A stretch of 64,000 nucleotides of DNA from positions 1 to 64,000 of the forward strand of contig JAIPDI010000022.1 in assembly GCA_021737785.1 (NCBI GenBank), in the 5' to 3' direction. The notes under the pieces are model-generated. The model was not told the DNA's origin, did no database searches, and saw nothing but the letters and a program-made list of their open reading frames with translations. This DNA is from Deltaproteobacteria bacterium. Its GTDB lineage: Bacteria; Desulfobacterota; DSM-4660; Desulfatiglandales; Desulfatiglandaceae. The number at the start of each line of letters is the position of its first letter. Position 1 is the first letter of the stretch. Shown here in pieces: positions 1-64,000 of the stretch. A program made the translations under genes and the position numbers.

Positions 1-115
1 ATGGGACGGTATGTCCTTGCTGCCTTTCCGTAAACATTATTCGGAGCCCGGGGGCGGCCGCCGACCGATACGACCGCATTTTATTGCAGCTCTTGGGCAG
101 AGACCCCCACGGGCG
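1..115 (+). repeat. Dispersed repeat copy (partial at window edge)
   Basis: Positions 1-115 align by eye, with many substitutions, to 58748-58866. Shared blocks in the same order include CTTGCTGCCTTTCC, a GC-rich CCCGGGGGCGG-type palindrome, CATTTTA, CTTGGGC and AGACCCCCACG. The left part of this copy would lie outside the window. Short open frames in the two copies are also similar, so an ancient coding origin cannot be excluded. Confidence 0.5.
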
Positions 116-130
116 TCCTCTGGGACTTGG

Positions 131-170
131 GTGAAACCTTTTGGTTGCGGCCGTCAGGCCGCCTTAGGGC
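131..170 (-). repeat. REP-like hairpin repeat, copy 1
   Basis: On the minus strand this reads CCCTAAGG, then a stem GCGGCC-TGAC-GGCCGC, then AACCAAA and GGTTTCAC. The same order occurs on the plus strand at 20484-20524 and 58566-58600. It sits across the 3' end of the methyltransferase gene, where REP-type elements are often found. No RAYT-type transposase is in the window. Confidence 0.55.
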
Positions 171-691
171 TTTTCTGCGATGATGCCGGCGACGGCCCTC
201 CGGGTTTCCATGAGACCCTCATGGTACCGGAGACAGCGGAAATCACGAAACATATCCAGCAGCTCATTGTGCTCCAGCAGGTGGTCCCTGTTCCGGGGCC
301 TTCCGAACCGCGCCTGATCCACAATAAAGGTTTCGTACATCACCATCCCCCGTGGGTGGAGACCTTTTTTTATCTCGGGAATCAGGGGTCGGTGGAGGTA
401 GTTAAAGCAGATAATGAGGTCATAGGCTTCCGGCTCAATAACATAGCCGTCCTCCAGATCGGCCACACAAACCGCCAGGTTAACCCCGGCCTCTTTGGCG
501 GCCTTCAAGGCCCCGGCCGCGGCCTCCGGCGAAATATCGACCCCTTCCACCTCAAACCCGGCCCGCGCCAGAAAAACCGCATTGCGACCGTATCCCATGG
601 CGATGTCCAGGACCCGGCCCCTTGGCAAGAGATCCAGATGTTCCACCAGAAATCGGGCAGGGCCCATGGTTTTTTCTTCATGGTCGGTCAT
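164..691 (-). CDS. Class I SAM-dependent methyltransferase (TehB-like)
   Basis: Predicted 175-residue cytosolic methyltransferase of unknown substrate. The SAM-binding glycine-rich motif I is VLDIAMGYGRNAVFLA at about residues 27-42, followed by the acidic end of strand 2 (VEGVDIS), as in TehB/UbiE-like Rossmann methyltransferases. The reading frame is open far upstream, but the start is placed at the ATG whose first base is 691, because GTGGAGG lies 11 bases upstream and similarity begins there. It is the last gene of the minus-strand redox island. Its upstream neighbour is a gene remnant and a ferredoxin, so a redox role is only inferred. Confidence 0.8.
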   Translation of the reverse strand: MTDHEEKTMGPARFLVEHLDLLPRGRVLDIAMGYGRNAVFLARAGFEVEGVDISPEAAAGALKAAKEAGVNLAVCVADLEDGYVIEPEAYDLIICFNYLHRPLIPEIKKGLHPRGMVMYETFIVDQARFGRPRNRDHLLEHNELLDMFRDFRCLRYHEGLMETRRAVAGIIAEKP

Positions 692-759
692 ATGGGGCAG
701 TGCCTCCACCGCCGGACAAAAAAGCTGTTGAGCTGTTAAGCTGTTGAGTCCATCAGCGA

Positions 760-969
760 TCAGCTCATTGTCCCCGCTCCTTCCACCCGGGTCCGGTTCA
801 GCTGTTCCAAAGCATCGCCGCCCAGGGTCCCTGATTCGTAAAACAGAAGGGCTTCCGATGGCGCCTGCCGGACCGAATGACCCCCGAATTCCCTCCTGAG
901 GACCGCCACCATCTTGTCGGAAAAAGACACCTGGTTTCGTGAACGCAGTCGACGCAATACCCTTCGCCC
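760..969 (-). pseudogene. Remnant resembling the C-terminus of 6-phosphogluconate dehydrogenase
   Basis: Directly after the ferredoxin stop codon, and in the same frame, a stretch reads RRLRSRNQVSFSDKMVAVLR followed by REFGGHSV. This closely resembles the C-terminal end of short-type 6-phosphogluconate dehydrogenases (RFRSR...FxDKxLxALRxQFGGH). There is no start codon of its own with a ribosome site, and the rest of that enzyme is absent upstream. I read it as a decayed gene end left by a deletion. The roughly 35 residues after GGH are not recognised. Confidence 0.4.
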
Positions 970-1170
970 TCAGTCCCCCTGTTCCCATGTAATACAATCT
1001 TTGGGACAGCAACTCATGGCCTCCCGAATCTCGTCTTCAGGGTATCGGGGAAGTTCTCGAATTTCAATGATGCCGGACACTTCATTTTTCCAGAACACCG
1101 AAGGGCAGAGTTCCAGGCACGTTCCGCAATCAGAGCACTCGCGGATGTCTATGACCGGAACCCTTCTCAT
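970..1170 (-). CDS. Small [4Fe-4S] ferredoxin
   Basis: A 66-residue electron carrier. Cysteines 12, 15, 18 and 22 form a CX2CX2CX3C-P group, and a second set at 54, 55 and 59 includes the CP pair typical of the fourth ligand. The protein is most like single-cluster [4Fe-4S] ferredoxins, but with extra cysteines. The start at 1170 is chosen because AGGGAA precedes it at normal distance. A longer frame starts at 1221 without a good site. It follows the flavodiiron gene by about 200 bases on the same strand and could donate electrons within this island. Confidence 0.85.
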   Translation of the reverse strand: MRRVPVIDIRECSDCGTCLELCPSVFWKNEVSGIIEIRELPRYPEDEIREAMSCCPKDCITWEQGD

Positions 1171-1368
1171 GTCTGTATTCCCTATTTGATCCCGAATGGA
1201 ACGAATTAAACGAGTGGACAAAGAAAGAGGCCAACCGGCGTTGCCCGGGTTCCCAAAAACAGCTTCGTGGGCACGAGAGGCAATGCGATTCCGGGCCCCT
1301 GATGCTGGGGATGCGGGTCTATTAGATTTTCCCCCCAGCCTCAGGCCTTATGCCTTGCACCTGACGCC

Positions 1369-2553
1369 TCACTCAGGCAACGCCGCCGCGATCTTCTTCG
1401 CTAATTCACGACATGCTTCCAGGTCTTTCTCATCCGGAACATATTGGATTCTGATACCCGGCGTAACCATGTCAACACCCATCTCTTCCAGTTCTCGGGT
1501 GACCAGCTTGACGGCCTCACCGCTCCAGCCGTAGGAACCAAAGGCGGCCCCCACCTTGTTCTTCGGTTTGAGACCCTTCAGATAGGTCAAAAAATCGCTG
1601 ACCGTGGGAAAGAGTCCGTTATTGAGGGTGGGAGATCCCACTACTACCGCGCCCGCGTCCAGGACCTCGGTGATGACGTCGCTACGATGATCGGCCCTCA
1701 GATGAAAGGGTCGGGCATCCACCCCCGCTTCCCCTAACCCGTTGATGATGGCGTCGGCCATGGCCTCGGTGCTGTGCCACATGGTATCGTAGACAACCAC
1801 CGCCTTTCTCTTGGGTTTCTGCTCGCTCCATTCCACATAGGCCTTGATGATCTTCGAGGGATCCGTGCGCCAGATAATCCCGTGATCGGGACAGATCATA
1901 TCAATGGCGAGTCCCATCTCGGTCACCTTATTGACCAGCTTGAGAATCAGCGGTGAGTAGAGGAGAAGAATATTGGCGAAGTACTTTTTTGCATGGGGCA
2001 TGATGGCATCGCCGACCTGGTCGTCAAACCTCTCCAGCCCTGCATAGTGCTGGCCGAACCCGTCGCTGGAGAAGAGGATATTATCCCCATTTACATAGGT
2101 AAACATGCTGTCGGGCCAGTGGAGCATCCGGGTCTCCATGAACGTAAGGGTCCGCTTGCCCAGGTTGAGTTCCCCGCCGTCTTCCACCGGCTGATAATTC
2201 CATGACTGTGGAAAATGCCTGGAGAGATTCTTGTGCCCCATCTTGGAGCAGTAGAGGGGCTTATCCTCCCCAACTTTGTGCATGACCCTGGGGAGCCCGC
2301 CGGAATGATCCATCTCTGTATGGTTGCTGATCACATAGTCGATCTTTTTGGGATCAACGATTTGGCCGATATTGGCCAGCAGTTCATCAGCGAACGGCTT
2401 CTTGACCGTATCGATCAGGGTGATTTTGTCATCCATGATCAGGTAGGCGTTATAGGTGCTTCCCTGATAGGTGGAATATCCATGAAAGTCCCGAATATTC
2501 CAGTCGATGGCGCCCACCCAGTAAATCCCTTCAGCGATCTCGACCGGTTTCAT
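1369..2553 (-). CDS. fprA: Flavodiiron protein (rubredoxin:oxygen oxidoreductase)
   Basis: 394 residues, the normal length for a class A flavodiiron protein, which reduces O2 to water (or NO to N2O) with electrons from rubredoxin in the cytoplasm. The N-terminal metallo-beta-lactamase-like domain carries the di-iron ligands H78-x-E80-x-D82-H83, H145, D164 and H224. From about residue 250 there is a flavodoxin domain (VVVYDTMWHSTEAMA). A rubredoxin gene ends 3 bases upstream, so donor and oxidase are surely co-translated. All expected ligands are present, so the enzyme should be active. Confidence 0.95.
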   Translation of the reverse strand: MKPVEIAEGIYWVGAIDWNIRDFHGYSTYQGSTYNAYLIMDDKITLIDTVKKPFADELLANIGQIVDPKKIDYVISNHTEMDHSGGLPRVMHKVGEDKPLYCSKMGHKNLSRHFPQSWNYQPVEDGGELNLGKRTLTFMETRMLHWPDSMFTYVNGDNILFSSDGFGQHYAGLERFDDQVGDAIMPHAKKYFANILLLYSPLILKLVNKVTEMGLAIDMICPDHGIIWRTDPSKIIKAYVEWSEQKPKRKAVVVYDTMWHSTEAMADAIINGLGEAGVDARPFHLRADHRSDVITEVLDAGAVVVGSPTLNNGLFPTVSDFLTYLKGLKPKNKVGAAFGSYGWSGEAVKLVTRELEEMGVDMVTPGIRIQYVPDEKDLEACRELAKKIAAALPE

Positions 2554-2556
2554 CGC

Positions 2557-2715
2557 TTACTCCTTTCCGAACATATCCTTTGTGGCTCCGCAGACCGGAC
2601 AGGTCCAGTCATCCGGAAGGGACTCAAATGCCGTCCCCGGTTCGATTCCGTTATCCGGATCGCCGTCTTGAGGGTCATAAACATAGCCGCATACGGAACA
2701 TACCCATTTATCCAT
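2557..2715 (-). CDS. Rubredoxin
   Basis: A 52-residue protein too short for routine gene calling by length. It begins [15 protein letters not shown] and ends in [14 protein letters not shown]. The two CXXCG knuckles (C6/C9 and C39/C42) hold one Fe(SCys)4 site. GGGGAGG lies 9 bases before the ATG. It is immediately upstream of the flavodiiron gene and is its likely electron donor, as in the Desulfovibrio rub-roo pair. The sequence is complete with all four ligands. Confidence 0.95.
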
Positions 2716-2820
2716 AACTCTTATCCTCCCCTTAAATGATTAATGGTTTAGTGCCTTATCGCCAGATCTTCTGTCACAAAAAACAAGAAGATGATTGTGA
2801 GAGGGTGATGTCTTTAATTT

Positions 2821-2898
2821 GGAATAATGGAAGTATGGAATGATGGAATAATGGGTCCTTTCCCAACCTTCCATTATTCCAGTATTCCAACATTCCAG
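2821..2898. repeat. Short 8-bp repeat array arranged as an inverted repeat
   Basis: Units of the type GGAATAAT/GGAAGTAT run on the plus strand at 2821-2854. The complementary form (ATTCCAGT, ATTCCAAC) follows at 2861-2898, so the two halves can fold on each other. The gap of about 330 bases between the rubredoxin and the ISF-ArsC gene is otherwise filled by a dispersed repeat. I find no clear promoter. Confidence 0.7.
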
Positions 2899-2968
2899 AT
2901 GTCTGGCAACATCGAACCCCCTTGATAATAGGAAGTCAATCGAGAACCACTTTGGTTGCGGGTATCCG
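2856..2968 (-). repeat. Dispersed repeat of about 112 bp, copy A
   Basis: The reverse complement of this segment matches 17455-17566 over its whole length with only scattered substitutions. The match includes CCGCAACCAAAGTGG, TATCAAGGGGGTTCGATG and CAGACATCTGGAATG, then the GGAAT array. The two copies lie about 14.5 kb apart in opposite orientation. No open reading frame is carried. Confidence 0.8.
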
Positions 2969-3044
2969 CGTTAGTCTTTTCTTTCTGATAAAAGCTTTCG
3001 CTGAGTGTTCGGCCAATTTTCAAATGGCTGAGGTGTCATACGCT

Positions 3045-4013
3045 TTATGATATGGTTTTCAGGAGATTCAATACCCGTTGTTCAATGGCATCCCTCGTCT
3101 GCCGCATAAAGGAAATCGGTTGGCCGGCCGGATCTTCCAACCCCCATTCTTCCACCGGAATGCCGGGAAACAGAGGGCAGGCATCCTCACACCCCATGGA
3201 AATCACCAGATCAGGCTTTCCGTTAAATGGGATATCGGATAGGGATGCGGGCCTGCGGAAGGCCATGTCCAGGCCTTTTTCCGCCATGACCGTCACCATG
3301 AGCGGGTTGACTTCCCCTGCCGGCGCTGATCCTGCGCTGAAGCTCTCTACCCGGTCCCCGGCATGGTACTGGGCAAAGGCGCCGGCCATCTGGCTCCGGC
3401 AGGCGTTTTCCGTGCACACGAAAAGGATTTTCTTTCTGTTCAGCCGGGGCGATATCAGCTCCCTGGCCTTTTCCGCCGCATCATCCAGGGCCGTAGGATG
3501 GGTCTGGATGTCTCCCAGATGTTCGATCTGTCGATATCCGAGGCTTCCCTCAAAGGTCGCACCGACCGCGTCAAAGAAGTATTTGGCCGTCAAAATGGTG
3601 CCTTCGAAGAGATTCTTTCCCCTTGTGGCGCCGACGGCGAGCAGATATCCCTGTCGCCATTTTCTGCCGGGGTCCTCCAGCCCAAGGGCGTATTTTCTTG
3701 ACCAGAGGGTCTGGGACCGGTCGATCAATGCCTTCATCTGGGCCGTGGGTCCGTAGAAAAAGATGGGCGTTGCCATGACCACGATGTCGGCCTGCCTCAA
3801 AAGGGGGTAAATCTGCTGCATGTCGTCATCCATCGGACAGAACCCTTTTTTTTCACAGTTGCCGCATTCCTGACATGGGGTAATTTTCTTCTTTGCGACG
3901 TTCACCAATTCCGTACGGGCCCCGAGTTTTGTCGCCTCTTCGAGAAAGGCCGAAAGCAACAGCGCGGAGTTTCCCTTGATTCTGGGGCTTCCCTGTAATC
4001 CAAGCACAAACAT
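3045..4013 (-). CDS. Fusion of iron-sulfur flavoprotein and LMW-phosphatase-type arsenate reductase
   Basis: 322 residues with two domains. Residues 1-190 are an NADPH-dependent FMN-reductase/ISF fold (GSPRIKGNSALLL phosphate loop) with the compact cluster motif C47-X2-C50-X2-C53-X5-C59 of iron-sulfur flavoproteins. Residues 193-322 are an LMW protein tyrosine phosphatase/ArsC domain with the P-loop C200-TENACRS (CX5R) and candidate resolving cysteines C275 and C279 in MGCEDACP. The layout suggests that electrons from the flavin/Fe-S domain may reduce the ArsC disulfide in cis. No ars operon is nearby, so arsenate as substrate is inferred. The reading frame is continuous through the linker. 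Confidence 0.88.
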   Translation of the reverse strand: MFVLGLQGSPRIKGNSALLLSAFLEEATKLGARTELVNVAKKKITPCQECGNCEKKGFCPMDDDMQQIYPLLRQADIVVMATPIFFYGPTAQMKALIDRSQTLWSRKYALGLEDPGRKWRQGYLLAVGATRGKNLFEGTILTAKYFFDAVGATFEGSLGYRQIEHLGDIQTHPTALDDAAEKARELISPRLNRKKILFVCTENACRSQMAGAFAQYHAGDRVESFSAGSAPAGEVNPLMVTVMAEKGLDMAFRRPASLSDIPFNGKPDLVISMGCEDACPLFPGIPVEEWGLEDPAGQPISFMRQTRDAIEQRVLNLLKTIS

Positions 4014-4098
4014 CTATATAGCCCTTTCACATAAAGTTTCCAGGGTTGGACGGTTCAAGGCCTGAGAAGGTTTTCTCTCAAACCCTCCCTGCTTCAAA

Positions 4099-4425
4099 TC
4101 AGAAGGGAGACGGCCGTCTCTCGGGGACATAGACATGGGGAGAGGTCTCTTCGTTCCATTCCTTGGAAACATAGAGATTACAGTAGCAGCTCCCGTATTC
4201 CTTCACATCGTCTTCCCTGTAAATGCATGGGCAGAGGATATCCCGGTCTTTTTCCCGATCCCCTGACGCCAGCCGGCATGGGCAGCACATATAACCGTAT
4301 CGCTGCTTATTGACCAAAAGCCCGTCAAGGAGTTCATATACCCTCTCCTTGTCCTTGTTGAACAGGTATCCCTTGGGCTCCTGTGCCTTTTTTAACGCCT
4401 GATAGAGCGCTTCCACTTCGTTCAT
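4099..4425 (-). CDS. Ferredoxin-thioredoxin reductase catalytic-subunit-like protein
   Basis: 108 residues. Cysteine pairs C48-P-C50, C65-P-C67 and C80-Y-C82 match the CPC/CPC/CxC signature of FTR catalytic subunits, which use a [4Fe-4S] cluster and an adjacent disulfide to reduce thioredoxin-like partners with ferredoxin. The spacings are longer than in the plant enzyme, as in other anaerobe homologues. The ATG overlaps the stop of the upstream glutaredoxin-like gene by 4 bases (ATGA), so the two are translationally coupled and that protein is the likely substrate. There is no separate variable subunit. Confidence 0.88.
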   Translation of the reverse strand: MNEVEALYQALKKAQEPKGYLFNKDKERVYELLDGLLVNKQRYGYMCCPCRLASGDREKDRDILCPCIYREDDVKEYGSCYCNLYVSKEWNEETSPHVYVPERRPSPF

Positions 4426-4673
4426 AGCCCCAGTGCCTCCCTGATTTCATCCTCCTTGTACCCGACAATGACCTTTCCTCCGATGATAATGGTGGGAAAA
4501 GAGCAGTTCGGATTCCATTTCTTGACATCTTCCAGTATGGCTGCCCGTTCCTCTCCTTCGAGCAGATCCACATCCGTAAATTCATATTCCACTTGGCACT
4601 CATTCAAAAGCTTCTTGGTTGCCTTGCAATGGCCGCAGGTGCTCAGTGAATACATTTTTACCGGATAATCCAT
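4422..4673 (-). CDS. Glutaredoxin-like redoxin (CGHC)
   Basis: 83 residues with a thioredoxin fold. The N-terminal active site is C13-G-H-C16, and the cis-proline segment is SFPTIII near residue 58. Its size and the GYKEDEIREALGL end fit the glutaredoxin/NrdH-like family. The unusual CGHC site (instead of CPYC) and the overlap with the FTR-like gene suggest that it is reduced by ferredoxin through FTR rather than by glutathione. The target proteins are unknown. Confidence 0.9.
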   Translation of the reverse strand: MDYPVKMYSLSTCGHCKATKKLLNECQVEYEFTDVDLLEGEERAAILEDVKKWNPNCSFPTIIIGGKVIVGYKEDEIREALGL

Positions 4674-4840
4674 TCAAAACCCCCTGTTCGTGTTTTTATT
4701 TGTTGTCCCGCCGGCGGAAAACCATTGCGACCCCCTGATAATCCGAAAAAACTATCGTATTTCCCAATGGTCGACAATGGGGCAAAAACAGTATTTCGAA
4801 AGATAAGAGACCTTAGCATTCTTCATATGAAGACGACCCC

Positions 4841-5077
4841 CTATTTTTCGTTCGGCTTTTCCTGCGCGCAGGCCGGAACCGTATCGGACTCGGCACGGGA
4901 AGCGTCCCGCGCCCTCTTCCATTGAAGATACGCCCCATGTGTCAAACCGACCCCCGGTTGCGGGGATCCGGCCGCATGATCGCCTTTTCTGCAGATGCGG
5001 CATCTGACCTTACTGCACATCTGGCATTGGACGCAGTCCGGGCATCGGGCCCTGCAGAGAGGATTCGGAGGGGCCAT
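4841..5077 (-). CDS. Small cysteine-rich protein, unknown function
   Basis: A 78-residue frame beginning MAPPNPLCRARCPDC and carrying about eight cysteines within the first 35 residues (CxxC and CxxxC pairs), then a cysteine-poor tail. It starts about 20 bases after the thioredoxin 2 stop codon on the same strand, and the ATG has GGGA 13 bases upstream. The clustered CxxC pairs suggest metal binding (zinc or iron). I do not recognise the family. It could be a non-coding stretch, so the call is tentative. Confidence 0.5.
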   Translation of the reverse strand: MAPPNPLCRARCPDCVQCQMCSKVRCRICRKGDHAAGSPQPGVGLTHGAYLQWKRARDASRAESDTVPACAQEKPNEK

Positions 5078-5096
5078 ATTCAATTGTCTGTCCCTT

Positions 5097-5546
5097 TCAG
5101 AGGATCGATTGGAGGCGCTGTTCGATCTCCTGTTTTGGAAGCGCGCCGACCATGGTGTTCACCAGTTCACCTCTGTTGAACAGGAGCATGGTCGGAATGC
5201 TCCGGATAGAATAACGCGACGCGATTTGCGGATTTTCATCCACGTTCAGCTTGACGATTTTGACCCGGCCCTGATACTCGCGGGCCAGTTGTTCAAGCAC
5301 CGGACCGACCATGCGGCAGGGTCCACACCATGGGGCCCAGCAATCCACAAGGACCGGAATGGCGCCGGACAGGACCTCCGAATCAAACGTGTTGTCCGTG
5401 ATGTCAACAGGCGTGTCAGGGTCCTGTCCCAAGGACAGGGGCGATTTACATCTGCCGCATACCGGCCTCTCTTGCATCCGGCTCCTGGGGACCCGGTTCT
5501 TGGCGCCGCAGTGACCGCATCTTACAATGACGCTGTCCTGATCCAT
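5097..5546 (-). CDS. trxC: Thioredoxin 2 (zinc-finger thioredoxin)
   Basis: 149 residues. An N-terminal zinc-binding module has C10-x2-C13 and C30-x2-C33, as in TrxC. The thioredoxin domain follows with active site W73-C74-G-P-C77 and the cis-proline loop SIPTMLLF. It reduces protein disulfides in the cytoplasm and is oxidative-stress linked in other bacteria. A rubredoxin gene ends 20 bases upstream on the same strand, so the pair is probably one transcript. Confidence 0.95.
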   Translation of the reverse strand: MDQDSVIVRCGHCGAKNRVPRSRMQERPVCGRCKSPLSLGQDPDTPVDITDNTFDSEVLSGAIPVLVDCWAPWCGPCRMVGPVLEQLAREYQGRVKIVKLNVDENPQIASRYSIRSIPTMLLFNRGELVNTMVGALPKQEIEQRLQSIL

Positions 5547-5566
5547 GACTTTTTCCTTACCGATAT

Positions 5567-5728
5567 TTATGCTTCTTTCTCAAACAGCTCTTTGTCAGCC
5601 CCGCAGACCGGGCAGACCCAGTCATCCGGGAGGTCATCGAATGTCGTCCCCGCGGCAATGCCGTTATCCGGGTCCCCTTCTTCCGGGTCATACACATACC
5701 CGCATACCGAACAGACATATTTATCCAT
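5567..5728 (-). CDS. Rubredoxin
   Basis: A 53-residue protein beginning [18 protein letters not shown] and ending [15 protein letters not shown]. All four iron-ligating cysteines are present (CX2C near residues 6-9 and 39-42). It is very similar to the rubredoxin at 2557-2715, so the two are recent paralogues or under similar constraint. It lies between flavodoxin and thioredoxin 2 genes on the same strand. Confidence 0.95.
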
Positions 5729-5845
5729 TGTTTTTTCTCCCATGTCTATGGACCCGGTGCATTCCGGGTAACATCAATCTCTTTTCCTCATTCGGGGCAA
5801 TGCTGCAGCATGGCAGCCATGTTTATTGCCCATCCAAGAACCGGA

Positions 5846-6286
5846 CTACGATACGGTCATCTTCTTGCACACATCTCGACCGTAATCCTGGGCCATCTGA
5901 ATGCCGCCTCCCAGAGATGCGGATTTCAGCCTCAACGGCCCCGATACCATCTCCATCTTCAGGATATTCTTCATCGTATCAAAGATGCGTCCAGGGGCCT
6001 CGCCGCTCCAGCCGAAGGCACCGAAAGCGGCCCCCACCTTTCCTTCCAGGCCGGCCTTATCGGCCAGGAAGAGCATGGTTTTCATCGCCTGCATCATCTC
6101 CCCGTGATACGTCGGCGACCCGAACACATATGCATCATATCCTGCCAGATCTTCAGCCTTGGTCACCCCGGTGACATTAAGCAGGGTGGCCTCACCTCCG
6201 CTGATGCGGATGCCTTCAGCGATCAGATCGCCGATCTTCTCTGTGGCACCCGTCCTTGAAGCATAGACAATTAATGCCTTGGACAT
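5846..6286 (-). CDS. Flavodoxin
   Basis: A 146-residue FMN-binding electron carrier. It has the phosphate loop YASRTGATEKI near residues 8-18, the 50s-loop region SPTYHGEMM and the 90s-loop region GAFGWSGEA. Length and single-domain form fit short-chain flavodoxins, and it resembles the flavodoxin half of the flavodiiron protein. The start at 6286 has GGGAGATGCGAA before it; a longer frame from 6313 runs over the upstream stop region. It is adjacent to small zinc-ribbon genes. Confidence 0.9.
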   Translation of the reverse strand: MSKALIVYASRTGATEKIGDLIAEGIRISGGEATLLNVTGVTKAEDLAGYDAYVFGSPTYHGEMMQAMKTMLFLADKAGLEGKVGAAFGAFGWSGEAPGRIFDTMKNILKMEMVSGPLRLKSASLGGGIQMAQDYGRDVCKKMTVS

Positions 6287-6299
6287 TTCGCATCTCCCT

Positions 6300-6482
6300 T
6301 TAGTTCTCTTCAACCTCTTCGACGGTTCCTTTATGCCTGGTTCCGCAGAGGGGACAAAGGATCTCTATTTCCTTTTCATCTCCGATAAACTTCTCCCGCA
6401 GTTTCTCCGGGCCCAGAAAGCTGACATCCCCGCAGGCGCACTGGGGGCACTCAGCCCTTACACGATATTTTTTCTTGGACAT
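6300..6482 (-). CDS. Small zinc-ribbon protein
   Basis: A 60-residue acidic protein with CPQCAC near the N-terminus and CPLCGTRH near the C-terminus, a likely four-cysteine zinc or iron site. A good ribosome site (GGAGGTGGTATT) precedes the ATG. It ends 13 bases before the flavodoxin start, so it is in the same operon. Function unknown; its place among rubredoxin-like genes suggests a redox or metal-handling role. Confidence 0.75.
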   Translation of the reverse strand: MSKKKYRVRAECPQCACGDVSFLGPEKLREKFIGDEKEIEILCPLCGTRHKGTVEEVEEN

Positions 6483-6512
6483 AATACCACCTCCTTAACA
6501 TATTTTGGTTTA

Positions 6513-6665
6513 CTAGAGCCTTGGGTCCTGACCGGTTTTTCCACAGTCGGGGATATAGCAGGTTGTATCCACAAACTCGCATTTCTTCTTGCACATGGGA
6601 CATGTCTCGGGCGGCACATCCTCTTTGACAAGATAACCGCATTCCTTGCACTTCCACTCTGCCAT
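6513..6665 (-). CDS. Rubredoxin-like small protein
   Basis: A 50-residue protein beginning MAEWKCKECGYLVKED with a second CPMCKKKC pair, then a short tail with two more cysteines (TCYIPDCG). The first half is a rubredoxin/rubrerythrin-type iron knuckle, while the tail cysteines are extra. GGAGG lies 9 bases before the ATG. It is 30 bases upstream of the zinc-ribbon gene on the same strand. Confidence 0.85.
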   Translation of the reverse strand: MAEWKCKECGYLVKEDVPPETCPMCKKKCEFVDTTCYIPDCGKTGQDPRL

Positions 6666-6789
6666 GGTGATCTACCTCCTTTTCGATCTGGTTAGGGAGG
6701 CCTGCCTGCCGGATTCCTGAATCGCCTTCTGGAAATCCAATCCAGAGGATCGAGACGGGTCGACCCGCCTTCATCCAAACCCGCACAGG

Positions 6790-7260
6790 CTAACGTATGC
6801 CTCGTGAATAATTGACCATCATCGCCCGGTGCTTCCGGGTCTCCGAATCGATCCGGTTGAGCCTTTTGGTAATTTCCGGATCATTGGCCTTGATCTTCTT
6901 CAAAAAATTCGCCTCGTCGATTTCGATCTCTATGGTTGCGCCAAACGAATAGGCCCGGCTCTCAGAGACATTCGACTTCTTTATGTCTTCAAGGAGCATG
7001 TTTAATTTTTGGACAATCCCCTTCAGAGTTTCCAGATCCGTATCGATCTCGATATGAAATGAGTCATCGACCCTCGCCCTCTCACGGATATCATTGAAGA
7101 TCTTCTCGTGGACCCGTTCCTCTTCCATGATCGTGTTCCAGAACCGCCTCACAGGGGGCGTGAATGCCTCCTGCTTGGAGAGGTATTCGTAAACCCTGGC
7201 GATCCCTCCTTCAATTTTTGCCAGATTGGCCAACAAGTTGTCCGATTCACGCGATAACAT
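6790..7260 (-). CDS. Ferritin-like (rubrerythrin-type) four-helix protein
   Basis: A 156-residue, strongly helical protein. EGGIARVYEYLSKQEAF near residues 17-33, MEEERVHEKIF near residues 45-55 and a later IEIEIDEANF segment resemble the ExxH helices of ferritin-like di-iron proteins. There is no rubredoxin domain. The start at 7260 is preferred because GGAGG is 7 bases upstream of it. It lies between desulfoferrodoxin and rubredoxin-like genes. Di-iron binding is plausible, but I cannot assign every ligand. Confidence 0.65.
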   Translation of the reverse strand: MLSRESDNLLANLAKIEGGIARVYEYLSKQEAFTPPVRRFWNTIMEEERVHEKIFNDIRERARVDDSFHIEIDTDLETLKGIVQKLNMLLEDIKKSNVSESRAYSFGATIEIEIDEANFLKKIKANDPEITKRLNRIDSETRKHRAMMVNYSRGIR

Positions 7261-7359
7261 AGCCATTCCTCCGTCACCCCTCCGCGGCCCGATGGTAAGC
7301 ACATTTCCCCTTTACAATGTTACAGCCGTTCAGGGATTTGGCAGACCATTACGCGCTGA

Positions 7360-7734
7360 CTATCCTTTCCAGAGGCCGTGGATGTTGCAATAGGCCCTGG
7401 CCGTGACTGCCGACGGGCTGGCAGGGAAGAGGGCTTCCGGAGCATCGCCGGGATTCAGGAACTGCCGATAGGCCTTGCCGTCGGCAATGATCTCTATCCA
7501 TTCGATGAAGTGTTTCTCCTCCATGGGATGGGCCACCTTCCCCACCTTCACTTTGACGCCGTCTGCGCCCATTTCCATCACCGGAACATGTTTTTCCTTA
7601 GCGGCGTCCACGGTATTTTCCTTCTGAAGCACCATCGGTTTGCCGCAGCATACCAATTCACCCTTCCCCCCGTGGACCACCTCCACGATATTGCCGCATA
7701 CCTCGCATTTGTAAATCTCAAGTCTTTGTGCCAT
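7360..7734 (-). CDS. dfx: Desulfoferrodoxin (superoxide reductase)
   Basis: 124 residues, the usual size for a 2Fe superoxide reductase, which converts superoxide to peroxide without making O2. Centre I ligands C10, C13, C29 and C30 form the desulforedoxin domain. Centre II ligands H49, H69, H75, C116 and H119 are all present ([20 protein letters not shown]). K48 next to H49 matches the conserved catalytic lysine. AAGGAGG precedes the ATG at 7734. The peroxide formed can be handled by the rubrerythrin encoded next to it. Confidence 0.97.
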
Positions 7735-7992
7735 GTTGTTTCCTCCTTGAATTGATAGGCCAAACAGTGGTGATTCCAACACTAATGTATTTGACGCCGC
7801 TTCTGAATGCAAGTCGTTAAATCTTTCCTGCGTCAAAAATCCTTACCGCGTTTTATCCCAAAGCGGCATAGCCCCGACCGAATGGGTGGACCCGCCCAAG
7901 CGGGCTTCGGATTTCAGGTTTCAGCGAACGGTCGACCTCAACAAAACAGGCTCGCCTCTTTTTCCGCAAGGCGGGATTACAAAAAAAAGATT

Positions 7993-8565
7993 CTAATAAT
8001 TTTCGCCCAATAATTCGAAATGGGCCTGAGGATGTTCACACGCCGGGCATAACTCGGGGGCCTCCTGGCCGGTATGGAGATATCCGCAATTTCTGCACCG
8101 CCACACGGTTTCTGAGTCTCTTTTAAATACCCGGGCTGTTTCGATGTTGGCGGCAAGGGCATTGTACCGACGTTCGTGTTGCTTCTCGGCAACGGCAATG
8201 GCCTCAAACATAGAGGCAATCGCGTCAAATCCTTCCTTCCGGGCGATTTCCGCAAAACCGGGGTACATCTCGGTGTGCTCATAATTCTCGCCGGCCGCCG
8301 CTTCCTTGAGATTTTCCAGGGTATTTCCGATGACCCCGGCCGGAAAGGCTGCTGTCACCTCCGCTTCACCTCCCTCCAGGCATTTGAACAGTCTCTTGGC
8401 ATGTTCTTTTTCCTGATTGGCGGTCTCCTCGAAGATGGCGGAAATCTGCACGAACCCTTCTTTCTTGGCCTGGCTGGCAAAATAGGTGTACCGATTTCTC
8501 GCCTGGGATTCCCCTGCAAAGGCGGTCATCAGGCATTTTTCAGTCTGGGTCCCTTTCAAGCTCAT
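7993..8565 (-). CDS. rbr: Rubrerythrin
   Basis: 190 residues. The N-terminal di-iron four-helix domain has E19 in [12 protein letters not shown] and paired [11 protein letters not shown] and [11 protein letters not shown] helices. The C-terminal rubredoxin domain has C157-x2-C160 and C173-x2-C176. The protein reduces hydrogen peroxide with electrons from rubredoxin, and a rubredoxin gene lies upstream on the same strand. The ribosome site is AGGAGGAAGTGAAGAA. Confidence 0.97.
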
Positions 8566-8749
8566 TTCTTCACTTCCTCCTTTGATGTGTCTAAGTTGTT
8601 TCTAATTCCCTATTCCATCGGTCCTGTTTCAGACCATGATCGTGGGAGATCCTTTTCGTAAAATCTCGATGAGGGGCGGTATCGGGTATCTATCCCCGGA
8701 TAGCGGGTGTTGAATTCGGGATACCCCTCATCTTATACCGGATAACCGG

Positions 8750-8959
8750 TCAACGCCCTTCTGCGGCCACGCTTCCCGGTCCGCCCAACGGCCTGAAATT
8801 CTTTTTTGACGCCCCGCATACCGGGCACTTCCAATCATCGGGCAGATCTTCAAAAGAGATCCCTTTGGGGATCTTTCCCTTACGATCGCCTTTGTCCGGA
8901 TTATAGATGTATCCGCAATTGGTTGACTGACACTGCCACATCTCTTCCGGTGTTGTCAT
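8750..8959 (-). CDS. Rubredoxin with altered first knuckle
   Basis: 69 residues. The second site [11 protein letters not shown] is standard, but the first reads [12 protein letters not shown], that is CX4C instead of CX2C, as in Desulfovibrio-type rubredoxin 2 proteins. The loop between them carries a basic insert (DRKGKIPKG). GGAGGCAACC precedes the ATG and sits right after the stop of the HTH gene, so the two are coupled. A small hairpin (ACCGG-ATAA-CCGGT, 8737-8750) marks the gene end. Confidence 0.9.
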
Positions 8960-8969
8960 GGTTGCCTCC

Positions 8970-9143
8970 TTATTCAGGTAGAGAATAATAGCATCTTTTA
9001 GGAGAGATGATCTCTCCTCTTTTCTTGAGGGAATTGATCATTTTGGAAATCTCTTTGGTGTCAACACCCATACTCTTGGCAATGTCTCCCGGCTTAACCG
9101 GCTTCCCTGCCTTTTTCATGGTCGCTAAAATATCCTTTTCCAT
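8970..9143 (-). CDS. Small winged-helix DNA-binding protein
   Basis: 57 residues, essentially one winged helix-turn-helix: [20 protein letters not shown], then [19 protein letters not shown] and a short wing ending RCYYSLPE. It is like single-domain MarR/HTH proteins found beside rubrerythrin genes in anaerobes. The start at 9143 has GAGGAGGCAAC before it. It lies between a DVU0772-like gene and a rubredoxin, so autoregulation of the oxygen-defence operon is a reasonable guess. Confidence 0.75.
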
Positions 9144-9180
9144 GTTGCCTCCTCTGATTGTCAAAACCGCTGGGCGAACA

Positions 9181-9537
9181 TTACGCATCCAGCTCTTCCT
9201 TGAGCCAGTCTCTCACCCCATCTTCAACCGCATATACCCCCCGTTGAATGCCTCGTCCCTGATGCATCTGTGCATTCAGCCGTTCCGGCAGTTCGACGCG
9301 CGCAAGCTCCACTGCACCTTCCGATGCTCTCCTGATGAAGTAAACCACCGGAACCTCTTCCCAGGTATTGAGGACAAAATAATAGGTTGCATCTTCCTTG
9401 GACCTGATCATTCGATATCCCCGGCTCCAGTTGTTCCCCCATTCAAGGTAGAGCCGGACCGCTTCCTCAGGGCTCATGTCCCAGTCGATGGCATCTACGA
9501 GGTCTCTATTTTTCCTTAATTCCGCTAATCCCATCAT
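9181..9537 (-). CDS. DVU0772-family protein, unknown function
   Basis: About 118 residues. NRDLVDAIDWDMSPEEAVRL and LYLEWGNNWSRGYRMIRSK resemble a family known from Desulfovibrio (DVU0772-like), recalled from memory. The protein is cytosolic, with many aromatic residues and no cysteine motif. AGGAG precedes a double ATG; 9537 or 9534 may be the real start. It is co-directional with the HTH and rubredoxin genes. Confidence 0.65.
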   Translation of the reverse strand: MMGLAELRKNRDLVDAIDWDMSPEEAVRLYLEWGNNWSRGYRMIRSKEDATYYFVLNTWEEVPVVYFIRRASEGAVELARVELPERLNAQMHQGRGIQRGVYAVEDGVRDWLKEELDA

Positions 9538-9601
9538 AATGTTTCCGGCTCCTTTCTTGATTTGTCCCGTGTCTGACGATTTTGCGGCTGTCAGCACGTC
9601 T

Positions 9602-9808
9602 TTATTCCTGCCACCACCCCTTCCTCTTATGGGCGTCTCTCTCGGCCTCGGCCAATTTCTTTAACTTGAATGCAGAATCTCTGAGTACGCCAAACAACAC
9701 GCCGCATCCGTTGTCTTCCCGTACCTCATCGCCTTCATCTGCCAGTTCCAGCATTGTATCTACAAGGCCAAGGGTTTTCTTAATGCTTTCATCACATGCT
9801 TTCATCAT
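9602..9808 (-). CDS. Small conserved-looking protein, unknown
   Basis: A 68-residue mostly helical, charged protein (CDESIKKTLGLVDTMLELAD at residues 4-23) with an NGCGVLFG segment and a basic, tryptophan-rich end (KRKGWWQE). The start at 9808 is chosen because GGAG lies 7 bases upstream; the frame is open to 9865 from a TTG. It is the first gene of the minus-strand redox operon, facing the regulatory gap. Not recognised. Confidence 0.55.
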   Translation of the reverse strand: MMKACDESIKKTLGLVDTMLELADEGDEVREDNGCGVLFGVLRDSAFKLKKLAEAERDAHKRKGWWQE

Positions 9809-10319
9809 ATCATGTCTCCGGAGCTTCTGATCAATATATCTTTTTACAGGCAGATTCTGTGCCAAGACAGCATTCCGGATCCATAAATACCAAAAAAATC
9901 GGTAATATCGGATGGTTAACCATACATGCCTTCGCTGGTTCCTATCACCTGAGGCTGAGGGGGCTGTTTTCAGTGAGACAATATTGTCTCACTGGTCCTC
10001 ACTGTCATAACCAATTGACATCTAATGTATTATTAGAACCCCGAACAATTTTCGCAAGGTTTCAATGACACGACAAATAGACTCGGAAAGGCAGTTCGTA
10101 AAATGGACGCTCTCAAGATGAAATAGGAATAAAAATTGTAAATTAAGCAGGTTGGATTAAGGGCAACAATTGGCGTTGCAAGGGGATGCTCTAAACCAGG
10201 GGGCGTGCCATAACTGTATCACGTCTTCTAATGATACATAAGTGTTTCGTGAGACACTATCTTACGCAAACAGCATTTTCTTATAAGCCGATCCAACCGG
10301 GCCGGAAAAAGCCGCGGCA
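9809..10319. other. Non-coding regulatory gap upstream of the redox operon
   Basis: About 510 bases without a supported gene, more AT-rich than the flanks. It contains the perfect palindrome at 9971-9994 and an imperfect GTGTTTCGTGAGACAC palindrome at about 10241-10256. The minus strand also has TGGCACG near 10205-10211, a weak candidate for a sigma-54 -24 element without a convincing -12 partner. It should hold the promoter of the 9808-to-8750 genes and the 3' end of the sigma-54 activator mRNA. Confidence 0.5.
9971..9994. promoter_or_regulatory. Perfect 24-bp palindrome, candidate operator
   Basis: The half-site CAGTGAGACAAT is followed exactly by its reverse complement ATTGTCTCACTG. A 24-bp perfect dyad with an AT-rich centre and no U-run is typical of a dimeric repressor or activator site rather than a terminator. 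It lies about 165 bases upstream of the first gene of the redox operon. A related TGAGACA half-site recurs near 10250. The cognate protein is unknown; the HTH protein at 8970-9143 is one candidate. Confidence 0.6.
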
Positions 10320-11654
10320 TTATGAATCGGGCAGTTCGGCCAAAAACCGGTAGAGGGTGGCCCGGCCCACGCCGAGGAGCCGGGCGGCCTTGGCCTTGTT
10401 GCCCCCGGTTTGGGAGAGGGCCGTTCTGACGCCTTCCGGGTCCAGCTTTCTCTTGGGGCTCCGGGGACTGCGCCTGCCTCTTTCCCATTCCTTGAGTTCC
10501 AGCGGGAGATGCTCCAGCCGGATCATCCGGCCTCTTGCCTTTACCAGGGCGAAACGGACCGCGCTCTGAAGCTCTCGAACGTTTCCGGGCCAGGCATAAT
10601 CTTCCATGACCGCCAGCGCCTCTTTGGAAAACCCGGGGCTTTCCTGTCCCTGTTCCGCGGCCTTGTGGAGGAAGTGCGCCACCAGAAGGGGAATGTCGCT
10701 CGGGCGCTCACGAAGGGGGGGGATATGGATCGGTACCACATTGATGCGGTAGTAAAGATCATCCCTGAAGTTCCCCCTCTCCACCTCGCGTTTCAGATTT
10801 TTATTGGTGGCGGTGATGATCCGCACATCCACAGAGATATGTGTTTCGCCTCCCACCCGCTCGAAGGTCCCTTCCTGAAGGACCCGGAGCAGCTTGGCCT
10901 GGACCGACCTGGGCAATTCCGCCACTTCATCCAGGAAGAGTGTGCCGCCGTCGGTCATTTCGAAGCGGCCTTTCTTGTCCCGTACCGCTCCGGTAAAGGC
11001 CCCTTTGACATGCCCGAAAAGTTCGCTTTCCAGCAGTCCTTCCGGCAGGGCCCCACAATTGACCGGCACAAACGGATTGCCGGATCGAAGGCTCTGATCA
11101 TGGATGGCGTTGGCTACCAGTTCCTTTCCGGTTCCGGTATCCCCTGTAATGCACACAGGATAGTCGTTGGTGGCCACGTCCTGGATATCCCTGAAAATCT
11201 GCATCATTTTGGGGTCCTGTCCCACTATCCCGAAATGGGTCAACTCCCCGAGCTGCATTTTCAGCCCGATCAGCTCGGTCAGGTCCCTGAAGGAGGCCAG
11301 AACGCCCACGAAGGCGCCTTCGTGGTCCAGCATTCCGGTCACCCGCATTTGGATGTGACGCGATTTTCCTTCCGGCGTAAAGATATTCAAGGGATACATG
11401 GCATGTTCCAGGGTATCGGGGGGGCCATTCTTGAACGAGCATCGATCGCCGCAAAACGGCTTCCCAAAGGCCTCGTGACAGTCCCTCCCGAGAATATCCT
11501 GTCGCTGATAGCCGGTGATTTCTTCTGCAGCCCGGTTAAAGAAGAGGATGCGCCGTTCCTTATCATGGGCGATAATCCCCTCCGAAAGGTTATCCAGGAT
11601 CCGCTCCAGATTTTCCTTTTCAGCGGCTATGGACTTGAATGTTGATACGGGCAT
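10320..11654 (-). CDS. Sigma-54-dependent PAS/AAA+/Fis transcriptional activator
   Basis: 444 residues. A PAS domain (about 10-125) carries cysteines 59, 68 and 72, which could sense redox state or bind a cofactor. The AAA+ domain has Walker A GDTGTGKE (171-178), GAFTGA (218-223) for sigma-54 contact and an arginine-finger region. A Fis-type HTH ends the protein (GNKAKAARLLGVGRATLYRF). It lacks a receiver domain although it follows a hybrid kinase, so signal transfer would be direct or independent. Its stop faces the redox operon's regulatory gap on the same strand, making that operon a candidate target. Confidence 0.93.
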   Translation of the reverse strand: MPVSTFKSIAAEKENLERILDNLSEGIIAHDKERRILFFNRAAEEITGYQRQDILGRDCHEAFGKPFCGDRCSFKNGPPDTLEHAMYPLNIFTPEGKSRHIQMRVTGMLDHEGAFVGVLASFRDLTELIGLKMQLGELTHFGIVGQDPKMMQIFRDIQDVATNDYPVCITGDTGTGKELVANAIHDQSLRSGNPFVPVNCGALPEGLLESELFGHVKGAFTGAVRDKKGRFEMTDGGTLFLDEVAELPRSVQAKLLRVLQEGTFERVGGETHISVDVRIITATNKNLKREVERGNFRDDLYYRINVVPIHIPPLRERPSDIPLLVAHFLHKAAEQGQESPGFSKEALAVMEDYAWPGNVRELQSAVRFALVKARGRMIRLEHLPLELKEWERGRRSPRSPKRKLDPEGVRTALSQTGGNKAKAARLLGVGRATLYRFLAELPDS

Positions 11655-11667
11655 TTATCAATCCCCT

Positions 11668-14265
11668 TCATGGCTCCTGTTTCTCTAAGGCCTGTTTCAC
11701 GGCCAGCCCAAGTTTTTCCATGATATAGGGTTTCTTGATATAAACCCCGGCACCCAGGTCCTTAGCCGCCTTTACACGGCCCGTCTCAGAGAATCCACTG
11801 GCGATAACGGCCTTCTGACCGGGATGCATTTTGAGAATTTCCATGTAGGCGTCCAGACCGTCCATGCCCGGATCCATAATCATATCCAGAAGCAGGAGAT
11901 CTGCGGAACGGGCCTTCATATATGCGATTGCCTCTTCTCCACTTGAGACCGAAGCGACGTCATAGCCCAGCTTCCGCAGCATAATGCCGGCGATTTCTCG
12001 CTGTTCCTCCACATCGTCCACCACCAGGATGGATTCTCCCCCGCCGGCATATATGGCAGAAGGGACCATTTCCTTTTCACCGGCCGATGTCTCCCTGGTT
12101 GCCGGAAAATAGAGCTTGAATTGGGTGCCTCTTCCTTCAATGCTTTCGACGTCGATGTACCCGTTGTGATCTTTCACCGTGCCCCAGACCACGGACAGCC
12201 CGAGGCCGGTGCCGCTTCTCCCCATATGCTTTTTGGTATAAAACGGTTCAAAGATCCTCTCCAGATCTTCCGATGAGATGCCCGTGCCGGTATCCGTAAT
12301 CGTCAGAAGAATATAATCCCCTTCATTCACATCCTCATACCCCTTAATCGGCCTGTCGATATAGAGATTTCTGGTGGTCACCGTCACCTTTCCGCCCCCA
12401 GGCATGGCCTCCAGCGCGTTTGAGACCAGGTTCATGACTGTTTTCGAGAGATGGATCGGAGAGCCATGGGTATTCAAGAGTCCGGGTTCAAGATCGGCGG
12501 CCACCTCCGCTGTACTGTGATACGATTTCAGCTTTTCATATTCCGGGCTCATCATATATTCGGAGACAATATTATTCAGATTGACCACTTCAGTAATCGC
12601 AACCCCTCTCCTCGCCAGCGTCAGGAGGTCCTGGACAATGGCAGCAGCCTTCTCTCCGGACCTCTGAATGGTCAAAAGGGGTCTTTTCATGGGGCTGTCC
12701 CGGGGCAGATCCATCAACAGCAGTTCGGGATAGCTGACAAGCCCGGAAAGGATGTTGTTGAGATCATGGGCAACGCCCCCGGCAAGGGCGCCGATGGCCT
12801 CCATTTTTTGCGACTGCTGCAACTTTTTCTCAAGCCGGGCCTTTTCCCTCTGGGCCTCTTTCAGGGCTGTGATGTCGCTGGTCACGGCAAGAAGACAGTC
12901 CTCGTCGCCAAATCGAATTCGCCTGGCGGACAGAAGCGTGTCGAACAAGGTACGGTCTTTCCTTCTGTACCGGATCTCAAGACCGTTCACCTCTCCCTTT
13001 ACTTTCAACTCTTTCAACAAGGTATCCCTGTCCGCGGGATTGACAAACATATCCAGTTCGATAACCGTCCTGCCTACGGCCTCCTCGACCAAGAACCCGG
13101 TCATTTTGCTGAAGGCCTCGTTCACCTGCAAGTACCGGCCCTCTTTCAATGTGGTCAAGGTGATGGCATCCGGCGCCGCCTCCAGGGTTCGCCGGTATCT
13201 CTCCTCACTGGCCGCCAGTTCCTTTTCAGCACTTTTTTTCAGTTCTTTCTGTGCGTTAAACAGGCCGGCGAGGACCTGATTGAAGGCCCGCGTCAATGTC
13301 CTGAATTCGCTGTGCCGGATCCCTTTGGGATTAAGGAACCGGCCGGTTGGTTTGCTGGCGATCTCCTGGGCCTGGTCGGCCATGCTCCTGAGGGGATGGA
13401 TGACCTTTCTCGCGATCAATACCGCCACCAGGAGGGTGGAAAGGAAGATAACTGCACAGAGCGCCGACAGTATAAGGATCAGATGCCGTTTCTGCTGCTC
13501 AAGCGGGAAAGAGGAATTGGAATAAAAAACCCCCGGGAAATCCGCCAGTGCGACAAGTGCATGATCAGGGAGCACATCGGTCCGGACCTCGTTGGTTTTC
13601 CCATTTCCGCCTGCCTGGATATTTCCTGAAACCGGAACAGCCCTGCCGGTGCGAAGATCAATCAACTCCTGTTGGGATTGGGTGAAGAGTCTTGGCCGGC
13701 CCGCTCCCGGTACCTGCTTCCAGAACCGGTTGTCCTCGGAAAGCCTGTAGCAGACAAAGGCCGTGCCCAACCGCTCCTCTTTTCTCATGATGGGGGAGGA
13801 GAGGAGTGCAAGGAATCTGAAACTGCCTGGTTCCTCAAAACGAATCAGCCGGGTGGCCTTCTCCTCCGAAAGCCTTTCCATGTGTGATTTCAGCGGCGCC
13901 AACCCATCGGGCAACTTCGGCAAGAGTATTGGAGACGCTGCAGCCTGTAAACAATAGAACGCACCGTCTGAATAGGCGTACTGTTTTCTCATGATTTCGA
14001 GGATCGGGTTTTCAACCCCCAGCATGAGGCCTACTCTAACGGTGTTGTTCAGGCTCAGCTCCTGAAGCCGGGTATTCAGGTGGGTGATGCGATCGTGAAG
14101 GGCGTTGCTCACTTCCACCCCTTGGGCCCTGATTTGATTATAAAAGTCCGAGGTGATACTCCTGCTCAGGATACCGTAAAGCATTCCCACGATCAATGCG
14201 AGCGACACCCCCTGAAAAAGGATCAGGACATATACGATGAATCTGGAGAACCTCTTTTCTGCCAT
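11668..14265 (-). CDS. Membrane hybrid histidine kinase
   Basis: 865 residues. TM helices lie at about 9-32 and 262-287 and flank a periplasmic sensor. Then come HAMP (about 287-340), PAS (about 352-475), a HisKA helix with phospho-His in AGGVAHDLNNIL near 498, HATPase_c (GTGLGLSVV) and a C-terminal receiver with Asp in LLLLDMIMD near 792. The start ATG overlaps the stop of the binding-protein gene by one base (TAATG), so the periplasmic protein is probably its ligand-presenting partner. Receiver and kinase are in one chain, so onward transfer would need another protein. Confidence 0.93.
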   Translation of the reverse strand: MAEKRFSRFIVYVLILFQGVSLALIVGMLYGILSRSITSDFYNQIRAQGVEVSNALHDRITHLNTRLQELSLNNTVRVGLMLGVENPILEIMRKQYAYSDGAFYCLQAAASPILLPKLPDGLAPLKSHMERLSEEKATRLIRFEEPGSFRFLALLSSPIMRKEERLGTAFVCYRLSEDNRFWKQVPGAGRPRLFTQSQQELIDLRTGRAVPVSGNIQAGGNGKTNEVRTDVLPDHALVALADFPGVFYSNSSFPLEQQKRHLILILSALCAVIFLSTLLVAVLIARKVIHPLRSMADQAQEIASKPTGRFLNPKGIRHSEFRTLTRAFNQVLAGLFNAQKELKKSAEKELAASEERYRRTLEAAPDAITLTTLKEGRYLQVNEAFSKMTGFLVEEAVGRTVIELDMFVNPADRDTLLKELKVKGEVNGLEIRYRRKDRTLFDTLLSARRIRFGDEDCLLAVTSDITALKEAQREKARLEKKLQQSQKMEAIGALAGGVAHDLNNILSGLVSYPELLLMDLPRDSPMKRPLLTIQRSGEKAAAIVQDLLTLARRGVAITEVVNLNNIVSEYMMSPEYEKLKSYHSTAEVAADLEPGLLNTHGSPIHLSKTVMNLVSNALEAMPGGGKVTVTTRNLYIDRPIKGYEDVNEGDYILLTITDTGTGISSEDLERIFEPFYTKKHMGRSGTGLGLSVVWGTVKDHNGYIDVESIEGRGTQFKLYFPATRETSAGEKEMVPSAIYAGGGESILVVDDVEEQREIAGIMLRKLGYDVASVSSGEEAIAYMKARSADLLLLDMIMDPGMDGLDAYMEILKMHPGQKAVIASGFSETGRVKAAKDLGAGVYIKKPYIMEKLGLAVKQALEKQEP

Positions 14266-15362
14266 TATCGACGCTCTAATCCCTGTCTTGTCTTGTCTAT
14301 GATTACCTCGTCAGCGGCCAGGAGGACATCCGGAGGGATCCGGATGCCCAGTTGCCGGGCCCGGTCCAGGTTGAAGACAAGGGCATATCTCTCGGCCTCT
14401 TCTATGGGAATGCGGCCGGGGTCTTCGCCCCGAAGGATGCGAATTGCCATTCGGCCGGCCTGCTCCCCCATGGCATGAAAGTCCACGGCCACGCCGCCGA
14501 AGAGGCCCATCTTTGTGAAGGCGTAGTTGATGGCGATCTCGGGTTGAGTTGAATTCTGTTGGGTCCAGGCGAATATCTCGGGGGCCGTGTAGGTATTTCC
14601 CTCCCGGTCTTTCAGTAAAAGGGCCCCGGGATAGATCGCGCCGACCTCAGGATCCTGGTTTGCAGCCAGGACCGCCAGCTTATACTCCTCCCAAGTTTGA
14701 ACGACCTGTATGGTGTGGGCGCAGGGGAGAGGTTCCTGTGCCATTTCGATCCGGACCTGCTCAAGGATTGCCCTCCCCGTGGGAGACAGATCCGATAGGA
14801 TCACGACCTTCTTAGTCTCTGGAAAGAGCCTAACATGTACCCGGACGGCACTTGCAAAATGGAGCTTTTCATAAACCCCCGTAATGTTGTGCCCCGGTCT
14901 TTCTCTGGATTCCATGAATGCCTTTTGCCTGTGATAGGCCTCGGGCTGGCCGTTCATCCCGGAAAATACAATGGGGGTGGATGTATCCGCCAGACTCAGG
15001 GCCACGGTCCGAAACGCATTATCGTCGAAGACCACCACCACATGGGGACGGAATGACCGGATCCGTTCCATGGCGATCTGGGCCTGTCTATGGATAAGTT
15101 CCTCTGTATTGTTTTGCCGCTTGGTGTCCATGCAATAGGTTTCAATCGTAAGATTTTTCTGATCCTTCAGGCCGGCCTTGTCCAGTGCCGAAACCACCCC
15201 TTGGTGCTGGGGTTGGCCGCACACATGGTCGAATTCATAGCTGTGCAGGATGAAGACACGGAACGGCGGATCAGGCGGCGCCCCCGATACACTGAAATTG
15301 GCGAGCAATAAAAAACAAACCACAAGGCATGAAGTGATTACGAATCGCATATAACTGCCCAT
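14265..15362 (-). CDS. Periplasmic ABC-type substrate-binding protein (signalling partner)
   Basis: 365 residues with a signal peptide (VITSCLVVCFLLLANFSVSG, about residues 8-27). The fold resembles the ABC_sub_bind (TrpX-like) group: VFILHSYEFDHVCGQ, then PHVVVVFDDNAFRTVA and PIVFSGMNGQP. No permease or ATPase genes are nearby. It is instead coupled by a one-base overlap to a hybrid kinase, so it likely serves as a sensor. GAGGAGG lies 8 bases before the ATG. Ligand unknown. Confidence 0.85.
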   Translation of the reverse strand: MGSYMRFVITSCLVVCFLLLANFSVSGAPPDPPFRVFILHSYEFDHVCGQPQHQGVVSALDKAGLKDQKNLTIETYCMDTKRQNNTEELIHRQAQIAMERIRSFRPHVVVVFDDNAFRTVALSLADTSTPIVFSGMNGQPEAYHRQKAFMESRERPGHNITGVYEKLHFASAVRVHVRLFPETKKVVILSDLSPTGRAILEQVRIEMAQEPLPCAHTIQVVQTWEEYKLAVLAANQDPEVGAIYPGALLLKDREGNTYTAPEIFAWTQQNSTQPEIAINYAFTKMGLFGGVAVDFHAMGEQAGRMAIRILRGEDPGRIPIEEAERYALVFNLDRARQLGIRIPPDVLLAADEVIIDKTRQGLERR

Positions 15363-15515
15363 ACGGGTTTCCTCCTCTTATTCCTTTTGCCTCATCGCTT
15401 ACACCTTCTTTGATCATGTTTCAAGCGAAAATGCCCCTGAGTGGGGGGATACAAGAGGATGGTGATGCATCATCAAGGATAGGAGGTCAGTCGGAGGTCA
15501 GGACATCGCAGGGAC

Positions 15516-16172
15516 TTACGTCCTTTGTTCAAGCATCATTCTGGCCTTCCTATGGGCCTTTTCGAGGGCCGCCTCCACCTGTCGGCAATGACGTTCCATC
15601 GGCCCCGGGTCATCGGTTTCCGGAAACGAGATCGGCCTGTCCACAAACACGACCTGTCGGGAAAAGGGGAGGGGGAGATAGACCTGATTCCACGTTTTTT
15701 TAAACACATATCGGTGTGATACGGCCACGCCCACCGGGAACAGGGGGGCCCCGGTTTTCTGAACGATGCGGACGATGCCGGGCTTGCAGACCCCCCGTGG
15801 GCCTTGAGGGCCGTCCACGGCCAGGACAACCCCATGCCCTTCCTTGACTGCCCTGATCAGCGCAATCAGCCCCCCAACCGCGCCCCGGGTGGAAGAGCCC
15901 CGGGTCACGCGGTACCCCAGTGCCCGAGTTGCCATGGCCATCCTTTCTCCGTCTCTGGACCGGCTGACCAGGAGGGTCGGCCCCAGATGTCCGAAGCGAG
16001 GGATCAGCGCCAGCTCATCCCCATGCCATATGGCAATGCCGCATGGAATGCCCCGGGTCTGTTCCACCCCCACCAGGGTTGTCCGAACCAGTCGCATCCA
16101 CGTCTTCAGGGCGGCTGCGGCCCATACGGGCCAGCGTCGGTCCACCCATCGCTCATAAGAGGATCTGCCCAT
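15516..16172 (-). CDS. DUF374 lysophospholipid acyltransferase-like protein
   Basis: About 218 residues. IAIWHGDELALIP gives the HX4-type acyltransferase region, and SRSRDGERMA, RGSSTRGAVGGL and VDGPQGPRG are the conserved blocks of the DUF374/LPLAT group, thought to acylate lipid or lipid A-like acceptors at the inner membrane. The ATG at 16172 is preferred over an upstream TTG at 16184. It stands alone between two regulators. Confidence 0.85.
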   Translation of the reverse strand: MGRSSYERWVDRRWPVWAAAALKTWMRLVRTTLVGVEQTRGIPCGIAIWHGDELALIPRFGHLGPTLLVSRSRDGERMAMATRALGYRVTRGSSTRGAVGGLIALIRAVKEGHGVVLAVDGPQGPRGVCKPGIVRIVQKTGAPLFPVGVAVSHRYVFKKTWNQVYLPLPFSRQVVFVDRPISFPETDDPGPMERHCRQVEAALEKAHRKARMMLEQRT

Positions 16173-16222
16173 ACATCTCTTCAATTCTGTAATATAATCT
16201 ACACCGGAGCGCAGGCCCTCTG

Positions 16223-17158
16223 TTACGCGCCCTTTTCCTGGGTGGCGTCACGGGGAAAAACCATTTTCCCGGACAAACTCAAGTCATATCCCGGGAGACC
16301 GTTTGTCAGTTCCCGGAAGGCAGGCTCGCTTAAAAAACCGAGGAAAAGCTGTATCCCTCGTTCAAAAAATCGGTCCTTCTGGATCAGAAAATCGAATCGC
16401 TCCCATCGAAGGGGAATGAAATCGAGGTTCAGGAGCCCGGCCACGGCACGGATCCCGGGTCCGGCGTCGGCGCGGCCCGATAACATCTCCAGACCCACGT
16501 CAAAATGGCGGCTGACCTCCCGGTCATACCCCTCGATGTGCGAGCCGTCGAGGCCCGCCTTTCTGAGTCCCGTATCCAAGAGAAGGCGGGTTCCGGTGCC
16601 CGCCGGCCGGTTGACGATCCGGATCCCCGGCCGGCCCAGGTCAGGGATCTCCTTGATCTTCTTGGGATTCCCCTTGGCCACAAGGAGCCCCTGCTCCCGC
16701 TTGCAGAAATTGATGATTCCGGGGACCTGACCCAGTTCCTCCCTGGCAAAACCGAAATTATACTCCTGCTCATTTTCCTGAAGAAGGTGGCTCGCGGCGA
16801 TATGACAGAGGTTGCGCCTGAGTGCCCGGATACCGCCCATGCTCCCCAGATTGCCGAATACGGCCACATGATCGGGATAGAGCCGGTTGAACAGGGAAAG
16901 GGCCTTGTCCAACAGGATATCATTGCTGCCACTGATAATAAGGAGGCCGTGATAGGGGGGGAGGGTATCTGCCGTCTTGGGGTAGTTGATGGTCTGATTC
17001 TCCAGCCACTGCTCCACCAGATGGCGCGGAAAGAGCCATTTGCCGGTGGCCTTGGTGGCAGGAAGCCCCTTCTCCGCGATCAGGCTGTAGACCATTTTTT
17101 CGTTGATGTCGAGGAATCGTGCGATCTCCCGGGTATTGAACAGGGTCTTTTCTTCCAT
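16223..17158 (-). CDS. Regulator: excisionase-type HTH plus periplasmic-binding-protein-like domain
   Basis: 311 residues. The N-terminus (about 1-55) is a MerR/excisionase-like HTH (TREIARFLDINEKMVYSLIA, then TGKWLFPRHLVEQWL). The rest is a cytosolic PBP-like (pfam12727-type) domain with GSNDILLDKAL and VNRPAGTGTRLLLD. Such proteins are one-component sensors, often of molybdate or tungstate, but no such transporter is nearby. The start at 17158 has AAAGGAGG about 10 bases upstream; the frame continues open to 17332. Confidence 0.85.
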   Translation of the reverse strand: MEEKTLFNTREIARFLDINEKMVYSLIAEKGLPATKATGKWLFPRHLVEQWLENQTINYPKTADTLPPYHGLLIISGSNDILLDKALSLFNRLYPDHVAVFGNLGSMGGIRALRRNLCHIAASHLLQENEQEYNFGFAREELGQVPGIINFCKREQGLLVAKGNPKKIKEIPDLGRPGIRIVNRPAGTGTRLLLDTGLRKAGLDGSHIEGYDREVSRHFDVGLEMLSGRADAGPGIRAVAGLLNLDFIPLRWERFDFLIQKDRFFERGIQLFLGFLSEPAFRELTNGLPGYDLSLSGKMVFPRDATQEKGA

Positions 17159-17402
17159 GTGTCGCCTGCCTCCTTTTTTTAATTCAATAGACCATTTATG
17201 AAGCAATAAGTCAATATGGATGTGAAGGCCCAAGGGGGAATACATTAGGCCAGAGGCGGCAGGACCTCCCGTGCGAAAGTCAAGCTGTTTAAAAAAACAA
17301 AAGGTTCCTGTCAATACGGCCAGGCAAACCAAAATCAGTCCTTCGCGTTCGCGCCCGCCCTTCTCGGAAATTCACCTGAAGGTGATGATGCCCGGAGAAT
17401 CC

Positions 17403-17449
17403 GGTTTTACATTTGTTTTACAAAACTTCTTTTCACTCTGCTGTATACT
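17403..17449 (+). promoter_or_regulatory. Promoter-like motif shared with the second radical SAM gene (copy 1)
   Basis: GGTTTTACATTTGTTTTACA occurs at 17403-17422, containing two TTTTACA boxes 11 bases apart, followed after a 20-base gap (counted from the A at 17423) by GTATACT at 17443-17449. The same two blocks with the identical gap occur at 22108-22154, just before the other radical SAM gene. Here the radical SAM start is about 500 bases further on, with repeats in between. The gap to the -10-like TATACT is too long for an ordinary sigma-70 -35 box, so an activator site is more likely. Confidence 0.5.
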
Positions 17450-17454
17450 AAAGC

Positions 17455-17566
17455 GGGTAACCGCAACCAAAGTGGCTCTCGAGTGACTTTTTATTATCAA
17501 GGGGGTTCGATGTCGCCAGACATCTGGAATGTTGGAATACTGGAATAATGGAAGGTTGGGAAAGGA
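17455..17566 (+). repeat. Dispersed repeat of about 112 bp, copy B
   Basis: Inverted partner of 2856-2968, nearly identical by eye. It ends in the 8-bp GGAATGTT/GGAATACT/GGAATAAT array. It starts 5 bases after the TATACT box of the shared promoter motif and may have been inserted between that promoter and the radical SAM gene. Confidence 0.8.
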
Positions 17567-17944
17567 ACCTGGATCACCCAGGAAAGGTGAAAACCTGGGA
17601 ATAAGGTGCTAAGTAGTGTCTAAACGAAAATCACCCCTTGGCGTGATTCAGGCACAATTGCGAATTGAGGAATTGCGAATTCAGAATTGATGGAATAACG
17701 TTGAAATTAATAACGTTGAAATTAATAAAACCAAGTTTCCGAGTCCGCCCTTTTTGGATTTTCGGGTTTTCGTTCAGACACTAAGTAGAAGTTTTCTATC
17801 ATGTCACGTCAATGAGGTCTTTTACTCATCGAAATACAGCGCTCGCCCCATTGTCACGCGGGGAAGGATAGAGGAAAATTTGGTGACGCGTTCTGGCATC
17901 TCAAATCCGTTTAAGAACCCATTCATTGAGAAGGAGAGACCATT
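17567..17944. other. Repeat-rich leader before the radical SAM gene
   Basis: This gap contains GAATTGAG/GAATTGCG-type short repeats at about 17656-17690 and an exact 15-bp tandem duplication at 17695-17709 and 17710-17724 (ATAACGTTGAAATTA). A second copy of the phrase TCAGACACTAAGTAG occurs near 17776. The ribosome site AAGGAGAG is just before 17945. I see no further gene. Confidence 0.55.
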
Positions 17945-19426
17945 ATGAATGTTCTTCTCATCTACCCGAGGTTTCCGGATACGTTCTGGTCCTTTAAGTA
18001 TGCGCTGAAATTCGTCCACAGAAAGGCGGCAAACCCGCCCCTTGGCCTGCTCACAATTGCGGCCATGCTGCCGGATGATTTTCAAAAGCGTCTTGTGGAT
18101 GTAAACGTGGACGACCTTAAGGATGAAGACCTTTCCTGGGCCGATATGGCGTTTATCGGCGGCATGGCTGTTCAACGGGATTCGGCACGGCAAATTATTG
18201 GGCGCTGCAAGGCCGCGGGGCTCAAGATCGTTGCCGGTGGCCCGCTCTTTACCAGCGAGTACGATCAGTTTGAAGATGTGGACCATTTTGTGCTGAATGA
18301 AGCCGAATTGACCCTCCCTTTGTTTCTCGCGGATCTGGCTAAGGGATGCGCCGAACATGTGTATGAGACGACCGAATTCTGCGACATTCGAAGGACCCCT
18401 GCACCCATGTGGGAGTTGATCGATTTGAAGAACTATGCCTCTATGAACATTCAGTTCTCCCGGGGCTGTCCGTTCAATTGTGAGTTTTGCAATGTGACGG
18501 CGCTGTTCGGGCATCGGGTCCGCTTCAAAACCGCAGAGCAGATGATCGCCGAATTGGATAGCCTTTACCGTAAGAAGTGGCGCGGGCCGGTATTTTTTGT
18601 GGATGATAACTTTATCGGGAACAAGGCCTATCTCAAATCCCATCTTCTGCCCGCGTTGACCCGATGGCAGAAAGGGAAAAAGCAAATCCCTTTTAACACA
18701 GAGGCCTCGGTCAATCTGGCCGATGACGAGCCGCTGATGGAGATGATGGTCAAGGCAGGGTTCGATGCGGTCTTCATCGGTATTGAAACGCCCAGCGAAG
18801 AAGGTCTGACCGAATGCAATAAACGACAAAACCGGAACCGGGACCTGATTGAGAGTGTAAAGCTCATCCAGCGGGCCGGGCTGCAGGTCCAGGGAGGCTT
18901 CATTGTCGGCTTCGACAGTGATACGCCCTCCATCTTTCAGCGGCAGATTGACTTTATCCAGAAAAGCGGGATCGTGACCGCAATGGTGGGGATACTCAAC
19001 GCCCCTCCCGGCACGGGGCTCTTCGAACGTATGCGAAAAGAGGGCCGTCTGACCGGCCTCATCTCCGGAGATAATGTGGACGGCACCACCAATATCCTTC
19101 CTAAAATGGGAATGGACGCGCTGCGTGAAGGGTACAACAGTATGCTGCGACATATTTACTCGCCTGAGCATTACTATAAAAGGGTGGTAACCTTTCTCCG
19201 GGAATATAAGAGACCAAAGGTCAGAACCCCACTAAGTTTTCAGCGTCTGATGGCAGTCCCCCGTGCAAGCATCCGCCTGGGCATTTTCGGCAAAGAGCGA
19301 TTCCAATATTGGAAGATTCTGTTCTGGACCCTTTTTCGGCGACCCAAGATGCTTCCGATGACCATTACGCTGGCGATCTATGGCTATCATTTCCGCAAAA
19401 TCTGCAGCCTGAAGATTACTCAGTGA
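17945..19426 (+). CDS. B12-binding radical SAM protein with DUF4070-type C-terminus
   Basis: 493 residues. An N-terminal cobalamin-binding Rossmann domain (NVLLIYPRFPDTFWSF; VAGGPLF; LNEAE) is followed by a radical SAM core with C175-x3-C179-x2-C182 (GCPFNCEFC). The C-terminal part resembles the DUF4070 region of class B-like methylases such as the hopanoid methylases, but no hopanoid genes are nearby. The product could be a methyltransferase or other radical enzyme; the substrate is unknown. It is preceded by AAGGAGAG. A second, divergent member lies 2.8 kb downstream with a similar promoter motif. Confidence 0.88.
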   Translation: MNVLLIYPRFPDTFWSFKYALKFVHRKAANPPLGLLTIAAMLPDDFQKRLVDVNVDDLKDEDLSWADMAFIGGMAVQRDSARQIIGRCKAAGLKIVAGGPLFTSEYDQFEDVDHFVLNEAELTLPLFLADLAKGCAEHVYETTEFCDIRRTPAPMWELIDLKNYASMNIQFSRGCPFNCEFCNVTALFGHRVRFKTAEQMIAELDSLYRKKWRGPVFFVDDNFIGNKAYLKSHLLPALTRWQKGKKQIPFNTEASVNLADDEPLMEMMVKAGFDAVFIGIETPSEEGLTECNKRQNRNRDLIESVKLIQRAGLQVQGGFIVGFDSDTPSIFQRQIDFIQKSGIVTAMVGILNAPPGTGLFERMRKEGRLTGLISGDNVDGTTNILPKMGMDALREGYNSMLRHIYSPEHYYKRVVTFLREYKRPKVRTPLSFQRLMAVPRASIRLGIFGKERFQYWKILFWTLFRRPKMLPMTITLAIYGYHFRKICSLKITQ

Positions 19427-19548
19427 ATCGAAAAAGGGGCGTAACAGCCCTACGATGTGACAATATCCCTCGAACCGGCCTTGTAGCTGATAAGTATACA
19501 GATGCAAGCGCAGAAACTGAGCCGCATAAAGTGAAGGGTGCCATTCTC

Positions 19549-19662
19549 ATGATGCACACGACTTCCATATCAAAAGAAAACGGCCAGTTCCCGGCCAGGG
19601 CCGATGATCTCATCCAGCGCATACGTCGCGAGGTCATCGCAGGCAAAAACGTCACAATGTAA
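19549..19662 (+). CDS. Possible 37-residue peptide or gene remnant
   Basis: An ATG-started frame ending QRIRREVIAGKNVTM, lying between the radical SAM gene and the small membrane protein. The sequence looks protein-like (amphipathic, charged) but no clear ribosome site precedes it. It may be the tail of a decayed gene. Not recognised. Confidence 0.25.
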   Translation: MMHTTSISKENGQFPARADDLIQRIRREVIAGKNVTM

Positions 19663-19680
19663 TTCAAGGAGGTATTGTCA

Positions 19681-20031
19681 ATGAAACCAGAAACTGCAGG
19701 AAAACTGAAGTATGGCGGTTGGGGTCTTGTTTGTGGGGCAGTGATTGCAATGATCATCGGCTTTGCGTGGGGGGGATGGACAACCTCCAGCACAACCGAA
19801 ACGATGAGCGAAGAAGCGGTCTTGGCGAGTCAGGCCGCGATCTGCGTCGCCCAGTTTATAAAGCAACCGAATCATGAGGAGAAACTTAAAGAATTAGAGG
19901 CATTGGATTCATGGAAGAGAGCTGAATTCATTAAAAAGGGTGGCTGGGGTAAAATGCCCGGACAGGAAGAGGCTGACTATGCTGTATGCCGAGCATGCGC
20001 CGATGGGCTTGAACTTCTTCTCAAAAAATGA
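19681..20031 (+). CDS. Small membrane-anchored protein, unknown
   Basis: 116 residues. One N-terminal TM helix (WGLVCGAVIAMIIGFAWGGW, about 14-33) is followed by a soluble helical domain with cysteines in AAICVAQFI and AVCRACADG. AAGGAGGTATTGTCA gives a strong ribosome site for the ATG at 19681. Orientation of the domain is not obvious; periplasmic is more likely. It follows the radical SAM gene and ends at a hairpin terminator. Not recognised. Confidence 0.75.
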   Translation: MKPETAGKLKYGGWGLVCGAVIAMIIGFAWGGWTTSSTTETMSEEAVLASQAAICVAQFIKQPNHEEKLKELEALDSWKRAEFIKKGGWGKMPGQEEADYAVCRACADGLELLLKK

Positions 20032-20041
20032 GTTGGCTGTT

Positions 20042-20071
20042 AAAGGTAACTCATATATGAGTTACCTTTTT
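20042..20071 (+). terminator. Rho-independent terminator
   Basis: AAAGGTAACTCAT and ATGAGTTACCTTT form a perfect stem around a short AT centre, followed by TTTTT. It begins 10 bases after the stop of the small membrane protein and closes the radical SAM transcript. Confidence 0.85.
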
Positions 20072-20120
20072 CAACAAAAAGGGAAGGTCGCTTTACCCGT
20101 TTCACCCCGAGCCGTGATGC

Positions 20121-20152
20121 TGGATATGGGTTTCTGGATACTGGATATGTGT
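20121..20152 (+). repeat. CTGGATA-type short repeat array
   Basis: Degenerate units TGCTGGATATG, TTCTGGATA and CTGGATATG. The same family occurs near 55921, 60165 and 60788. Confidence 0.6.
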
Positions 20153-20309
20153 AAAGAATCATGTTATTTTAACCAGCATTAAGGATCCGGAATCAAGCAT
20201 CACTCGATACCTTAAACACTATACACAATTCAAGTGGAGTCTCGGGGCCATATTATCAACAATGGGTAATGCCTGGATAATATGTTTTTTGAAAGGGAGA
20301 GGAGATCCG

Positions 20310-20429
20310 ATGGGAGAAAAGGGAAAGAAGGATAAAGGCAAACGCGAAGAACAGAAAAAGGGAAAACAAACACTAAAGGAGAAGCGGAAACAGAAAAAAG
20401 ATAAAACGAAATCGGTTTGGGAAAATTGA
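20310..20429 (+). CDS. Tiny lysine-rich protein
   Basis: A 39-residue protein (MGEKGKKDKGKREEQKKG at the start, ending KTKSVWEN), almost entirely Lys, Glu, Gln and Arg. AGGAGATCCG gives a well-placed ribosome site. Similar tiny lysine-rich proteins occur in other deltaproteobacteria, recalled from memory. It could bind nucleic acid or be disordered; function unknown. It is isolated within a repeat-rich gap. Confidence 0.55.
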   Translation: MGEKGKKDKGKREEQKKGKQTLKEKRKQKKDKTKSVWEN

Positions 20430-20483
20430 AACTGAAAATAAAACAAAAGGTCGGCTGATTGGTATGAAGGAAAGGACAAAAGG

Positions 20484-20524
20484 GCCCTAAGGCTGCCTGA
20501 CGGCCGCAACCAAACAGGTTTCAC
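20484..20524 (+). repeat. REP-like hairpin repeat, copy 2
   Basis: GCCCTAAGG, then GCTGCC-TGAC-GGCCGC, then AACCAAA and GGTTTCAC, matching the reverse complement of 131-170. A further CCGCAACCAAAACGG occurs at about 20607, so a second partial copy may follow. Confidence 0.6.
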
Positions 20525-20633
20525 CGAAGTCTCAGAAGCGTTCCGGACGGGCAAACTTCTTCGCACGTTGCAGAGAAGTTGCAGACAAAGAGTCTAACGG
20601 TGATATCCGCAACCAAAACGGCTGTGTGCTGCC

Positions 20634-20713
20634 CCGTCATTCCGGCATGCCCTTAGCCGGAATCCAGTCCCCCGTATTTCTGGATTCCGGCTAGAATCGT
20701 GCCGGAATGACGG
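20634..20713. repeat. Long imperfect palindrome (CCGTCATTCCGGC type)
   Basis: CCGTCATTCCGGCATG plus AGCCGGAATCCAG on the left pair with CTGGATTCCGGCT and GTGCCGGAATGACGG on the right, around a 12-base loop. This motif family is a common dispersed repeat in proteobacterial genomes; a half copy lies near 57857-57877. The remainder of 20714-20987 holds no gene I can support. Confidence 0.75.
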
Positions 20714-20987
20714 AAGGCTAAGCGTGCAGTGGAAGGATGGCCATATTTTCTTGTTTTTCATGACACAAGACTAGGGAATAAGGTACTGCTATGAACCCAG
20801 AAATGGGGGTCGAAATGGTGTAGAGGTCACTAACATTAAAACATTAACAGAGGTTGGCAGGGTTACCGAGGCGTCGGTTCTTGGCGCCGTCAAAGGCAGT
20901 GGCGGCTGCGGGCGGGTTCAGCAAATTCTGAGTGCATTGACTTTTCTGTGATGCCGCCACAGAGTTTTTTAGATAAGGAGTGCTGTT

Positions 20988-21815
20988 ATGTCTTTCATAG
21001 AAAACCTTAAGGCCAGAATCAAGGCCGACGGGCTCTTTCGGAAACTCGTTTCCACCATGAAAGAGCCGCCCGGAAAGTGGTGGGTGGACACGGTCCTCAT
21101 CCAGGAACTGCTCCATATGACGGATTTTGAGCACAAAAAATTCAGGGACCTTCAGCTCTACGTCCGTCCCATGGAAGGCGAGGTCATGGAGGTGTTGGTC
21201 TTCGACAACGAATTGGCCATTTACCACACGACCGTGGCCGACGTAGGCCTTCGCAAAAGCCCTTTCTGGCAGGAAATGATCAGTATTCGAAATATCAAGA
21301 AGATTATGAATCATCATGATGTGCTGGTGAGCACGGGGAAGGCGTCAATTGAGAGAATACACGCCAATGCCATCGCCCGGCTGGATCTCACGTATACCAG
21401 GGACGACCTGGCGCTGCTCCTGGAGGATGCGCGCAGGGGCCTGGAACGAAAAGCCATGGAGGAGGTACAGGAATCGCTGGATCTATTTGTCGACTTGCTG
21501 GCATTTGAGCCGATGGTTCTTGACGTTCTGGAGCGGGATCTACAGGTTTTTGCCGGGCCTGAGCATAAAGGCGGATCCGTCCCCCGGTTTGAGAACCTCC
21601 TCCTCTTCGACAGAGAAACCCTCTCCCTCGGTTTAAAGAAGGGTCCTTTTTCGCCGGAGGAGGATGTCGATCTTGCCTGGGTCATCCAATATGCCCGCGG
21701 TGAGAAAACCGCAGACCTCAAGGGCATGGATGTTTTCAACTTCCTGGCTGAACTGGCACTCGAAAAGGCCCAAAAGGGAAAAGGGGATACGGAGGGCCAA
21801 ATGACACACAGCTGA
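20988..21815 (+). CDS. Conserved-looking cytosolic protein, unknown
   Basis: 275 residues with a good start (AAGGAGTGCTGTT before the ATG). No TM helix, signal peptide or cysteine motif. The C-terminal half is helical with repeated acidic and leucine-rich stretches (ESLDLFVDLLAFEPMVLDVL). The middle SIRNIKKIMNHHDVLVSTGK is distinctive. I do not recognise the family. It is monocistronic, between two repeat-rich gaps. Confidence 0.75.
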   Translation: MSFIENLKARIKADGLFRKLVSTMKEPPGKWWVDTVLIQELLHMTDFEHKKFRDLQLYVRPMEGEVMEVLVFDNELAIYHTTVADVGLRKSPFWQEMISIRNIKKIMNHHDVLVSTGKASIERIHANAIARLDLTYTRDDLALLLEDARRGLERKAMEEVQESLDLFVDLLAFEPMVLDVLERDLQVFAGPEHKGGSVPRFENLLLFDRETLSLGLKKGPFSPEEDVDLAWVIQYARGEKTADLKGMDVFNFLAELALEKAQKGKGDTEGQMTHS

Positions 21816-21997
21816 TGATCTGAACGTCCGAGGCGTTACAATGCAGCAGCACTGTCAACGTGGGCCCCGAACCTTCTTATGATACGGATGAACATAATGT
21901 TCGGGGAGTCCTTTGTGATTTTCTGTCTGCTTCTTGCTAGTCTGGAACACCGGGTTTGAATATGAAACGTGTTCACCTTTAAAAAATCCTCTCCGTT

Positions 21998-22050
21998 TAT
22001 TGTCCAATATTCCACCCTTTCAATATTCCATCATTCCATTTTTAGGGCCA
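21998..22050 (-). repeat. ATTCCA-type short repeat array
   Basis: Degenerate units CCAATATTCCA, TCAATATTCCA and TCATTCCA, the complement of the GGAAT family at 2821 and 17520. The rest of the 21816-22107 gap shows no gene. Confidence 0.6.
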
Positions 22051-22107
22051 ACGGTTTTTCGCTCCCTAAAATCCATAATAATCAGTGAATTTCGGATATC
22101 TTTGACT

Positions 22108-22154
22108 GGTTTTACATTTGTTTTACAAGGTAATTCTTTACTTTGAGGTATACT
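22108..22154 (+). promoter_or_regulatory. Promoter-like motif shared with the first radical SAM gene (copy 2)
   Basis: GGTTTTACATTTGTTTTACA at 22108-22127 and GTATACT at 22148-22154, with the same gap as the copy at 17403-17449. It is 46 bases before the radical SAM start at 22201, a normal place for a promoter. The two TTTTACA boxes, one helical turn apart, look like an activator site. Confidence 0.6.
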
Positions 22155-22200
22155 GATTTAATTTATTTAAATTAAAAAAAATATCATTAAGGGAGTTCGT

Positions 22201-23919
22201 ATGAAACTATTACTAAGTTCTGTATTCGGGCCATATGGGGTGGATGATGAATATGGCGAAAAAGAAAACAAGATGGAGCTCTTCCACAATCAGGTGACCC
22301 GGGAGCAGGGCATCTTTTCCTACAGATTCAATCATGGTAGCCAGGGGCTCTATTTTTTGGCGGAAAATATTGACATGCCCACAGCGGTGCTGGATTTTCC
22401 AAACTTTAAGCGATTCAAAAAAGAATTGAAAAAGGGATATGACTTTATCGGCATCAGCTTCATCATCCCCAATTTCGAGAAGGCAAAGGCGATGGCACGC
22501 GCCATTCGTGAATTCTCCCCCGAATCGAAGATCATTCTGGGAGGCCACGGCGTCAATATCCCGGATATCGAATCCATGATCGATCATGATTTCATATGCA
22601 AAGGCGAAGGCGTGTATTTTTTGAGAAGGTTGTTCGGGGAGAGGGAAGACAAACCCATCCGGCATCCGCTTCAATACAGCTCTTTTAACAGGCAGGTCAT
22701 GGGCGCGCCCTGGCCGTCCGACTCCGGCATCCTGATACCGGGCGTTGGATGTGCCAATAAGTGCCGGTTTTGCGCCACCTCCCATTTCTTTGGAAATTAC
22801 ATTCCATATTTGAAAACCGGCCAGGAGATTTTTGATGTGTGCTGCCGGTACGAGGATGAAAAAAATATCACGGAATTCGGCGTATTGGATGAAAACTTCT
22901 TAAAGATGAAGGATCGTGCCCTGGAACTGCTGGAGCTGATGGAAAAGAATGACCGTCATTTTAATTTTGCAATATTCAGCTCTGCTGAAACGCTTAAGAG
23001 TATCGGGGACCTGGATATCCTCGTGCGCATGGGGGTGACATTCGTGTGGGTCGGCGTTGAATCCAAAAAGGAGATTTATGCAAAAAACAAGGGCACTGAT
23101 TTTCAGGTTCTTTTCAAGGAATTAAAAAAGAGGGGGATCAGTGTTCTGGCGTCATCGATCCTGTTTCTTGAGGAACACGATCAAGATACGATCTGGGAAG
23201 ATGTGGATTTCGTCACCTCGCTCAATCCGGACTATGTGCAATTCGCACCGTTGGGACCGATTCCGGGGACCAAATTGTATGCTGATTATAAAACTCAGGG
23301 AAAGTTAATTGATTCTATTCCTTATAAATCCCAGCACGGTCAGAAGAAAATCTGGTTTCATCATCCCCATTTTACCAGGGATGAGTCCGAAGGCTTTCTT
23401 CGGCGTGCCTTTGAGAAGGATTATGAGAGAAACGGCGCTTCCATGCTGCGTTCCATAAAAACCGTTCTGGGAGGTTATGGTTATTGCATAAACCATCCGG
23501 ACGAACGCGTTCGAAAACGTTCAATCGAATACAAGAAGAGGCTTAAGATGACGCGATACTTTCTCACCGCGTCAACGCTTTATGTGAAAAACCAGCGGAG
23601 TGACGCCTTGCTGAGAGAAATTAAACAGTCATATGGTTCCGTATTCGGCAGGATGAATATCCCATCGCTGTTCGCATCAGGGCTGGTCATAATGTTCAGT
23701 GCCAAAGAATATTTGAGATGCCGCTTCCTGGGTGATCTGAGAGTGCCCAAGACATCCTATCTCTCCTTATACAAGGGTCACAAACCTGCAGCTCAATGGG
23801 CCGGGTTTTCACCTGCCCGTGGGAAGGGGCCGAAGAACCCCTATCCCTGGATAGGACACCCTGAGCCTCAGCCCGTGTTGAGCGTGGAGCACCATGCCGG
23901 GCACCGCCGTATATCTTAA
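22201..23919 (+). CDS. B12-binding-type radical SAM protein
   Basis: 572 residues. The N-terminal half resembles a cobalamin-binding domain (YDFIGISFIIPNFEKA; IILGGHGVNI; CKGEG). The radical SAM core has C184-x3-C188-x2-C191 (GCANKCRFC). It is followed by a long C-terminal region of unknown role with basic helices. AAGGGAG precedes the ATG. It is only distantly like the protein at 17945 but shares its upstream motif, so the two are probably co-regulated. The last 45 residues (after YKGHK) are proline/glycine-rich and look less conserved, perhaps a read-through into repeat DNA. Confidence 0.83.
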   Translation: MKLLLSSVFGPYGVDDEYGEKENKMELFHNQVTREQGIFSYRFNHGSQGLYFLAENIDMPTAVLDFPNFKRFKKELKKGYDFIGISFIIPNFEKAKAMARAIREFSPESKIILGGHGVNIPDIESMIDHDFICKGEGVYFLRRLFGEREDKPIRHPLQYSSFNRQVMGAPWPSDSGILIPGVGCANKCRFCATSHFFGNYIPYLKTGQEIFDVCCRYEDEKNITEFGVLDENFLKMKDRALELLELMEKNDRHFNFAIFSSAETLKSIGDLDILVRMGVTFVWVGVESKKEIYAKNKGTDFQVLFKELKKRGISVLASSILFLEEHDQDTIWEDVDFVTSLNPDYVQFAPLGPIPGTKLYADYKTQGKLIDSIPYKSQHGQKKIWFHHPHFTRDESEGFLRRAFEKDYERNGASMLRSIKTVLGGYGYCINHPDERVRKRSIEYKKRLKMTRYFLTASTLYVKNQRSDALLREIKQSYGSVFGRMNIPSLFASGLVIMFSAKEYLRCRFLGDLRVPKTSYLSLYKGHKPAAQWAGFSPARGKGPKNPYPWIGHPEPQPVLSVEHHAGHRRIS

Positions 23920-23934
23920 TATCTTGAAATTTAA

Positions 23935-23951
23935 GGGTTGAGGTTCAACCC
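23935..23951 (+). other. Small stem-loop before the kinase start
   Basis: GGGTTGA-GGT-TCAACCC forms a 7-bp stem with a 3-base loop, with no U-run after it. It sits between the radical SAM stop and the kinase ribosome site (GGGGAT) and could influence translation or mark the end of the upstream transcript. Confidence 0.4.
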
Positions 23952-23968
23952 CTTGTGGGGATAGAATC

Positions 23969-25009
23969 ATGGATGAAAGGGCCGGCCTATATCCTTTGAC
24001 AATACAGGTTCGACCGCCATACAGGTTCATACCGGGGTCGTGGGAAATGCGTCAAACCAAATGGTTTTTTCATCCGATTCTTATTTTCATCGCCTCTGTT
24101 GCGGCCGTGGCCCTGTCCCTTTTCCTTTATATCTACTGGTATGTGGAAGTCAGCACAGGCCTGAAAAGGGTATTGGAGAAGGCCAGCCTCGATCGCGATC
24201 AGGTCCTGGCTTCTCAAACCTGGGTGGTGATTCTGGTGCTTTCCATCCTTGTGGGAATCATTCTGTTGGGCATATTCATTATCTTTGTCTATAATCAAAA
24301 AACATTTCAGCTTTACCGTCTCCAGCGCAATTTTATCAACAATTTCACCCATGAGCTCAAGACCCCGGTCACCTCGCTGAAATTATATCTGGAGACGTTT
24401 CGAAAATACGAGCTTCCCCGGAAAGATCAGCTCAAGTATATCGGCTACATGGTTCAGGATGCGGACCGGCTGACCTATAATATCAACCGCATCCTGGACC
24501 TTGCGAGGATCGAGAGCAAGACTTATGAAGAAAAACTCGTAAAGGAGGATCTGGTTCAGGCGGTTGAGCAGTTTGTTGAAAAAAATCGTCATCTCTTCCA
24601 TGGCTGCGACATCCGGATTCACAATCCCACAGGGAGAGCCTTTGTATACCCCATCCGTCCCGCCTTGTTTGAAATACTTCTGATGAATCTGTTCACCAAT
24701 GCGGTCAAGTACAATGCGTCCGAAGCCCCCCGACTGGATATCACCTTCGAACCCAAGGGAAGGGGCCTGCACATCTGTTTCGCGGACAACGGCATCGGGC
24801 TTCCAAAGTCGGAATTAAGGAAAGTATTCAAAAAATTTTACCAGATCGGACGCTCGGACAACATGTCGGCCAAGGGGACAGGCATCGGCCTCTATCTGGT
24901 GGAGAGCATCGCCCGGTTTCACAAGGGGAGGATGACGGCCGAATCGAAAGGGAGTGGGGAGGGCTCTGTTTTCTGCCTGATTCTGCCCCTGAACACCGGC
25001 CGATCCTGA
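23969..25009 (+). CDS. Two-TM sensor histidine kinase
   Basis: 346 residues. Two TM helices (about 35-58 and 85-108) flank a very short periplasmic loop, so the sensor input is probably within the membrane or from a partner. A HisKA helix (NFINNFTHELKTPVTSLKLY) and HATPase_c (ADNGIGLPKSEL, GTGIGLYLV) follow. GGGGAT is 8 bases before the ATG at 23969; an alternative ATG is at 24047. The response-regulator gene follows directly and is its partner. Confidence 0.88.
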   Translation: MDERAGLYPLTIQVRPPYRFIPGSWEMRQTKWFFHPILIFIASVAAVALSLFLYIYWYVEVSTGLKRVLEKASLDRDQVLASQTWVVILVLSILVGIILLGIFIIFVYNQKTFQLYRLQRNFINNFTHELKTPVTSLKLYLETFRKYELPRKDQLKYIGYMVQDADRLTYNINRILDLARIESKTYEEKLVKEDLVQAVEQFVEKNRHLFHGCDIRIHNPTGRAFVYPIRPALFEILLMNLFTNAVKYNASEAPRLDITFEPKGRGLHICFADNGIGLPKSELRKVFKKFYQIGRSDNMSAKGTGIGLYLVESIARFHKGRMTAESKGSGEGSVFCLILPLNTGRS

Positions 25010-25026
25010 GGGAAATGAGGGATATC

Positions 25027-25764
25027 ATGGATGACGCCGCTAAAACCCGCATTCTGGTGGTAGAAGATGAGACGCACCTGGCCGAAGGGCTGAAGCTGAA
25101 CCTGTCCCTGAAGGGATATGAGGTGATGATCGCCCCGGATGGGATCTCGGCCCTGCAAGGGTGGAAGGAATGGCAGCCGGACCTGATCGTATTGGACATC
25201 ATGCTCCCGGGAATTGACGGGATCTCGGTGCTTCGAAATATCCGTCTTGAGGACGAACGGGTCCCGATCCTGATCCTGTCGGCCAGGGGGGACCCTGATG
25301 ACAGGGTAAAAGGGTTTTCGTACGGGGTGGACGATTATCTTGTCAAGCCCTTTAACCTGGATGAGTTTCTGCTCCGCGTGGACCGGCTTCTAACCAGGGG
25401 GGCCTGGTCCCGGGAGGGGCCCGGTTCAGGCGAAAACATCGCATCGTCACTCCCCAGAATTTACACTTTCGGGGATAACCGGATCGATTTTGAGACCTTG
25501 AAGGCCGATGGCCCGTCCGGTCGTATCAGTCTGACCGAACAGGAAATCCGGCTTCTGAGACTGTTTATCGCCAACCGCGGCAGACCCCTTTCGAGAAGAA
25601 AGCTCCTGGAAATCGGCTGGGGGTATACCGGAGGAACCACCACCCGGACCGTGGATAATTTTATGGTGAGATTACGAAAATATTTTGAACCCGATCCCAA
25701 AAACCCAGTCTACTTCAAAAGCCTTCGCTCGGTGGGATATGTCTTTGATCACGACCCGGAATAA
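25027..25764 (+). CDS. OmpR-family response regulator
   Basis: About 245 residues. The receiver has an acidic pair in ILVVEDETHLA, phospho-Asp in LIVLDIMLPGIDG and Lys in LVKPFNLDE. The winged helix follows (SLTEQEIRLLRLFIANRG; RTVDNFMVRLRKYFE). The ATG at 25027 follows GAGGGATATC. Its 3' end overlaps the start of the dehydratase activase by 26 bases, so the pair and the activase are one transcript and the regulator may control it. Confidence 0.92.
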   Translation: MDDAAKTRILVVEDETHLAEGLKLNLSLKGYEVMIAPDGISALQGWKEWQPDLIVLDIMLPGIDGISVLRNIRLEDERVPILILSARGDPDDRVKGFSYGVDDYLVKPFNLDEFLLRVDRLLTRGAWSREGPGSGENIASSLPRIYTFGDNRIDFETLKADGPSGRISLTEQEIRLLRLFIANRGRPLSRRKLLEIGWGYTGGTTTRTVDNFMVRLRKYFEPDPKNPVYFKSLRSVGYVFDHDPE

Positions 25765-28700
25765 TACGGCGGATCCGCGGGTCCTGGGAATCGATATCGG
25801 ATCCGTTGCCATATCTCTGGCTGAAATCACTCCTGAAAAAGAAATCTGCAGAACCGCCTATCAATTTCATCACGGCAATATCGCAGAAACCTTCACCCAA
25901 ATGATGAATGATTTCGATTTGGAGCGGATTTGCGGCATTGCCGTCACATCTTCAACCCCTTCGATCCTTCGGGCCGGCCGGCAGTATGACAACCGGGTTG
26001 CCGTAATCGAGGCGGCCCGTCATTTTCACAAGAAGATCGGCGCCATTCTGATTGTCGGCGGTGAGGCCTTCGGACTGATCGGTTTTGACGAGGACGGCCA
26101 TTACCGCAGTTTCAGGACCAACACCTCATGTGCGGCCGGGACAGGGAGTTTTCTGGATCAGCAGGCACGACGGCTGAATCTGGAAAATGCCGGGGCATTG
26201 GGTGAAAAGGCCTTCAGTAACAGAGGAAGTATACCGAAAATCGCCTCGAGGTGTGCTGTTTTTGCAAAGACCGATCTGGTTCACGCCCAGCAGGAAGGCT
26301 ATACCCTTGAGCAGATCTGTGACGGCCTTTGTTATGGCCTGGCCAAGAACATCGTGGATACGCTTTCTCTGGACAGGGACGGGTTTACCCCGGTCATTTT
26401 CACGGGCGGCGTATCCAGGAACAGGGCCGTGGTTCAGCATGTCCAAGCCATCAGCGGAAAAGAACTCATCGTAGATGATACCGGCGTTTACGGGGCTGTG
26501 GGAGCGGCATTTCTCATGCTTTCCGAATGGGACCAAGACGACGTTTCGCGGTTTACCTCGGTGGATGATATGCTGCGGCGAGAAATTGTTCAGAAAAAAT
26601 ATTTCCATGACCCGCTCACCCTGATCCTTTCCGATTATCCGGAGTTCACCGGAGGTGAGACATATGAATATGCCGTCTGTGATGCCGGTGTGTTGATCCC
26701 CGTAGAGGTGGATATTTATGAGCCCCCGGCGCCTGCATCCGACTGCAACGTGGTCCTGGGCCTCGATATCGGCTCCACAAGCACCAAGGCGGTTCTCCTG
26801 ACTCCGCACAACCGGGTCCTGGCCGGTTTTTACACAAGCACTGCCGGGAGACCGGTGGCCGCGGTTCAGCGGCTCTTTTCATCCATTGATAACATGGCTG
26901 AAAAGAAGCACATCGGGTTGCGGATCACAGGCGCCGCAACCACGGGGTCGGGGAGGAAATTCGCCGGAAAGATCATCGGGGCCGACATGGTCATCGACGA
27001 GATTACGGCCCATGCCAGGGCCGCCTGCGAGATTGATCCGGACGTGGACACCATCATCGAGATCGGCGGACAGGATTCAAAATTCACCACCCTGAAAAAC
27101 GGAAGGGTCACCTTTTCCATCATGAATAACGTGTGCGCCGCCGGCACCGGGAGCTTTATCGAGGAACAGGCCCGGAAACTGGGATGTCCTTTGGCGGCGT
27201 ATTCGTCGAGGGCCGAGGGGAGGAGATCCCCCATTGTCAGCGACAGATGCACCGTGTTTATGGAAAGGGATATGAACCACTATCTCTCCGAAGGCTATAC
27301 CGTGGATGAAGTGCTTGCCTCCGTGCTTCATGCCATCAGGGAAAATTATCTCACCAAGGTCGCCATTGAAGGGAGCATTGGAAAGACTATCTTCTTTCAG
27401 GGGGCAACGGCAAAAAACAGGGCACTCGTGGCCGCCTTTGAACAACGGCTTCAAAAGCCCATACATGTCTCCAGATACTGCCATTTAACCGGGGCATTGG
27501 GGGCCGCACTTACCCTAACGGATCAAGGGATCAGGGCGACGGACTTTCGCGGCATTGCCCTCCATAAAAAGGCGATCCAGGTAACATCGGAAATATGTGA
27601 GCTGTGCACCAACCACTGCAAGATAACGGTGGCCGATGTGGAAGGTGAAAAGGTGGCCTTCGGATTTCTGTGCGGCAGGGAATACGATACCCAGCATTAC
27701 GTGAACAAGAACCCTTCCGGCTTCGATCTGCTCAGAGAGAGGAAACGGATTTTCTCTTTGAAAACCTATCAGGCGTATCCCGAGGGGATCACCATCGGCC
27801 TTCCCGCAAGTCTCCATGTCTACGAGGACCTTTCTCTCTGGAAGAAGTTCTTTGACGAGCTTTCCATCAACACCGTGACCAGTGAAAATTACAGCGATGC
27901 CCTTAAGGAAGGAAAACACCTTGCGAACGCCGAGTTCTGTGCGCCGATGGCAGCGCTGCACGGGCATGTCCATTATCTGATGGACAAGGCGGATTATGTT
28001 TTTCTTCCCTTTTACCTGGAGAAAAAGGCCGATGAAAAGGGAGTGCGCCGGCAATATTGCTACTACACTCAGTTTTCACCCTCTCTGATTTTCGTTTCAG
28101 GGGATGAACAGGTGAAAGAAAGACTTCTCACCCCCCTGGTCCATTCGCTTCATGGTTCGATCCATACAAAACTCGAACTCCACGCCATGCTCAAATCCCT
28201 CACCGGCGTTCACATCGGTTTCCTGGATGTTTCCAGGGCCTATGACCGGGCCTGTGAATACAAAGCGTCCTGTGTCGAGCAGTGGAAGAAGATTTATGAA
28301 AGCCAAGCCCAAGGGCGAAAGGACCTGGCCGTGGTCCTGCTGGGAAGGCCCTACACGATTCTTTCCGGATACATGAACAAGGGGATCCCCGATATTTTTG
28401 CGTCCCTCGGGATCCGGGTCTTTTTCCAGGACATGCTGTCCTGTTCCGATGAGGCGGTGGCGCCGGTTCAAAAGCTGTTACACGAGATTCACTGGCATTA
28501 CGCATCGGAAATCCTGAAGGCGGCGCAGGGGGTTGCCCTGTCTGAGGGGGTGTACCCGGTTTTGGTGACGTCTTTCAGGTGTTCACCGGATTCCTTTGCC
28601 GTCGACTATTTCAAGAAGATCATGGAGGCCCACGAAAAGCCATATCTCATTCTTCAACTGGATGAACACGCGTCCAGCGTCGGGTATGAGACACGGATTG

Positions 28701-29962
28701 AAGCCGGCATCCGATCTTTTGAAAATCACTTTTACGGCCGGCCGGGAAATAAGGCCGCGGTTTACACCCCGTCACTATCCCCGGTGAGAGAAAAAAGTAT
28801 TTCCGGAAAGACCCTGGTGATTCCAAACTGGGACGACATCACCCTGAAATTAATGGTTGCGAATCTTAAAAGAGGGGGGATAGACGCCAGATTGATGGAG
28901 GAATCACAAACAGGAATTCAGGAAAGCCTCCGTTACAACACGGGCCAGTGTATTCCTCTGAACATCATTGCCCAGGAATTTGTCGATTATGTGAAAACCC
29001 ACGATCTGGATCCTGAAAAGACCCTGCTCTGGATGGTCTCGTCACAGATCGCCTGCAATATCGGTATGTTTCCGCATCATTTGAAGAGCCTCCTCTGCTC
29101 GTACGGCAAGGGGATGGAAAAGGCGCAGGTCTACGTGGGGGCCATGTCATTCATGGACATTTCATTGCGGCTGCCCGTCAACACCTATTTTGCATATATG
29201 TTCGGAGGTCTTATCCGGGAAATCGGATGCAGGATCAGGCCCTATGAAAAGGAAAGGGGAGCAACGGACCGGGTGATCCAAGGGGGCGTGGATATCCTGG
29301 AGGATGCCTTCCTCGGAAAAAGATCAAAAGAGGAGGCCCTGGCCGATGTGATCTCCTCTTTTCAACGCATTGAAATATCCTCCGAACGAAAACCCAAGGT
29401 GGCGATTTTCGGCGATTTGTATGTGCGGGACAACGATGTGATGAATCAGGATCTCATCCGCTTCATTGAAAGCCATAACGGTGAAGTCATCGTGACCCCC
29501 TACAGCGCCTATGTGCAGATGATCGCCCGGGCCTATCTGAAGAAGTGGTTTTTTGAGGGGAGATATCTGGAGGTGCTATCTTCAAAGGCGTTGCTTGCCA
29601 CCGTGACCCGGATGCAAAAGATATATCAAAAGCACTTCGCTAAAATCCTGGAAAATCCCGCGCCGCAATACGATGAAGACCCGGCGCGGATCCTCTCTGA
29701 ATATCACGTCAGGATTGAGCACACGGGGGAATCAATGGACAATCTGCTGAAGATATTCTATATTAAGCAGAACCACCCGGATGTTTCCCTGTTTGTTCAA
29801 ACAAATCCTGCTTTCTGCTGTCCTTCGCTGGTTACTGAGGCGATGGCCAAAGAAATAGAAAAAAGGACCGGGGTTCCCATTCTATCCATCACCTACGACG
29901 GGACCTCCACCAACAGGAACGAAGCGATCATCCCGTATCTCACCTATCTGAACAAACATTAA
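25739..29962 (+). CDS. Large acyl-CoA dehydratase activase (BadF/BadG, DUF2229, HgdB-like fusion)
   Basis: 1,407 residues. Two ASKHA ATPase domains occur in tandem (about 13-255 with LGIDIGSVAISLA and CAAGTGSFL; about 337-590 with LGLDIGSTSTKAV and CAAGTGSFI). A cysteine motif CELCTNHCKI near 620 follows, then a DUF2229-type region (LPASLHVYEDL, near 685) and a dehydratase-subunit-like region to the end. Activases of this family drive ATP-dependent electron transfer into 2-hydroxyacyl-CoA dehydratases or benzoyl-CoA reductases through a [4Fe-4S] cluster. Such giant fusions are known, but their substrate is not. No separate dehydratase genes are adjacent. Confidence 0.9.
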   Translation: MSLITTRNNTADPRVLGIDIGSVAISLAEITPEKEICRTAYQFHHGNIAETFTQMMNDFDLERICGIAVTSSTPSILRAGRQYDNRVAVIEAARHFHKKIGAILIVGGEAFGLIGFDEDGHYRSFRTNTSCAAGTGSFLDQQARRLNLENAGALGEKAFSNRGSIPKIASRCAVFAKTDLVHAQQEGYTLEQICDGLCYGLAKNIVDTLSLDRDGFTPVIFTGGVSRNRAVVQHVQAISGKELIVDDTGVYGAVGAAFLMLSEWDQDDVSRFTSVDDMLRREIVQKKYFHDPLTLILSDYPEFTGGETYEYAVCDAGVLIPVEVDIYEPPAPASDCNVVLGLDIGSTSTKAVLLTPHNRVLAGFYTSTAGRPVAAVQRLFSSIDNMAEKKHIGLRITGAATTGSGRKFAGKIIGADMVIDEITAHARAACEIDPDVDTIIEIGGQDSKFTTLKNGRVTFSIMNNVCAAGTGSFIEEQARKLGCPLAAYSSRAEGRRSPIVSDRCTVFMERDMNHYLSEGYTVDEVLASVLHAIRENYLTKVAIEGSIGKTIFFQGATAKNRALVAAFEQRLQKPIHVSRYCHLTGALGAALTLTDQGIRATDFRGIALHKKAIQVTSEICELCTNHCKITVADVEGEKVAFGFLCGREYDTQHYVNKNPSGFDLLRERKRIFSLKTYQAYPEGITIGLPASLHVYEDLSLWKKFFDELSINTVTSENYSDALKEGKHLANAEFCAPMAALHGHVHYLMDKADYVFLPFYLEKKADEKGVRRQYCYYTQFSPSLIFVSGDEQVKERLLTPLVHSLHGSIHTKLELHAMLKSLTGVHIGFLDVSRAYDRACEYKASCVEQWKKIYESQAQGRKDLAVVLLGRPYTILSGYMNKGIPDIFASLGIRVFFQDMLSCSDEAVAPVQKLLHEIHWHYASEILKAAQGVALSEGVYPVLVTSFRCSPDSFAVDYFKKIMEAHEKPYLILQLDEHASSVGYETRIEAGIRSFENHFYGRPGNKAAVYTPSLSPVREKSISGKTLVIPNWDDITLKLMVANLKRGGIDARLMEESQTGIQESLRYNTGQCIPLNIIAQEFVDYVKTHDLDPEKTLLWMVSSQIACNIGMFPHHLKSLLCSYGKGMEKAQVYVGAMSFMDISLRLPVNTYFAYMFGGLIREIGCRIRPYEKERGATDRVIQGGVDILEDAFLGKRSKEEALADVISSFQRIEISSERKPKVAIFGDLYVRDNDVMNQDLIRFIESHNGEVIVTPYSAYVQMIARAYLKKWFFEGRYLEVLSSKALLATVTRMQKIYQKHFAKILENPAPQYDEDPARILSEYHVRIEHTGESMDNLLKIFYIKQNHPDVSLFVQTNPAFCCPSLVTEAMAKEIEKRTGVPILSITYDGTSTNRNEAIIPYLTYLNKH

Positions 29963-30098
29963 ATCACATGCGCTTTCAATCCCGAATCACAGAAATCACA
30001 CGAATTAACAGCGGGGTTCTCTATTTCGGGTCTGAGGTTCACGGGGTTATTCATTCAATGTCCGGTCCTTGACCTCTGCCCCCTGTATCTCTGTTCAT

Positions 30099-30701
30099 TC
30101 ATGGTTCAAGGGTCCGGCCGATGGCCTCTCGCAGTTCTTCAAAGCCGTAGGGTTTGCCCAGAAAGACCTGAGGCCGTTCAACCTGGTTGCCTGCCATGAC
30201 GCTGGCCTCGTCGCACCCGCTGGCCAGGATCACGGGGATGTCCGGCCTTATCCCCCTCATGGCTGCCAAGGTTTGCCAGCCGTCCAGGCGGGGCATGCTC
30301 AGGTCGCAAAGAACAAATCGGATGTCCTTCGAGTGCTCCCGGAATATCTCGATGCCTTCCACGCCATCATTTGCCTCAAGCACTTTCCACCCCAGATGTT
30401 CGAGCATCTGCACCTCCAGTCGCCGCACCTGATTTGCGTCTTCCACCAGGAGGACGGTTCCGCTCCGCTTCGGTCCAGAGACCTGAACCGCCTTTTCCGC
30501 TGGTCTTACGACCGTTTCCTCAGACAGCGGCAGAAACACCCGAAATACACTGCCCACGGAGTCTTGGCGCAAAGCGCATGGAGCAGAGCGCATAGCGATG
30601 ATCTTCTTTTTTTCTTCCGCGCCCCCCGCTCCGCGTTCAAAACGCTCCCCGCTCCCTGCTCCCTGCTCCCCGCTCGACAACTGCTTTCGACCGTGATGCA
30701 C
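30099..30701 (-). CDS. Detached receiver half of a split hybrid kinase
   Basis: A frame of up to 200 residues. The first 50 or so are repeat-derived, then VGSVFRVFLPLSEE is the last strand of a histidine-kinase ATPase domain. It is followed by a complete receiver (VLLVEDANQVRR; FVLCDLSMPRLDG; FLGKPYGFEEL). Upstream, the same ATPase strand is expected in the gene at 30506-32341, but an insertion has shifted the frame. Whether this part is translated alone is doubtful; the starts in frame lie in repeat sequence. Confidence 0.6.
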   Translation of the reverse strand: MHHGRKQLSSGEQGAGSGERFERGAGGAEEKKKIIAMRSAPCALRQDSVGSVFRVFLPLSEETVVRPAEKAVQVSGPKRSGTVLLVEDANQVRRLEVQMLEHLGWKVLEANDGVEGIEIFREHSKDIRFVLCDLSMPRLDGWQTLAAMRGIRPDIPVILASGCDEASVMAGNQVERPQVFLGKPYGFEELREAIGRTLEP

Positions 30702-32341
30702 CCCCCGTGGGCCCGCACGATCCCCAGGGCTATGGAAAGACCCAGCCCCCGGCCAGCCAATTTGGTGGAGAAAAAGGGGTCGAAGAGATTTTCCATCTCC
30801 TGGTCAATTATTCCGGGACCATCGTCTCTCACTTCCATGCAGGCATAGGCCTCGCATTCAGGGCGCCAATCAACAGGGAAGCGGTGTCTTAAGGGAATAT
30901 CTCCCTGGAGAACTGTCTTGGCATTCAGATAAATCGTTCCCCCCTCCTCGGACATGGCCTCCCAGGCGTTCGTAATGAGATTGGCCAGAATCTGTTGCAG
31001 CTGGTTCGCGTTCGCATGAACGACGGGGCCCAAGGGCGGCAGATCAGTCTTCAGGAGCATGTTTGGGGGCATGCCGGCGCGAAGCATGGGGAGGGCCAGA
31101 CGGCAGGTCTCGGAGAGATCCATGGTCCTTTGTTTGCCAGGCGTCTGTCCCAGGTAGGTCAGCATCTGGCGGCTTACCGTTGCGGCCCGGTTGGCGGCCT
31201 TAATCGCCTCTTCCATAGACCCGGCTGGACCGGCGCCTTTGGGCAGATCGCCCATGGCCAGCTCCAGATATCCGATGACCCCTTGGAGCTGATTGTTGAA
31301 ATGGTGGGCGATGGCCCCGGCCATGCGGCCCAGGCTTTCGGCCTTTTGAAGCTGCAAGGTCCTGGCCTCCAGCACATCCCTTTCGGCCTCGGCCCGCTTG
31401 CGGTCGGTGATATCCCGGCTCACCCCCAAGATCCCGACCGCATTGTTGTGCTCGTCCCGGAGAAAGGACATGCTGGATTCCACCCAAATGGTGGAACCGT
31501 CTGATTTGTACTCTTCCAGTTCAAGGATCCGGGTCCTGCCGGGGTCTGCTTTTCCCTGGGCCTCCAGCAACATCTCTTCACTAAAAACCTTTACGGCTGT
31601 CTCGAGCGACTCAGGGACCAGAGACAGGGCAATGGGCTGGTTCATGACCTCTTCCACCGTGGTGCCGTACATGCGTGTCACTGACGGGCTGACATAGGTA
31701 AACCGCATGTTCATGTCCATAACCCAAACCGTATCCGCCATGTTGTCTGCGATCAACCGATACTTTTCTTCGCTCTCCCGCAAGGCCATTTCCATCCGTT
31801 TGCGCGCACTGATGTCGATGATGCTCACCAGGACCCGGCCATAGGTGTGTTCGTAACCCGGGGGCACAATCCAGTGAAGTTGAATGTAAATGATTTCCCC
31901 GTCCAGCGCCATATGGGTCTTTTCCGCAAACAGCCGCGTCTCCCCCTTACCAACAGTCATAAGTACAGGGATAAACGTCTCATAGGATTCCGTTGAAAAA
32001 ACCCTGGTAATCCCGGACACAAAATCTTCCCTGGTCTTTGCCTTGTACAGGCGCAGGGTCGCCTCATTGACATCCACTACCCTGACGAGACCGGCCAGTT
32101 CCCGGACCAGGTCGGGATGGGCATGGAAATAGGCCTCGAGGTCCCCCGCATACCGACGCTTGATGTCATCAATTCGCAGCTTGACTTCAGAAAAGTCTTC
32201 CTCCCAAAGCGAAATAGGGGCGTCCTGAAACCATTGCCGATACTTCCCCTCGCTCTCCTGGAGCGCAGCCATCTGCCTTTTGAGATCCTCTATGTCCAAA
32301 ATCAATGTCTCCCTGGATGGTTCGTTGCCGTTCATGTTCAT
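30506..32341 (-). CDS. PAS-PAS histidine kinase, C-terminus broken by repeat insertion
   Basis: 611 residues as read. Tandem PAS domains (the last with YVSPSVTRMYGTTVEE) precede a HisKA-like helix with phospho-His in AGAIAHHFNNQLQG near 345 and an ATPase domain through GRGLGLSIALGIV. After GGCITVESS the frame runs into GSREQGAGSVLNAERGARK, encoded by GGGAGCA and GAACGCG repeats, and ends out of frame. The missing last strand and receiver lie in another frame at 30099-30620. The protein may be inactive or retain partial kinase function. No TM helix is seen. Confidence 0.8.
   Translation of the reverse strand: MNMNGNEPSRETLILDIEDLKRQMAALQESEGKYRQWFQDAPISLWEEDFSEVKLRIDDIKRRYAGDLEAYFHAHPDLVRELAGLVRVVDVNEATLRLYKAKTREDFVSGITRVFSTESYETFIPVLMTVGKGETRLFAEKTHMALDGEIIYIQLHWIVPPGYEHTYGRVLVSIIDISARKRMEMALRESEEKYRLIADNMADTVWVMDMNMRFTYVSPSVTRMYGTTVEEVMNQPIALSLVPESLETAVKVFSEEMLLEAQGKADPGRTRILELEEYKSDGSTIWVESSMSFLRDEHNNAVGILGVSRDITDRKRAEAERDVLEARTLQLQKAESLGRMAGAIAHHFNNQLQGVIGYLELAMGDLPKGAGPAGSMEEAIKAANRAATVSRQMLTYLGQTPGKQRTMDLSETCRLALPMLRAGMPPNMLLKTDLPPLGPVVHANANQLQQILANLITNAWEAMSEEGGTIYLNAKTVLQGDIPLRHRFPVDWRPECEAYACMEVRDDGPGIIDQEMENLFDPFFSTKLAGRGLGLSIALGIVRAHGGCITVESSCRAGSREQGAGSVLNAERGARKKKRRSSLCALLHALCAKTPWAVYFGCFCRCLRKRS
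30559..30685 (-). repeat. Repeat insertion inside the hybrid kinase gene
   Basis: On the minus strand: GGGAGCA GGGAGCA GGGAGCG GGGAGCG, then GAACGCG GAGCGGG GGGCGCG GAAG, then an A-rich run and a further GCGCTCTGCTCCATGCGC segment. Good kinase homology stops before it and resumes after it in another frame. The length is about 125 bases, so it is not a multiple of three. Confidence 0.7.
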
Positions 32342-32398
32342 TAGGCCGCCTTGGGCGAGTACGATTTATAATCTTCGCCCTTTATCCCGCGTTCCATT

Positions 32399-32445
32399 GT
32401 CGTTCTCCATTCTTCATTATTCACTCTTCATTTTTCACTTCCTAT
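32399..32445 (-). repeat. TGAAGAA-type 7-bp repeat array
   Basis: On the minus strand: TGAAGAG TGAATAA TGAAGAA TGGAGAA, strictly 7-bp units. The family recurs near 38696 and 42819. It abuts the receiver-domain remnant. Confidence 0.7.
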
Positions 32446-32509
32446 CGCCTCCCTCACCTTCCGGCCCAGGCTATCTGTTGTAAAGGGCTTTCCAAATGAA
32501 ATGGACCCC
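32428..32509 (-). pseudogene. Receiver-domain tail remnant
   Basis: Read with one base removed, this encodes EGVHFIGKPFTTDSLGRK followed by VREAIGSEK and a stop. It matches the end of the receiver at 38725 (EGVHFIEKPFTQEGL...KVREAMG). It lies directly after the MASE3 gene stop with no upstream receiver sequence. This is a relic of a fifth paralogous hybrid kinase, left after a deletion or recombination. Confidence 0.6.
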
Positions 32510-32510
32510 T

Positions 32511-34025
32511 TCAGCCTTTTTCTCCTTGGCCCTCCGGAAACATCTCTTCATAACACTCTGGGTAGAGTTCCCTGGCACATTCGGGACAGACGCTATGGCT
32601 GAACCGGACCTCGGAATGGGTGGTGATATAGGCCTCTACCTGCTGCCAGTATCCCTTGTCATCCCGGATCTTTTTGCAGGAGGCACAGATGGGGAGCATG
32701 CCGCTCAGTTTCCTGATCTGCGAGAGGGCGGTCTGAAGTTCCTGGATCAGCTTTTCCCGCTCCTCTTCCTGCTGCTTTCGGTCGGATATATCCCGAATGG
32801 TTTCGATAGCCCCTATCACTGCCCCATTTTCGTCACGAAACACAGATGCCTTGTTCCAGAGGGTGCCGCCCGGGGCGACCAGGCTGTTGACCGTCTCGGA
32901 GACCAGTGCATCCCCTTGTTTTTTGACGTAATGGTAGGTCTTCTGGGTCTCTTCATCCCACGCATGCACCAGATCGATCAAGACGGGCCGCTTTTTCCCG
33001 TAGAATGGAATGGCATATTCATAATCTCCCTTGCCGACCATCTCTTCTGACCGGATACCTGTCATTTTCTCAAGCGCACGATTCCAGGCAACCACCTTCC
33101 CTTGTCTATCAATGACAAAGGTGGCATCGGGAAGAAAGTCGATAATCTGGGACAGGCGTTGTTCGGACTGCCTCAGGTTTCGAAACAGAAGATCATAGGG
33201 TTTCTTGAGCCCGGTTTGAATAATGGCCTTGTATATCAGGTAAAAGGAGATGAGTTTGCAGAAATGACCCACCATGTTGGAGAGCCCGTGCACACTCACA
33301 TAGAAGGTAAAGGCCAGTTCTGCTACGATCGTGATGCTGATGGACGCCGACAGCCATTGAAACACATCTCGATCGAACTCGTGACGATTTCTGAACAGGA
33401 CCGCAAGGGCGGCCAGGAGGATCGCCGAGATGATATATTCACTGATTTTTTTGAAAGGGGTCAGCCCTCTCCCCTCGATAAAACAGGATGGGAATATGGG
33501 CCATAGAAAAAGAGATGCCAGGACCAGGAGCGTCAGCAGGCTGTAGGCCCCCAAGGCCATGCCCGATCTCAGGCGTCGACGCAAGAAAAACGGCGCGATG
33601 AGGAGGGAGAGGCTTTGCATATACCGGGCCGTAATCCAGAGCTGGGTGGGGAGATCGGCGCCATTGCCCTGGAAGATGGGCATCCCCTTGTATGCGAGGG
33701 TATGGATGAGGTCCAGAAAGGCAACAAACAGGTAGGCGATGCCCAGGAACAGGAGATAGTTATTGTCAAGGAGGCGTCGGGAGTTCCATGCAATGATGAA
33801 AATCCCGCAGCCGACAACAATGCTGAACAGCTCCACAAGGGTATGGAACAAGAGGTAATCGTGGAGGGTCGAGAGGTAAAGCCCAAACAGAATGACGGCA
33901 GACACTGCCAGGCCGCCAAGCCTGTTGGCACGGAAAGAGTCCTGATACGCCCTTTCTGCGTCTTCACCAATCCTTTTCTGAACCGCGGCGGGTGCTGATC
34001 CGGTTTCCTTGTTATATGTGTTCAT
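32511..34025 (-). CDS. MASE3-PAS membrane sensor with C-terminal cysteine motif, no kinase domain
   Basis: 504 residues. Residues 1-285 form a multi-helix MASE3 membrane sensor (HDYLLFHTLVELFSIVVG; LGIAYLFVAFLDLIHTLAYK). A PAS domain follows (about 290-410), then LPICASCKKIRDDKGYW and VCPECARELYPE, a CxxC...CxxC pair often seen at the end of deltaproteobacterial signalling proteins. There is no HisKA, GGDEF or EAL output. Its start overlaps the HD-GYP stop by 4 bases (ATGA), so it likely works with that protein. Confidence 0.88.
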   Translation of the reverse strand: MNTYNKETGSAPAAVQKRIGEDAERAYQDSFRANRLGGLAVSAVILFGLYLSTLHDYLLFHTLVELFSIVVGCGIFIIAWNSRRLLDNNYLLFLGIAYLFVAFLDLIHTLAYKGMPIFQGNGADLPTQLWITARYMQSLSLLIAPFFLRRRLRSGMALGAYSLLTLLVLASLFLWPIFPSCFIEGRGLTPFKKISEYIISAILLAALAVLFRNRHEFDRDVFQWLSASISITIVAELAFTFYVSVHGLSNMVGHFCKLISFYLIYKAIIQTGLKKPYDLLFRNLRQSEQRLSQIIDFLPDATFVIDRQGKVVAWNRALEKMTGIRSEEMVGKGDYEYAIPFYGKKRPVLIDLVHAWDEETQKTYHYVKKQGDALVSETVNSLVAPGGTLWNKASVFRDENGAVIGAIETIRDISDRKQQEEEREKLIQELQTALSQIRKLSGMLPICASCKKIRDDKGYWQQVEAYITTHSEVRFSHSVCPECARELYPECYEEMFPEGQGEKG

Positions 34026-35065
34026 CCGAACAAAAATCCCTTCTCCCTGAAAAGCTTCAGACAGGCCTTAACCGCTTCCGGGTCATAGAGCCTCGCTGCA
34101 TTGTCAGCGACCTCGGCCAGGGCCTCATCCAGGCCGATGGCCGGCCGGTAGGGCCGGTGGGAGGCCATGGCCTCCACCACGTCTGCAACGCAGATGATCC
34201 GTGCCTCAAGAAGAATGGCCTCTCCTTTAAGGCCCTGGGGGTAGCCGGATCCGTCCAGCTTCTCGTGGTGCTGATGCACGATCTGTGCGATGGGCCAGGG
34301 AAATTCGACCTCTTTCAGGATATCGTAGCCGACCTGGGGATGGGTCTTGATGAGGGCCAACTCATAATCGGCGAGACGGGTGGGTTTACTCAGGATGCCG
34401 GCCGGAATGGTTATCTTGCCCAGGTCGTGGATCATGCCTGCCATACGAATCCCCTCGATCTGATCCTTCGGCAGCCCCATTTCCCGTGCCATGGCAGCGG
34501 ACAAGACGGCCACCCGATGCTGGTGCCCGGAGGTGTAAGGGTCCCTCGATTCAACGGTCAGGCCCATGGCCCGGATAATCCCCTCCATGGCCCTGCGCAG
34601 GCTGGCGGTGCGTTCTTCCACCATCTGCTCCAGGTCCCGGCGATAGCGCCGGTTGGCGATCTCAAGGTCCCGCCGGCGCAGACTGTTTCGAACATTGATC
34701 AATACCTCGTTTATGTCCAGGGGTTTGACAATATAACCGTATATCCCGGCCTCTATGGCGCTGTCTGCAACCTGGGGATCGTCTACGCCCGTCACCATGA
34801 TGACCGCCGTGTCTTTGTACGCCACATCGATGTGCTTGGCCAGACTGACCCCCGACTCTCCGGGCATGTTCACGTCGCAGAGGACCAGCTCATAGGCCTG
34901 GGCTTCGAGGCATTTTCGGGCCTCCTTGGCATCGGCAGACAGGGTGCAGGCGTATCCCTTTCGGGTCAACATTCGGTTCAGCATGCGCCGGATCTGTTCT
35001 TCATCATCCACGATAAGGATCTGGGGCGCCTTCGGATGGTTGATTGTTGGTTGTTGATTGTCCAT
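34022..35065 (-). CDS. Receiver-HD-GYP response regulator (c-di-GMP phosphodiesterase)
   Basis: 347 residues. The receiver is at about 14-130 (ILIVDDEEQIRR; LVLCDVNMPGESG; IVKPLD). The HD-GYP domain follows with GHQHRVAVLS, MIHDLGKITIP and HHEKLDGSGYPQGLKGE, all metal- and substrate-binding signatures intact. It should hydrolyse c-di-GMP when phosphorylated. The start at 35065 follows GAGAGGTTTGTCA; the longer frame would be encoded by a GAACTCG repeat. It is translationally coupled to the MASE3 sensor. Confidence 0.93.
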   Translation of the reverse strand: MDNQQPTINHPKAPQILIVDDEEQIRRMLNRMLTRKGYACTLSADAKEARKCLEAQAYELVLCDVNMPGESGVSLAKHIDVAYKDTAVIMVTGVDDPQVADSAIEAGIYGYIVKPLDINEVLINVRNSLRRRDLEIANRRYRRDLEQMVEERTASLRRAMEGIIRAMGLTVESRDPYTSGHQHRVAVLSAAMAREMGLPKDQIEGIRMAGMIHDLGKITIPAGILSKPTRLADYELALIKTHPQVGYDILKEVEFPWPIAQIVHQHHEKLDGSGYPQGLKGEAILLEARIICVADVVEAMASHRPYRPAIGLDEALAEVADNAARLYDPEAVKACLKLFREKGFLFG

Positions 35066-35085
35066 TGACAAACCTCTCAAACGCG

Positions 35086-35112
35086 GAACTCGGATCGCGG
35101 AACTCGGAAGCA
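35086..35112 (+). repeat. GAACTCG/GATCGCG 7-bp repeat array
   Basis: AACGCG GAACTCG GATCGCG GAACTCG GAAGC on the plus strand, between the four-helix-bundle gene and the HD-GYP gene. Confidence 0.7.
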
Positions 35113-35117
35113 ATAAT

Positions 35118-35537
35118 CTATTTCTTCCGTTTCCTTGCAGTGTTTATAGAAGCTACCACCATAGCGACAATTTCATTAGCTTCTTTGTACAGGTCTGCCG
35201 TTCTGCTCTCATCCATCAAGCCGGATTCTATGATGAGTTCGATCCAATACATGGTCTCGTCCGCTTCCTCCTCAACAATCCCCATCTTGTTGATGAAATC
35301 GGCCGTTGACCGTGCCCTTTTGGCCGACCGGTAGTTGGCCCCCACACTGGTCCCGCAACGCAGTAGTTGACCCCGAATGACCCTTCCTTCATGCGTTTCC
35401 GGCAAGGTACTGGCCAGACGAATAACTCGCAATGCGAATTGCTTTGTCCTTTCTTTCAATACATCTTTCGAACGGGGAAGTCGGAGCTCGGAACGTGGAG
35501 TGGAAAATATGTCGGTTTTTTTGTCTTTTTCGGTCAT
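35118..35537 (-). CDS. Four-helix-bundle protein (S23/IVP family) carrying an in-frame repeat
   Basis: 139 residues. From VLKERTKQFALRVIRL onward, including GQLLRCGTSVGANYRSAKRA and MYWIELIIESGL, it is a standard four-helix-bundle protein of the 23S rRNA intervening-sequence group, whose function is unknown. Residues 10-23 (IFSTPRSELRLPRS) are encoded by GAACGTG/GAGCTCG/GAAGTCG repeats and have no counterpart in the family. The start at 35537 has GGGAGATTTTGAC before it. It interrupts a signalling operon. Confidence 0.85.
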   Translation of the reverse strand: MTEKDKKTDIFSTPRSELRLPRSKDVLKERTKQFALRVIRLASTLPETHEGRVIRGQLLRCGTSVGANYRSAKRARSTADFINKMGIVEEEADETMYWIELIIESGLMDESRTADLYKEANEIVAMVVASINTARKRKK

Positions 35538-35631
35538 GTCAAAATCTCCCTTGCTTGAATTTGCAGTTGGGAACTGGATGCTCAAAACTCAGAAGTATGA
35601 AATGGAAGACCTCTTCTCAGCCTTCCGCGCT

Positions 35632-35708
35632 CCGCGTTCCGATTTCCGCGTTCGTCATATTCCTCTCTTCACTCAGCTCCGCGTTCCGAGCTCCGACTTC
35701 CGCGTTCA
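35632..35708 (-). repeat. Two GAACGCG-type 7-bp arrays separated by a spacer
   Basis: On the minus strand: GAACGCG GAAGTCG GAGCTCG GAACGCG GAGC, a GAAGAGAGGAATATGAC spacer, then GAACGCG GAAATCG GAACGCG GAGCGCG GAAGG. It directly follows the stop region of the hybrid kinase at 35709. Confidence 0.75.
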
Positions 35709-38672
35709 TCACGTTCCCAACGTTTCCCTCACCTTCAAACACAGCGATTCAGGGGTAAACGGCTTCTGAAGAAAGGTCGCGTCCGAATCCAGGGCGCCGG
35801 CATGTGACAGGTCCCTGTCAGGAAACCCCGACATGTAAAGGACCTTAATCCCCGGACGCTGGGTCCGAATGCTCCCGGCCAGTTCCTGCCCCCCCATCCT
35901 CGGCATCACCACGTCAGTGATAAGGAGATGAATCTCTCCCTTGAATGCCTCGCTCACTCGAAGGGCTTCCTCGCCATCGCCGGCGGTCAGGACCCGGTAC
36001 CCGGCCTTTTCAAGGGCCTTGACGGCCAGTTCCCGGAGCGGTGCATTGTCTTCCGCCACCAGCACCACCTCGCCGCCGGCCTCTGTTTCTGCCGTCTCCT
36101 CTTTCAATACCCTCCTCGGGACGTCTTCGGCCCTGGGGAGGTAGATCTTCATGATGGTTCCCATGCCGGGTTGGCTGTAGGGCCAGATAAAGCCCTCGCT
36201 CTGCTTGACGATGCCATAGACCGTGGACAGCCCCAGCCCTGTGCCGGCCCCCCGCTCCTTGGTGGTAAAAAAAGGCTCGAATATCCGCTCCTGGAGGGTC
36301 TTATCCATGCCGGGTCCGGTGTCGGTCACTGCCAGCATCACAAAGGATCCAGGCTCTCCGGCGACGTCATGGGCATGGAAAAATGCCGTGTCCAGCTCCA
36401 CATTGGCCGTCTCCACGGTCAGGGTCCCGCCCTCCGGCATGACGTCCCTGGCGTTGACCGCCAGGTTCATGATCACCTGTTCCATCTGTCCCACGTCCCC
36501 CCGGATCTTCCACAGCCCCGGCGCCGGGATCATCCGCAGCTCGATGCTCTCCCTGACCAGACGCCGAAGGAGCTTGTCCATATCCTCAACCACGTCGTTG
36601 AGGTCGAGGATCTCCATCTGACGCGGCTCTCTCCGGCTGAAGGTCATAAGCTGCCGGGTCAGCATGGCCCCCCGCTCGCCGGCCTTTCGAATCTCTTCCA
36701 TATCCTCCCTGAGGGGATCGTCTTTCGGCAGATCGGCCTGGGCCAGCTGCGCATTGCCGATGATCGTGGTAAGGAGGTTGTTGAAATCGTGGGCCACGCC
36801 CCCGGCCAAGATCCCGATGGACTCCATCCTATGGGCCTGATGGAGCTGGGACTGCAACTTGTCATGCGCCTCTTCCGCCCGCTTGCGATCAGTGATATCC
36901 GTTATAAAGTTGAGCGTTGCCGGTTTTCCTTCCCACTCGATCAAGACGATATTGCTCTCCGCCCACCTGACCGCGCCCTCCCTGGTGATAACTCGAAAGG
37001 GATTTACCCCGGGCCCGGCCGCACCCTTCAATTGATTTATATGCCGCTCGGCCACTGTTTCTCTATCGTCCGGATGGATGTAATCACTAAAGGGCTTTCC
37101 AATCAATTCCTCAGGGAGATACCCCGTAACATCCGAAATCCTCCGGTTCACGAACATGATTTGCCCATCCTGTGCCACCAAGATGACTTCACCGGCATTC
37201 TCCACCAGCACCCTGTACTTCTTTTCGTTCTCCTGGAGGGCCTCCTCTGCCCGTCTCCGTTGTGTCTCATCGCTGTAAACCGAAACAACATCCCCCGAGG
37301 GCAGCTTGTACACAAAATTTTCCCGCCATCCGGCAATCCGCCCATCCTTATAGGTAGATATCGGGTGTCTCTCAGCCGTTCCGGTACGCCACACCCTTTG
37401 AAGGACCTCGAACAGGCCGAATTCCTTGACCCCGGGAAACACCTCGGTTACGCGACGGCCGATCAGGTCTTTCCGATCCACGTGATCGATTCGCTCCCCG
37501 GCCGAATTGAACTCGATAAATACGAAGTCCTCGCCATTGTCCACGGCCTCGTATACCGCGATGCCGTTTCGCGTGTTTTCAAATATCCCTTTGTACCTGG
37601 CATGACTGTCGCGCAATCCCCTTTCCGCCTTCTCGCGCTCCCTGATTTCCCGAACCAGATCGGCGGTCCTTTCCCCGACGCGTTGTTCCAGTTCATTATG
37701 GGCCTTTTGAAGGGCCTCCTCCGCCTGCTTGCGCTCGCTGATCTCATGCTTCAACCGCTCATTGATGATCGTCAGTTCCCGGGTCCGCTCAGCCACCAGT
37801 TTTTCCAGCCGGTGCTGAAAAAGGCTGCTGATCCCTTCGCCCGGCACCACTCCGCCTGTGCGAATCCCCCTCACAACGCCCGCCACCGCCACAAGAAAAT
37901 AGACGGCCCCGAGATACTGGGCCGATCTCCCCAACCATCCGATGGGACAGCCCACGGTTTTGGGGACGAGCACGCAGAAGAGACCGATGGCTATCAGAAA
38001 GAGCCCGAGACCGTACCAGTACTGAAAGGGGGCCCGCGAGCGGAGGAATAAAAGACCGACCAGCCCGGCAGAGAGAGCGAACAGGCCGACCGCACTCCCC
38101 AGTACGACCTGCCGGATCAGGGTGGGGCCCACGCCCTGAATAAAGAAGACCGGCGTGAACCCGTTGAGGGCCGCCATGAGCCACAGTCCCATAACCAGGA
38201 CCATCCCGAGATAAAGGCCCGCCACGGTGATCCGCCTGCGCCTCGGGCTGGATTCCGGTTCGATGCCGGCCAGGACAATTGCGGCGCCGGCGCAGTGAAA
38301 GGCCCCAGCCAGGAAAAAGCCCATGTTGTAGAAGGTAACGGCCTTGTTGGGCCCGTCTGCATCGCCGATGAGAAGGCCGGTCACGGAGGCGCTCAGTCCC
38401 ATGAGGAAGGCCCCGCAACTGAGGCCGAGAAGACCCATGGACCCGCTGCCCAGATAGGCCTTGATGGTGAAGTAGACGATGATGGCAGGGATCAGCGAGA
38501 GAAAGACCCCGTTCAGAAGCGTGAGGAGCCAGGGGGATTCAAACACGACCTCTGCATAGTCCGTGGCCGTGAAGAGGGCCAAAAGGACGATCAGCGCGGG
38601 AACCGGGAGTGCGGCGAGCGCCCTCCCCAAACGGGAAGCGGTATTACGATTCCATAACTTCGGACTGCTCAT
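35709..38672 (-). CDS. Multi-TM hybrid histidine kinase (PAS-PAS-HK-receiver)
   Basis: 987 residues. An N-terminal block of about eight TM helices (to about 270) is followed by a coiled coil (about 280-340) and two PAS domains. Then come HisKA with phospho-His in AGGVAHDFNNLL near 626, HATPase_c (GTGLGLSTVYGIV) and a C-terminal receiver (LLITDVVMPRMGG). Its kinase and receiver half is closely similar to the other hybrid kinases of this cluster, so they arose by duplication. Start context GGAGGGTGAAAGGGC. Confidence 0.93.
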   Translation of the reverse strand: MSSPKLWNRNTASRLGRALAALPVPALIVLLALFTATDYAEVVFESPWLLTLLNGVFLSLIPAIIVYFTIKAYLGSGSMGLLGLSCGAFLMGLSASVTGLLIGDADGPNKAVTFYNMGFFLAGAFHCAGAAIVLAGIEPESSPRRRRITVAGLYLGMVLVMGLWLMAALNGFTPVFFIQGVGPTLIRQVVLGSAVGLFALSAGLVGLLFLRSRAPFQYWYGLGLFLIAIGLFCVLVPKTVGCPIGWLGRSAQYLGAVYFLVAVAGVVRGIRTGGVVPGEGISSLFQHRLEKLVAERTRELTIINERLKHEISERKQAEEALQKAHNELEQRVGERTADLVREIREREKAERGLRDSHARYKGIFENTRNGIAVYEAVDNGEDFVFIEFNSAGERIDHVDRKDLIGRRVTEVFPGVKEFGLFEVLQRVWRTGTAERHPISTYKDGRIAGWRENFVYKLPSGDVVSVYSDETQRRRAEEALQENEKKYRVLVENAGEVILVAQDGQIMFVNRRISDVTGYLPEELIGKPFSDYIHPDDRETVAERHINQLKGAAGPGVNPFRVITREGAVRWAESNIVLIEWEGKPATLNFITDITDRKRAEEAHDKLQSQLHQAHRMESIGILAGGVAHDFNNLLTTIIGNAQLAQADLPKDDPLREDMEEIRKAGERGAMLTRQLMTFSRREPRQMEILDLNDVVEDMDKLLRRLVRESIELRMIPAPGLWKIRGDVGQMEQVIMNLAVNARDVMPEGGTLTVETANVELDTAFFHAHDVAGEPGSFVMLAVTDTGPGMDKTLQERIFEPFFTTKERGAGTGLGLSTVYGIVKQSEGFIWPYSQPGMGTIMKIYLPRAEDVPRRVLKEETAETEAGGEVVLVAEDNAPLRELAVKALEKAGYRVLTAGDGEEALRVSEAFKGEIHLLITDVVMPRMGGQELAGSIRTQRPGIKVLYMSGFPDRDLSHAGALDSDATFLQKPFTPESLCLKVRETLGT

Positions 38673-38695
38673 GCCCTTTCACCCTCCGTTCCTCC

Positions 38696-38760
38696 TTCTC
38701 CATTCTTCCTTCTTCACTTTTCCCTCAGCTCCGCGTTCCGACTTCCGCGTTCCGCGTTCC
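38696..38760 (-). repeat. Repeat arrays spanning a gene end (TGAAGAA and GAACGCG types)
   Basis: On the minus strand: GAACGCG GAACGCG GAAGTCG GAACGCG GAGCTGAG, then a GAAGAA/GGAAGAATGGAG stretch. The first array encodes the last residues (NAEVGTRS) of the kinase at 38725. Confidence 0.7.
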
Positions 38761-41700
38761 CATCGCCTCCCTCACCTTCCGGGCCAGGCCTTCCTGGGTA
38801 AAGGGTTTTTCGATAAAATGGACTCCTTCATCCAGCACCCCCTGGTGGGCGATGACGTTGGCCGTATACCCGGACATGAACAGGACACCGATGTTCGGAC
38901 GGATCTGCATGATCTCCGCCGCCAGGTCTTTTCCGCTCATCTTGGGGAGCACCACGTCCGTCATGAGGAGGTGGATCTCACCGGTATGGTCCCGGGCAAT
39001 GGTGAGTGCCCCTGAGGGGGTCGCCGATGTCAGCACACGATAACCCATATTTTCGAGAAGCCGTTGGGCCAATCGCAGCACCGACGCCTCATCCTCCACA
39101 ATCAGGATGGTCTCGCCGCGGCCCTGAGGCACTTCGGTCCGGGCCGCCTCTATGACCTCCTCCGCCGCTCCAAGATGCCTGGGCAGGTAGATCTTGATGC
39201 TGGTCCCTTTGCCCGGCTCGCTGTAGACGTTCACAAAGCCCTGGTTCTGCTTCACAATGCCGTACACCGTGGAAAGCCCCAGCCCTGTTCCCTTTCCCAC
39301 CTCCTTGGTGGTGAAAAAGGGCTCGAATGCATTGGTCAGGGTCTCCTTGTCCATGCCGGAGCCGTTGTCGCTCACCGCCAGCATTACATAATCGCCGGGT
39401 GCAAATTCCGGGCGGTCGGCACAATAATTCTTATCCAGCACCACGTTCTCCGTTTCAATGGTGATCTTGCCCACCCCTGAAATGGCGTCCCGCGCGTTGA
39501 CGCAGAGGTTGGCCAGGATCTGGTCGATCTGGGCCGGATCCATCTTGACCGGCCAGAGATTGGTGTCAGGCTCCCAGGATAGATCGATGTCTTCCCCGAT
39601 GAGCCGTCTCAGCATCTTGAGCATCCCCTCCACGGTCTCGTTTAAATCCAGGGCCTTCGGCGCGATGGTCTGCTTCCGGGCAAAGGCCAGAAGTTGCCGA
39701 ACGATGTCAATAGACTGCTTCCCGGCCTTCATGACCTCCTGAAGCTTTCCGTAGAGAGAATCTGTCTTGTCCAGGCCCTCCATCGCCAGTTCCGTGTACC
39801 CGAGGATCACGCTCAGTTTGTTGTTGAAATCGTGGGCCACGCCTCCCGCCAACCGGCCGACCGATTCCATCTTTTGGGCCTGATTGAGCTGGGCCTGAAG
39901 TTTCTCGCGCTCTTCCTCGGCCCGCCGCCGTTCGGTGATGTCTGTGTTGAATCCGTGCCAGAGGATGCTGCCGTCTGCCAATTTCTCTGGTGACGACTCG
40001 CCATGGAGCCATTTGACCGGTCTGCCGGGAATCTGAACCCGATATTCACATTGCCAGGTGGTCATGCGTTTGGCAGACAATTCAATTGAATCGGTTACCC
40101 TGCCCAAATCCTCGGGAAAAATCACCCTGATTATTGGAGAGAAATCTTCCTTCACGTCTTCCGGCGAACAACCGAAAATGTCCTTGATGGCTTCGGTGGT
40201 GAATGGCAGGCAATAGGTTCCGTCAGGCCTTCTCATGAACTGGTAAATCATTCCGGGAATATGCGCAGACAGTTTCTTAAAGCCCTCGTCACGCTCCCTG
40301 AGGACCGCCTCTGCCTGTTTCCGCTCTGTAATGTCCCGAATGATCATGCTGGAGCGTTGCAGACCATTTTCGTCGGTATAAATGGTTGAAGTGATTTCAG
40401 CGGGGAATCGGGTGTTGTCGGCACGGATCAGGGTTATTTCGCCTTGCACCTTGCCCGTTTTTGCCCGTTCTTCAAGCCGTTTCTGCAAACGGGGATCGGA
40501 CACATCCACCAGGGCGTTGCGGCCCAGTTTCTTGATCTCTTCTGCCGTCCGGCCAAACATCTCGCAGGCCGCTGGATTCACATCAAGGATGGATCCGTCC
40601 GGCGCAGTCAATAGAAATGCATCCAGAGAATGATCAAATAACGAGCGATATTGTATCTCGCTCTTTTGAAGGGCCGCCTCTGTCCGCTTTCGCTGGGTGA
40701 TGTCTTCCATGGAGGACATGATGCCGATAACGTCGCCCCGCGCATTGTAGATGGGCGCCGCGGAGAGGCTGGCGTCAAAGAGGCTCCCGTCCTTCCGCTG
40801 CCGGACAACCTCCACGCCCGAGACCCCGCCGTCTTCCATGATCCTTTTGCGCAGGGCTGAAAACTCATCTTGCATATCCTGGGGGACGATGGGAAGGGGC
40901 TTGCCCATGACCTCCCCGGCCGACCACCCGAAAATTTTTTCCGCGGATTCGTTCCAGGCCTGCACATTCCCCTCCAGGCCAATGCTGTACAGGGCCACGG
41001 GCGAACAGGCGATCATGGCCCGCTGGAATTCCACGCTCTCCTTCAGTTCCCGCGTCTTGGTCGCCACCTGCCTGCGCAGGGTCCACAACCAGAGGAACAC
41101 CGCCAGGAGGATGACGATCAGAGGAAGCAGGACCATGGCCGAGTAGCGGAGGGCATTCATGAGGGACGGGGGCCCCTCTTTGTAGCTGCCCAGCCATTTC
41201 TCGTAGATGCGGCGGTATTCGCCGCTTGTGTCCAGGATCTTCAGCCCTTCGCTGAACTGGGCCAGGATCGCCTTGTGACCACTAGGTGCGGCATAACAGT
41301 ATTCCAGGGGAAGGAATGCCTGCCGGCCGAGAACAAGATTCTTCCATCCCCGTTCTTCGATCAGGTAGAGGGAGGAGATTCGTACCGCAAGCGCGCAATC
41401 GTGTTTCCCTTCCGCCAGTTCACGCAATACATCCTCCTGGGTTTCGGCAAGGGAAACCTGGCCCCCCATCCCCTTTGCCACCAGGAAGTCGTGGGCCGCG
41501 TCCCCGCGTTGTACCACAATGCGTTTACTTGCCAGATCGGCAAACGTAGCAGGCGGGTCGCCCTCGCCCCTGCGCACAACGCTGACGTAATGACTCACCA
41601 TGTGCGGCTGGGTGAAGTCGAACTTTAAGTCACGTTCAGGCAAATAAAACATGCCCTGCATGACATCAATCTTTCCTTCTTCCATGCCCTGAACGATTTC

Positions 41701-42714
41701 CGCCCAGGGACCGAGGCGAATCTCGACGTCGAGCCCCATTTCCAGCGCGATGGCCCGCGTAAGCGCCACATTGTATCCTGCCGGCCGACCGTTCTCATCC
41801 AGGTATTCAAAGGGCGGATAATTGTGATCTCCGCCGACCACAATGGGCCGGTCGGTGGGGAGTTGGAGGGCCGCAAACCATTTGGCGTGAAGATGGCGGT
41901 AGGTCCCGTCGGCCATGACGATAGAAAGTCCTTCGTTGAGCAGGGCCAGCGTTTCCCGGTCTCCTTCCCTTACAGCAAAGCAGAAATCCTGGCGAAAGCC
42001 CTCAATGGGCCGGTCAATGACCCGCAGGTTGGTCAGCCCGGTTCCCTGGATAAGGCGCAGGGCCACCAGCCGCTGGATGACCACGGCGTCGTACTGATCC
42101 TCAGACAGTTGCCGCAGTGCCTCTTCAAATGTGGTCGTAGTGCGGATCTCTATGCCGCGCTTCTCCCTTCTCAGGAACTCTTCGGCGTTGTCCCCTTTCA
42201 TGACCGCGACCTGCCGTCCGCGCAGGTCCCCCATGTCGTGAATTTCCTTGTTCTTTTCCCGGACCACGATGGCGCCGTGCAGGGACATGTAGGGGAACGT
42301 AAAATCGAAGATCGGGTCTCGCTCCGGGGTGCGGCCCACAAGGGGGAGGGCCTGGACTTCGCCCTGTTCCAGCCAGCCGCGGACTTCTGCCCACGTTCCC
42401 GTGCGGAAGGTGACCTCCCGATCCATGGCCGCCAGGGCCGCACGCATCAGTTCAACCGAGAAACCGTCGACGCGTCCCTTTGCATCGACCATGCAAAAAG
42501 GCGGGTAGTCGATCTCGGAGGCGCTCCGGATAGGGGGGGCCGCCATTGCCCCAAACGGCATAGCCAGCATGCACGCCAGAGCCAGTACCAGGAAAATGCC
42601 CAGTGGTGAACGCGGAGCGCCGAGCTCGGAACGCGGAACTCGAAACCGTTTGAGCAAGGAGCAAGGAGCAGGGAGCTTGGAGAACGATTTCATGACGAGA
42701 TGATAACAATCCAT
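38725..42714 (-). CDS. Hybrid kinase with two periplasmic solute-binding domains
   Basis: About 1,329 residues. After a signal anchor (LGIFLVLALACMLAMPFGA) come two family-3 solute-binding domains in tandem (EIDYPPFCMVDAKGRVDGFS; DHNYPPFEYLDENGRPAGYN), a TM helix (MVLLPLIVILLAVFLWLW) and three PAS domains. HisKA (AGGVAHDFNNKLSV, near 960), HATPase_c and a receiver (LLMTDVVLPKMSG) complete it. Residues before the signal anchor (KLPAPCSLLKRFRVPRSELG) are encoded by GGAGCAG and GAACTCG repeats. The start at 42714 has GAGGTAGTC before it; 42741 is the longest option. It likely senses an amino acid-like solute. Confidence 0.9.
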   Translation of the reverse strand: MDCYHLVMKSFSKLPAPCSLLKRFRVPRSELGAPRSPLGIFLVLALACMLAMPFGAMAAPPIRSASEIDYPPFCMVDAKGRVDGFSVELMRAALAAMDREVTFRTGTWAEVRGWLEQGEVQALPLVGRTPERDPIFDFTFPYMSLHGAIVVREKNKEIHDMGDLRGRQVAVMKGDNAEEFLRREKRGIEIRTTTTFEEALRQLSEDQYDAVVIQRLVALRLIQGTGLTNLRVIDRPIEGFRQDFCFAVREGDRETLALLNEGLSIVMADGTYRHLHAKWFAALQLPTDRPIVVGGDHNYPPFEYLDENGRPAGYNVALTRAIALEMGLDVEIRLGPWAEIVQGMEEGKIDVMQGMFYLPERDLKFDFTQPHMVSHYVSVVRRGEGDPPATFADLASKRIVVQRGDAAHDFLVAKGMGGQVSLAETQEDVLRELAEGKHDCALAVRISSLYLIEERGWKNLVLGRQAFLPLEYCYAAPSGHKAILAQFSEGLKILDTSGEYRRIYEKWLGSYKEGPPSLMNALRYSAMVLLPLIVILLAVFLWLWTLRRQVATKTRELKESVEFQRAMIACSPVALYSIGLEGNVQAWNESAEKIFGWSAGEVMGKPLPIVPQDMQDEFSALRKRIMEDGGVSGVEVVRQRKDGSLFDASLSAAPIYNARGDVIGIMSSMEDITQRKRTEAALQKSEIQYRSLFDHSLDAFLLTAPDGSILDVNPAACEMFGRTAEEIKKLGRNALVDVSDPRLQKRLEERAKTGKVQGEITLIRADNTRFPAEITSTIYTDENGLQRSSMIIRDITERKQAEAVLRERDEGFKKLSAHIPGMIYQFMRRPDGTYCLPFTTEAIKDIFGCSPEDVKEDFSPIIRVIFPEDLGRVTDSIELSAKRMTTWQCEYRVQIPGRPVKWLHGESSPEKLADGSILWHGFNTDITERRRAEEEREKLQAQLNQAQKMESVGRLAGGVAHDFNNKLSVILGYTELAMEGLDKTDSLYGKLQEVMKAGKQSIDIVRQLLAFARKQTIAPKALDLNETVEGMLKMLRRLIGEDIDLSWEPDTNLWPVKMDPAQIDQILANLCVNARDAISGVGKITIETENVVLDKNYCADRPEFAPGDYVMLAVSDNGSGMDKETLTNAFEPFFTTKEVGKGTGLGLSTVYGIVKQNQGFVNVYSEPGKGTSIKIYLPRHLGAAEEVIEAARTEVPQGRGETILIVEDEASVLRLAQRLLENMGYRVLTSATPSGALTIARDHTGEIHLLMTDVVLPKMSGKDLAAEIMQIRPNIGVLFMSGYTANVIAHQGVLDEGVHFIEKPFTQEGLARKVREAMGTRNAEVGTRS

Positions 42715-42775
42715 GACTACCTCATGACCATCCATGGCCACATTCTGAACGCGGAAGTCGGAGCACGGAACGCGG
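42608..42775 (-). repeat. GGAGCAA and GAACGCG arrays in the leader of the hybrid kinase
   Basis: A GAACTCG/GAGCTCG array lies at about 42608-42645 and GCAAGGA/GCAGGGA units at 42653-42672, both inside the predicted N-terminus. GAACGCG GAAGTCG GAGCACG GAACGCG occurs just upstream at 42748-42775. Confidence 0.7.
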
Positions 42776-42882
42776 AAGAAACGACTTCATGGCCACCCTC
42801 GACAATGAAGAACTATGATTGAAGAGTGAAGAATGGAAAACGCCCTCCACCCGTACCAATTTCGCTTTTTTTTCTTCCTTAT

Positions 42883-44943
42883 TCATGCTTCATTCTTTGT
42901 TGTCCCCAGGGCCGCGGCCACCTTTTGCCGAAGCGCTTCAGCCGTAAAGGGCTTGGGAAGGAACATGACCCCTTTTGCCAGAATTCCGTTATCCGCGATC
43001 AAATCTTCCGTATACCCCGACATGTGGAGAACCTTTGTCCGTGGATGGATCTCCCGGATCTTTTCCACCATCTCCGGGCCTTTCATGCCGGGAAGGATCA
43101 CGTCGGCCAGGATCAGATCAATGGGCGTCCTGTGAGTGCGGGCCTGCTCCAGGGCGGTCTCCGGGTTGACGGCCTCAAGGACATGGTATCCGTACCCCCT
43201 GAGGAGTTCGCCGGCCAGTCTCAGTACGGAAGGGTCGTCTTCCACTACCAGGACCGTGCCCGTACCCTTGACGGGCCTGGGTCTTTCAATGGCCGTGGGT
43301 TCGGTCTCTTCTTCATCCAAGGCCAGGGGAAGATAGACCTTGAAGGTGGTCCCCTGGCCGGGCTCGCTGTAGACCCAGATGTCGCCGCGGTGCTGCTTGA
43401 CAATGCCGTAGGAGGTGGCCAGCCCGAGGCCGGTGCCCCTGTCGCTGTCTTTGGTGGTGAAAAATGGATCGAAGATCTGATTCAGGATCCCGCCCTCCAT
43501 GCCGACGCCCGTATCGGCAAACGTGATCATGGCATAGACGCCGGGGACGACGTCGGGCTTCGTCGAGCAATAGGCCCTGTCCAGGTCCACGATGGCGGTC
43601 TCGATGGCGAGGGCCCCGCCGTCGGGCATGGCGTCCCGTGCATTGACGGCCAGGTTCATGAGCACCTGCTCCAACTGGGAGACATCGGCTTTCACCCGCA
43701 CCGGGCCTCCATGGACCGACATCTTCAGCTGCACATCCTCCCCGATGACCCGGCGCATCAGCTTTTCAAACCCTCGCACCACGCCATTGATATCCACCAC
43801 CTGCATCTCGAGAACCTGTTTGCGGCTGAAGGCCAGCAGCTGCCGCGTCAGGTTACTGGCCCTGTTGCCGGCATCGCGAATCTGGGACAGCAACGAATGG
43901 TGGGGATGGTCCGGATGGAGATCTTGCAGCGCCATCTCCCCATAGCCCAGGATCACGGTCAGGAGGTTGTTGAAGTCGTGGGCCACGCCGCCGGCCAATC
44001 TTCCCACCGCCTCCAGTTTCTGGGCCTGAAGGAGCTGGGCCTGCAATTCTTCGCGCTCTGACTCGTCCTGCTTGCGCTCTGTGATGTCCTGGATCGTCCC
44101 CATGGCACAGATCGGCATGCCATCGTCGTCAAAGAGGGTCTGAAACCGTTCATTCACATATTTGACGGTTCCGTCCTTAAGAAGCAACCGGTATTCGATG
44201 TCGCAGGCCGTCTTTTTGGACAGCGAATCCCTGTGGGCCTTGGCCACATCGGCCCGGTCATCCGGATGGATTACCTCCATACCCATCAAGGTCTTGTACG
44301 AGGGATCAAAGGCCCCGGGTTTCACCCCTAAGATGCGGTAGATCTCATCCGACCATTCCAGTAAATCATTTTTCAGATCCAGCTCCCAGTGCCCGATATG
44401 GGCCAATTCCTGTGCCTCTTTGAGCCGGCGTTCAGACTGAATCAAGGCCCTTCGTTCCTCCTGGAGTTTTTCCACGGTCTCGGCCAGCTTCCGGGTAATG
44501 CTATTCTCATACATCTCCAGCAGGGTTTCCTGATGTTCCAGCGGACCCTCAGGGACGGGGAGGATTCCGTGTCGATGTTCCCTCAGCGCGTCTTCGAGGA
44601 TCTCTAAAAACTGATCTCCGTCCGTGGGCTTGACCACAAACCGGGACGCCCCCAGACCCATGGCCAGTTTCCGGTCGTCCTCGTCAACAAAGGTGGCCGT
44701 ATAAAAGATAAACGGAAGATGGCTCAGGGTGGGGTCCTTCTTCACCTCGCAACAGAGTTTGAACCCGTTCATAACGGGCATCATGATATCGGAGATAATG
44801 ACATCCGGCGGGTCCTCCTGGGCAAGCCGCAGGGCCTCCTCCCCGTTCTCAGCCGGCGTGACCTGGTACCCTCGGGATGTAAGGAGGCGCTCGAGCATGT
44901 AACGACTATCCGCATGATCTTCCACAATAAGAATCTTGCTCAT
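42883..44943 (-). CDS. Cytosolic receiver-PAS-kinase-receiver protein
   Basis: 686 residues with no TM helix. Receiver 1 (ILIVEDHADSRYML; VIISDIMMPVMNG) is followed by a linker coiled coil, PAS (about 185-300), HisKA (AGGVAHDFNNLLTVILG, near 323), HATPase_c (RGTGLGLATSYGIV) and receiver 2 (LILADVILPGMKG). The start at 44943 follows GAGGAGGTCCTGT. Two receivers on one kinase suggest phosphorelay control by another kinase, perhaps the three-domain sensor at 45401. Confidence 0.93.
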   Translation of the reverse strand: MSKILIVEDHADSRYMLERLLTSRGYQVTPAENGEEALRLAQEDPPDVIISDIMMPVMNGFKLCCEVKKDPTLSHLPFIFYTATFVDEDDRKLAMGLGASRFVVKPTDGDQFLEILEDALREHRHGILPVPEGPLEHQETLLEMYENSITRKLAETVEKLQEERRALIQSERRLKEAQELAHIGHWELDLKNDLLEWSDEIYRILGVKPGAFDPSYKTLMGMEVIHPDDRADVAKAHRDSLSKKTACDIEYRLLLKDGTVKYVNERFQTLFDDDGMPICAMGTIQDITERKQDESEREELQAQLLQAQKLEAVGRLAGGVAHDFNNLLTVILGYGEMALQDLHPDHPHHSLLSQIRDAGNRASNLTRQLLAFSRKQVLEMQVVDINGVVRGFEKLMRRVIGEDVQLKMSVHGGPVRVKADVSQLEQVLMNLAVNARDAMPDGGALAIETAIVDLDRAYCSTKPDVVPGVYAMITFADTGVGMEGGILNQIFDPFFTTKDSDRGTGLGLATSYGIVKQHRGDIWVYSEPGQGTTFKVYLPLALDEEETEPTAIERPRPVKGTGTVLVVEDDPSVLRLAGELLRGYGYHVLEAVNPETALEQARTHRTPIDLILADVILPGMKGPEMVEKIREIHPRTKVLHMSGYTEDLIADNGILAKGVMFLPKPFTAEALRQKVAAALGTTKNEA

Positions 44944-45024
44944 ACAGGACCTCCTCATCTACTATCGCGGTAAGAATGTACCATCTCGATATCCAAAATA
45001 ATACGCTTAATGAACGCATCAACG

Positions 45025-45429
45025 TCAGGATGGCCCGGCCTTGTTTCCCGTTCCGAGTTCCGCGTTCAGAAATCCTCTCACCTGTTCGACAAAGCTGTCG
45101 GGATCGATCGGCTTTTCAATGTACCCTTCGCAGCCCGCGGCCAGGACGGCCTCCCGGTCCCCGGCCATGGCATAGGAGGTCACCGCCACAACCGGGATCG
45201 ATCGGGTCTCCCGGGCCTGCTTCAAGCGCCCGGCCACCTCATACCCGTCCATCACCGGCAGCTGGATATCTAAAAGGATCAGGTCAGGGCGTTCGGCAAC
45301 GGCCAAATCCACCCCCTCCTGTCCATTCCGGGCCTGGACCACGTCATGGCCCTGTTTTTCCAACAGGAACGTGGTCAGATAGAGATTTTGTTCATTGTCT
45401 TCAACGATCAGGATCTTCTTTTTTATCAT
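45025..45429 (-). CDS. Stand-alone receiver (DivK-like)
   Basis: 134 residues, essentially one receiver: ILIVEDNEQN, phospho-Asp D54 in LILLDIQLPVMDG, and Lys in YIEKPIDPDSF. The last 13 residues (NAELGTGNKAGPS) are encoded by GAACGCG GAACTCG GAACGGG repeats. The start overlaps the end of the large kinase gene upstream by 29 bases, so it is the cognate receiver of that kinase, which lacks its own. Confidence 0.92.
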   Translation of the reverse strand: MIKKKILIVEDNEQNLYLTTFLLEKQGHDVVQARNGQEGVDLAVAERPDLILLDIQLPVMDGYEVAGRLKQARETRSIPVVAVTSYAMAGDREAVLAAGCEGYIEKPIDPDSFVEQVRGFLNAELGTGNKAGPS

Positions 45430-48400
45430 TTTTTTTCTCCGGTTTTAATGGGAGCGTGAAGGCAAAGGTCGAGCCCTCTCCAAATTGACTCTCGACCCAG
45501 ATCCGGCCCCCCAGCATATCGAGAATCCGCTTGCACACCGACAGGCCCAGTCCGGTCCCTTCGTACCTGCGGGCCGTGCCGGTATCGAGCTGCTGGAAGG
45601 GCTTGAAGAGCTTACCCATATCCTCGCTCCGGATGCCGATGCCGGTGTCGGTCACGCGAACCTCAATGGCCGAATCCTGTCTTCGGCAGACGATTCGGAC
45701 CCCGCCATTCTCTGTGAATTTAATTGCATTATTGGCCAGGTTGATGAGGATCTGCCGGATGCGGCGCTCATCGCTCACCACCCTGTCCACGTCAGGGTCG
45801 ATCTGGGCAAACAGCGACAGTCCCTTCTGCTCGGCCAGGGGCCGAAGGGATTCCACCACCTGGTCAATGACCTGAGGCATGCTGAAGTGGTTTTTGGTGA
45901 TCTCCACCTCGCCTGCCTCGATCTTGGAGATATCCAGCACATCGTTGATCAGGTTGAGGAGGTGGTGGGAACTCCCCTTGACCATCTTCAACTGCTTTTT
46001 CTGCTCCAGATTCAACGGACCGGCCAGTTCATTGAGAATGATCCCGGTGAATCCGATAATGGAGTTGAGGGGGGTGCGCAGCTCATGGGACATGCTGGCC
46101 AGAAAGGCGCTCTTGACCCGGTTGGACGTTTCCGCGGCCTCCTTAGCCTCCACCAGTTCCCCTTCGATTTTTTTTCGAAGGTTGATTTCACGGGCCAGGC
46201 GACGATTCCAGTAGAGGACGGCCGAGAAGATCAGCATCACGGCGAGGAGGACCTTCCACAGCATGCGATAATCGAACTTCCGCTCATAGGTCACGGAAAT
46301 CCAGCGTTTGAAAATGGCGTTGCGATCCTCCTCGCTGATGCTGTTGAGGGCCTTCTGAATGATGCCGGCCAGGATGGGCTGGTCTTCGGGGACCGCGACA
46401 GAGATTTGATAGCTGTAGGGAGTCTCGCCGGAGACCTTGACGCCGGATATGCCTTCGCGGCCAATGACATGGCTGATGGCCGCGAGGCTGTCGATAAAGG
46501 CATAGGCCTTTCGCCGAGTCACATCGGTGAGCCCTGTCGTGACGTCATCCACCAAAAGGAGATCGAGTTCCGGGTGCCTGTGCTTCAGGATGTCATGGCT
46601 GGCGTATCCGTTGACCACTGCGATCTTCTTTCCCCGCAGGTCTTTCATATCCCCGACGTAGGGGGCCCCCTGGTCGGTCACAATCACCATGGGAAACCGG
46701 AGGTAGGGCTCGCTGAAGTGGAGAAATTCCTCCCGCTGGGGGGTTCGGGTGGCAGAGAAGAGGATATCAATGGTTCCCTCTCTCATCTCGTCCAGGGTGG
46801 CTTGCCAGCTCTGAGGTTTGGTCGGTTTGATGTCGATCCCGATGATGGCGTTGAGCTTCTCCATAAAATCGGCCGACATGCCCACCAGCTTCCCTTCCTT
46901 GTTGACATATTCGACCGGCGGCCAGTCGGTGTCGTAACCCAGACGCAAGACCGGATGGTCCCTGAGCCAGGCCCGTTCCTGGGGCGTAAGGTCCAGGGAG
47001 GTCCTGGCATCCTGCATGACGTCGAGCCACTTTCGATGAATGCCCCGGACCTCCTCACGGGTGATGGAGGCCAGCGCCCGGTCCAAAAGGCCTGCGAGCA
47101 GGGACCAGTCCTTGCGCACGCCGATGCACAGGACCACCGGGGGCTTCTCCATCCGCCCCATCACGCGAAGGTTGGCCATCAACTCCTTCTCAATCAAATA
47201 GGTTACGGCCGCCCGGTTCCCGGCATAGGCGTCGGCCTCGCCCCGCGACACCGCATCCAGTGCCTCGCTGGTGGACGCGTACTCCCTTGTCTTCACGTCG
47301 GGAAAATGATCGCGGAAATACTGAACGTTGTAATAGCTCCGCTCCAGGGCCACGGTCTTTCCATTCAGGTCCTTTTCCGACTTGAAATAGGGCCCGTCCC
47401 GACGGCCGACAAGGACGTGGGGAATGGTGAGATAGGGAATGGTGAAATCAAAATACGGCTCCCGATCTTTCGTCGGGGTGATGTCCATGAGGGCATCCAG
47501 TTCCCGGTTTTTCACGCGGTCCAGGTTGTTGTCGAACGGGCCTGCTTCGATAGTCAGAATGCCCCGCAACCGACCATTCAGGGCCTCGACGAAATCAACC
47601 CCGATCCCCTGGGGCTTCCCGGTCTCGTCCACGAAATTCATGGGGGGCCAGTCATTCATAATTCCGATGCGGACCTTGGGGTGGTCCTGGAGCCAGGCCT
47701 CTTCTGCAGGTGAGAGTTGAACGGCTGCCGCGGCCGCTGCTTCGTCAAGATCTACCCATTTCTTCAGGATGGCGCTGACTTCTTCTCGGTTCAGATCATC
47801 CAGGGCCTTTTGGAGGATATCTCTCAAAACTGGCCAGTCCTTTCGGACCCCGATGGCGTTGATGGAAGCGGTTTCCTGGACCTTGCCGTGAACCTTCAGG
47901 TTGGTAATCAGCTCCCGTTCCATGATGTACATGGCTACGGCGCGATTCCCCACGTAAGCATCCAGTATCCCTTTGGAAACGGCATCGAGGGCATCGCTGG
48001 TGGTATCGAACAGCCTCACCCGGATATCAGGGTATTTCTCGCGGAAAACCCGTTCGATGAAGAACCGACGTTCCACCCCGACGGTCTTGCCTGCGAGACC
48101 GGAAAGGTCCTGGTAATAGGGTGCATCTTGTCGGGCGATAATGCTGTGAGGAATTATCAGATACGGCCTGGTAAAATGGAAGAAGGGCTCACGGTCCGGC
48201 CTCGGCGTGATGTCCATCAGGGCATCGATCCGCCTCTCCTTGCCCGCCTCAACCATATCCGTCCAGGGGAGGGGCACGATCTTCAGTCTGCCGCCCAACC
48301 GTCCATTCAAGGCCCTGATAAACCCCACGCCGATGCCCTGGGGCGTGCCGTCCGCGTCGGTGTGATCCATGGGAGGCCAGGCCTGATTGATGGCGATGGT

Positions 48401-48640
48401 GATCTCGGGATGGTCTGCCAGCCAGGCCGATTCTTCAGGGGTAAGAGACAGACCCTGGGCCGCAGGACCGCCTTGTTCGTCTCGGGAAACACTGGGGTTG
48501 ATTTGAGAGATGCCGTCTTTGGCCGGAACCGAGGCGATGGAATCACAGACCGGCTGTGACTGAATAACGAATATCACCAAGATGACGAATATCAGCGATT
48601 GCAGAAAATGGTGAGGGTGCTGGTTTGTTTTTTGGTTCAT
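45401..48640 (-). CDS. Histidine kinase with three tandem solute-binding domains
   Basis: About 1,079 residues. A signal anchor (SLIFVILVIFVIQSQPV) is followed by three family-3 solute-binding domains, each introduced by the same phrase (LTPEESAWLADHPEITIAIN; LSPAEEAWLQDHPKVRIGI; LTPQERAWLRDHPVLRLGY), hence made by internal duplication. A TM helix, HisKA (ASMSHELRTPLNSIIGFTG) and HATPase_c (GTGLGLSVCKRIL) follow. The start at 48640 is fixed by a strong promoter at 48836-48864; the longer frame would begin upstream of it. It probably senses several solutes through the periplasm. Confidence 0.93.
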   Translation of the reverse strand: MNQKTNQHPHHFLQSLIFVILVIFVIQSQPVCDSIASVPAKDGISQINPSVSRDEQGGPAAQGLSLTPEESAWLADHPEITIAINQAWPPMDHTDADGTPQGIGVGFIRALNGRLGGRLKIVPLPWTDMVEAGKERRIDALMDITPRPDREPFFHFTRPYLIIPHSIIARQDAPYYQDLSGLAGKTVGVERRFFIERVFREKYPDIRVRLFDTTSDALDAVSKGILDAYVGNRAVAMYIMERELITNLKVHGKVQETASINAIGVRKDWPVLRDILQKALDDLNREEVSAILKKWVDLDEAAAAAAVQLSPAEEAWLQDHPKVRIGIMNDWPPMNFVDETGKPQGIGVDFVEALNGRLRGILTIEAGPFDNNLDRVKNRELDALMDITPTKDREPYFDFTIPYLTIPHVLVGRRDGPYFKSEKDLNGKTVALERSYYNVQYFRDHFPDVKTREYASTSEALDAVSRGEADAYAGNRAAVTYLIEKELMANLRVMGRMEKPPVVLCIGVRKDWSLLAGLLDRALASITREEVRGIHRKWLDVMQDARTSLDLTPQERAWLRDHPVLRLGYDTDWPPVEYVNKEGKLVGMSADFMEKLNAIIGIDIKPTKPQSWQATLDEMREGTIDILFSATRTPQREEFLHFSEPYLRFPMVIVTDQGAPYVGDMKDLRGKKIAVVNGYASHDILKHRHPELDLLLVDDVTTGLTDVTRRKAYAFIDSLAAISHVIGREGISGVKVSGETPYSYQISVAVPEDQPILAGIIQKALNSISEEDRNAIFKRWISVTYERKFDYRMLWKVLLAVMLIFSAVLYWNRRLAREINLRKKIEGELVEAKEAAETSNRVKSAFLASMSHELRTPLNSIIGFTGIILNELAGPLNLEQKKQLKMVKGSSHHLLNLINDVLDISKIEAGEVEITKNHFSMPQVIDQVVESLRPLAEQKGLSLFAQIDPDVDRVVSDERRIRQILINLANNAIKFTENGGVRIVCRRQDSAIEVRVTDTGIGIRSEDMGKLFKPFQQLDTGTARRYEGTGLGLSVCKRILDMLGGRIWVESQFGEGSTFAFTLPLKPEKKNDKKEDPDR

Positions 48641-48835
48641 AGACCTCACGCAGCAACACGTTTCAATATGGATGGTGGGATACAGGCTTAAAGCCCGAAC
48701 TTCCAACGAGACCATAGCACCGTCTTTCTGTAACGGGTGCTGAGCAGTCACTTTCTTAAAACCAGGCGACAGGCGGTTCTGCTTTTCGTGAGTGAGGCTA
48801 CGTGACGTGTTAAGGAATCTTTTTTCTGACAGGGG

Positions 48836-48864
48836 AGTATAGGTGAATCGATCGCTCATGTCAA
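48836..48864 (-). promoter_or_regulatory. Sigma-70 promoter for the sensor kinase operon
   Basis: On the minus strand: TTGACA, a 17-base spacer, then TATACT. This is a consensus -35 and near-consensus -10 with ideal spacing. The start site would be near 48829, about 190 bases before the ATG at 48640. It probably drives the kinase and the receiver at 45025. Confidence 0.8.
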
Positions 48865-48923
48865 GATTCGGCCGGGCGGTTGACGTTTGACAGAGCCGGA
48901 TCGGATAAAGAAAGAAAGGGCGT

Positions 48924-48969
48924 ATTGCGGGCATGGTTTGTGCTCTTACTTAGACGCCATGCCCGCAAT
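48924..48969 (-). terminator. Inverted repeat downstream of the chemoreceptor
   Basis: ATTGCGGGCATGG and its perfect complement CCATGCCCGCAAT, separated by 20 bases. On the minus strand it follows the chemoreceptor stop by about 60 bases and is followed by a pyrimidine-rich CCCTTTCTTTCTTT, so it may terminate that transcript. The long loop makes this less certain. Confidence 0.5.
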
Positions 48970-49026
48970 AGGTTCCGTTATTACCTCGGGGTGTCCCGGG
49001 GAATCAATTCATCGTGAACTCTCACG

Positions 49027-50949
49027 CTAAAATTCATTGAAGTCATCCTCCTCAAAGGGGATGACCTGTTCAGGGTCCACTTTGCCCTGCTTCAGGGCCG
49101 GCCTTTTTGTCCCATTGGCCTGTTTCGGAAGACGGGTTGCGGCGGTCGATGGGAGATGACTCCCTTTGCGCGACGGGGCGGTTACCCTTTGGCCAGCCTC
49201 TTCGTTTCCGCCGATGACGCGAACCAGATCGCTCACAATGCCGCGCATCTCTTCGGCCTGGGCATTCATTTCCTCGGACGCGGAGGCCGATTCCTCGGCA
49301 TTGGCCGCATTCTGCTGGGTCACCTTGTCCATCTCCACCATCGCCTGGTTGATCTGCTCGATCCCCTTGGCCTGCTCGGTGGACGCCGCTGCGATTTCGT
49401 TGACCAGATCCCCTACCTTCCGGACCCTTACCACGGTTTCAGCAAAGGCCTCGCTGGTCCCGCCCACCACCTTGGAGCCGTCCGCCACCTTTTTTACGGT
49501 ATCTTCGATGAGACCGGCGGTATTCTTGGCTGCCTGTGCGGCGCGCAAGGCAAGATTCCTGACCTCATCAGCCACCACGGCAAACCCGGCCCCGGCCTCT
49601 CCGGCCCTTGCCGCCTCCACGGCCGCATTCAAGGCCAGGAGGTTCGTCTGGAAGGCGATTTCATCGATGGTCTTGATGATTTTTTGCGTCTCTTCACTGG
49701 CGGTGGAAATCTCTTTCATGGATGTGGTCAGATTTTCCATGGAGGCATCCGCCTGGCTGATGACCTGATTGGCCTCCTTCATGAGGCTGTCCGCCTCATT
49801 GGCATTGGCCGCGTTCTGCTTGGTCATGGAAGACATCTCTTCCAGGGAGGATGATGTCTCCTCCAGGGACGCCGCGGATTCCGATGCCCCTTCGGCCAAC
49901 GACTGACTGGCGGCGGACACCTGACTCGATGCGGACGCCACCTGCTCCGAACCCTCATTGAGCCCGTGGGCCGCGGCCATGATGGGCCGGGTGATGCCCC
50001 TCGCAAAAAAGAGGACGGCCAAGACGGTGACGGCCAGAAAGATGCCCCCCACGAGGAGAATCATGTTCCGGATGGCATGGGCGGCCCCCATGAATTCTTC
50101 CGAGGGCTGGGTCACGCCGATACTCCATTCTGTAATCGGTATCGGGGTATACCCGGCGATCTTGTCCTCCCCTTCAAAGTAATAGGAATCCACGCCGGTC
50201 TTCTGGGCCAGCATCTTTTCCATGATGGATTCCATTCCCTTGGTCTTTGCCAGGTTGGTCTCGAGGATATGCTTCTTATTGGGGTGGGCAACGACCAGGC
50301 CGGTTTTGTCCACCATAAAGGGATATCCGGTCTCTCCCAACTTGACGGAGGTGATGTTATCGGTCAGAAAATCGGTCTTCAGAATCGTTGTGACGGTTCC
50401 CAGAAGCTTGCCTTCGCCGGAAACGACCGGTGCGCAAACAGGAACCACGGGGAGGCCGGAACTCTTTGACTTGACTGCCGTGCCGACGTTGGCATTCCCG
50501 TTTTTCGCCACATGAAAATAGTCGCGATCTGCGATGGAAATCCCCTTCAGAGTCCCGCCGCTGCCGTCAGCAAAGACATTCCCTGAGGCATCGCTGACGA
50601 CAATCGTCTCAAAATTTTTTCCCACCTTTTTTGCAGCATCCGCCAACCGGGCATTCAGCCGGGCGATCTCATCGACAGCGCCTTGTGCGCCCGAGTCGGC
50701 CACCTTTGCCGCGGCCTCTCTCATCTCGGTTCCCAGGGCCATTTCCTCTGCAAATGTCACCTGCTGCAAAAGCGCCATCTGTGTCATGTTCGCCAGGTCC
50801 CTGGCGATGTTAACGGCCTGTTCCTTTGCCAGTGCTTCGAGGGAACTGGATGCCTTGGTCACCGCAAAAATCCCTATCACCACCAAGGGTATCAGGACCA
50901 CTGCAATGCCGCCTGCAACCAGTTTAAACCCGAGTGATCTTCTCTTCAT
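49027..50949 (-). CDS. Methyl-accepting chemotaxis protein (dCache type)
   Basis: 640 residues. TM helices at about 9-30 and 290-312 flank a periplasmic dCache domain ([25 protein letters not shown]). The cytosolic methylation and signalling helices carry the hairpin tip [20 protein letters not shown]. The C-terminus ends DDFNEF, which resembles a CheR/CheB-docking pentapeptide on a tether. No che genes are in the window, so it must use a chemotaxis core encoded elsewhere. Confidence 0.95.
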
Positions 50950-51034
50950 CTCTTTACTCCTTCCATTTGTTTGATACGATTAAGGTATGTTTCGCCCCAT
51001 TATAAAGAACTGTTTGACGGAGAATATGGCACCC

Positions 51035-51080
51035 CGGTTCCCGGCTTCCGCGCTCCGCGCTCCGCGTTCCGATCTCCGCC
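51035..51080 (-). repeat. GAACGCG/GAGCGCG 7-bp repeat array
   Basis: On the minus strand: GAGATCG GAACGCG GAGCGCG GAGCGCG GAAGCCG. It lies between the receiver gene and the chemoreceptor. Confidence 0.75.
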
Positions 51081-51110
51081 TTGAATAACGGGAGATGATG
51101 CATCAGCATC

Positions 51111-51527
51111 TTATGGAAACAGGGCTCTGACGTCTAACGCCTCCGGCCCAGGGGAGAAGGAGGGCGATTTCCTTCTCTTTGACACATGATCCACCACCGC
51201 TTTCAGGACCTTCAGCTCAAAAGGTTTGATCATGTAATAGATCACCCCCTCTCGTCGAACCTTCGATTCCAGCTCGCGAGAATTGCTCCCCGTCATGGCT
51301 ACAATCCCCACGTGAGGTTGAGACGCCTTGAAAAACGGGATCAATTCATGACCCTGAATATCCGGGAGGGAGATATCCAGAAGGATCAGGTCAACGTCGG
51401 CCCTCCGCGCCTTCTCGAGCGCATCACTCCCTGTGCCCGACCGCTGGACCCGATGCCCCCAGGTCTCCAGGATCTCTGAGATCAGCTTTGCTATGGAATT
51501 TTCATCTTCCACTACCAGGATATTCAT
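51111..51527 (-). CDS. Stand-alone receiver protein
   Basis: 138 residues: receiver core ILVVEDENSIAK, phospho-Asp in LILLDISLPDIQG and Lys in YYMIKPFELKVL, plus a short basic tail with no output domain. The ATG at 51527 follows GGGGGCTTT. It lies downstream of the sigma-54 activator on the same strand, separated by a hairpin. It might act as a phosphate shuttle or on the chemoreceptor pathway. Confidence 0.88.
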   Translation of the reverse strand: MNILVVEDENSIAKLISEILETWGHRVQRSGTGSDALEKARRADVDLILLDISLPDIQGHELIPFFKASQPHVGIVAMTGSNSRELESKVRREGVIYYMIKPFELKVLKAVVDHVSKRRKSPSFSPGPEALDVRALFP

Positions 51528-51753
51528 AAAGCCCCCATCAATATCGCATCCATGCGCGGACGGTGACACTCTTAGAGCAAAAGCAGTGCCAGGAGAATGA
51601 GAGAACTCCTCAACTATTTGTAATAGATAGAATATTCAGGCCATGCGAGGATTTTTATCAAAAGATGGGCCTGGGATCCGTCGGGACACCTTTGACACTG
51701 TCAGGGAGGATAAAACAGTATAATTATATGATTTTATGTTTGAAATTGCTTAT

Positions 51754-51769
51754 GGGACACTTCTGTCCC
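51754..51769 (-). terminator. Hairpin after the sigma-54 activator gene
   Basis: GGGACA-CTTC-TGTCCC, starting about 10 bases downstream of the stop; an overlapping CCCG-AAA-CGGG hairpin adjoins it. The following minus-strand sequence is AT-rich but has no clean U-run, so termination is probable rather than certain. The rest of 51570-51753 is AT-rich and may hold a promoter for the receiver gene. Confidence 0.45.
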
Positions 51770-51778
51770 GAAACGGGA

Positions 51779-53563
51779 CTAGGATAACTCCAGGTTCTTG
51801 AGCTTTCGGAAAAGGGTCCTTCTGGAGATCCCCAGGTTGGCGGCGGCCCGTGCCTTGTGCCATTGATTGTTTTCCAGGGCCTTGACCAACAGGTCTTTTT
51901 CAAAATGTTCGACAGCGTCCGCCAGGGTCATCTTCTGCAGGCCGGTGACGCTTGAATGCGGCCTCTCCCATCCGGAGGATTGCCCCAGGTTCAAAAAATC
52001 GATCCGGCCCATGGCAAGATACCGGCGCAGCAGGTTTTCAAGTTCCCGGACATTTCCGGGCCAGTCATAGCGATAAAGGGCCTCCATTACCCTCTCCGGC
52101 AGGAGGGATACATTTTTTCCGTTATCGGTCGCCTTGAGAAAATGCTCCACAAGCAGGGGGATATCCTCCTTTCTATCCCTCAAAGGCGGAAGGTGAAACG
52201 GAATCACGTGCATCCGGTAGAAAAAATCCTCACGCATCGTCCCATCCTTCACCAATGTCTTCAGATCCTTATTGGTGGCGGCCACAATACGGCAGTTCGA
52301 TGTCTCGGTTCGATTGCTTCCCACCGGGGCATATCCTCCACCTTCAACCGCGCGGAGCAGTTTTACCTGCATGGTCGCCGGGAGATCGCCCACCTCGTCC
52401 AGGAAGAGGACCCCGCCATCGGCAAAGGCCAGATAGCCGTGGGTATCGGCAACAGCCCCTGTAAAGGCCCCGCGCTTATGCCCGAAGAATTCACTTTCCA
52501 TGAGGGCTTCGGGGATGGCGCCGCAGTTAACCGGCACAAATTCATTGGTTTTCCGGTCGCTCAACTCATGGATGGCCCGGGCCGCCAGTTCCTTGCCGGT
52601 TCCCGATTCCCCGTATATCAAGACATTGTCCTCGGTCGCCGCGGCCTTCAGAATAAGATCATAGACCTCCTGCATGACCTCGCTCTTGCCGATAATCCGC
52701 CCGAACCGATATCGACCTCTGCCCGCATACCTCAACCGTTTGTTTTCGCTCCGGAGCTCCGCTGCCTCCGCCTCGATGGCCATTTCCTGGCGCCGGGTCT
52801 CGGTGATATCCCGCAGGGTAGCCAGAATAGCCGGTTCACCCTCCCAATGGATGAATTCATTGTGGGCCTCCACCCAGATCTCCCGGGCGTCGGCCCTGAG
52901 GCATCGAATTTTAATGACCTTGTCCTGTAGCTCCCCGGTCTCAAATCCCTCGCCCATGGTCCTGAAGGCCTCTTGGAAATCCCCGGCAACAAAATCCACG
53001 GCCTTCCGGCCGATCAGTTCATCGGCCTTTTCGAACCCAAGCATGCGGGCGGAAGCACTGTTTGCGAATATCAACGTGCTGTCCTGGAGGACCAGTATCC
53101 CGTCGGCTACCTTTTCGGTCAGAATACGATACTGTTTTTCGCCGGCCCTCAGATCCCTTTCGGCCCGAACCTGTTTGGAGATGTCCTGGAGGGTCTCCAC
53201 GGCCCCGACGATCCTGCCTTCGGCATCAACCACCGGCGCTGCTACAAAAAAGATGTGCCTTGGAACGCCGCCCAGGTCTTCAAAGTAATCGGTGGCCTGC
53301 CAGGCATAGGGGACGACCCCTGACGTTGAGGCCCCTTTACCCTGATAGACCCGTAGAAAGGTCTCCAAATCACCGGCCACGATAAGGTCTGCCAGGACAG
53401 GACGTTTATCCTGATAGAAGGGCGCCCATTGGCGGTCCGTGTTGATCATCTCGTGGGCTGAAAAGCCTGTCAGCAGTTCGCATGCCCGGTTCCAGTAGGT
53501 AATTCTGTGATCCATTCCGATGGCAAATTGCGCGATGGGCGTACAATCCAATACATTCAACAT
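51779..53563 (-). CDS. Sigma-54-dependent PAS-PAS/AAA+/Fis activator
   Basis: 594 residues. Two PAS domains (about 1-125 and 140-260), a short coiled coil, AAA+ with Walker A GESGTGKE (318-325) and GAFTGA (355-360), and a Fis HTH (ARAAANLGISRRTLFRKL). It is a one-component sensor that activates sigma-54 promoters. Divergent to it, 360 bases away, is an MFS transporter gene, which is a possible target. It is only moderately similar to the activator at 10320. Confidence 0.93.
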   Translation of the reverse strand: MLNVLDCTPIAQFAIGMDHRITYWNRACELLTGFSAHEMINTDRQWAPFYQDKRPVLADLIVAGDLETFLRVYQGKGASTSGVVPYAWQATDYFEDLGGVPRHIFFVAAPVVDAEGRIVGAVETLQDISKQVRAERDLRAGEKQYRILTEKVADGILVLQDSTLIFANSASARMLGFEKADELIGRKAVDFVAGDFQEAFRTMGEGFETGELQDKVIKIRCLRADAREIWVEAHNEFIHWEGEPAILATLRDITETRRQEMAIEAEAAELRSENKRLRYAGRGRYRFGRIIGKSEVMQEVYDLILKAAATEDNVLIYGESGTGKELAARAIHELSDRKTNEFVPVNCGAIPEALMESEFFGHKRGAFTGAVADTHGYLAFADGGVLFLDEVGDLPATMQVKLLRAVEGGGYAPVGSNRTETSNCRIVAATNKDLKTLVKDGTMREDFFYRMHVIPFHLPPLRDRKEDIPLLVEHFLKATDNGKNVSLLPERVMEALYRYDWPGNVRELENLLRRYLAMGRIDFLNLGQSSGWERPHSSVTGLQKMTLADAVEHFEKDLLVKALENNQWHKARAAANLGISRRTLFRKLKNLELS

Positions 53564-53921
53564 GGGCGACGGTCTCTTTCTCTCCTTTTGTGGTCAACCC
53601 AACTTGATATGGGGCTGGCCTGAGTCAGTCTCATGCAAAAATTATGCACTAGTGGCCCTCTCCTGAATAAGACCTGAAAAATACATCGATATCAAAAGGA
53701 TGCCATAGCCACGCCATAACGCCTCGGCAGATGGCGACGTCAGAAAACCCGCCCATCCATGGAAAGGCATTGACGGTACATGAACAGATGGGGTAACAGG
53801 GATACTGGATATGCTCCGATTTGTACGGCTTTTAGCCGAAGCAGCCGCTTCCAGGGACAAGCCAACCGGGGGAGTCCTCTGAAGCGGATATTTATTCAGG
53901 TGCCTCTTTTGGGATAAGGGA
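53564..53921. other. Gap between divergent activator and transporter genes
   Basis: About 360 bases. Apart from a small CGGCT-TTT-AGCCG hairpin at 53826-53838, I see no repeat, RNA gene or confident promoter, including no clear TGGCAC...TTGC sigma-54 site. Confidence 0.5.
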
Positions 53922-55187
53922 TTGGAACAGAGAGAGATATCGGTTCTGGGAGAAGAAAAGGGCGTTCACTGGGCCTGGATTATTTTAGGGACCTGTTTTG
54001 CCAACCTCTTTATCAATTATTCGGTCCGCCTCGGCTACAGCGTCGTCCTTCCGGTGATGATCGGGGACCTCGGCTTCAGCCGTACGGCCGGGGGCTCCAT
54101 CTACAATGCCTATTTTCTTTCGTATGTGGCCTTGACCCCGCTGGCCGGGTATCTCACGGATCGCTTCGGTGCGCGGTGGGTGATTTGCACCTGTGCGGGC
54201 ATCCTGGGCGCCGGTGTTCTCCTGATGGGCAGCATCAGTTCCTTCTGGATGGCATGTATCGCCTTTGCCGTTGTGGGCCTGGGAAGCACGGGCATGTGGA
54301 CGCCTGTGATTACGGTGGTCCAGCGGTGGTTCGGACCGAAGCGGAGGGGACTGGCCCTCGGCATCCTTTCCACAGGTTACGGCCTCGGTTTTGCCACCAT
54401 GGGAATCGCCTTTCCCTGGATCGTGAATCAGTGGAGCTGGCGCTATGCATGGTATTTTCTGGGATTCTGTGCCCTTATCATGGTCCTGGCAAACGGACTC
54501 CTCCTGAGGAGCACTCCCGAGTCCGTGGGATACCGGCCGTGGGGACAGAAGGAGGAGGATGGACAACAGAGACCGGCAATACCCTGCCGGCCTGAGGGCC
54601 CGGTCCTCTCCATGGTGTTCAGAGACCGGACATTCTGGCTTGTGGGGCTCTCCTATTTCGCGATCTCCTACAGCCTGTATGGGATCACCACCTTTATGGT
54701 GGATTATGCCCGCTTCCAGCTCGGCCTCCCGTTTGAGAAGGCAGGTCTCCTGGCGACGGTGCACGGGACGTGCCAGGTGATCGGCGTACTGACGGTTCTG
54801 CCCATGTCTGATTATCTGGGCCGGAGAAGGACGCTTATCCTTTCCAATTCTTTCATTACCGCGTGTCTGATCGGGATACTCCTGAGTGGAAACTCGTGGG
54901 GCATGCTCTATCTGCTGGTTGGGATCATGGCTGTTTTTTACGGGGCCACCTTTCCGATGTACGGGGCCTGCGCCGGGGATTTTTTTCCCAGACAGATGAT
55001 GGGGACAGTGATCGGTGTGTGGACGCCGTTTTACGGTATCGGGGCGATCACGGTCCATTGGGTGAGCGGACTCTTGCGTGACAGCACCGGATCCTATGAT
55101 GTTCCGTTCATGATCAATGTGGCCATGGCGGCGATCGGCAGCATACTCATGTGCCTGGTCAGGCGGGACCAGGCTGATGGCTCATGA
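53922..55187 (+). CDS. MFS transporter (organic-acid type)
   Basis: 421 residues with 12 predicted TM helices in two halves. The first intracellular loop carries GYLTDRFGARW, the MFS motif A, and a DYLGRRRTL motif lies in the second half. The overall look is of the monocarboxylate/oxalate:formate antiporter-like group, but the substrate cannot be assigned. No ATG is available near the start of homology, so a TTG at 53922 is used; the ribosome site (AAGGGA) sits very close to it. Confidence 0.85.
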   Translation: MEQREISVLGEEKGVHWAWIILGTCFANLFINYSVRLGYSVVLPVMIGDLGFSRTAGGSIYNAYFLSYVALTPLAGYLTDRFGARWVICTCAGILGAGVLLMGSISSFWMACIAFAVVGLGSTGMWTPVITVVQRWFGPKRRGLALGILSTGYGLGFATMGIAFPWIVNQWSWRYAWYFLGFCALIMVLANGLLLRSTPESVGYRPWGQKEEDGQQRPAIPCRPEGPVLSMVFRDRTFWLVGLSYFAISYSLYGITTFMVDYARFQLGLPFEKAGLLATVHGTCQVIGVLTVLPMSDYLGRRRTLILSNSFITACLIGILLSGNSWGMLYLLVGIMAVFYGATFPMYGACAGDFFPRQMMGTVIGVWTPFYGIGAITVHWVSGLLRDSTGSYDVPFMINVAMAAIGSILMCLVRRDQADGS

Positions 55188-55210
55188 TTGATGGTGCTGG
55201 GATGCTGCTT

Positions 55211-55238
55211 TTTCTGACTTCCGACTTCTGACCTCTGG
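55211..55238 (+). repeat. TTCTGAC-type 7-bp repeat array
   Basis: TTCTGAC TTCCGAC TTCTGAC CTCTGGT, the complement of the GAAGTCA family at 60122. It lies between the MFS and GAF genes, which converge here. Confidence 0.7.
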
Positions 55239-55282
55239 TGCTTGATGATGGCCGATGGATGACAGTTGAGGGGGAAGAGATG

Positions 55283-55813
55283 CTATCCGGAATTCTGGCC
55301 GATTCGCATTTCACGCATGGCGGCCCGTTCGATGGCCAGGCAGGCCAGTTTTCCCAGACTCTTTAAAAAATTGATTTCGTCGTGGCTGGGGATCTTTTTG
55401 GATCCGAAGTAGATTCTCAGTATGGCGTAGGTGGTCTCGTTTACCGTAAAAGGGATGCCGATCACCGCGGCCAGGCCTTCTCTTCGGGCAGCTTCCAGGT
55501 CCTGTATCCGGGGATCCTTCTCAAAATCGTTGATAAGGATGATATCCCCCTGCATGATCTCGGTGATGCTTTTCCCGGAATCGATGGCCCCTGAATTGAG
55601 GTATTTCTTACTGAGACCATATGCCGAAACCACCTTAAGGTGAAAGGTTCCCTGTTCCAGGACACGAAGGGTGCTCCCTTTTGCGCCGGTCAGCTCTGCT
55701 GCCAGGGAGACGACGAAGTGGAGAACGTCGGCCAGTTCTTCTTCATCCCTGTAAATAATGTCAATCACTCTGCTTAGAGCAAAGGAAGAGATATCCAGAA
55801 AGTTTTCTGTCAT
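55283..55813 (-). CDS. GAF-domain protein
   Basis: 176 residues, a single GAF domain (LTGAKGSTLRVLE; IQDLEAARREGLAAVIGIPF; FLKSLGKLACLAIERAA). There is no output domain, so it probably senses a small ligand or redox state and acts through a partner. The start at 55813 follows GGGGCGCTGTT. It is monocistronic. Ligand unknown. Confidence 0.85.
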   Translation of the reverse strand: MTENFLDISSFALSRVIDIIYRDEEELADVLHFVVSLAAELTGAKGSTLRVLEQGTFHLKVVSAYGLSKKYLNSGAIDSGKSITEIMQGDIILINDFEKDPRIQDLEAARREGLAAVIGIPFTVNETTYAILRIYFGSKKIPSHDEINFLKSLGKLACLAIERAAMREMRIGQNSG

Positions 55814-55920
55814 AACAGCGCCCCTGCAGTGCTGAGGTTTCGGATCAACCCGATGCGTCAACCGGCCGGGTCATTCCTTTCAGTCTGTCACACTTCCGTC
55901 TTCCATGCAACTATTAAGTA

Positions 55921-55960
55921 GATGCTGGATGCTGGATACTGGATGGGCGAACGCTGGATG
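55921..55960 (+). repeat. GATGCTG-type 7-bp repeat array
   Basis: GATGCTG GATGCTG GATACTG GATGGGC, then CTGGATGC. The rest of the 55814-56178 gap has no gene I can support. Confidence 0.7.
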
Positions 55961-56178
55961 CTTTCAGCTTTGAGCTTTTGGCTCCCTGCTCGTTGCTGTT
56001 TTCTTATTAAACCGCTTCTTCCCTTGCGCCTTGCGCCTATAACCTATTGACCGCCAAGGCTTTTATGTGATAACAATTAAAGACAAACGGCGAAGCCAGC
56101 CGGAAACGGAAAACCCGAACCCAATGAACCCAAACAACTCAACAAACCCGGAAAATACAACCCATAACCTGGAGGCCC

Positions 56179-56988
56179 ATGCCTGACGCGCCTCGACATA
56201 CCCTCCCCGGGCGATCCGGAGCAGCCTTCTTCAGGCTCATAAGCGTTGTTCTTCTCCTTTGCCTGGTCCCTGTGGTGGCGGCCCTGGGCGAACGTCCAAT
56301 CCCCAAACCAGAGGGCCTGGTCAATGACTATGCCCGGGTGATTCCTCCAGCATATGCCGAAAAGATTGCCGCTGTTACCGGGGAACTCCTCCAAAAGACC
56401 GGAATCCCCGTGGTGGTCGTCACCATGCCGGACATCGGGGGAGCCGAGTATAACGCCTATGCAAATCGGTTGTACGCTGAGTGGGGAATCGGAAAAAAGG
56501 GGGAAGACAAGGGTGTCCTCATCTTTGTGACCGTCAAAGAGAGAAAGATGCGGATCGAGACCGGATACGGCGTGGAGGGAATTCTGCCTGACGGCCTGGT
56601 TGGTGAGATCCGGGACCGGTACATGGTTCCGTATCTCAAGGAGGACAAATTCGGCGAGGGGCTTCTCGCAGGTGCCTCGGCGGTTTCACGGATCATTGCC
56701 GAAGATGCAGGGGTCGAGTTGGCGGGGCGAATGCCCGAAACGCCTCCAAAAAAGAAGAGTTCCGGATTCTCCTTCCTCCCGATTCTGGTTATCGTTTTCA
56801 TCATCATGGCCATATCGAGGCGCCGGCGCGGGGCCTGGCTCTTTCTCCTTCCCTTTCTCTTTGGCGCAGGCGGGGCGCGTGGCACCCGTTACGGCGGATC
56901 GGGGGGAAGCTTTGGAGGATTCGGCGGCGGATTCGGGGGATTCGGCGGCGGCATGAGCGGCGGCGGGGGCGCAGGCGGGGGTTTCTGA
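56179..56988 (+). CDS. TPM-domain (YgcG-type) membrane protein
   Basis: 269 residues. A signal peptide (about 19-36) is followed by a TPM domain (EGLVNDYARVIPPAYAEKI; GVLIFVTVKERKMRIETGYG; LPDGLVGEI), a TM helix (FLPILVIVFIIMAIS) and a Gly-rich tail (FGGFGGGFGGFGGG). TPM proteins commonly pair with LemA, which is encoded here 1 kb downstream on the same strand. GGAGGCCC precedes the ATG. Its role is probably envelope-related; exact function unknown. Confidence 0.9.
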   Translation: MPDAPRHTLPGRSGAAFFRLISVVLLLCLVPVVAALGERPIPKPEGLVNDYARVIPPAYAEKIAAVTGELLQKTGIPVVVVTMPDIGGAEYNAYANRLYAEWGIGKKGEDKGVLIFVTVKERKMRIETGYGVEGILPDGLVGEIRDRYMVPYLKEDKFGEGLLAGASAVSRIIAEDAGVELAGRMPETPPKKKSSGFSFLPILVIVFIIMAISRRRRGAWLFLLPFLFGAGGARGTRYGGSGGSFGGFGGGFGGFGGGMSGGGGAGGGF

Positions 56989-57023
56989 AGCAGATCGGCA
57001 CGACATGGCCCGGAGGAGCAGAC

Positions 57024-57758
57024 ATGGGAAGGCATATTCAAGATCCAAAAACCATATTTTCGGAGGTGACGGCTGACTACAAGGGCCTTTTCGGGGAGGA
57101 TCTTGTCAGCATTATTCTCTACGGGAGTGCAGCGGGTCAGGATTTTCAGCCCGGATCATCGGATATCAATTTCATGGTGACGCTGACGGAAAATGGCATC
57201 GAGCACATTGACCGTTCATTCGGGGTGGTGGACAAATGGCGCAAACGGGGCGTGGCCCTTCCTCTCTTTTTGACAGAAGCGTATGTAAGAAGCTCTCTGG
57301 ATGTATTCCCCATGGAATATCTCGGTTTCCAGCGCAATCATGTACAGGTTTTTGGTAAGGAGATCCTCAACACCCTTGAATTCAAACCGGAATTCCTCCG
57401 GCTCCAGTGTGAGCGGGAGATCAAGGGGAAGCTCCTCCTCCTGCGGGAGGCCTTCATGGAAAGCGGCGGAAAGGCAAAGGCCTTGAAATCCGTGATCAGG
57501 GAGGCCCTCCCGGCCCTGGTCGCCATCTTTGAAGCCCTGCTTCACCTCAGGGGAATTGCCCTCCCCGCTACCAAGCGGGAGATTATCCGGGCCGCAGCAG
57601 CGACGTTTGCGATGGAGGGGAGCGTGTTTGAAGGGATCCTCGATATTCGGGAAGGTCGATCCGGGCTTCGGGATGATGAGATGGTTGTGCTGTTTAAAGG
57701 CTGTCTCAGGGAAATGCAGAGGCTTTCCAATATCATAGATTCCTTTAATCAGGAATAG
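57024..57758 (+). CDS. Nucleotidyltransferase-fold protein with altered active site
   Basis: 244 residues. The N-terminus has the nucleotidyltransferase pattern LYGSAAGQDFQPGSSDINF: G34-S35, then D47-x-N49. The second carboxylate of the usual DxD is Asn, so catalysis may be weakened or lost. The C-terminal half is helical, like the HEPN-like or substrate-binding partner domains of such proteins. GGAGGAGCAGAC precedes the ATG. It sits between the TPM and LemA genes, an unusual arrangement. Confidence 0.75.
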   Translation: MGRHIQDPKTIFSEVTADYKGLFGEDLVSIILYGSAAGQDFQPGSSDINFMVTLTENGIEHIDRSFGVVDKWRKRGVALPLFLTEAYVRSSLDVFPMEYLGFQRNHVQVFGKEILNTLEFKPEFLRLQCEREIKGKLLLLREAFMESGGKAKALKSVIREALPALVAIFEALLHLRGIALPATKREIIRAAAATFAMEGSVFEGILDIREGRSGLRDDEMVVLFKGCLREMQRLSNIIDSFNQE

Positions 57759-57783
57759 CCCTTATCGGAATTCAAAATTGATG

Positions 57784-57908
57784 CATTCGTAAAAACTCGT
57801 CACCCCGTTGAAAAACGGGGTCCACGGGTTTCATAAGCGCTTGAGAACACTGGTTTCCGGCTTTCGCCGGAATGACGGAAAAGGGGCATTTTCGACTTTT
57901 TGCGGGAC
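57784..57908. repeat. MITE-like palindromic element
   Basis: The ends are imperfect inverted repeats (ATTCGTAAAAACTCG against CGACTTTTTGCGGGA). Inside are two hairpins: CCCCGTT-GAAA-AACGGGG (57803-57820) and CCGGC-TTTC-GCCGG (57857-57870), the latter followed by AATGACGGAA as in 20634-20713. It is common in Desulfobacterota from memory. It separates the nucleotidyltransferase from LemA. Confidence 0.6.
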
Positions 57909-57975
57909 CATCAAAATTAAGCAATTGAGGAATTGTTTAGGCACTTTTGCGGTTTATCCCTATTCGGAGGATATC

Positions 57976-58551
57976 ATGGGCAAGGGATTGAAAAGCCTGG
58001 TCATTGTTTTGGGCGTTCTACTGGTCATTGTCATAGGAATGTATTCCTATATGAAAGGGACCTACAACAGGCTGGTGAGCCTGGATGAAGGCGTCAAGGC
58101 GGCATGGGCCCAGGTGGAAAACCAGCTTCAGCGGCGTTACGATCTGATTCCCAATTACGTGGAAACCGTCAAGGGCTATGCCGGCCACGAGAAAGAGGTG
58201 CTGCTAAAGGTCACTGAGGCGCGCGCCAAGGTGGGAAGCGCGGATACGGTCAACGAAAAGATCGAGGCCAATAATCAATTATCGTCTGCGCTCAGCCGGT
58301 TGCTGGTGGTGGTGGAACGATATCCGGAGCTCAAGGCCAATACCAATTTTATCCGTCTGCAGGATGAACTGGCCGGGACGGAAAACCGTATCGCTGTTGA
58401 GCGCATGCGGTTCAATGAGGCGGTCAAGACCTATAACATCACCATACGGCATTTTCCCACAAATATCATCGCAGGCATGTTCGGGTTTGAAAAGGCGACT
58501 TTTTTTGAGGTCCCGAAGGAGCGGCAGGAGGCGCCAAAAGTCAAATTTTAA
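57976..58551 (+). CDS. lemA: LemA family protein
   Basis: 191 residues. An N-terminal TM helix (SLVIVLGVLLVIVIGMYSYM) is followed by the helical LemA domain: YNRLVSLDEGVKAAWAQVEN, then RRYDLIPNYVETVKGYA and RFNEAVKTYNITIRHFP. This is the full family length. GGAGGATATC precedes the ATG. It is likely envelope-associated and partnered with the TPM protein upstream. Confidence 0.95.
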   Translation: MGKGLKSLVIVLGVLLVIVIGMYSYMKGTYNRLVSLDEGVKAAWAQVENQLQRRYDLIPNYVETVKGYAGHEKEVLLKVTEARAKVGSADTVNEKIEANNQLSSALSRLLVVVERYPELKANTNFIRLQDELAGTENRIAVERMRFNEAVKTYNITIRHFPTNIIAGMFGFEKATFFEVPKERQEAPKVKF

Positions 58552-58565
58552 GACTGAACCCGGTT

Positions 58566-58600
58566 CCCCTAAGGTGGCCTAACGGCCGCAACCCAAAGAG
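58566..58600 (+). repeat. REP-like hairpin repeat, copy 3
   Basis: CCCCTAAGG, then GTGGCC-TAAC-GGCCGC and AACCCAAA. The stem differs from copies 1 and 2 at positions that mostly keep pairing (a G-T pair replaces G-C). It begins 15 bases after the LemA stop. Confidence 0.6.
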
Positions 58601-58634
58601 TATTGGTGCAAATCCGGTCAATTTTTGAGCGCGC

Positions 58635-58863
58635 GTGGGGGTCTCTTTCTCCCGCCCAGGAGGCGGGACAAAAACCTACAACAGCTCGTGGGAACGGCAG
58701 CAGAGCTTTAAACTGCGGTTCGTTACAGCCCCAAGAACAGGCTTTCATATGACGGTCGTTCTTGCTGCCTTTCCAAAAAGGTATTCAACGCCCCGGGGCG
58801 GTCGCCGAGCGTTATGGTCCCATTTTAATGTCCCGCCCTTGGGCGGGAGAAAGAGACCCCCAC
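58635..58863. mobile_element. MITE-like element with 23-bp perfect inverted ends
   Basis: GTGGGGGTCTCTTTCTCCCG plus CCC at 58635-58657 is exactly complementary to 58841-58863. Each end also contains its own small hairpin (CCCGCC-CAGGA-GGCGGG; CCCGCCC-TT-GGGCGGG). The 229-base element contains no transposase. Its right half (58748 onward) is related to positions 1-115. It could be a miniature transposon or a large structured RNA after the LemA gene. Confidence 0.55.
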
Positions 58864-58969
58864 GCTCTTACCGATATGGCACCGACTTCTCCGCAGGGTG
58901 GAGAGAAGCCACAACCAAAGATTCTAAAGGTCACACGGACGCCACGAATGGGATCAGGCGAGGCGCGTA

Positions 58970-60004
58970 TCAGCGTCTTTGGAGATAATAATTTTCAATC
59001 CTGTTCAACGTATTGATATATCGGTTTTGGAATTCGAGTTCGGGATGGTGCGCCAGTTCATCTTTCAGTGGCTGAATATAAGGAAACACATTGAGCCCAT
59101 AGCTGTTTTTGCCAAGCCTGTCTGCCTGGTAAACAATGAGAACACAATAGTAGCTTATCAGAAGCCTCAAGCGTAACGGGCGTCGGAACAGATAGGCCCT
59201 TCCTCCGGTAGTATTCAGAAAAAATCCCGCATATCGGTAGGTAATGTCAAATGGCGGGCGAACGTCACCGGGGTTGGGGCAGTCCTTCCCCAACATGAGC
59301 CACCGGTAGAAGGTCTCCAGATTGAACTCCATGGTGTCGCTCTCGTTGGAAATGACTTCTTTGATGACGCGCAGATCCTTCCGGTCCAGGGCGCGGGAAA
59401 AGAAATAGATATTGGACAGCAGGGTGGTCGGATTAATCCCCTCGCCGGCCGGATGGGGCGGTTTGGCCTCCAGTTTTTTTATGATTTGGGCGAAATATGG
59501 AAAGGCGTCCTTTTCCAGGTTGAAGCGTCGGAGATATGCGGCCGTGTCTACGGAGTCAAAAAAATCCGCTACCTGCTCATCGATGAGGGTACAATATTCG
59601 TCCTTTTCCGGCGTCGCCTCAGGACTGGAAGATGCTTTTTCCGCCTTCACAAAAAGTTCTTCCATGGGACCCTGGGCCGCCACCTCGGGTGACTCGAAAG
59701 TTTTTTTCTTTTCAATTGGAAAGGTTTCCGGGACCGCACCCTCTTTGCCGGAGGTTTCAGGTTCGGCCTGTCCCGGCGCTTTGGGCATGGGCATGGATGC
59801 GTCTTTGTCGACGGGCGCGGCCCCGCCGCCTTCCCGGGGGCTGCCGGAGACGCCACCTTCCCGGTCATGATATTGCTCATCGGCTGTCAGGGTCTTTTCA
59901 GTCTCCGGGCCGGTTCTGGTGTACAAATAGTATCCGAGTCCCGCCAATATTATTACCGCTGGAACGATCCACCACCAGATGCGGGGTCCTGTTTTCTTGG
60001 CCAT
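58970..60004 (-). CDS. Membrane-anchored protein, unknown
   Basis: 344 residues. An N-terminal TM helix (WWWIVPAVIILAGLGYYLYT, about 10-29) is followed by a Pro/Glu/Lys-rich low-complexity linker (to about 135) and a helical C-terminal domain (EQVADFFDSVDTAAYLRRFN; FETFYRWLML-like NLETFYRWLMLGKDCPNPG). The soluble domain is probably periplasmic. AGGAG precedes the ATG at normal distance. I do not recognise the family. Confidence 0.8.
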   Translation of the reverse strand: MAKKTGPRIWWWIVPAVIILAGLGYYLYTRTGPETEKTLTADEQYHDREGGVSGSPREGGGAAPVDKDASMPMPKAPGQAEPETSGKEGAVPETFPIEKKKTFESPEVAAQGPMEELFVKAEKASSSPEATPEKDEYCTLIDEQVADFFDSVDTAAYLRRFNLEKDAFPYFAQIIKKLEAKPPHPAGEGINPTTLLSNIYFFSRALDRKDLRVIKEVISNESDTMEFNLETFYRWLMLGKDCPNPGDVRPPFDITYRYAGFFLNTTGGRAYLFRRPLRLRLLISYYCVLIVYQADRLGKNSYGLNVFPYIQPLKDELAHHPELEFQNRYINTLNRIENYYLQRR

Positions 60005-60032
60005 GCCATATTCTCCTGTACGTCAGTTGAGG

Positions 60033-60082
60033 CCCGCCGGAGGCGGGATATTTAGCAATTGCGTCCCGCCCGAAAAGCGGGA
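60033..60082. repeat. Two adjacent GC hairpins
   Basis: CCCGCC-GGA-GGCGGG at 60033-60047 and TCCCGC-CCGAAAA-GCGGGA at 60064-60082. They resemble the small hairpins at the ends of the 58635-58863 element and may be decayed copies. Confidence 0.5.
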
Positions 60083-60121
60083 TTGCGCTGTTAAACGTAT
60101 CAGCCATCATCAAGTACCAGA

Positions 60122-60191
60122 GGTCGGAAGTCAGAAGTCAGAAGTCAGAAAAACCAACATCCCAGCATCCAGTATCAAGGATCCAATATCC
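60122..60191 (+). repeat. AGTCAGA array followed by ATCCAGT-type units
   Basis: GGTCGGA AGTCAGA AGTCAGA AGTCAGA at 60122-60150, then CCAGCAT CCAGTAT units at 60163-60176. The second array runs into the last codons of the fumarase beta gene and encodes its YRILDP end. Confidence 0.7.
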
Positions 60192-60738
60192 GATACTTCT
60201 CCTGCCCCTCCTGATAGAGGTCGTTTCCGAGGGTGTCATTAACCACCACAACCGGGAGCTTTTCCACTTTCAGTTCCCGAATGGCCTCCGGCCCCAACTC
60301 ATCATAGGCCACGACCCGGGCCGCCTTGACGGCCTTTGCCATGAGGGCGCCTGCGCCGCCGATGGCGGCCATGTAAACGGCCTTGTGCCGTATCATGGCG
60401 TCCTTGACCGCTTTTGAACGTTTGCCCTTGCCGATCATCCCCTTGAGACCCAGTTCCAGGAGCCTGGGTGCAAAAGGGTCCATCCGGTAGCTGGTGGTGG
60501 GGCCGGCGGCCCCTATGACCCGGCCCGGCGGGGCCGGGGACGGGCCTACGTAATAGATGACCTGCCCCTTGATCGGAATAGGGAGTTCTATTCCCGCGTC
60601 TATCAGCTCCAGGAGCCTCCGGTGGGCCGCATCCCTGGCCGTGTAAACGATTCCGGTGATGGTGACGCGGTCCCCGGCCCTGAGGGGGGCGATGTCTTCA
60701 ACAGACAGCGGCGTGGTCAGGTGATATTCCGTATCCAT
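60175..60738 (-). CDS. Class I fumarate hydratase beta subunit
   Basis: About 187 residues. The swivel-domain signatures GDRVTITGIVYTARDAAHRR, IYYVGPSPAPPG and GAAGPTTSYRMD are those of the C-terminal half of Fe-S fumarase (or L-tartrate dehydratase) and supply substrate-binding residues. The start at 60738 follows GGAGAAGCC. The C-terminal YRILDP is encoded by repeat sequence. Its partner alpha subunit lies immediately upstream, separated by a 7-bp repeat array. Confidence 0.92.
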   Translation of the reverse strand: MDTEYHLTTPLSVEDIAPLRAGDRVTITGIVYTARDAAHRRLLELIDAGIELPIPIKGQVIYYVGPSPAPPGRVIGAAGPTTSYRMDPFAPRLLELGLKGMIGKGKRSKAVKDAMIRHKAVYMAAIGGAGALMAKAVKAARVVAYDELGPEAIRELKVEKLPVVVVNDTLGNDLYQEGQEKYRILDP

Positions 60739-60787
60739 GGCTTCTCCGTGGGCCTTTGATAAGGTGAAAGCGCAAAGCTGAAACCAT

Positions 60788-60832
60788 CCCGGTATCCAGC
60801 ATCCAGTATCCAGTATCCAGTATCCAGCATCA
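60788..60832 (+). repeat. ATCCAGT 7-bp repeat array between the fumarase subunits
   Basis: ATCCAGC ATCCAGT ATCCAGT ATCCAGT ATCCAGC, nearly perfect units. On the transcribed strand they read CTGGATA. It occupies most of the gap between the two fumarase genes. Confidence 0.85.
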
Positions 60833-61666
60833 AAGAACGATCTCCACATGGCGGCTGGCGTGACACTGGATATTGACAGCCAATGGAAGACTGGCGATAT
60901 GACAGGGCATCATCAGGATATGAACGGCCAAGGACGTGATCCTTCCGCCCAGACCCTGGGGTCCGATGCCGGTCCTGTTGATCTCGGTAAGGAGTTCCTG
61001 TTCCATCGGATTCAACCGCGGGTCCGGGTTGGAGGTCCCCAACGGCCGGAGCAGGGACCTCTTGGCCAGGATAGCCGATTGTTCGAAGTTTCCCCCGATG
61101 CCCACGCCGATAATGGTCGGCGGGCAGGGATTGGGCCCCGCCTCGATTACGGTCTGCAAGATGTTTTCCTTGACCCCTTCCCATCCGGCAGCAGGCGGGA
61201 GCATGAAAAGGCGGCTCATGTTTTCGCTCCCCCCGCCCTTGGGAACCACCCAGATTTTCAGGCCGTCTCCAGGGACCAGGTCCAGATGGACAATAATGGG
61301 GGTATTGTCGCCGGTATTTTTCCGGGTAAAGGGATCGCAGACGGATTTTCGAAGAAATCCTTCCTCGTATCCTTTCCGGACCCCGTCTTCAAGGGCCTGG
61401 TACAGATCGCCGGTCACCACCGTCTCCTGGCCCAGTTCCACAAAGAGGACGGCCACGCCGGTATCCTGGCATATGGGGATCTTCTCCGCTTTGGCGATCC
61501 GGGCGTTTTTCAGGAGCTTTTTGAGGATGTCCCTGCCCACCTCGGATTCTTCATGGTCCACTGCCCGCGCCAGGGCCTCCACAACGTCGGCGCCCAATTC
61601 AATATTGGCCCGTATACAGGCATCTCCGACCGCATCCACAACGGTCCGGACGGGTATTTCTCGCAT
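60830..61666 (-). CDS. Class I fumarate hydratase alpha subunit
   Basis: 278 residues. It carries the [4Fe-4S] cysteines C66 (PICQDTG), C181 (NPCPPTII) and a third among C255/C268 (near QCHASRH), plus KGGGSENMS. It interconverts fumarate and malate in the cytoplasm; the oxygen-labile cluster fits an anaerobe. A tartrate dehydratase role cannot be excluded by sequence alone. GGAGGCTTCC precedes the ATG. Confidence 0.93.
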   Translation of the reverse strand: MREIPVRTVVDAVGDACIRANIELGADVVEALARAVDHEESEVGRDILKKLLKNARIAKAEKIPICQDTGVAVLFVELGQETVVTGDLYQALEDGVRKGYEEGFLRKSVCDPFTRKNTGDNTPIIVHLDLVPGDGLKIWVVPKGGGSENMSRLFMLPPAAGWEGVKENILQTVIEAGPNPCPPTIIGVGIGGNFEQSAILAKRSLLRPLGTSNPDPRLNPMEQELLTEINRTGIGPQGLGGRITSLAVHILMMPCHIASLPLAVNIQCHASRHVEIVL

Positions 61667-61922
61667 GGAAGCCTCCGATCGGGGTTCAAATTTCCTTTGG
61701 CAAATCGTGATAAATAGAGTACATGTAAGATAAAAAAAAATCGTTTAAAATGCAAACAAATTAGATTTTCGGTCAGGGTGAAGAGGTTTCCTTCTGCCGC
61801 GGGGTTCACGCTTCGATTTCCAACCGGCCCGGAGACCGGCGGGTTGGAAGCAGATCCCCGGCGTCTCACAGGGAGGCAGGAACAACCGATACCCGGACTT
61901 ATGCGACGGCAACTCCAAACCG

Positions 61923-62687
61923 ATGAAAATCCTTCTGACCAACGACGACGGAATCCACGCGCCCGGGCTTCTCGCCCTCTATGATGCCTTGAAGCCGGAG
62001 CATGACCTCCATATCGTGGCCCCTGAAACAGAGATGAGCGCGGTAGGTCACGCCATCACCCTCTCCCTCCCCATCCGGGTTCAGGCGGTCAGGAAGAAGG
62101 GCCGCTTTTTCGGCCATGCGGTAAAGGGCACGCCGGCCGATTGCGTCAAGATCGCGGTGAAGGAACTCATGGACACCCCCCCGGACGTGGTGCTGTCCGG
62201 CATCAATGTGGGGGCCAATGTGGGCGTCAACATCCTCTATTCAGGGACGGTTTCCGCGGCCACCGAAGGGGCGTTCCTGGGCATCAGGTCCGCAGCCATC
62301 TCCATCGCCGCCCTGAAAGATCCGGATTTTAGTTTCGCTGCCCGTTTCAGCCGGGAGATCATCCGATTCATGATGGAAAGCGACTTGAGCAACGGGACCG
62401 CCCTGAACGTGAACATCCCTGCAGTACCCCCTGAAGACATCCGGGGCGTGGTCCTGGCGAGGCAGGGGACTTCCAGGTTCGAGGAGCGGTTTGAGCGGCG
62501 GAGCGATCCGAGGGGACATATTTACTACTGGCTCATGGGGGAAACATTCATCGAAAACGGCAATCCTAACAACGATTCCGTGGCCCTGAAACAGAACCAC
62601 ATCACCATCACCCCAATCCATTACGACCTCACCAGCGAAAGTGAATTAAAAAGGCTGGCGCGGTTCGCTCTGCCCAGGGCATCCTAA
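61923..62687 (+). CDS. surE: 5'/3'-nucleotidase SurE
   Basis: 254 residues. LLTNDDGIHAPG gives the metal-binding D8-D9 pair, and PETEMSAVGHAIT and SGINVGANVGVNILYSGTV are the conserved SurE blocks. It removes phosphate from nucleoside monophosphates and perhaps polyphosphate, a survival-associated enzyme. There is no strong ribosome site before the ATG. It is divergent from the fumarase operon. Confidence 0.96.
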   Translation: MKILLTNDDGIHAPGLLALYDALKPEHDLHIVAPETEMSAVGHAITLSLPIRVQAVRKKGRFFGHAVKGTPADCVKIAVKELMDTPPDVVLSGINVGANVGVNILYSGTVSAATEGAFLGIRSAAISIAALKDPDFSFAARFSREIIRFMMESDLSNGTALNVNIPAVPPEDIRGVVLARQGTSRFEERFERRSDPRGHIYYWLMGETFIENGNPNNDSVALKQNHITITPIHYDLTSESELKRLARFALPRAS

Positions 62688-62901
62688 ACCAGCAGAAGAA
62701 GCCCCCCAGGCCGACCTGTTGAGCCACCGGCTGATCCCCTGTCTGCCCTCCAGAATCCGCTTATTGTTTACCGGCTCACCAGCGGTCTTTCATTTCTCTG
62801 CTTTTCCCCCAAATCTCGTCATATCCGGCGGAAACGGATGGCCGGAGGGCATCCGCACAATGTGCGATGCGATCCTTCGGAGGCGCCGGCCGGGGAGCCA
62901 T

Positions 62902-63816
62902 TCAGCAGAGGTTCAGCTGGTTTTCCATTTCCTCCTGGTTCGCTTGGAGATAGTGCTGCAAGGCATCCATTCCGATGAGCGGCGTGTCGGATAAGGGGAA
63001 GTTGAGCATGGGAATATTGGCAAAGACGGGATCGATTTGAGCACATGCGTTATTCACGGGTTTCTTGTTATAAACGGTTCGATACAGGGGGACATTGATT
63101 TCCTTGAGGGAGTTTAAAATTCGAAGGGATTCTGCATGCGAAAGCTTGTCCGGGTTCAACACCAGATATACCCGGGTCTTCTCGGGGTTCTCAAATGTTT
63201 CCTTCAGCTTCCGATATTGCGCACGCTGGGCTTCGATCTTGTTAAGGACCTTGTCCCTTTCGAATTCCTTTGTGAGCAGTTTGATTTTGGTGATCAGGTC
63301 TCGCTTTTTAATGATTTCCTGGCGGAGGGACAAGAGGTGTTCCACCCACACCAGGGAGAGGGAGGGGAGGGCAAAGAACTTCAGCGACAGCGCCGTAGGC
63401 GGCATGTCGAAAATCAGGTAGTCCCACTCGGCATATTTCTTTTGAATATGCTCCAACGCCAGGATGAGCGCGTACTCCTCCAAACCCGGCGAGTGCTTGA
63501 TGACCCCGAAATATTTTTCAAGGTTGAAGGCGGTTAAGTAGGAATAGGTCCTGTTGATCTGATGATACACATCCTTCAGGTAGGCGCGAATCCAGGTATC
63601 CTGGTCGATTTCAATGGCCAGAAGGTTGGGGGCGACCTCCATCGGTTTATCGGAAAGGGGACGCTCGAAGATGTCGGCCTGGTTGTGTGCAGGGTCGAGG
63701 GAGACCACCACCACACGAAATCCCTTTTTGGCCAGGAAGGTGGAAAAGAGCGCCGCGGACGTGGACTTCCCCACCCCGCCCTTGCCCATGAAAAACAGAT
63801 GCTTTGCCCGGTTCAT
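62902..63816 (-). CDS. ArsA/Get3-like ATPase
   Basis: 304 residues with a single ATPase domain. The deviant Walker A is GKGGVGKST (11-19), followed by VVSLDPAHNQADIF (switch I) and LIFDMPPTALSL (switch II/Walker B). The adenine-side AHNQ and MPPT motifs fit the ArsA/Get3 branch more than ParA or MinD. No ars genes are nearby; in anaerobes such ATPases are of unknown role. A partner gene ends 3 bases upstream, and the two are surely co-transcribed. Confidence 0.88.
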   Translation of the reverse strand: MNRAKHLFFMGKGGVGKSTSAALFSTFLAKKGFRVVVVSLDPAHNQADIFERPLSDKPMEVAPNLLAIEIDQDTWIRAYLKDVYHQINRTYSYLTAFNLEKYFGVIKHSPGLEEYALILALEHIQKKYAEWDYLIFDMPPTALSLKFFALPSLSLVWVEHLLSLRQEIIKKRDLITKIKLLTKEFERDKVLNKIEAQRAQYRKLKETFENPEKTRVYLVLNPDKLSHAESLRILNSLKEINVPLYRTVYNKKPVNNACAQIDPVFANIPMLNFPLSDTPLIGMDALQHYLQANQEEMENQLNLC

Positions 63817-63819
63817 TTC

Positions 63820-64000
63820 TTATCCTATGTCAAAGGCCGAGAAGAGGTGGGAAAGGGGTTGATTTGCGGTGTCCACTTTTTCCATCATCAGGATAAGCTC
63901 CTTTTCCATGAAAGGCATCAAGTCCAGCGAAATCTGCATGGGGGGGGAAGGCATCCCCACGTAGGAGCCCAACACCAGGACACCGAAGATATTCTCAAGC
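63820..64000 (-). CDS. Partial gene upstream of the ArsA-like ATPase
   Basis: The last 59 codons plus stop (TAA) of a gene that continues beyond the window. The visible part includes GVLVLGSYVGMPSPPMQISL and ends QPLSHLFSAFDIG. It ends 3 bases before the ArsA-like start. It may be a second ArsA-like ATPase, but the P-loop is not in view, so I do not name it. Confidence 0.7.
   Translation of the reverse strand, partial: LENIFGVLVLGSYVGMPSPPMQISLDLMPFMEKELILMMEKVDTANQPLSHLFSAFDIG

Follow-up and report, generated by a model that had tools for sequence, protein, structure and literature searches.

In DesK–DesR and other membrane-sensing systems, a kinase consisting mostly of membrane helices goes together with a lipid-modifying target. 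The same combination seems to be present at the locus described here, whose kinase and regulator, however, belong to different families and whose enzymes use a different chemistry. This locus lies in a window (i.e. the whole stretch of 64,000 nucleotides that was analysed) from a sulfate-reducer-type member of the Desulfobacterota and contains two copies of a direct-repeat box, the genes for two B12-type radical SAM proteins (RS1 and RS2) and those for a histidine kinase (HK) and a response regulator (RR).

Read on its other strand, the box is TGTAAAA-N4-TGTAAAA, i.e. 11-base direct repeats that fit exactly the WalR/VicR (YycF) consensus of Firmicutes, which passages of PMC4168254 give as TGTWAH-N5-TGTWAH and, for S. 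mutans VicR, as TGTWAHA-N4-TGTWAHA. The RR is likewise an OmpR-family regulator, but with 147.9 against a cut-off of 340 it stays far below the YycF model, just as HK, with 110.1 against 725, does for WalK. Moreover, HK is without a long sensor region, the phylum is a different one and the apparent targets are lipid-type genes rather than cell-wall hydrolases. TTACA direct repeats also characterize the HLR1 element of cyanobacterial RpaB, given as (G/T)TTACA(T/A)(T/A)NN(G/T)TTACA(T/A)(T/A) in passages of PMC11633204, and among NCBIfam models the RR matches RpaB best; yet the 171.8 bits stay below the cut-off of 330, HLR1 has a period of 10 instead of 11 bases and the role of RpaB is in light acclimation. 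The pho box of PhoB/PhoR, described in passages of PMC3333781 as two 7-base repeats with a 4-base spacer and for D. vulgaris as a (c/t)GT(n)AC repeat, shares with our locus the 7-4-7 layout, an OmpR/PhoB-type regulator and a PhoR-like kinase core, but differs in its half-site, in the absence of phosphate genes among the targets found here and in scores below the cut-offs (RR, 153.1 of 296.2 for PhoB; HK, 130.1 of 334.2 for PhoR). Literature searches, which included passages of PMC10697835, PMC3333781, PMC4168254, PMC9275681 and PMC11633204, yielded no matching described system.

We propose, with a probability of roughly 0.8, that the box is the operator of an autoregulated two-component system whose genes lie in this very cluster, with a regulon apparently devoted to membrane-lipid modification.

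Two boxes in one gene cluster

The sequence GGTTTTACATTTGTTTTACA occurs without mismatch at 17403–17422 and 22108–22127; no third site is present in the window with up to three mismatches, and none appeared in 100 dinucleotide shuffles of it. Within these copies, box 1 (17405..17422, + strand) and box 2 (22110..22127, +) are identical direct repeats TTTTACA-N4-TTTTACA, with the 11-base start-to-start distance already noted in the initial annotation. Each is followed 20 bases downstream by GTATACT (17443..17449 and 22148..22154, both +), the presumed −10 elements of the RS1 and the RS2-HK-RR promoter. Over the two 47-base stretches (17403–17449 and 22108–22154) identity is 77%; the two-part motif that had been reported as identical is so in its 20-base box, the length of the gap and GTATACT, whereas most of the 20 intervening bases differ. 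The fixed-spacing genome scan suggested at that time finds TTTTACA-TTTG-TTTTACA-N20-GTATACT only twice in the 5.3-Mb genome, i.e. before RS1 and RS2, and the looser pattern TTTTACANNNNTTTTACAN{14,24}TATACT also has exactly two matches genome-wide, both in this cluster (reversed control, 0). A GTATA-type −10 at exactly 20 bases from the box is kept in all nine co-directional sites from six genomes. Shuffles, the controlled genome scan and the occurrence of the box in other genomes rule out a chance origin of the motif, which we infer to be a promoter. Sites with up to two mismatches are as frequent in the host genome as those of a control (43 versus 45), which gives no sign of a larger regulon built on weak boxes there; of seven such loci inspected, none has the full layout.

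Pfam matches assign the genes behind the boxes, all on the + strand. RS1 (17945..19426) is a B12-type radical SAM protein with Radical_SAM and DUF4070 above the Pfam cut-off, and RS2 (22201..23919) also contains the Radical_SAM domain; their B12-binding matches, at 28.6 and 27.1 bits, are slightly below the cut-off of 32.1. With this domain make-up RS1 may resemble HpnP and HpnP-like proteins, which combine B12-binding, radical SAM and DUF4070 domains and for which, according to passages of PMC10697835, function is proven only within the HpnP clade. RS1 and RS2 are only 22% identical over about 200 residues (match at 18464–19084), as their earlier description as dissimilar implied, and therefore recent gene duplication is ruled out as an explanation of their common box; together with the cross-genome comparison below, this supports the view that the motif marks co-regulation.

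RS2 is followed by HK (24047..25009), RR (25015..25764) and a large BcrAD/BadFG + DUF2229 CoA activase-type protein (25739..29962), the ATG of which, in an open reading frame that opens at 25685, overlaps RR by 26 bases. The HK open reading frame begins at 23969, the start at 24047 having been picked by comparison with relatives. By simple hydropathy, HK is a membrane-embedded sensor kinase, with two membrane helices, a short loop of about 32 residues and no large sensor domain, and 62 of 67 kinases analysed in this way have two helices and a loop of 31–33 residues. The RR, the proposed binder of both boxes by its Pfam domains and co-occurrence, combines a receiver domain with Trans_reg_C next to a kinase with HisKA/HATPase_c, as is typical of the OmpR/PhoB family, and a putative direct-repeat operator with a 10–11-base period in front of the presumed target genes is in line with this family. 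The regulator pair in the RS2 operon, its co-occurrence with the box and a wider regulon go beyond the initial annotation.

Gene families facing the box in relatives

In 49 RR-bearing genomes, covered by a scan that drew on 50 of 80 RR loci (L163 was left out), 70 exact boxes were found in 41 genomes, as against one for the control. We classified 64 of these sites, omitting six (in G109, G098, G118, G117, G091 and G100) that are HK-RS2 loci inspected before. With gene-family models that were in part seeded from the sites themselves, 58 of the 64 sites face HK or a gene of the RS1, RS2, acyltransferase, NMO/FabK-like, CoA-activase or HlyIII families, and at sites away from HK-RR a lipid-class gene or HK is faced in 37 of 43 cases. 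RR-lacking genomes outside families f35 and f25 had such genes at none of 13 places examined; these belong to 39 places chosen from the phylum site list, namely those in family f35, those in genomes with an RR and some of the remainder. The comparison supports co-regulation, but a regulon of radical SAM genes, as first envisaged, is too narrow given these wider target families. The host genome contains only two boxes and lacks acyltransferase and NMO targets. It is thus the relatives that supply the lipid theme, their gene families making the regulon look like one for membrane-lipid modification; a 629-residue neighbour in one of them (L261) has no Pfam match.

It is conceivable, though we consider it unlikely, that the common theme is acyl-CoA or carbon metabolism, with RS1 and RS2 acting, for example, on a cofactor or a peptide. 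Catabolic roles are likewise known for CoA activases and NMO-type enzymes, neither RS1 nor RS2 passes an NCBIfam cut-off, and no solved relative of RS2 is found at E 0.01 (RS1 has three, all weak). However, at least three acyltransferase families recur as targets, as do HlyIII-type membrane proteins (by Pfam), and little of the sensor lies outside its helices, both of which point to membrane lipids.

Proposed control of the boxes by the adjacent regulator

A −10 element downstream of a box and without an evident −35 is the usual look of activator sites. This is the arrangement in the window's group, where the −10 follows at 20 bases and no −35 hexamer was seen by eye 17 bases from it, and in the TGTAAAA direction a −10 at 36–37 bases is found in 14 of 64 sites. 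Both observations argue against the RR acting as a repressor, a possibility that we regard as improbable even though in some relatives (L150 and L171) no more than 20 bases separate the box from the HK start codon, a position suited to repression.

That it is the adjacent RR which acts at the boxes is suggested by co-occurrence. Among the 85 genomes of the order, a close RR orthologue (68% identity or more) and the strict box TTTTACANNNRTTTTACAA coincide, both being present in the same 11 and neither in the other 74; in the first 61 genomes, they shared the same eight. Among 80 named RR loci, 38 have an exact box (control, 0) and 50 a box with at most one mismatch, mostly directly before HK. 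Of 22 further RR loci (30 minus eight without complete HK plus upstream DNA), none of which has a close box, five have a two-mismatch site and 13 nothing better than four mismatches. Across the phylum, an exact box is missing from five of 21 genomes with a close RR and present in 54 of 373 without, part of these being chance matches in AT-rich DNA. Family f35 has no RR that passed E 1e-60 among only six candidates scored per genome, yet nine of its 12 boxes adjoin CoA activases or acyltransferases, so another regulator may use the box there. One could go further and assume that the boxes belong to another OmpR-family regulator, whose gene lies elsewhere and whose DNA preference is the same, and that the adjacent HK-RR pair is merely one of its targets; the box does fit a consensus common to several such regulators and also occurs before another RR-HK pair in two genomes (G188 and G152; loci L315 and L316). 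But the agreement of box and RR, present or absent, in all 85 genomes of the order, and the position of the box ahead of the RR's own operon at most RR loci, make this rather improbable as well.

Between the first −10 and the RS1 ATG lie 495 bases, which bear out the earlier remark that repeats had pushed this copy about 500 bases from its gene; most of this interval is taken up by two dispersed repeat elements, inserted where the −10 ends. The first (17447..17588) has copies elsewhere in the genome that are 96–99% identical; the second (17607..17787), with copies mostly 81–86% identical and near-inverted repeats at its ends (AGTGTCTAAACGAAAA / TTTTCGTTCAGACACT), appears MITE-like by eye. Despite these elements directly downstream of box 1, the notion that the motif arose by chance or was carried to both places within a dispersed repeat can be dismissed, as the repeats start at 17447–17450, past the box, have many copies versus two boxes in the genome, and the box is kept in other genera.

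A possible circuit for lipid remodelling in anaerobes

According to the operator model that we prefer, phosphorylated RR would bind head-to-tail to the two TTTTACA half-sites, which share a helical face, and would activate transcription from the GTATACT −10 located 20 bases downstream. Box 1 would drive RS1, and box 2 RS2-HK-RR-CoA activase; with the RR being encoded in the operon under box 2, the system would regulate itself. As the sensor is almost all membrane helix outside its kinase core, the signal is likely to be membrane state, and RS1 and RS2 are predicted to modify lipids. The cluster would then be the local form of a regulon that is spread through part of the Desulfobacterota and whose members may be mostly lipid-type genes, i.e. 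acyltransferases, NMO/FabK-like flavoenzymes, CoA activases, HlyIII-type membrane proteins and B12-type radical SAM enzymes.

In its widest form, for which we see even odds, this would be an undescribed self-regulating regulon of anaerobic Desulfobacterota, in which a near-purely membrane-embedded sensor of membrane state governs lipid chemistry that needs no oxygen: acyl chains would be acted on by B12-type radical SAM enzymes, alongside a high-energy CoA activase, acyltransferases and FabK-like flavoenzymes. Such a system would be an anaerobe counterpart of desaturase control.

Overall, our data suggest a control circuit, so far unnamed, whose genes seem to take part in the remodelling of membrane lipids. 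If this is true, research on lipid remodelling in sulfate-reducing and syntrophic bacteria would gain a regulator, a box to search for and a list of genes, and two orphan families of B12-type radical SAM proteins, one of them HpnP-like in its domain make-up, would be set in a lipid context. It would also mean that a single box can serve either way round, at a different distance from the −10 element in each orientation.

Box, presumed promoter and gene clusters in the window

The initial annotation had proposed that an identical two-part promoter motif precedes both B12-type radical SAM genes, RS1 and RS2, and the motif is indeed there. A direct repeat, TTTTACA-TTTG-TTTTACA (the 'box', a proposed operator), is located at 17405-17422 before RS1 and at 22110-22127 before RS2, in both cases followed at an equal distance of 20 bases by the presumed -10 element GTATACT (17443-17449 and 22148-22154). 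A genome-wide scan found this two-part pattern at just these two sites in 5.3 Mb. The box with two mismatches allowed occurred at 43 sites versus 45 in a reversed control, i.e. without excess.

RS2 (22201-23919) is followed by genes for a histidine kinase (HK), an OmpR/PhoB-type response regulator (RR) and a large BcrAD/BadFG plus DUF2229 protein (activase). Because HK and RR are only 5 bases apart and the activase gene, with its ATG at 25739, overlaps RR by 26 bases, RS2-HK-RR-activase reads as a single operon. RS1 (17945-19426) has DUF4070 and Radical_SAM domains, with a B12-binding match slightly below the cut-off of the domain search; B12-binding, radical SAM and DUF4070 also make up HpnP-like proteins, according to an excerpt of PMC10697835. 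In the relative G011, one box is followed by RS1, a gene of a 275-aa type, HK and RR, and RS1 itself can therefore head an HK-RR cluster. The 275-aa protein of the window (20988-21815) has no Pfam or NCBIfam match, and its gene accompanies RS1 and HK-RR in the close relatives G011 and G001. Between RS1 and this gene lies an imperfect inverted repeat of 34 bases (CCGTCATTCCGGCATG...; 20634-20713), with arms 12 bases apart.

The RS1 leader contains two dispersed repeats, one (17447-17588) with several copies at 96-99% identity in the genome, the other (17607-17787) with many copies at ~81-86%; the ends of the latter are nearly inverted, and by eye it resembles a MITE. A 486-base query over both returned 45 matches. 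In G011, box and RS1 are 167 bases apart. Since the first repeat starts only where the -10 element ends, the RS1 promoter may still be functional with a leader of ~490 bases.

Co-occurrence of box and response regulator

The strict box TTTTACANNNRTTTTACAA was found in 8 of 61 genomes (11 sites, control 0), and RR of at least 68% identity in the identical set of eight. In the whole order (85 genomes), box and RR share one set of 11 genomes, which hold 14 box sites (Fisher's test, 5e-14, a value that is too small, the genomes being related). A twelfth genome, G045, passed E 1e-40 in the RR search with matches of merely 38-40%. G045 and G042 have RS2 relatives (73% identity) without this RR; the loci around these (L008, L009) showed no box at 0-2 mismatches. 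Both genomes hold looser-spacer boxes elsewhere, and the sole pair examined, in G042, had no lipid-class gene (RS1, RS2, acyltransferase, NMO/FabK-like, CoA-activase or HlyIII family) beside it. G053 carries two box-RS2-RR copies on separate contigs (C145, C175), with RR 83% and 79% identical to that of the window.

Most kinases (62/67) have two predicted helices N-terminal to the H-box, spaced 31-33 residues, the second of which lies 15-22 residues from the H-box, and the C-terminal RR stretch TRTvDNFiVR.RkYFE is almost invariant in 73 members. We infer that the signal sensed by HK is membrane state.

Proposed lipid-class targets and box layouts

Among 80 named RR loci (RR 60-88% identity; titles mostly Deltaproteobacteria, Desulfobacterales, Desulfobacteraceae or Syntrophaceae), an exact box is present at 38 (control 0), and a box with up to one mismatch at 50. 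In 49 genomes from this set, 70 exact sites are spread over 41 genomes (control 1), and 58 of the 64 classified sites have HK or a lipid-class gene facing them at no more than 350 bases. Of the 43 sites that lie outside the HK-RR locus, 37 have a lipid-class gene in this position, i.e. 15 acyltransferases, 10 NMO-type genes, five CoA activases, two HlyIII and five sites at three RS2 genes (Pfam names were assigned to family representatives); the other six do not face such a gene (L231, L234, L255, L263, L286, L292). ORFs of at least 150 aa were lipid-class in 52 of 82 cases when adjoining a box, a figure inflated by some family models being seeded from these same sites, and in 4 of 121 when not. 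On a contig titled uncultured Oleiphilus (L224), far outside the system's usual range, a box-HK-RR set like those described here lies beside an HlyIII gene, reflecting transfer or wrong binning.

In the window's group, the box is directed at its gene, with GTATA[ACT]T or GTATTCT at exactly 20 bases (9/9 sites, six genomes); the five sites in this order whose spacer is AAAG have no such -10 at this distance. Outside this group, the box usually lies between a lipid-type gene and HK-RR, which are transcribed divergently. Of the 54 classified sites that have a lipid-class gene, 48 have it oriented along TGTAAAA, and a TATAAT-like -10 occurs at 36 or 37 bases at 14 of 64 sites. Two loci (L271 in G123, L288 in G119) have two boxes 24 bases apart, i.e. 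four half-sites, before an unlinked RS2 gene.

Known systems and possible further users of the box

On its other strand, the box matches the WalR/VicR consensus published in PMC4168254, as excerpted, but the window's RR and HK score far under the model cut-offs for WalR/WalK and PhoB/PhoR, as does RR for RpaB. Judged by sequence, the system appears to work like such known systems, yet is not assigned to any of them, and the searches of open-licence literature yielded no description that fits it.

Across 394 phylum genomes, RR at E 1e-90 or better is present in 21, 16 of which have the box, as do 54 of the 373 others (Fisher's test, 2e-9). Neighbours were examined at 39 box places. Lipid-class genes adjoin 9 of 12 places in RR-bearing genomes (including two in G289, with an RR of just 50% identity) and 0 of 13 in genomes that lack the RR and belong to neither family f35 nor f25. 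At the two f25 places (L315 in G188, L316 in G152), the box lies directly 5' of a different RR-HK pair, RR first, a layout that points to a further autoregulated system sharing this box. In three f35 places, a kinase of ~500 aa is encoded on the box's other side. Family f35 (L303-L314) yielded no RR passing E 1e-60 but has lipid-class neighbours at 9 of 12 places (five CoA activases, four acyltransferases). The link between box and lipid-class genes therefore extends beyond this RR, and the f35 boxes may be served by another regulator.

Follow-up and report, generated by a model that had tools for sequence, protein, structure and literature searches.

A heptamer-repeat array lies inside a hybrid histidine kinase gene and leaves its two halves in different reading frames. 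We consider it likely that the array is ancestral, was accommodated in a hairpin turn of the ATPase domain, turned over in place and later lost its frame, thereby splitting the gene. Bacterial heptamer repeats are usually described as intergenic decoration or as regulators. Here the arrays occupy loops of conserved proteins, persist with changing repeat units across species (and, in a glycosyltransferase, across genera), recur at one codon in a paralogue, and break the frame of signalling genes in some copies. They offer a concrete case in which to study the origin of such arrays and their contribution to protein evolution. The window, that is, the whole stretch of 64,000 nucleotides that was analysed, belongs to contig C22 of a 96-contig, 5.33 Mb assembly.

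Both domains of a hybrid histidine kinase, HATPase_c and receiver, are recognisable at the locus (Table 1). The initial annotation, made from the letters of the sequence, described a kinase that runs normally to GGCITVESS and then enters GGGAGCA and GAACGCG repeats, with the expected next strand (DSVGSVFRVFLPL) and the receiver resuming in another frame; open reading frames and translations confirm this description. The kinase half matches the Pfam families PAS_9, PAS_4 and HATPase_c (PF02518, E 2.5e-17), the last of these over profile positions 2-100 of 111, whereas an intact homologue reaches position 109. The receiver half matches Response_reg (PF00072, E 1.1e-16), keeps the Asp and Lys positions and contains no stops. 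In the kinase frame, ...HGGCITVESS is followed by GGGAGCR heptamers, GAACGCG-like heptamers, an A-rich stretch and a C-rich heptamer stretch; the frame reads through all of these repeats and stops about 19 codons past the insert. Kinase core and receiver are therefore not joined on a single polypeptide in this genome, being in different frames, while they are joined in the sister-species homologue C171. A kinase half without the last ATPase strand would be expected to suffer in its activity.

Table 1. Features of the split kinase gene and of receiver-loop arrays; positions are those of the window unless a contig is named.
Feature	Coordinates	Strand	Remarks
Kinase half	30506..32341	-	ORF of 611 aa; PAS domains, probable phosphoacceptor motif AHHFNN, HATPase_c to the penultimate strand (GGCITVESS)
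Receiver half	30099..30701	-	ORF in the other frame; last HATPase strand (DSVGSVFRVFLPL from 30563), then receiver domain
Inserted segment	30564..30679	-	116 bp, 2 mod 3; bounded by best fit to homologues
GGGAGCR heptamer array	30643..30675	-	About 4.7 units; TRF score 52
Degenerate heptamers, GAACGCG/GAGCGGG-type	30614..30642	-	From the sequence; resemble the AACGCGG family elsewhere
A-rich stretch AAAAAAAGAAGATCATCG	30596..30613	-	From the sequence; between the G-rich and C-rich parts
C-rich heptamers of opposite polarity (TGCGCTCTGCTCCATGCGCTTTGCGCC)	30565..30593	-	TRF period 14; closes a G-rich-then-C-rich pair
Receiver-loop arrays	L153 (contig C43) 17105-17204; L156 (contig C78) near 14034

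An insert at 30559-30685 with a length that is not a multiple of three had been proposed at the outset. Its presence and its length class stand, and its bounds are replaced by those of the best fit to homologues. Its ends are fixed only to within a few bases, and no target-site duplication was seen by eye at 30564 and 30679. The insert occupies the hairpin that links the two final strands of the HATPase domain. In a model of an intact homologue (mean pLDDT 81) the insertion point falls in the turn between strands 245-251 and 255-264, which on this model is a plausible place for a tolerated linker. A DNA search of the genome against itself matched about 31 bp of the GGGAGCR array to some 35 dispersed places and part of the degenerate heptamer stretch to 51045-51069; the whole 116 bp unit has no second copy in this genome, and only the heptamer part and short pieces recur. 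This pattern makes a fixed mobile unit unlikely, and an element of the MITE, REPIN or RPE type was rejected for want of multiple whole-unit copies. Array expansion or local turnover fits the insert better than movement of a fixed unit.

Extra DNA at the insertion codon was measured between ..ES and GS.. in homologues from relatives and from public genomes of several phyla. It is present in four genes: the window gene C22 (116 bp), C171 (132 bp) and C214 (130 bp) of G001, a sister species in the same genus, and the paralogue C43 within this genome (96 bp). All other homologues have exactly 0 bp, and the site is free of inserts in the further kinases examined in this genome. Of the proposed gene splitting, this much is borne out: the gene contains extra DNA, and its relatives are continuous. 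The insert is in frame in C171 and C43 and out of frame in C22 and C214. C171, the closest sister-species homologue, has one open frame through the insert (ESRYRAGSREQGAGEGEDGGQGSEDGRRKTDDGVGGRATAEPGTGNAEPLGSVFRVFLP); its contig was joined to contig C365 through a terminal overlap of 121 bp, which does not touch the insert. The initial annotation had counted orthologues with the same segment in the same frame as evidence against an insertion; the segment is indeed at the same place, but the frame is different. With this in-frame insert of 132 bp at the same codon, a recent, private insertion as the sole cause of the split is not supported and was rejected. Separately, in a further receiver copy (L175, contig C18, 93520-93975) homology begins at that Gly-Ser codon and the DNA upstream is unrelated, as though there were a breakpoint at this place.

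In a tree of 77 proteins, computed with the insert excluded, C22 and the sister-species genes C171 and C214 form one clade (SH-aLRT 99), in which the branch of C22 is somewhat longer, and C43 groups with the intact G011 and G067 proteins (support 100). A single clade for all four insert carriers, a group that was named after the tree was seen, is rejected (AU p 0.0008), and with it one origin for all four inserts. The placement of C43 with intact proteins implies that this codon has gained an insert at least twice, once early enough for the insert to be common to species of the genus. Since the closest sister-species homologue carries an in-frame insert, the insertion predates the split within the clade, and the frame loss is a separate and probably later event. 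The orthology of C22 and C171 is that given by the tree, with support of 85 by a quick method; no neighbour genes shared with the sister species were found in the short contigs compared. The patch is old and recurrent at one codon, and the broken frame probably reflects later drift.

The inserts themselves carry part of this history. Those of C22, C171 and C214 can be aligned in their first parts, and between C22 and C171 this alignment (CGAGCGGGGAGCAGGGAGCARGGAGCGGGG) proceeds unit by unit and includes CGAGCGGGGAGCAGGGAGC. The right-hand parts are not convincingly alignable, so that shared origin rests on position and on the left part. Such differing right-hand parts would also be expected if each gene had received its own recent insertion at a hot codon, for example by microhomology repair or by ectopic gene conversion with other arrays as donors; C43 did gain its insert separately at this codon, and another loop, in the receiver, holds arrays in two genes. 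We regard independent insertions as unlikely in view of the left parts that align unit by unit, of the single clade formed by C22, C171 and C214, and of a negative test for special period-7 self-similarity or a seed in the native codons, in which the site was not unusual and after which the idea was dropped.

In the history that we favour, an ancestor of the kinase subfamily of this genus would have gained an array of heptamer repeats in the exposed hairpin turn that precedes the last ATPase strand. The array may have been tolerated as a flexible linker for as long as its length was a multiple of three, because its G-rich units are free of stops in all three frames of the coding strand. Its content and length would afterwards have turned over in place, leaving one sister-species copy (132 bp) still in frame and giving C22 (116 bp) and C214 (130 bp) lengths that are not multiples of three, with a kinase lacking its last strand and a separate receiver as the presumed products. 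The position, lengths and frames of the inserts, their partial homology and the intact motifs to either side are observed; from these we go on to infer an in-frame common ancestor, a later loss of frame and an impaired phosphorelay.

In the out-of-frame copies C22 and C214 both halves are without stops and the motifs on either side of the insert are intact, and over all pairs compared the receiver has a dN/dS of about 0.19-0.33 and the kinase one of 0.22-0.27. Intact halves and these ratios fit a loss of frame that happened recently, can be reversed or stems from wrong assembly; they do not fit an old pseudogene. Were it reversible, gain or loss of heptamers would shift the frame by one, and the cells of a population would alternate between a single fused hybrid kinase and a kinase separate from its receiver. 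Such phase variation would draw on a unit length of 7, which is not a multiple of 3, on insert lengths (116, 132, 130 and 96) that span all three frames, and on halves that are both intact in two out-of-frame copies. Heptanucleotide tracts in Haemophilus influenzae, one of them inside an ORF with a frame shift, are described as putatively phase-variable, and there too the number of 7-bp units can alter frame or promoter (PMC2651432). However, those tracts are longer, perfect and variable between strains (PMC2651432), whereas the array described here is short and imperfect. About 4.7 imperfect units are short for a fast switch, and the homologous inserts (116, 130 and 132) do not differ by multiples of 7 except for 116 against 130, which makes phase variation doubtful.

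The assemblies are fragmented drafts, and the frame of C22 and C214 could reflect a miscount of repeats, the array being real but one repeat unit or one base off in length, and the gene in truth in frame. In favour of such an error, short-read assembly is prone to mistakes in short tandem arrays, an in-frame homologue exists in the sister species and the receiver shows no decay. We nevertheless give it a low probability, as two separate copies in two assemblies are both out of frame and so is the hybrid kinase gene on contig C78 of this genome, which has an array in a receiver loop. Far less probable again is programmed frameshifting at the A7 run of the insert, by which both halves would be joined into one protein. 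The run (AAAAAAAG) does lie within the overlap of the two frames, where a -1 shift would enter the receiver frame, but its phase is not the classic one for tandem slippage, RNA structure in the insert is no better than in shuffles (z -0.4 and -0.8), and the other out-of-frame copy has no A run and needs a different shift. A conserved programmed frameshift was rejected, there being no slippery site shared between the out-of-frame copies. An ancestral array that turned over in place and later fell out of frame stays our preferred account.

The array in the kinase belongs to a genome-wide population of repeats. In a survey of 2.32 Mb of the 5.33 Mb genome, with gene calls from a home-made ORF scorer, we found 177 arrays of period 7, compared to 2 and 4 in first-order Markov simulations, and at most 4 arrays at each of the periods 5, 10, 13 and 17; the period-7 arrays are therefore not due to chance. 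Many unit families are present and the arrays are mostly intergenic. Dispersed tandem 7-bp units far above chance, of the kind found in Xanthomonas, Nostoc and Geobacter, are thus a feature of this genome, as are the convergent G-rich-then-C-rich pairs reported for Xanthomonas: neighbouring arrays within 300 bp are ordered G-rich then C-rich in 43 cases and the reverse in 2, a ratio that is stable over thresholds. Across the phylum the GGGAGCA pattern has a patchy distribution (15 of 198 genomes), with 72 hits in this genome and a reversed control near zero. Arrays of period 8 (94 in the 2.32 Mb; families TGGAATAA, GGATTGAG and CTCACCTT), seen in the window at 2820-2897 and across the 2.3 Mb, parallel the heptamers in placement and in G-then-C pairing.

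One idea prompted by the strict G-then-C order is that G-rich units are added at either end of a break. On this proposal, which we consider a long shot, the arrays with G-rich units of 7 and 8 bp might be made by extending both 3' ends of a broken chromosome with short tandem units before joining. If true, it would explain the 43 to 2 order, the single architecture of many unit families, the re-arising of arrays at the same codons in paralogues and their persistence in coding loops as the units change. Two Ku genes are present in the genome, and a single PF00078 reverse transcriptase was detected, which is broken.

Dispersed heptamers are known from Xanthomonas and Nostoc (PMC4692102) and from Beggiatoaceae (PMC4679880). 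The units of Xanthomonas and Nostoc (GGGAATC/GGGGA(C/T)T) are likewise G-rich heptamers placed mostly between codirectional genes, with convergent inverted pairs in Xanthomonas and positions conserved between species; each of those genomes has one dominant unit, and the repeats are under-represented in coding regions (PMC4692102), whereas here several conserved genes hold arrays. The heptanucleotide elements of Geobacter metallireducens, with consensus GGACCGG, also occur inside genes; they form one family of 49 copies with a different unit, unlike the many 7- and 8-bp families found here, and no mention was found there of frame consequences or of persistence across species (PMC2700814). Rickettsia palindromic elements resemble the kinase insert as repeats of about 150 bp inserted in protein-coding genes and translated as an extra peptide, but they are palindromic with a conserved peptide, in contrast to a variable heptamer array without a second full-length copy (PMC10969869). 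Our literature search returned no precedent for heptamer arrays in hybrid kinases. As far as searched, three features are new: intragenic arrays stay at a single codon while their units change, they arise again at this codon in a paralogue, and copies in frame exist alongside copies out of frame.

The initial annotation had also concluded that the repeats move or expand into genes; that repeats enter genes is well supported, as the same families are found well within other conserved genes. One such gene encodes a glycosyltransferase (C3:80700-81872), in which 24, 34, 52 and 56 residues separate ETV from CGVL in four genomes of three genera, compared to 5 in two genomes without the insert; all of these inserts are in frame, and the repeat unit changes from GGGAGCA to GGAAGTC. 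Two hybrid kinases have arrays at the same place in a receiver loop (ATRRIR, array, IPI[IV]AMTAHAM), in frame on C43 and out of frame on C78. An ArsA-type ATPase (L160, contig C79, 9289-9413) contains in-frame inserts of GGAAGTC and AATTCAA arrays. On contig C13, heptamer arrays at 57399-57450, 93390-93531 and 96478-96518 are read through in ORFs, one of them as an apparent linker between two enzyme halves.
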